Source: an uncultured Holophagaceae bacterium
Lineage (GTDB): Bacteria; Acidobacteriota; Holophagae; Holophagales; Holophagaceae
Assembly (NCBI GenBank): GCA_903927605.1
Contig: CAIYNT010000050.1
Coordinates: 1 to 6,871, forward strand
Length of the DNA: 6,871 nucleotides
Reading direction: 5' to 3'
This document shows positions 1 to 6,871 of this stretch, piece by piece (position 1 is the first letter of the stretch; every line of letters starts with the position of its first letter). The position numbers were made by a program, and so were the translations under genes. The notes beneath the pieces are model-generated. The model was given only the letters and a program-made list of their open reading frames with translations. It was not told the DNA's origin and searched no databases.

Positions 1-144
1 CCTGGACCCTGAATGTCCGCCCGAGGAAATCCCTCGGCTGGAAATGCCCCGCAGAGCTTTTCCTTCCAGAAGGCGCTTTTGATTTCCAGGCCTACTGGTC
101 AAACCCACCCAAGCCTGTTGCACTTGGAACTTGAAACCGCCTTG

Positions 145-1221
145 TCAATCCTGTCCCAGCTTTTCCAGCAATTCCCGCGCTCCCCGGTGCTTAGGATCCA
201 GCTTAAGTGCCTCCTGGGCCGCGTGGCGGGCCTCGTCTTTGCGGCCCAGATCGCGGAGGATCTGGCCTTTGCGCCACCAGGCGCCGGGGTAGCCGGAGGA
301 GCCGCCTTCCAGGGGTTCGCGCAGCACCTGGTCCAGAGCGGCCAGGCCTTCGGTGCGGTGCACGCCACTGGCGGCGGCCACTTTCCCAAGCTGCAGGCGC
401 AGCAGACTCGGAGCGTCCACTTGGCCAAGGTGCTCCTGTAGGACCTTCCAGGCCGTCTCGGGCTGGCCCGCGTGCAGGTAGGCGTCGCTGACGGCGATCA
501 GGCCCCGGGCGTGGGTGCGCACGCCCGGCAGCAGGCGCTGGGCCTCGGCCAACAGGCGGGTGTTTTTCCCGGCCTCGCCGAGGGCCTTCTTGGCGGGACG
601 GCGGTCCAGGGCATCTAGCCACTGGCCGACCACCTCAGGATCCTGAGGTGCCTGAGCAAGGGCCCGGCCGAAATAGGGCTCGGCCTCGCGCCATTTATCC
701 TCTTCCACCAGGACCAGGGCCTGCAGCAGGTCGCCCCGGGTTGGAGATATGGCTCTCAACCGGTCAGCGCATTGCAGGGCCTTCTGCGTGGAACCGCCGA
801 GCAGGCCCGGCAGCATTTCGTAAGCCAAGCCCAGGCTCGTCCAGGCGGAGGTCAGGGTGGGATCGGCCTGGGTGGCGGCGCGCAAGTCGTCCAGAGCCCC
901 GAGGGCGCCCCGCAGGCTGCCGAGATCCCGCTGCCTGATGGCTTCGCCCGCCCGCGCCAAGCCCCGGGCCAGCAGGGCATCGGCCAGCCCAGGTTTCAGC
1001 GCAACCGCATGGTCCGCCGCAGCCCGAGCTTCACTGAACCGCATGAGAGATGACAGGGCCTCGGATTTCGCGGCCCAGGCCAGAGCATCATCGGGAGTCT
1101 CGCGCAGACGATGCTCGGCCTCTGCCTGCACCTTCAGGTAGTGCCCGGCATCCAGGTCTGCCCGGAAGGTGGGTGCCTGGGCCTGGACCAGGACGAGGAT
1201 GGCGGTGGGGAGGATGAGCAC
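145..1221 (-). CDS. TPR-repeat protein, probably exported
   Basis: A 358-residue protein starting at GTG (1221-1219). It is the first start after an in-frame TAA, and AGAGG lies four bases upstream. The N-terminus (residues 1-16, LILPTAILVLVQAQA) is a short hydrophobic stretch ending in AQA, which reads as a signal peptide or anchor although it has no basic residue. The rest is Ala/Leu-rich helical-hairpin sequence. TPR-like units are clearest at about residues 46-78 (ending HAVALKP), 176-195, and 311-343 (WRKGQILRDLGRKDEARHAA, then EALKLDP). The stretch LPGLLGGSTQKAL (137-149) resembles a loop I have seen in other periplasmic TPR proteins. TPR arrays bind other proteins and no catalytic residues are visible, so the partner is unknown. 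The gene is divergent from ccdA and about 85 bp from the ccd promoter. The call is firm for the fold and weak for function. Confidence 0.82.
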   Translation of the reverse strand: MLILPTAILVLVQAQAPTFRADLDAGHYLKVQAEAEHRLRETPDDALAWAAKSEALSSLMRFSEARAAADHAVALKPGLADALLARGLARAGEAIRQRDLGSLRGALGALDDLRAATQADPTLTSAWTSLGLAYEMLPGLLGGSTQKALQCADRLRAISPTRGDLLQALVLVEEDKWREAEPYFGRALAQAPQDPEVVGQWLDALDRRPAKKALGEAGKNTRLLAEAQRLLPGVRTHARGLIAVSDAYLHAGQPETAWKVLQEHLGQVDAPSLLRLQLGKVAAASGVHRTEGLAALDQVLREPLEGGSSGYPGAWWRKGQILRDLGRKDEARHAAQEALKLDPKHRGARELLEKLGQD

Positions 1222-1245
1222 GGGCCCTCTAGGGACAACTGCAGG

Positions 1246-1284
1246 ACAGGATTAACAGGATTGGAAGACAGGAGGAACAGGATT
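1246..1284. repeat. ACAGGATT short tandem-like repeat array
   Basis: The octamer ACAGGATT occurs at 1246-1253, 1255-1262 and 1277-1284, with a degenerate copy ACAGGAGG at 1268-1275; the start-to-start spacings are 9, 13 and 9 bases. The array lies in the gap between the divergent TPR gene and the ccd promoter. From memory, strings of this kind (AATCCTGTTAATCCTGTC on the other strand) recur between genes in many environmental bacteria. Their role is not known to me. The array could be a dispersed repeat or a protein-binding site. Confidence 0.6.
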
Positions 1285-1305
1285 CGGACAAGGGAGGGGT
1301 TGGGG

Positions 1306-1334
1306 TTGACTGGTGCATGATAAATACGCATAAT
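1306..1334 (+). promoter_or_regulatory. sigma-70 promoter of ccdAB
   Basis: TTGACT (1306-1311), a 17-base spacer, then CATAAT (1329-1334): each hexamer is one base off consensus and the spacing is ideal. Transcription would begin near 1341. This places the in-frame ATG at 1317 outside the message and supports the ccdA start at 1362. This is the only near-consensus promoter I found in the window. Confidence 0.8.
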
Positions 1335-1352
1335 AAATATGCATTGATCATG
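1315..1352. promoter_or_regulatory. putative CcdA/CcdAB operator
   Basis: The AT-rich segment over the -10 box and start site holds two overlapping symmetries. Direct repeats GCATGATAAATA (1315-1326) and GCATAATAAATA (1328-1339) match at 11 of 12 positions, 13 bases apart. An imperfect palindrome pairs CATGATAAATACGCAT (1316-1331) with ATGCATTGATCATG (1339-1352), with a two-base bulge and one mismatch. CcdA family antitoxins carry an N-terminal ribbon-helix-helix and autorepress their operon by binding such repeats at the promoter. The assignment as operator is inferred from position and symmetry. Confidence 0.6.
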
Positions 1353-1355
1353 GAG
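1352..1355 (+). promoter_or_regulatory. ccdA ribosome binding site
   Basis: GGAG sits six bases before ATG 1362. The two upstream in-frame ATGs (1317 and 1350) have no Shine-Dalgarno sequence, and 1317 precedes the predicted transcription start, so this site decides the ccdA start. Confidence 0.65.
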
Positions 1356-1361
1356 TTATTC

Positions 1362-1607
1362 ATGCGCTCAACCTACCAGGCAGATGCTCCCAAGCGGCCG
1401 GTCAATCTGACCCTCAACAGCGATCTACTGAAACTTGGGAAGGAACTGGGCCTCAATCTGTCCAGCGTGGCCGAGGAAGCGCTGGCGTATGCAGTTAGTG
1501 CGCGATTGGCTGAACGGTGGCTGGAGGAGAATGGGAAGGCGATCGAGTCCTACAACACCCGGATCGAGTCGCAGGGGGTGTTCTCCGATGGAATCAGGGC
1601 CTTCTGA
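1362..1607 (+). CDS. ccdA: CcdA-family antitoxin
   Basis: An 81-residue protein. Residues 12-40 (RPVNLTLNSDLL, then KELGLNLSSVAEEAL) form the ribbon-helix-helix DNA-binding domain typical of CcdA. Residues 48-81 carry the toxin-binding tail, with family residues ERWLEEN, AIESYN, IE..G.F.DG.R.F. In this family the dimeric N-domain binds the operon's promoter, and the flexible C-terminal arm wraps the gyrase poison CcdB until proteases such as Lon remove it. F-plasmid CcdA is 72 residues, so this is near full length. The start is chosen from the promoter and GGAG described at 1306-1355. Its TGA overlaps the ATG of ccdB by one base (TGATG), implying translational coupling. The layout antitoxin-then-toxin is canonical. 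Confidence 0.9.
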   Translation: MRSTYQADAPKRPVNLTLNSDLLKLGKELGLNLSSVAEEALAYAVSARLAERWLEENGKAIESYNTRIESQGVFSDGIRAF

Positions 1608-1924
1608 TGGCCGCCTACTCCGTGTTTCGGAACCCGAACCCGAAGACGAAGACCGCGGTTCCCTTCCTCTTGGATGTGCAGTCGGACCTGCTCTCCGTGC
1701 TTGGCACGAGGGTGGTCGTGCCTCTGTACCGACCCAATGCGACTGGGGTACAGGCCCTGTCCCGGTTGACTCCCGTCGTGCGCTTCCAGGGCCATTCCCT
1801 GGTGGCGATGGTTCCAGAGTTGGCGGGCATTCCCCAACGCGAACTGGGCCCGGCTTCGGGTAGTCTCACCGAGGCGAGGAGTGAAATTCTCCAGGCGATC
1901 GATCTGCTGTTGACCGGTTTCTAG
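1607..1924 (+). CDS. ccdB: CcdB-family gyrase toxin
   Basis: A 105-residue protein beginning at ATG 1607, which shares its A with the ccdA stop codon; the reading frame is open further upstream, but that part lies inside ccdA. Family landmarks are FLLDVQSDLL (20-29), TRVVVPL (34-40), LTPVVRF (54-60), and the C-terminal helix SEILQAIDLLLTGF (92-105). CcdB binds the GyrA subunit and traps DNA gyrase on cut DNA. In F-plasmid CcdB the last three residues WGI are needed for poisoning. Here they are TGF, closer to chromosomal homologues such as that of Vibrio fischeri, which as I recall ends TGI, so activity is plausible but unproven. The stop codon TAG (1922-1924) is formed together with the left end of the repeat element that follows. 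Confidence 0.9.
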   Translation: MAAYSVFRNPNPKTKTAVPFLLDVQSDLLSVLGTRVVVPLYRPNATGVQALSRLTPVVRFQGHSLVAMVPELAGIPQRELGPASGSLTEARSEILQAIDLLLTGF

Positions 1925-1975
1925 TGTGGTGTCCCGCGAGAACCTGGATCATCCGAAGTGCTGGGACACCACACT
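1923..1975. repeat. 13-bp perfect inverted repeat
   Basis: AGTGTGGTGTCCC (1923-1935) is repeated exactly in inverted orientation at 1963-1975, around a 27-base loop centred on GGATCATCC (1946-1954). The left copy is the left end of the MITE-like element and overlaps the ccdB stop. The right copy is a third, internal copy of the terminal sequence. No T-run follows, so this is not a classical intrinsic terminator, although the stem could still protect or end the ccdAB message. Confidence 0.75.
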
Positions 1976-1985
1976 TGGCAGGGGT

Positions 1986-2083
1986 TTGGGGGCATGGCAG
2001 TGCCCCCAAGGGGTGACAGATCTGGCGCGCCTGCGCGCCGGATCGCCAGAGGGGCCATGCCCCGATGGAAGTGGGCTGGCCCA
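1986..2083. repeat. cluster of four perfect hairpins
   Basis: Consecutive inverted repeats: TTGGGGGCA/TGCCCCCAA (1986-1994 with 2001-2009, 6-base loop); TCTGGCG/CGCCAGA (2021-2027 with 2044-2050), which encloses and competes with GGCGCGC/GCGCGCC (2024-2030 with 2033-2039); GGGGC/GCCCC (2051-2055 with 2059-2063, loop CAT); TGGGC/GCCCA (2072-2076 with 2079-2083, loop TG). Together they fill the interior of the element at 1922-2122. Such palindrome density is far above that of the flanking DNA. Confidence 0.75.
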
Positions 2084-2122
2084 TCCACCCCTTGATTCAT
2101 GTATTTCAGGGCCAGCACACTA

Positions 2123-2208
2123 GGCAGTGGGAACTTCGATCCTGACCCCGGGTATAGCGCGTCCATGGGGGTTTGCGCTACTCTAAGTGCTTGTTTGGAC
2201 ATGACTCT
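2123..2208 (+). promoter_or_regulatory. fabI upstream region, probable promoter
   Basis: These 86 bases between the repeat element and the fabI ribosome binding site must hold the fabI promoter unless it reads through from ccdAB. No good TTGACA/TATAAT pair is visible. The best candidate is TACTCT (2179-2184) within GCTACTCTAA (2177-2186). The identical decamer occurs ahead of the gene at 6800 (6773-6782). No matching -35 box was found, so the call is tentative. Confidence 0.3.
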
Positions 2209-2215
2209 GGAGGAG
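2209..2215 (+). promoter_or_regulatory. fabI ribosome binding site
   Basis: GGAGGAG lies five bases before ATG 2221. The reading frame is open back to a TTG at 2173 that has no Shine-Dalgarno sequence, so this site fixes the start at 2221. Confidence 0.85.
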
Positions 2216-2220
2216 CTCGC

Positions 2221-3000
2221 ATGGGGACCAAGGGCGGATTGCTGGAGGGCAAGCGGGGCCTGATCATCGGTGTCGCCAACAAGCGGTCCATCGCCTGGGG
2301 CATCGCCCAGAGGGTGGCGGAAGCCGGGGCCCAGCTCTGCCTGACCTACCAGAACGAGCGCCTGGGGGAGAACGTGCATGAACTGGCGGCGGAGTTGAAG
2401 AACCCCCTGCTGCTGCCCATGGACGTGGGCAGCGACAGCCAGATCGTCATGGCCTTTGATGAGATCCGCAAGCAGTGGGGGAAGCTCGACTTCGTGGTGC
2501 ATGCGGTGGCCTACGCACCCCGTCCGGCGCTGGAAGGTCGGTTCGTGGAGACCAGCCGCGAGGACTTCCGCGTGGCCCACGACATCAGCGCCTATTCGCT
2601 GGCGGCCGTCAGCCACGCCGCCCAGTCCCTCATGCCTGAGGGTGGCTCCATTGTGACCCTCAGCTACTTGGGGTCCGAGCGTGTGGTGCCGGGCTACAAC
2701 GTGATGGGCGTGGCCAAGGCCAGCCTGGAAGCCAGTGTGCGCTACCTGGCCGCAGACCTGGGGCCCCAGGGCATCCGCGTGAATGCCATCTCCGCAGGGC
2801 CCATCAAGACCTTGGCCGCCTCAGCCATTCCCGGCATCGGGTCCAAGCTCAAGCACCACCGGGCCCACACACCCCTGCAGAAGGACACCGATCAGTTGGA
2901 AGTGGGGGATGCGGGCGTCTTCCTGCTCAGCGACATGGGCCGCGGCGTCACCGGCCAAGTCCTGTACGTGGATGGTGGTTTCAGCATCATGGCGGGTTGA
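2221..3000 (+). CDS. fabI: enoyl-[acyl-carrier-protein] reductase (NADH), FabI
   Basis: A 259-residue cytoplasmic short-chain dehydrogenase/reductase, the usual length of FabI. It catalyses the last step of each fatty acid elongation cycle, reducing trans-2-enoyl-ACP with NADH. The nucleotide-binding turn is GVANKRSIAWGIA (17-29). The divergent-SDR catalytic pair of FabI, Tyr-x6-Lys, is Y159 and K166 within PGYNVMGVAKASLEA, with the second tyrosine at Y149 in LSYLG. SAGPIKTLAA (191-200) is the substrate-binding loop, and the protein ends with the typical YVDGGFSIMAG. The residue equivalent to E. coli G93, a triclosan contact, is A97. Transcribed alone, it converges with bcp. As an essential lipid-synthesis enzyme it argues for a chromosomal setting. 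Confidence 0.97.
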   Translation: MGTKGGLLEGKRGLIIGVANKRSIAWGIAQRVAEAGAQLCLTYQNERLGENVHELAAELKNPLLLPMDVGSDSQIVMAFDEIRKQWGKLDFVVHAVAYAPRPALEGRFVETSREDFRVAHDISAYSLAAVSHAAQSLMPEGGSIVTLSYLGSERVVPGYNVMGVAKASLEASVRYLAADLGPQGIRVNAISAGPIKTLAASAIPGIGSKLKHHRAHTPLQKDTDQLEVGDAGVFLLSDMGRGVTGQVLYVDGGFSIMAG

Positions 3001-3005
3001 TGTTT

Positions 3006-3039
3006 TCCGGGGGTTCCGCGCTGCGCGCACACCCCCGGA
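3006..3039. terminator. stem-loop between convergent fabI and bcp
   Basis: TCCGGGGGT (3006-3014) pairs perfectly with ACCCCCGGA (3031-3039). The 16-base loop can itself fold through GCGC/GCGC (3018-3021 with 3023-3026). The stem begins six bases after the fabI stop and lies downstream of both converging genes. Neither strand has a T-run after the stem, so a terminator role (possibly bidirectional, or simply 3'-end protection) is inferred from strength and position. Confidence 0.45.
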
Positions 3040-3102
3040 CCCCCGCGCTCGGCCCGGCGGAACCGTGCCTCGCTTCACGCTTCCCCCGAGAGGCCGGGGC
3101 CC

Positions 3103-3576
3103 TCAGGCCTTTTGGAAGTCGGCCAGTGTCTCCATCACCTCGGCCACGTGCCCCTTCACGCTCACCTTGGGCCAGACGTGGCGGATGATCCCCTTGGGAT
3201 CGACGAGGAAGGTGCTGCGGATGATGCCTTCCACTTCTTTGCCGTACATGATCTTCTTCCCGAAGGCACCCAGGGGTTTGAGCAAGGTGCACTCGGGGTC
3301 GGAGAGCAGGCGGAAAGACAGGCTCTGCTTGGCGATGAAGCCCTGGTGGCTCTTCAGGCTGTCGCGGCTGATGCCGTAGACCTGGGCGCCCAGGGGCTGG
3401 ACTCGCGCCAGGTTGTCCCGGAAGTCGCAGGCCTCCGTGGTGCAGCCGGGGGTGCTGTCCTTGGGATAGGCGTAGAGCACGGTCCAGTGGCCCCTGAGAT
3501 CCTTGGCCATGACCGTGTTGCCCTGGTCATCTTGGAGGGAGAAGGCGGGGAGGGGCTGTCCGAGAAGTGGGCTCAT
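3103..3576 (-). CDS. bcp: thioredoxin-dependent thiol peroxidase (Bcp/PrxQ-type peroxiredoxin)
   Basis: A 157-residue thioredoxin-fold protein, matching the size of E. coli Bcp (about 156). It reduces hydrogen peroxide and organic hydroperoxides with electrons from thioredoxin. The active site is YPKDSTPGCTTEACDFRDN: peroxidatic C45 in the T-x-x-C motif (T42) and resolving C50 five residues on, as in atypical 2-Cys Bcp proteins. The conserved arginine that activates the thiolate is R120 in IIRSTFLVDPKG. An extra cysteine, C96, lies outside the motif. No secretion signal is seen, so it is cytoplasmic. The start ATG (3576-3574) has no evident Shine-Dalgarno sequence. The frame stays open upstream to 3936, but that extension is low-complexity and crosses a DNA repeat, so it was not included. 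Confidence 0.95.
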   Translation of the reverse strand: MSPLLGQPLPAFSLQDDQGNTVMAKDLRGHWTVLYAYPKDSTPGCTTEACDFRDNLARVQPLGAQVYGISRDSLKSHQGFIAKQSLSFRLLSDPECTLLKPLGAFGKKIMYGKEVEGIIRSTFLVDPKGIIRHVWPKVSVKGHVAEVMETLADFQKA

Positions 3577-3975
3577 GGAACCAAGCGTAGCGTAAAGGCC
3601 AAAGAGTAAAACGCTGGTCGCGGAAGCCACAGAAGAAAGCTGGAGGACACGGGAAATGGCAGGGGTTTCCGCTTCGAAAGCACGGGCTGCATCCCGGAGG
3701 CACCTGCACCGCGCTTCTTTGGACGCGATCCAGGCGCCCCCGGGATCAGTTCCGGCCAAGCCGGAAGCCGCCTCCGGCGGGCCCGCGCGGCGAGGGCCAA
3801 GATACCTTCCGCCACGCAAGCTAACTGCAATTGGCGACAAAGAACACAAAGGCCACAGAGAAACAACTTCGGGCCCAAGGCAGTTCTTTGTGCCCTTTGT
3901 GGCTACAGCCTTTTTCGTTTCTTTGCGGGGGGTCAAATTGGTCCACTCGATTTGAATTCGATTTACTGCAGGCTC
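3577..3975. other. gene-free interval between bcp and the ABC operon
   Basis: About 400 bases without a credible gene. Open frames cross it on both strands, but their translations are compositionally odd, have no ribosome binding sites and run through DNA repeats. It contains small perfect hairpins, TTCCGGC/GCCGGAA (3750-3756 with 3760-3766) and CCGCC/GGCGG (3768-3772 with 3776-3780). It also holds the ACAAAG inverted repeat (3834-3903) and a locally AT-rich patch with TCGATTT twice (3947-3953 and 3958-3964). It must hold the bcp promoter. The best -10-like site on the minus strand is TACGCT (3589-3584), only seven bases from the bcp ATG. No tRNA was found. Confidence 0.6.
3834..3903. repeat. 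ACAAAG-type interspersed inverted repeat
   Basis: The left arm (3834-3851, GCGACAAAGAACACAAAG) and the inverted right arm (3886-3903) match at 15 of 18 positions around a 34-base loop. Each arm is internally periodic: ACAAAG recurs every nine bases, and in the left arm a third, degenerate unit ACAGAG follows at 3855. CCTTTTTCGTTTCTTT follows the right arm on the plus strand. From memory, CCACAAAGNNCACAAAG strings are common intergenic repeats in many environmental bacteria; no function is assigned. On the plus strand it resembles a terminator, but no plus-strand gene precedes it. Confidence 0.65.
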
Positions 3976-4680
3976 TCAGGCTGCCTTCCTCGGGCTGGAC
4001 GCCCAGGCGAGGAGCAAAACCATGGCCAGGGCAGCCCAGCCCAGAGGCGACGGGTCGGAACCGATCCGGGGCAGTTCCTCCGCCAGCAGGCGGCCCAGGC
4101 TGTCATGGTCCGGGCCGGGGCCGAGGCCCAGGGTCGACAGGGTGGCCTCGCCCCACAGGGCTGCGAGCCAGGCACTGGGAAAGAGGGCGACGGCCTGCTG
4201 CCAGCCCCAGGGTGCCCAGCGGCGGAGGGTCGATGGCCAGGGCGCGCCCAGAGTGCGTTCAGCGGCCCAGGCCGGAGAGTGCCGGAAGCGGTCGATTCTC
4301 GCTCGGAGTGCGGGCTCCAAATGGGGAGCGATCAATCCCCCAAGCAACAAGCCCAGGAGTGCAGCCGGAAGCCCGCCGAGGGCTGCGGCCAGGGGTAGCA
4401 GGAAGAGCAGGGGCGGCAGGCTGCGCAGGGCCGACCACGCGCCAAGGAAGCGCCGTCCCCGCCAGGCGAGCAGGAGCCCCAGGCCCAGGGCCAGCAGAGC
4501 GCAGGAACTGGCGAAACCCAGGCTGCGGGCTGCCGCCAGCGTCAAGCGCAGGAGGGCATCCCGACCCAGGTCGTCAGTGCCGAGTGGATGCCGCAGGGTG
4601 GCGGTCAGCCCGCCGTGGAAGGGATCCAGGGCCAGATCGGGGAGGAGCAGGGCCCCGAGGAAGGCGAGTCGCCACCTCAT
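3976..4680 (-). CDS. ABC importer permease, DppC/OppC-like, short
   Basis: A 234-residue inner-membrane protein of the peptide/nickel importer permease family. HPLGTDDLGRDALLRL (31-46) is the signature just before the permease core of DppC/OppC. AAERTLGAPWPSTLRRW (139-155) sits where the cytoplasmic EAA coupling loop that contacts the ATPase belongs. WGEATLSTLGLG (176-187) is the DppC C-terminal motif. Hydrophobic segments lie at about 5-21, 52-73, 88-103, 104-121, 161-177 and 213-229. Family members are usually near 300 residues, so this one is reduced, mainly in its N-terminal part and periplasmic loops. ATG 4680 has AGGAGG four bases upstream and overlaps the previous stop as ATGA. Last gene of the operon; no ATPase gene follows. 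Confidence 0.85.
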   Translation of the reverse strand: MRWRLAFLGALLLPDLALDPFHGGLTATLRHPLGTDDLGRDALLRLTLAAARSLGFASSCALLALGLGLLLAWRGRRFLGAWSALRSLPPLLFLLPLAAALGGLPAALLGLLLGGLIAPHLEPALRARIDRFRHSPAWAAERTLGAPWPSTLRRWAPWGWQQAVALFPSAWLAALWGEATLSTLGLGPGPDHDSLGRLLAEELPRIGSDPSPLGWAALAMVLLLAWASSPRKAA

Positions 4681-5318
4681 GCCGCCTCCTGGTCAAGGCG
4701 CTGCGACAGGGTCCAGAGCAGGGCCAAAGCGAGGACCCAAAGGGCCAGACCGGTCCGGTCCCGGACCACCACGCGGGTCATCCAGTCTGTGCCGAGGCCC
4801 GGCAGGCCGAGCACCCGCTCCAGGACCAGGGTGGCAGTGAGCCAGACCGGCAGGCGGGCCGCGATCCAACGTCCCCATAGGCGCACCAGGATGGTCAAGC
4901 GCACCCGACGCACGGCGGACCCACCCCAGGCAAGGGGAAAGGGCCACTCTCCAGGCATGGCCTGGGCCAGCCACCGGGCCTCTCCGGGAAGGGCCGCCGC
5001 CAGAAACGCCAGCAACCAACCCCCGATTCCTGGAGGCCCCCAGGCGGCCGGCCAGAGGGCCAAAAGGAGCCCGGCCCAGAGCAGGTCCGGTGGCGCCTCC
5101 AGCAGGGCCAGGGAGCGCCGGTGGGCCAGGTCTGGGCCCCCGATCCAGGCCAGCAAGGGTGCCGATATGGCAAGAGCGGCCAGGGCCAGGAGCGTCGGCC
5201 CGAGCATCGCCCAGGGGAAGGCCGGTGGCAGGGCCTGCTTCCAGGTGGACCCTGGCAACCCCAGAGCCAGAGCGAGGCCGATGGCCCAGACCAGCCATCC
5301 CATGGCCGTGCGTTTCAT
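4677..5318 (-). CDS. ABC importer permease, DppB/OppB-like, short
   Basis: A 213-residue, strongly hydrophobic protein. The C-terminal section LVLERVLGLPGLGTDWMTRVVVRD (165-187, in parts LVLERVLGLPGLG and RVVVRD) matches the DppB/OppB pattern (E..F..PGLG....A...RD), followed by a last membrane helix (191-205). Membrane segments also lie near 6-22, 36-59, 78-93 and 99-111. DppB proteins are normally 300-340 residues and start with a conserved membrane helix and a large periplasmic loop; both are absent or unrecognisable here, and the EAA coupling loop (about 120-146) is degenerate. The ATG at 5318 overlaps the stop of the binding-protein gene by one base (TGATG). A GTG at 5330 is also in frame and would add four residues. 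Expected to form a heterodimeric channel with the downstream permease. Confidence 0.78.
   Translation of the reverse strand: MKRTAMGWLVWAIGLALALGLPGSTWKQALPPAFPWAMLGPTLLALAALAISAPLLAWIGGPDLAHRRSLALLEAPPDLLWAGLLLALWPAAWGPPGIGGWLLAFLAAALPGEARWLAQAMPGEWPFPLAWGGSAVRRVRLTILVRLWGRWIAARLPVWLTATLVLERVLGLPGLGTDWMTRVVVRDRTGLALWVLALALLWTLSQRLDQEAA
4685..4690 (-). promoter_or_regulatory. ribosome binding site of the DppC-like gene
   Basis: AGGAGG on the minus strand, four bases before ATG 4680 and inside the 3' end of the upstream permease gene. It allows independent initiation as well as coupling through the ATGA overlap. Confidence 0.75.
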
Positions 5319-6688
5319 CACTGAATCCACCGCCAGCCGGCAGCCCCCGGGGTGTGGAGATAGAGACCCATGGGGCTGGGCTCCACCACCAGATGCTTGT
5401 CCACCCAGATGACACTCTGGAAATCCAGCAGGGGCAGGGCCGCGGGATTCCGCGCCCAGACTGTCTGAAGGTCTTGCCAGGCGGGGTCGCCGGGGCGCTG
5501 GATCCGCGAGAGGAGGCCTGCCAGCTGTGGGTGGCTCCAGCCGGTGAAGTTCATGGGGCCACGGGGTTCCAGGTACTCCAACACCGCCCAGGGATGCGGG
5601 TCGAAGACCACCATGGAACAGGCCAGCTGGAAGTCGCTTTTCTGGAGGCGCTCGGTCAAGAGGCCCTGTTCCACGGGTGCGATCTGAAGATCGATGCCAT
5701 CCCTGCGGGCACGCTCCCGCAACGCCAGGAGCAGCTTCTCAAGGGATTCCTCCCCGGCCCCATAGAGCAGCCGCAGTGTCCCGCAGCCGGATGGAGGCGA
5801 TGGGCTCGCGTCGATGGATTGAGGCTTGAATCCGAGGGTCTCCGGCCACAGTCCCCGGCTGGGGCGGGCATTCTGACCCAGAAGCTGGGACGGGAAGGCA
5901 TCCTTCCGCCAGTGTTCCATCAGTCGGAGAGGTTCGACGCCGACGCGACTCCAGACCACCAGCTGGGCGTGCATGGGTTGAGTGACGAGGCGATGGGTGG
6001 AAGGCATCTCGGACTGGCGCCGGGTGGCCGGTGCCCCGATGCTGAGCCAGCCCTTCTGGAGGGCGGTCATGACGCCGGCGGAATCCGGCAGGAGACGGAA
6101 TCGGATGCCGTCGATGCGGGGTTTCAGGAAATGGTCCCGGCGGGTGAAGATCCAGGCTCCCGGCTCTTTGCGGAACGCGAAGGGACCGGATCCGCCCTCG
6201 GGGTGGTACTTCTGGGCGATGGGCACTCGGGCCAATTCCATCAACAGCCTTCCCGTGGGCCGTGGGGAGCGGATCCAGGGATGTTCCTGCTCACTTCCCA
6301 CTGCGGCGCCCTCGAGGATGGCCCGCTTGGTGGGGCTGGCCTTGGGATGTTGGAGCAGCTGCCGGAAGGTCCAGAGCACGTCTTCAGCGCTGACACGGCT
6401 GCCGTCCGGGTAGCGGGCATCGGGACGCAGGGAGAACAGGATCGTCCCATCCTTCCGCACCGTCCAGCGGTCGGCCAGACGGGGGACCAGTCGGCCATCG
6501 ACGGCGATGCCGACCAGGGCATCCCCAGCAAGGGATTGGAGGATCCACTGCTCGTAGCTGTCGCCCCGGATGAAGTCGAGGGGGCCGGGATCCCGGGCGA
6601 GGGATTCCTCCACCATCTGGGCGGACAGGGAAGTCTGGACGAGCGCGGCGGCAGCGACCAGGCAAAGGGCCAGCAACGGGTTGCGCAT
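5318..6688 (-). CDS. periplasmic substrate-binding protein, SBP family 5 (peptide/nickel type)
   Basis: A 456-residue protein, somewhat shorter than typical DppA/OppA (about 510-540). Residues 1-23 form a signal peptide (MR, hydrophobic core, SLSA before Q24); there is no lipobox cysteine, so it should be free in the periplasm. Family-5 landmarks are LVPRLADRWTV (67-77), FSLRPDARYPDGSRVSAEDV (85-104, the family signature), WTF following it, GSGPFAF (where family 5 has GTGPY), and a C-terminal DFQLACSMVVFDPHPW with MNFTGWSHPQLAGLL. Such proteins deliver di/oligopeptides, nickel or related ligands to a DppBC-type permease; the ligand cannot be read from sequence. ATG 6688 has only a weak GGA upstream. 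First gene of the minus-strand operon, divergent from the gene at 6800. Confidence 0.9.
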   Translation of the reverse strand: MRNPLLALCLVAAAALVQTSLSAQMVEESLARDPGPLDFIRGDSYEQWILQSLAGDALVGIAVDGRLVPRLADRWTVRKDGTILFSLRPDARYPDGSRVSAEDVLWTFRQLLQHPKASPTKRAILEGAAVGSEQEHPWIRSPRPTGRLLMELARVPIAQKYHPEGGSGPFAFRKEPGAWIFTRRDHFLKPRIDGIRFRLLPDSAGVMTALQKGWLSIGAPATRRQSEMPSTHRLVTQPMHAQLVVWSRVGVEPLRLMEHWRKDAFPSQLLGQNARPSRGLWPETLGFKPQSIDASPSPPSGCGTLRLLYGAGEESLEKLLLALRERARRDGIDLQIAPVEQGLLTERLQKSDFQLACSMVVFDPHPWAVLEYLEPRGPMNFTGWSHPQLAGLLSRIQRPGDPAWQDLQTVWARNPAALPLLDFQSVIWVDKHLVVEPSPMGLYLHTPGAAGWRWIQ

Positions 6689-6744
6689 AGAAGATCCGTG
6701 GATTTCCTTTAGGATGCACCGGTTTGTTCATACGAGAAAGATGA

Positions 6745-6760
6745 CTCCTGGCACCAGGAG
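6745..6760. promoter_or_regulatory. perfect palindrome in the divergent promoter region
   Basis: CTCCTGG (6745-6751) and CCAGGAG (6754-6760) form a perfect inverted repeat with a CA centre, midway between the divergent binding-protein gene and the gene at 6800. It could be a regulator site serving either gene or a small RNA hairpin. The position is suggestive but nothing identifies a regulator. Confidence 0.4.
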
Positions 6761-6787
6761 GTAATAGGTGTTGCTACTCTAATTTCC

Positions 6788-6793
6788 AGGAGG
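6788..6793 (+). promoter_or_regulatory. ribosome binding site of the partial gene
   Basis: AGGAGG, a perfect Shine-Dalgarno sequence, six bases before TTG 6800. This is the reason for calling a gene start here in spite of the non-ATG codon. Confidence 0.65.
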
Positions 6794-6799
6794 CCTTGG

Positions 6800-6871
6800 T
6801 TGGCTGATCTTTCACGCTCGAAGCTGTGGTGGTGGTGGCCCCTCATGGCCCGCCATCGGCGCACCCTCTAC
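6800..6871 (+). CDS. partial gene, N-terminus only (possible ABC-exporter-like membrane protein)
   Basis: Twenty-four codons are open from TTG 6800 to the window edge; the gene is cut by the end of the sequence. The start is supported by AGGAGG six bases upstream. The translation (MADLSRSKLWWWWPLMARHR, then RTLY) has a basic, Trp-rich segment of the type that precedes the first membrane helix in ABC exporters (PLMARHRRTLY resembles LxPyxrxhrrxL), but this is too short for a family call. Four TGG codons in a row (6827-6838) form a small triplet repeat. ATG 6845 in the same frame is an alternative start, with GGTGG upstream. Divergent from the binding-protein operon. Confidence 0.5.
   Translation, partial: MADLSRSKLWWWWPLMARHRRTLY

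Follow-up and report, generated by a model that had tools for sequence, protein, structure and literature searches.

The stretch of DNA analysed here, the window (6,871 nucleotides of an uncultured Holophagaceae bacterium), contains a ccdB toxin gene whose stop codon overlaps the beginning of a hairpin-rich sequence of 201 bp bounded by TA, which raises the question of what this sequence is and how it came to lie in the stop codon of a toxin gene. An earlier note, made from the window alone, had read it as a MITE-like insertion, and this reading is supported by the many copies, the insert-free relatives and the IS630 ends described below. The element is very probably a miniature transposon (MITE) that is non-autonomous and belongs to an IS630-linked family, as judged from sequence comparisons, namely from its multiple copies with fixed ends and unrelated flanks, its TA duplication and CTAG target, the insert-free relatives and the homologous ends of IS630 transposons. 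The features of the locus are as follows.

1362..1607, + strand: ccdA antitoxin gene, upstream of ccdB (PF07362 CcdA, E 9.6e-25, 87.2 bits)
1607..1924, + strand: ccdB toxin gene, 105 aa (PF01845 CcdB, E 1.8e-28, 99.1 bits, cut-off 28.6)
1922..2122, + strand: the element, TA + 197 bp + TA (201 bp); 61 copies from a profile search have identical boundaries and unrelated flanks
1922..1923, no strand: left copy of the duplicated 2-bp target TA, with C before it (outer-left C in 52/55 copies with TA on both sides)
1923..1975, + strand: left end hairpin; arms 1923-1935/1963-1975 100% complementary; 10 pairs, 96.7% of cells paired (52 copies)
1986..2009, + strand: internal hairpin 1 (TTGGGGGCA..TGCCCCCAA); an extra module lies here in the long copies L299, L310, L320 and L326
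2019..2044, + strand: internal hairpin 2, with the strongest covariation of all stems; both-side changes in 9/11 pairs
2046..2068, + strand: internal hairpin 3 (CCA..GGGGC..GCCCC..TGG); sequence nearly invariant, 98.8% of cells paired, 0 pairs changed on both sides
2070..2121, + strand: right end hairpin; arms 2070-2082/2109-2121 92% complementary; both-side changes in 7/10 pairs
2121..2122, no strand: right copy of the duplicated 2-bp target TA, with G after it (outer-right G in 47/55 copies with TA on both sides)
2221..3000, + strand: fabI-like enoyl-ACP reductase gene (PF13561, 302 bits), downstream, the synteny anchor

The tandem CcdA and CcdB domains (PF07362, PF01845) identify a CcdAB toxin-antitoxin module, and the gene order in the window is ccdA, ccdB, the element, the fabI-like gene, a peroxiredoxin gene on the opposite strand and a solute-binding-protein gene. 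As the earlier note described, the outer TA at 1922-1923 lies within the ccdB TAG; this stop codon (1922-1924) consists of the target TA and the first base of the element, G. The 12/14 match between the two 14-nt ends, with TA on both sides, was also found as described, and it is the sole TA-to-TA pair with at least 12/14 matches among the 239 in the window, whereas 300 Markov-shuffled windows yielded 9 pairs among 67,087 tested (~0.03 per window). The extended inverted repeat comprises 31 nt at 71%. Mechanical open frames run across the element, and the + strand frame within it (65 aa, 1926-2123) gave no match in Pfam; together with the five hairpins this agrees with the description of a 201-bp stretch rich in hairpins and without a gene. 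The element folds much more stably than 200 shuffled versions of it (RNA z -5.4, DNA z -6.0). When positions 1800-2300 of the window were searched against Rfam 15, nothing scored above the gathering score, the only match being RF02828 with 22.5 bits (88 needed), and six more copies of the element gave none at E<=0.05. Shortness (201 bp) and the lack of a transposase gene are characteristic of a MITE.

Copies were sought in a sample of 77 genomes of the family to which genome G211 belongs, which was reached by way of a protein-level search of 396 genomes from the phylum. The element was matched in 38 of the 77 (E<=0.01), with no match at this threshold in the other 39; as at most 10 candidates were scored per genome, the copy counts from this search are lower bounds. 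The nearest copies were those of G412 (95%), G418 (90%) and G403 (88%). A 22-letter core pattern, with up to 2 mismatches allowed, had sites in 29/77 genomes (15 in G196, the maximum, 13 in G258 and 11 in G395); the reversed pattern, used as a control, had sites in 0/77. The class-wide search (E<=0.001) gave matches in 34/93 genomes, all among the 77, and in 0/16 others. Similarity among 12 copies aligned with 40-nt flanks runs from TA to TA, with none beyond, and 61 of the 101 matches of a profile search, the window's included, are complete at both ends. The prediction of multiple TA-bounded copies ending at the bases equivalent to 1922 and 2122 thus held (38/77 genomes, 61 full-length copies), and multiple copies with fixed ends and unrelated flanks are expected of a MITE. 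The family comprises length classes of 55, ~201 and 238-295 bp that differ by whole hairpin modules, and the left end hairpin unit also stands alone as TA-flanked elements of ~55 bp. These solo end hairpins (L313 1501-1556, L316 1501-1555, L318 1501-1556, L327 1501-1554) are the smallest units of the family, and 2 of the 4 overlap gene stops. Tandem copies with one common TA between them were seen in L163 (1481-1780) and L166 (1490-1767). Plasmid sequences searched with the element DNA gave no match; viral contigs gave none with three end patterns, and a 15-letter end found four viral loci whose surroundings were without the element.

Regarding the target, the base before the element is C in 55 of the 61 full-length copies, the base after it is G in 51, and both apply in 47. 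Where the outer base is not that of CTAG, the inner G is kept in 7/8 copies and the inner C in 3/3; the outer departures are therefore not mirrored inside, which shows that the duplication is of the 2-bp TA and not of 4 bp. As read from these copies, the target is CTAG with a 2-bp TA duplication. CTAG occurs 546 times in the 1.6 Mb of G211 that were compared (43% of that chromosome), vs 1,835 expected from its parts. Both flanks were found together in G211 for 19 of the 61 copies, 15 of them alignable across the junction, and a single TA is clear at nine of these empty sites, reading CTAG (L209, L106, L199, L211), TTAG (L095, L098), CTAC (L107), CTAT (L105) or CTAA (L185). The remaining six are ambiguous (L205, L195) or without a single TA (L100, L118, L186, L213). 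The empty site of L209 in G211 is a CTAG in which two convergent genes both have their stop. A duplicated TA with a single TA at the empty sites is likewise a MITE characteristic.

At the locus itself, fabI adjoins ccdB in 14 of 26 ccdB relatives, and the gap between the two genes is 88-105 nt in 11 of the 14. The gap in the window measures 296 nt, which becomes 97 nt when 199 nt (element plus one TA) are subtracted, and a profile search for the element gave 0 matches in the ccdB-fabI loci of the relatives. The earlier note had also predicted empty sites and had given the sequence expected at ccdB: the general part of this was confirmed by the insert-free ccdB-fabI relatives and by the single TA at 9/15 sites in G211, but the exact ccdB site was seen in 0/26 relatives. 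The ccdB stop codons of the 26 relatives read are 20 TGA, 4 TAA and 2 TAG; because relatives mostly end in TGA, a change to TAG must have preceded or accompanied the insertion. The closest CcdB relatives have 105 aa and full coverage, and the named protein relatives are mostly from Geothrix, with one from Mesoterricola, so that the host of the window is probably related to Geothrix. The three remaining ccdB-fabI gaps (L125, 1,339 nt; L127, 692 nt; L129, 285 nt) hold other DNA, which indicates that the locus acquires inserts repeatedly. A FabI search of genome contigs gave no close relative (best 64% among the matches listed), and 80 loci among the matches listed in this search contained no copy of the element (blastn). 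CcdB relatives in plasmid sequences were all <60% identical, and a CcdB search of viral contigs gave no relative.

Matches to DDE_3 (PF13358) were found in 22/77 genomes, and 31 loci were read for ends. The IS630-family transposase with element-like ends that had been anticipated was found in two transposons, L335 and L347, each with one end reading TAGTGTAGTGTCCC, a comparable inverted end at a distance of 1.17 kb and flanks CTA..TAG or nearly so; TAGTGTAGTGTCCC is identical to the element end TAGTGTGGTGTCCC in 13/14 letters. Their transposases (377 and 375 aa, respectively) and that of L341 match the NCBIfam IS630 model NF033545 with 261-268 bits (cut-off 100). The window ends agree with the left ends of L335 and L347 at 21-22 of 30 positions, a value equalled by 0-1 of 32,205 TA sites of G211; the right end of L347, which is one base off register (8-11/30), was left out of this comparison. 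The other end type of the family (TAGTGGTGCCCGCGCGAAATA..) agrees with L341 at up to 22/30 positions, and L157 and L153 have ends that resemble it. Terminal repeats homologous to those of an IS630 transposon from its own lineage are expected of a MITE mobilised by such a transposon. Genomes that contain both the element and such an IS are G418 (L157), G413 (L153), G352 (L347) and G424 (L337). No DDE_3 match was found in eight element-rich genomes (G403, G412, G422, G395, G414, G410, G258, G345), all fragmented assemblies; multi-copy elements are often missing from assemblies of this kind, but the gap still counts against the proposed partnership. Only part of the 31 DDE_3 loci have matching ends, those of L151, L331, L345, L348 and others being quite different. 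In summary, the IS630-family transposons of these genomes (L335, L347, L341/L349, L153) resemble the element in their CTAG flanks and in terminal inverted repeats (TAGTGTAGTGTCCC.. or TAGTGTAGGCCGCCAGAAATACC..) similar to its two end types, but they are coding and 1.17 or 1.87 kb long, and their ends are ~70% alike over 30 nt, not identical. Since IS630-family transposons found in the same bacterial family have ends and CTAG flanks in common with the element, an IS630-family transposase probably mobilises it in trans. Such an enzyme would excise the element between its TAs, and the excised element would be pasted into the TA of a CTAG, a sequence that is rare in these genomes and often coincides with the stop of a gene, or with a pair of convergent stops on one palindrome. 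With its G start and C end the element would recreate CTAG on both sides and the stop codon would be kept; insertions at stops would then be tolerated, while coding-interior insertions are absent from the sample.

The placement of the copies relative to genes was determined with a purpose-written codon-usage gene caller, on which the stop statistics rest. The 45 CTAG-target copies at distinct sites comprise 20 at single stops, 9 at double (convergent) stops, 16 in intergenic positions and 0 in coding interiors; the window copy is counted as intergenic because the caller missed ccdB. The corresponding figures for the 546 CTAG sites of G211 are 171 single stops, 16 double stops, 281 intergenic and 78 coding interior. 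Stops thus account for 29/45 copies vs 187/546 sites (Fisher p 8.6e-5), and when only stops and intergenic sites, i.e. tolerated sites, are considered, the odds ratio is 2.7 (p 0.0023). Double and single stops stand at 9 to 20 in the copies and 16 to 171 in G211 (p 0.0019). A second background, 98 CTAG sites in the hosts' own flanks (22 single stops, 0 double, 45 intergenic, 31 coding interior), gave p 1.9e-6 for stops against the rest, an odds ratio of 3.7 (p 0.0018) for stops against intergenic sites and p 0.0065 for double against single stops. Of nine further copies outside the set, 5 lie at stops (double in 2 cases), and an earlier version of the gene caller had placed 37/61 copies and 33/187 background CTAG sites at stops. 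Regarding all distinct sites, 24/60 lie between convergent genes. The orientation of the element at single-stop genes is even (14 sense, 12 antisense). Gene stops are also overlapped by 2 of the 5 IS copies tested.

That the stop at the boundary arises by mere truncation through the insert was considered and rejected; the in-frame TAG of a CTAG-target copy predates the insertion, because the base following the target TA was already G. Nine of nine stop-flagged copies alignable with G211 have the native stop in the same place or a few codons off (by eye). The earlier note was right that the insert rebuilds TAG, and this is general for the family (29/45 copies at stops): as the element starts with G and ends with C, CTAG is restored on both sides and the stop survives on either strand. 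Many copies are therefore harmless in gene stops, and the observed pattern implies that CTAG targeting and the loss of harmful insertions account for most of the stop excess. The residual excess, chiefly at double stops, may be due to an effect of the caller, to stronger selection against upstream insertions or to a benefit. The seat in stop codons characterises the family as a whole rather than the toxin gene; in ccdB, one instance of the rule, the insertion leaves the protein unchanged, and nothing was found that supports site specificity for this gene. A hairpin that ends a toxin gene is thus not necessarily that gene's regulatory part. The family also provides a testable rule for transposons in dense bacterial genomes, according to which the target is a rare palindrome that often serves as a stop, and the outer letters carried by the element restore this stop on both strands.

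The same statistics could be read as signs of a selected genetic part, with gene-end copies being kept because their hairpins end or stabilise transcripts and form a bidirectional 3' structure between convergent genes. For the copy at ccdB, the earlier note had proposed that it could give the toxin mRNA a stem at its 3' end. Copies at stops do exceed the tolerated CTAG sites (odds ratios 2.7 and 3.7), double stops are in excess over single ones (p 0.0019), 24/60 sites are between convergent genes and the hairpins covary. A T-run, however, follows none of the hairpins, and the only nearby terminator-like match lies outside the element at 2175-2190 and is at chance level (1 found, 0.6 expected); moreover, orientation at single stops is unbiased (14 sense / 12 antisense), 39/77 genomes are without a match, and the pneumococcal BOX, RUP, SPRITE and IS elements are likewise enriched between convergent genes, which the authors of that study read as signs of parasites (PMC3049150). 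A selected part is therefore clearly unlikely.

The remaining alternatives concern the mode of transposition or deny it. An IS5-kind MITE with a 4-bp CTAG duplication, like MITEPsy1 of Pseudomonas syringae, which duplicates CTAG or YTAA (PMC3189936), would agree with the CTAG on both sides of most copies, but where the target is not CTAG, the copies retain the inner G (7/8) and the inner C (3/3), which is unexpected under a 4-bp duplication, the empty sites L185 (CTAA) and L105 (CTAT) fit TA only, and the matching transposase is of the IS630 kind; a CTAG/YTAA duplication was accordingly rejected, and the chance that the family is of the IS5 kind is very small. The solo hairpins of ~55 bp and the two-hairpin composites resemble REP singlets and BIMEs, that is, REP-like palindromes moved by a single-strand transposase (IS200/IS605 or RAYT). 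Here, however, there are two TAs vs one at the empty sites, and the ends match DDE-type IS630 transposons; the empty sites and the inner and outer bases disagree with the absence of a target duplication that such systems imply, so that a REP-like origin is hardly credible. A native intergenic structure or terminator of the ccdB-fabI locus that happens to resemble an insert would fit the terminator-like position and the strong fold, but the sequence is absent from the locus of the relatives and present elsewhere with identical ends, and these copies refute it; its probability is practically nil. A miniature transposon with IS630-type ends thus remains the preferred reading.

These elements form a new family within a kind already known. 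The nearest described pair is RUP (107 bp) and IS630-Spn1 of Streptococcus pneumoniae (PMC2229807, PMC3049150). RUP is, like the element, short and non-coding, with IS630-type terminal inverted repeats, TA targets, stable stem-loops and an excess between convergent genes; the present family differs in its lengths (55, ~201, 238-295 bp), its sequence, its CTAG target and its regular location in stop codons. IS630 of Shigella sonnei and ISY100 (IS630/Tc1/mariner) share the duplication of TA upon insertion (PMC2170065), and the IS630 transposon prefers the TA in 5'-CTAG-3' (Tenzen and Ohtsubo 1991, title as cited in PMC2170065), but both are autonomous, whereas the element has no transposase gene. 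Correia/NEMIS and ERIC are also small palindromic repeats bounded by TA, and in Correia an internal segment gives rise to length classes (PMC2229807); they occur in other bacteria with other sequences, and an effect on mRNA stability is reported for ERIC. The BOX repeats of S. pneumoniae are likewise modular hairpin repeats and set a precedent for locations at the ends of genes; they supply the 3' stop codon in 36/58 overlapping CDSs without clear truncation (PMC3049150); BOX thus supplies the stop itself, whereas here the old stop is rebuilt from the target TA and the first base of the element. The accessible part of a 2024 review of prokaryotic MITEs (PMC10969869) did not contain the terms 'stop codon', 'CTAG', 'IS630' or 'Acidobacteri', and no description of the family was found in the literature searched, which excluded most subscription papers.

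An alignment of 52 copies gave five main hairpins and a short inner stem, with compensatory changes in 28/52 pairs, the consensus structure having been derived from the very alignment that was scored for covariation. The proportion of paired cells was 96.4%, vs 84.2% in shuffles and 35-50% when slid. A weaker measure of covariation yielded 66 further pair types against a shuffled mean of 61.5, and 14/500 shuffles were as high. Changes from Watson-Crick pairs on one tree (parsimony) numbered 55 to G-U and 25 to A-C; since changes of the same types in unpaired columns stand at 138 to 114, the G-U excess is modest (p 0.028), and it hints at selection on + strand RNA. The end hairpins are probably a substrate of the transposase, and the internal hairpins are conserved, possibly at the RNA level. 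Compensatory pairs, G-U excess, length classes in whole hairpins and the lack of an Rfam family are also the basis of a wider reading, which we regard as rather unlikely, namely that the element is a mobile structured-RNA gene whose five-hairpin core and optional stem modules are under + strand RNA selection, the stop seat offering a ready-made 3' untranslated region or a position between convergent genes with the proteins untouched. Were the conserved core a working RNA, the element would amount to a mobile 3' untranslated region.

Some features of the IS630-family elements are recorded here in addition. The 1.87-kb kind, seen in L341 (915-2784; G434) and L153 (about 649-2519; G413), carries a GxxExxY / PDDEXK_3 nuclease-fold passenger beside the transposase, and 7 of the 8 DDE_3 matches of G434 are near-equal and of this kind. 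G383 (L344) contains nine DDE_3 copies of equal score, with different ends, which represent another IS630-like lineage. In L335 (946-2079) the transposase gene obtains the last letter of its TAG from the G after the target TA, so that this gene depends on the CTAG target for its stop.
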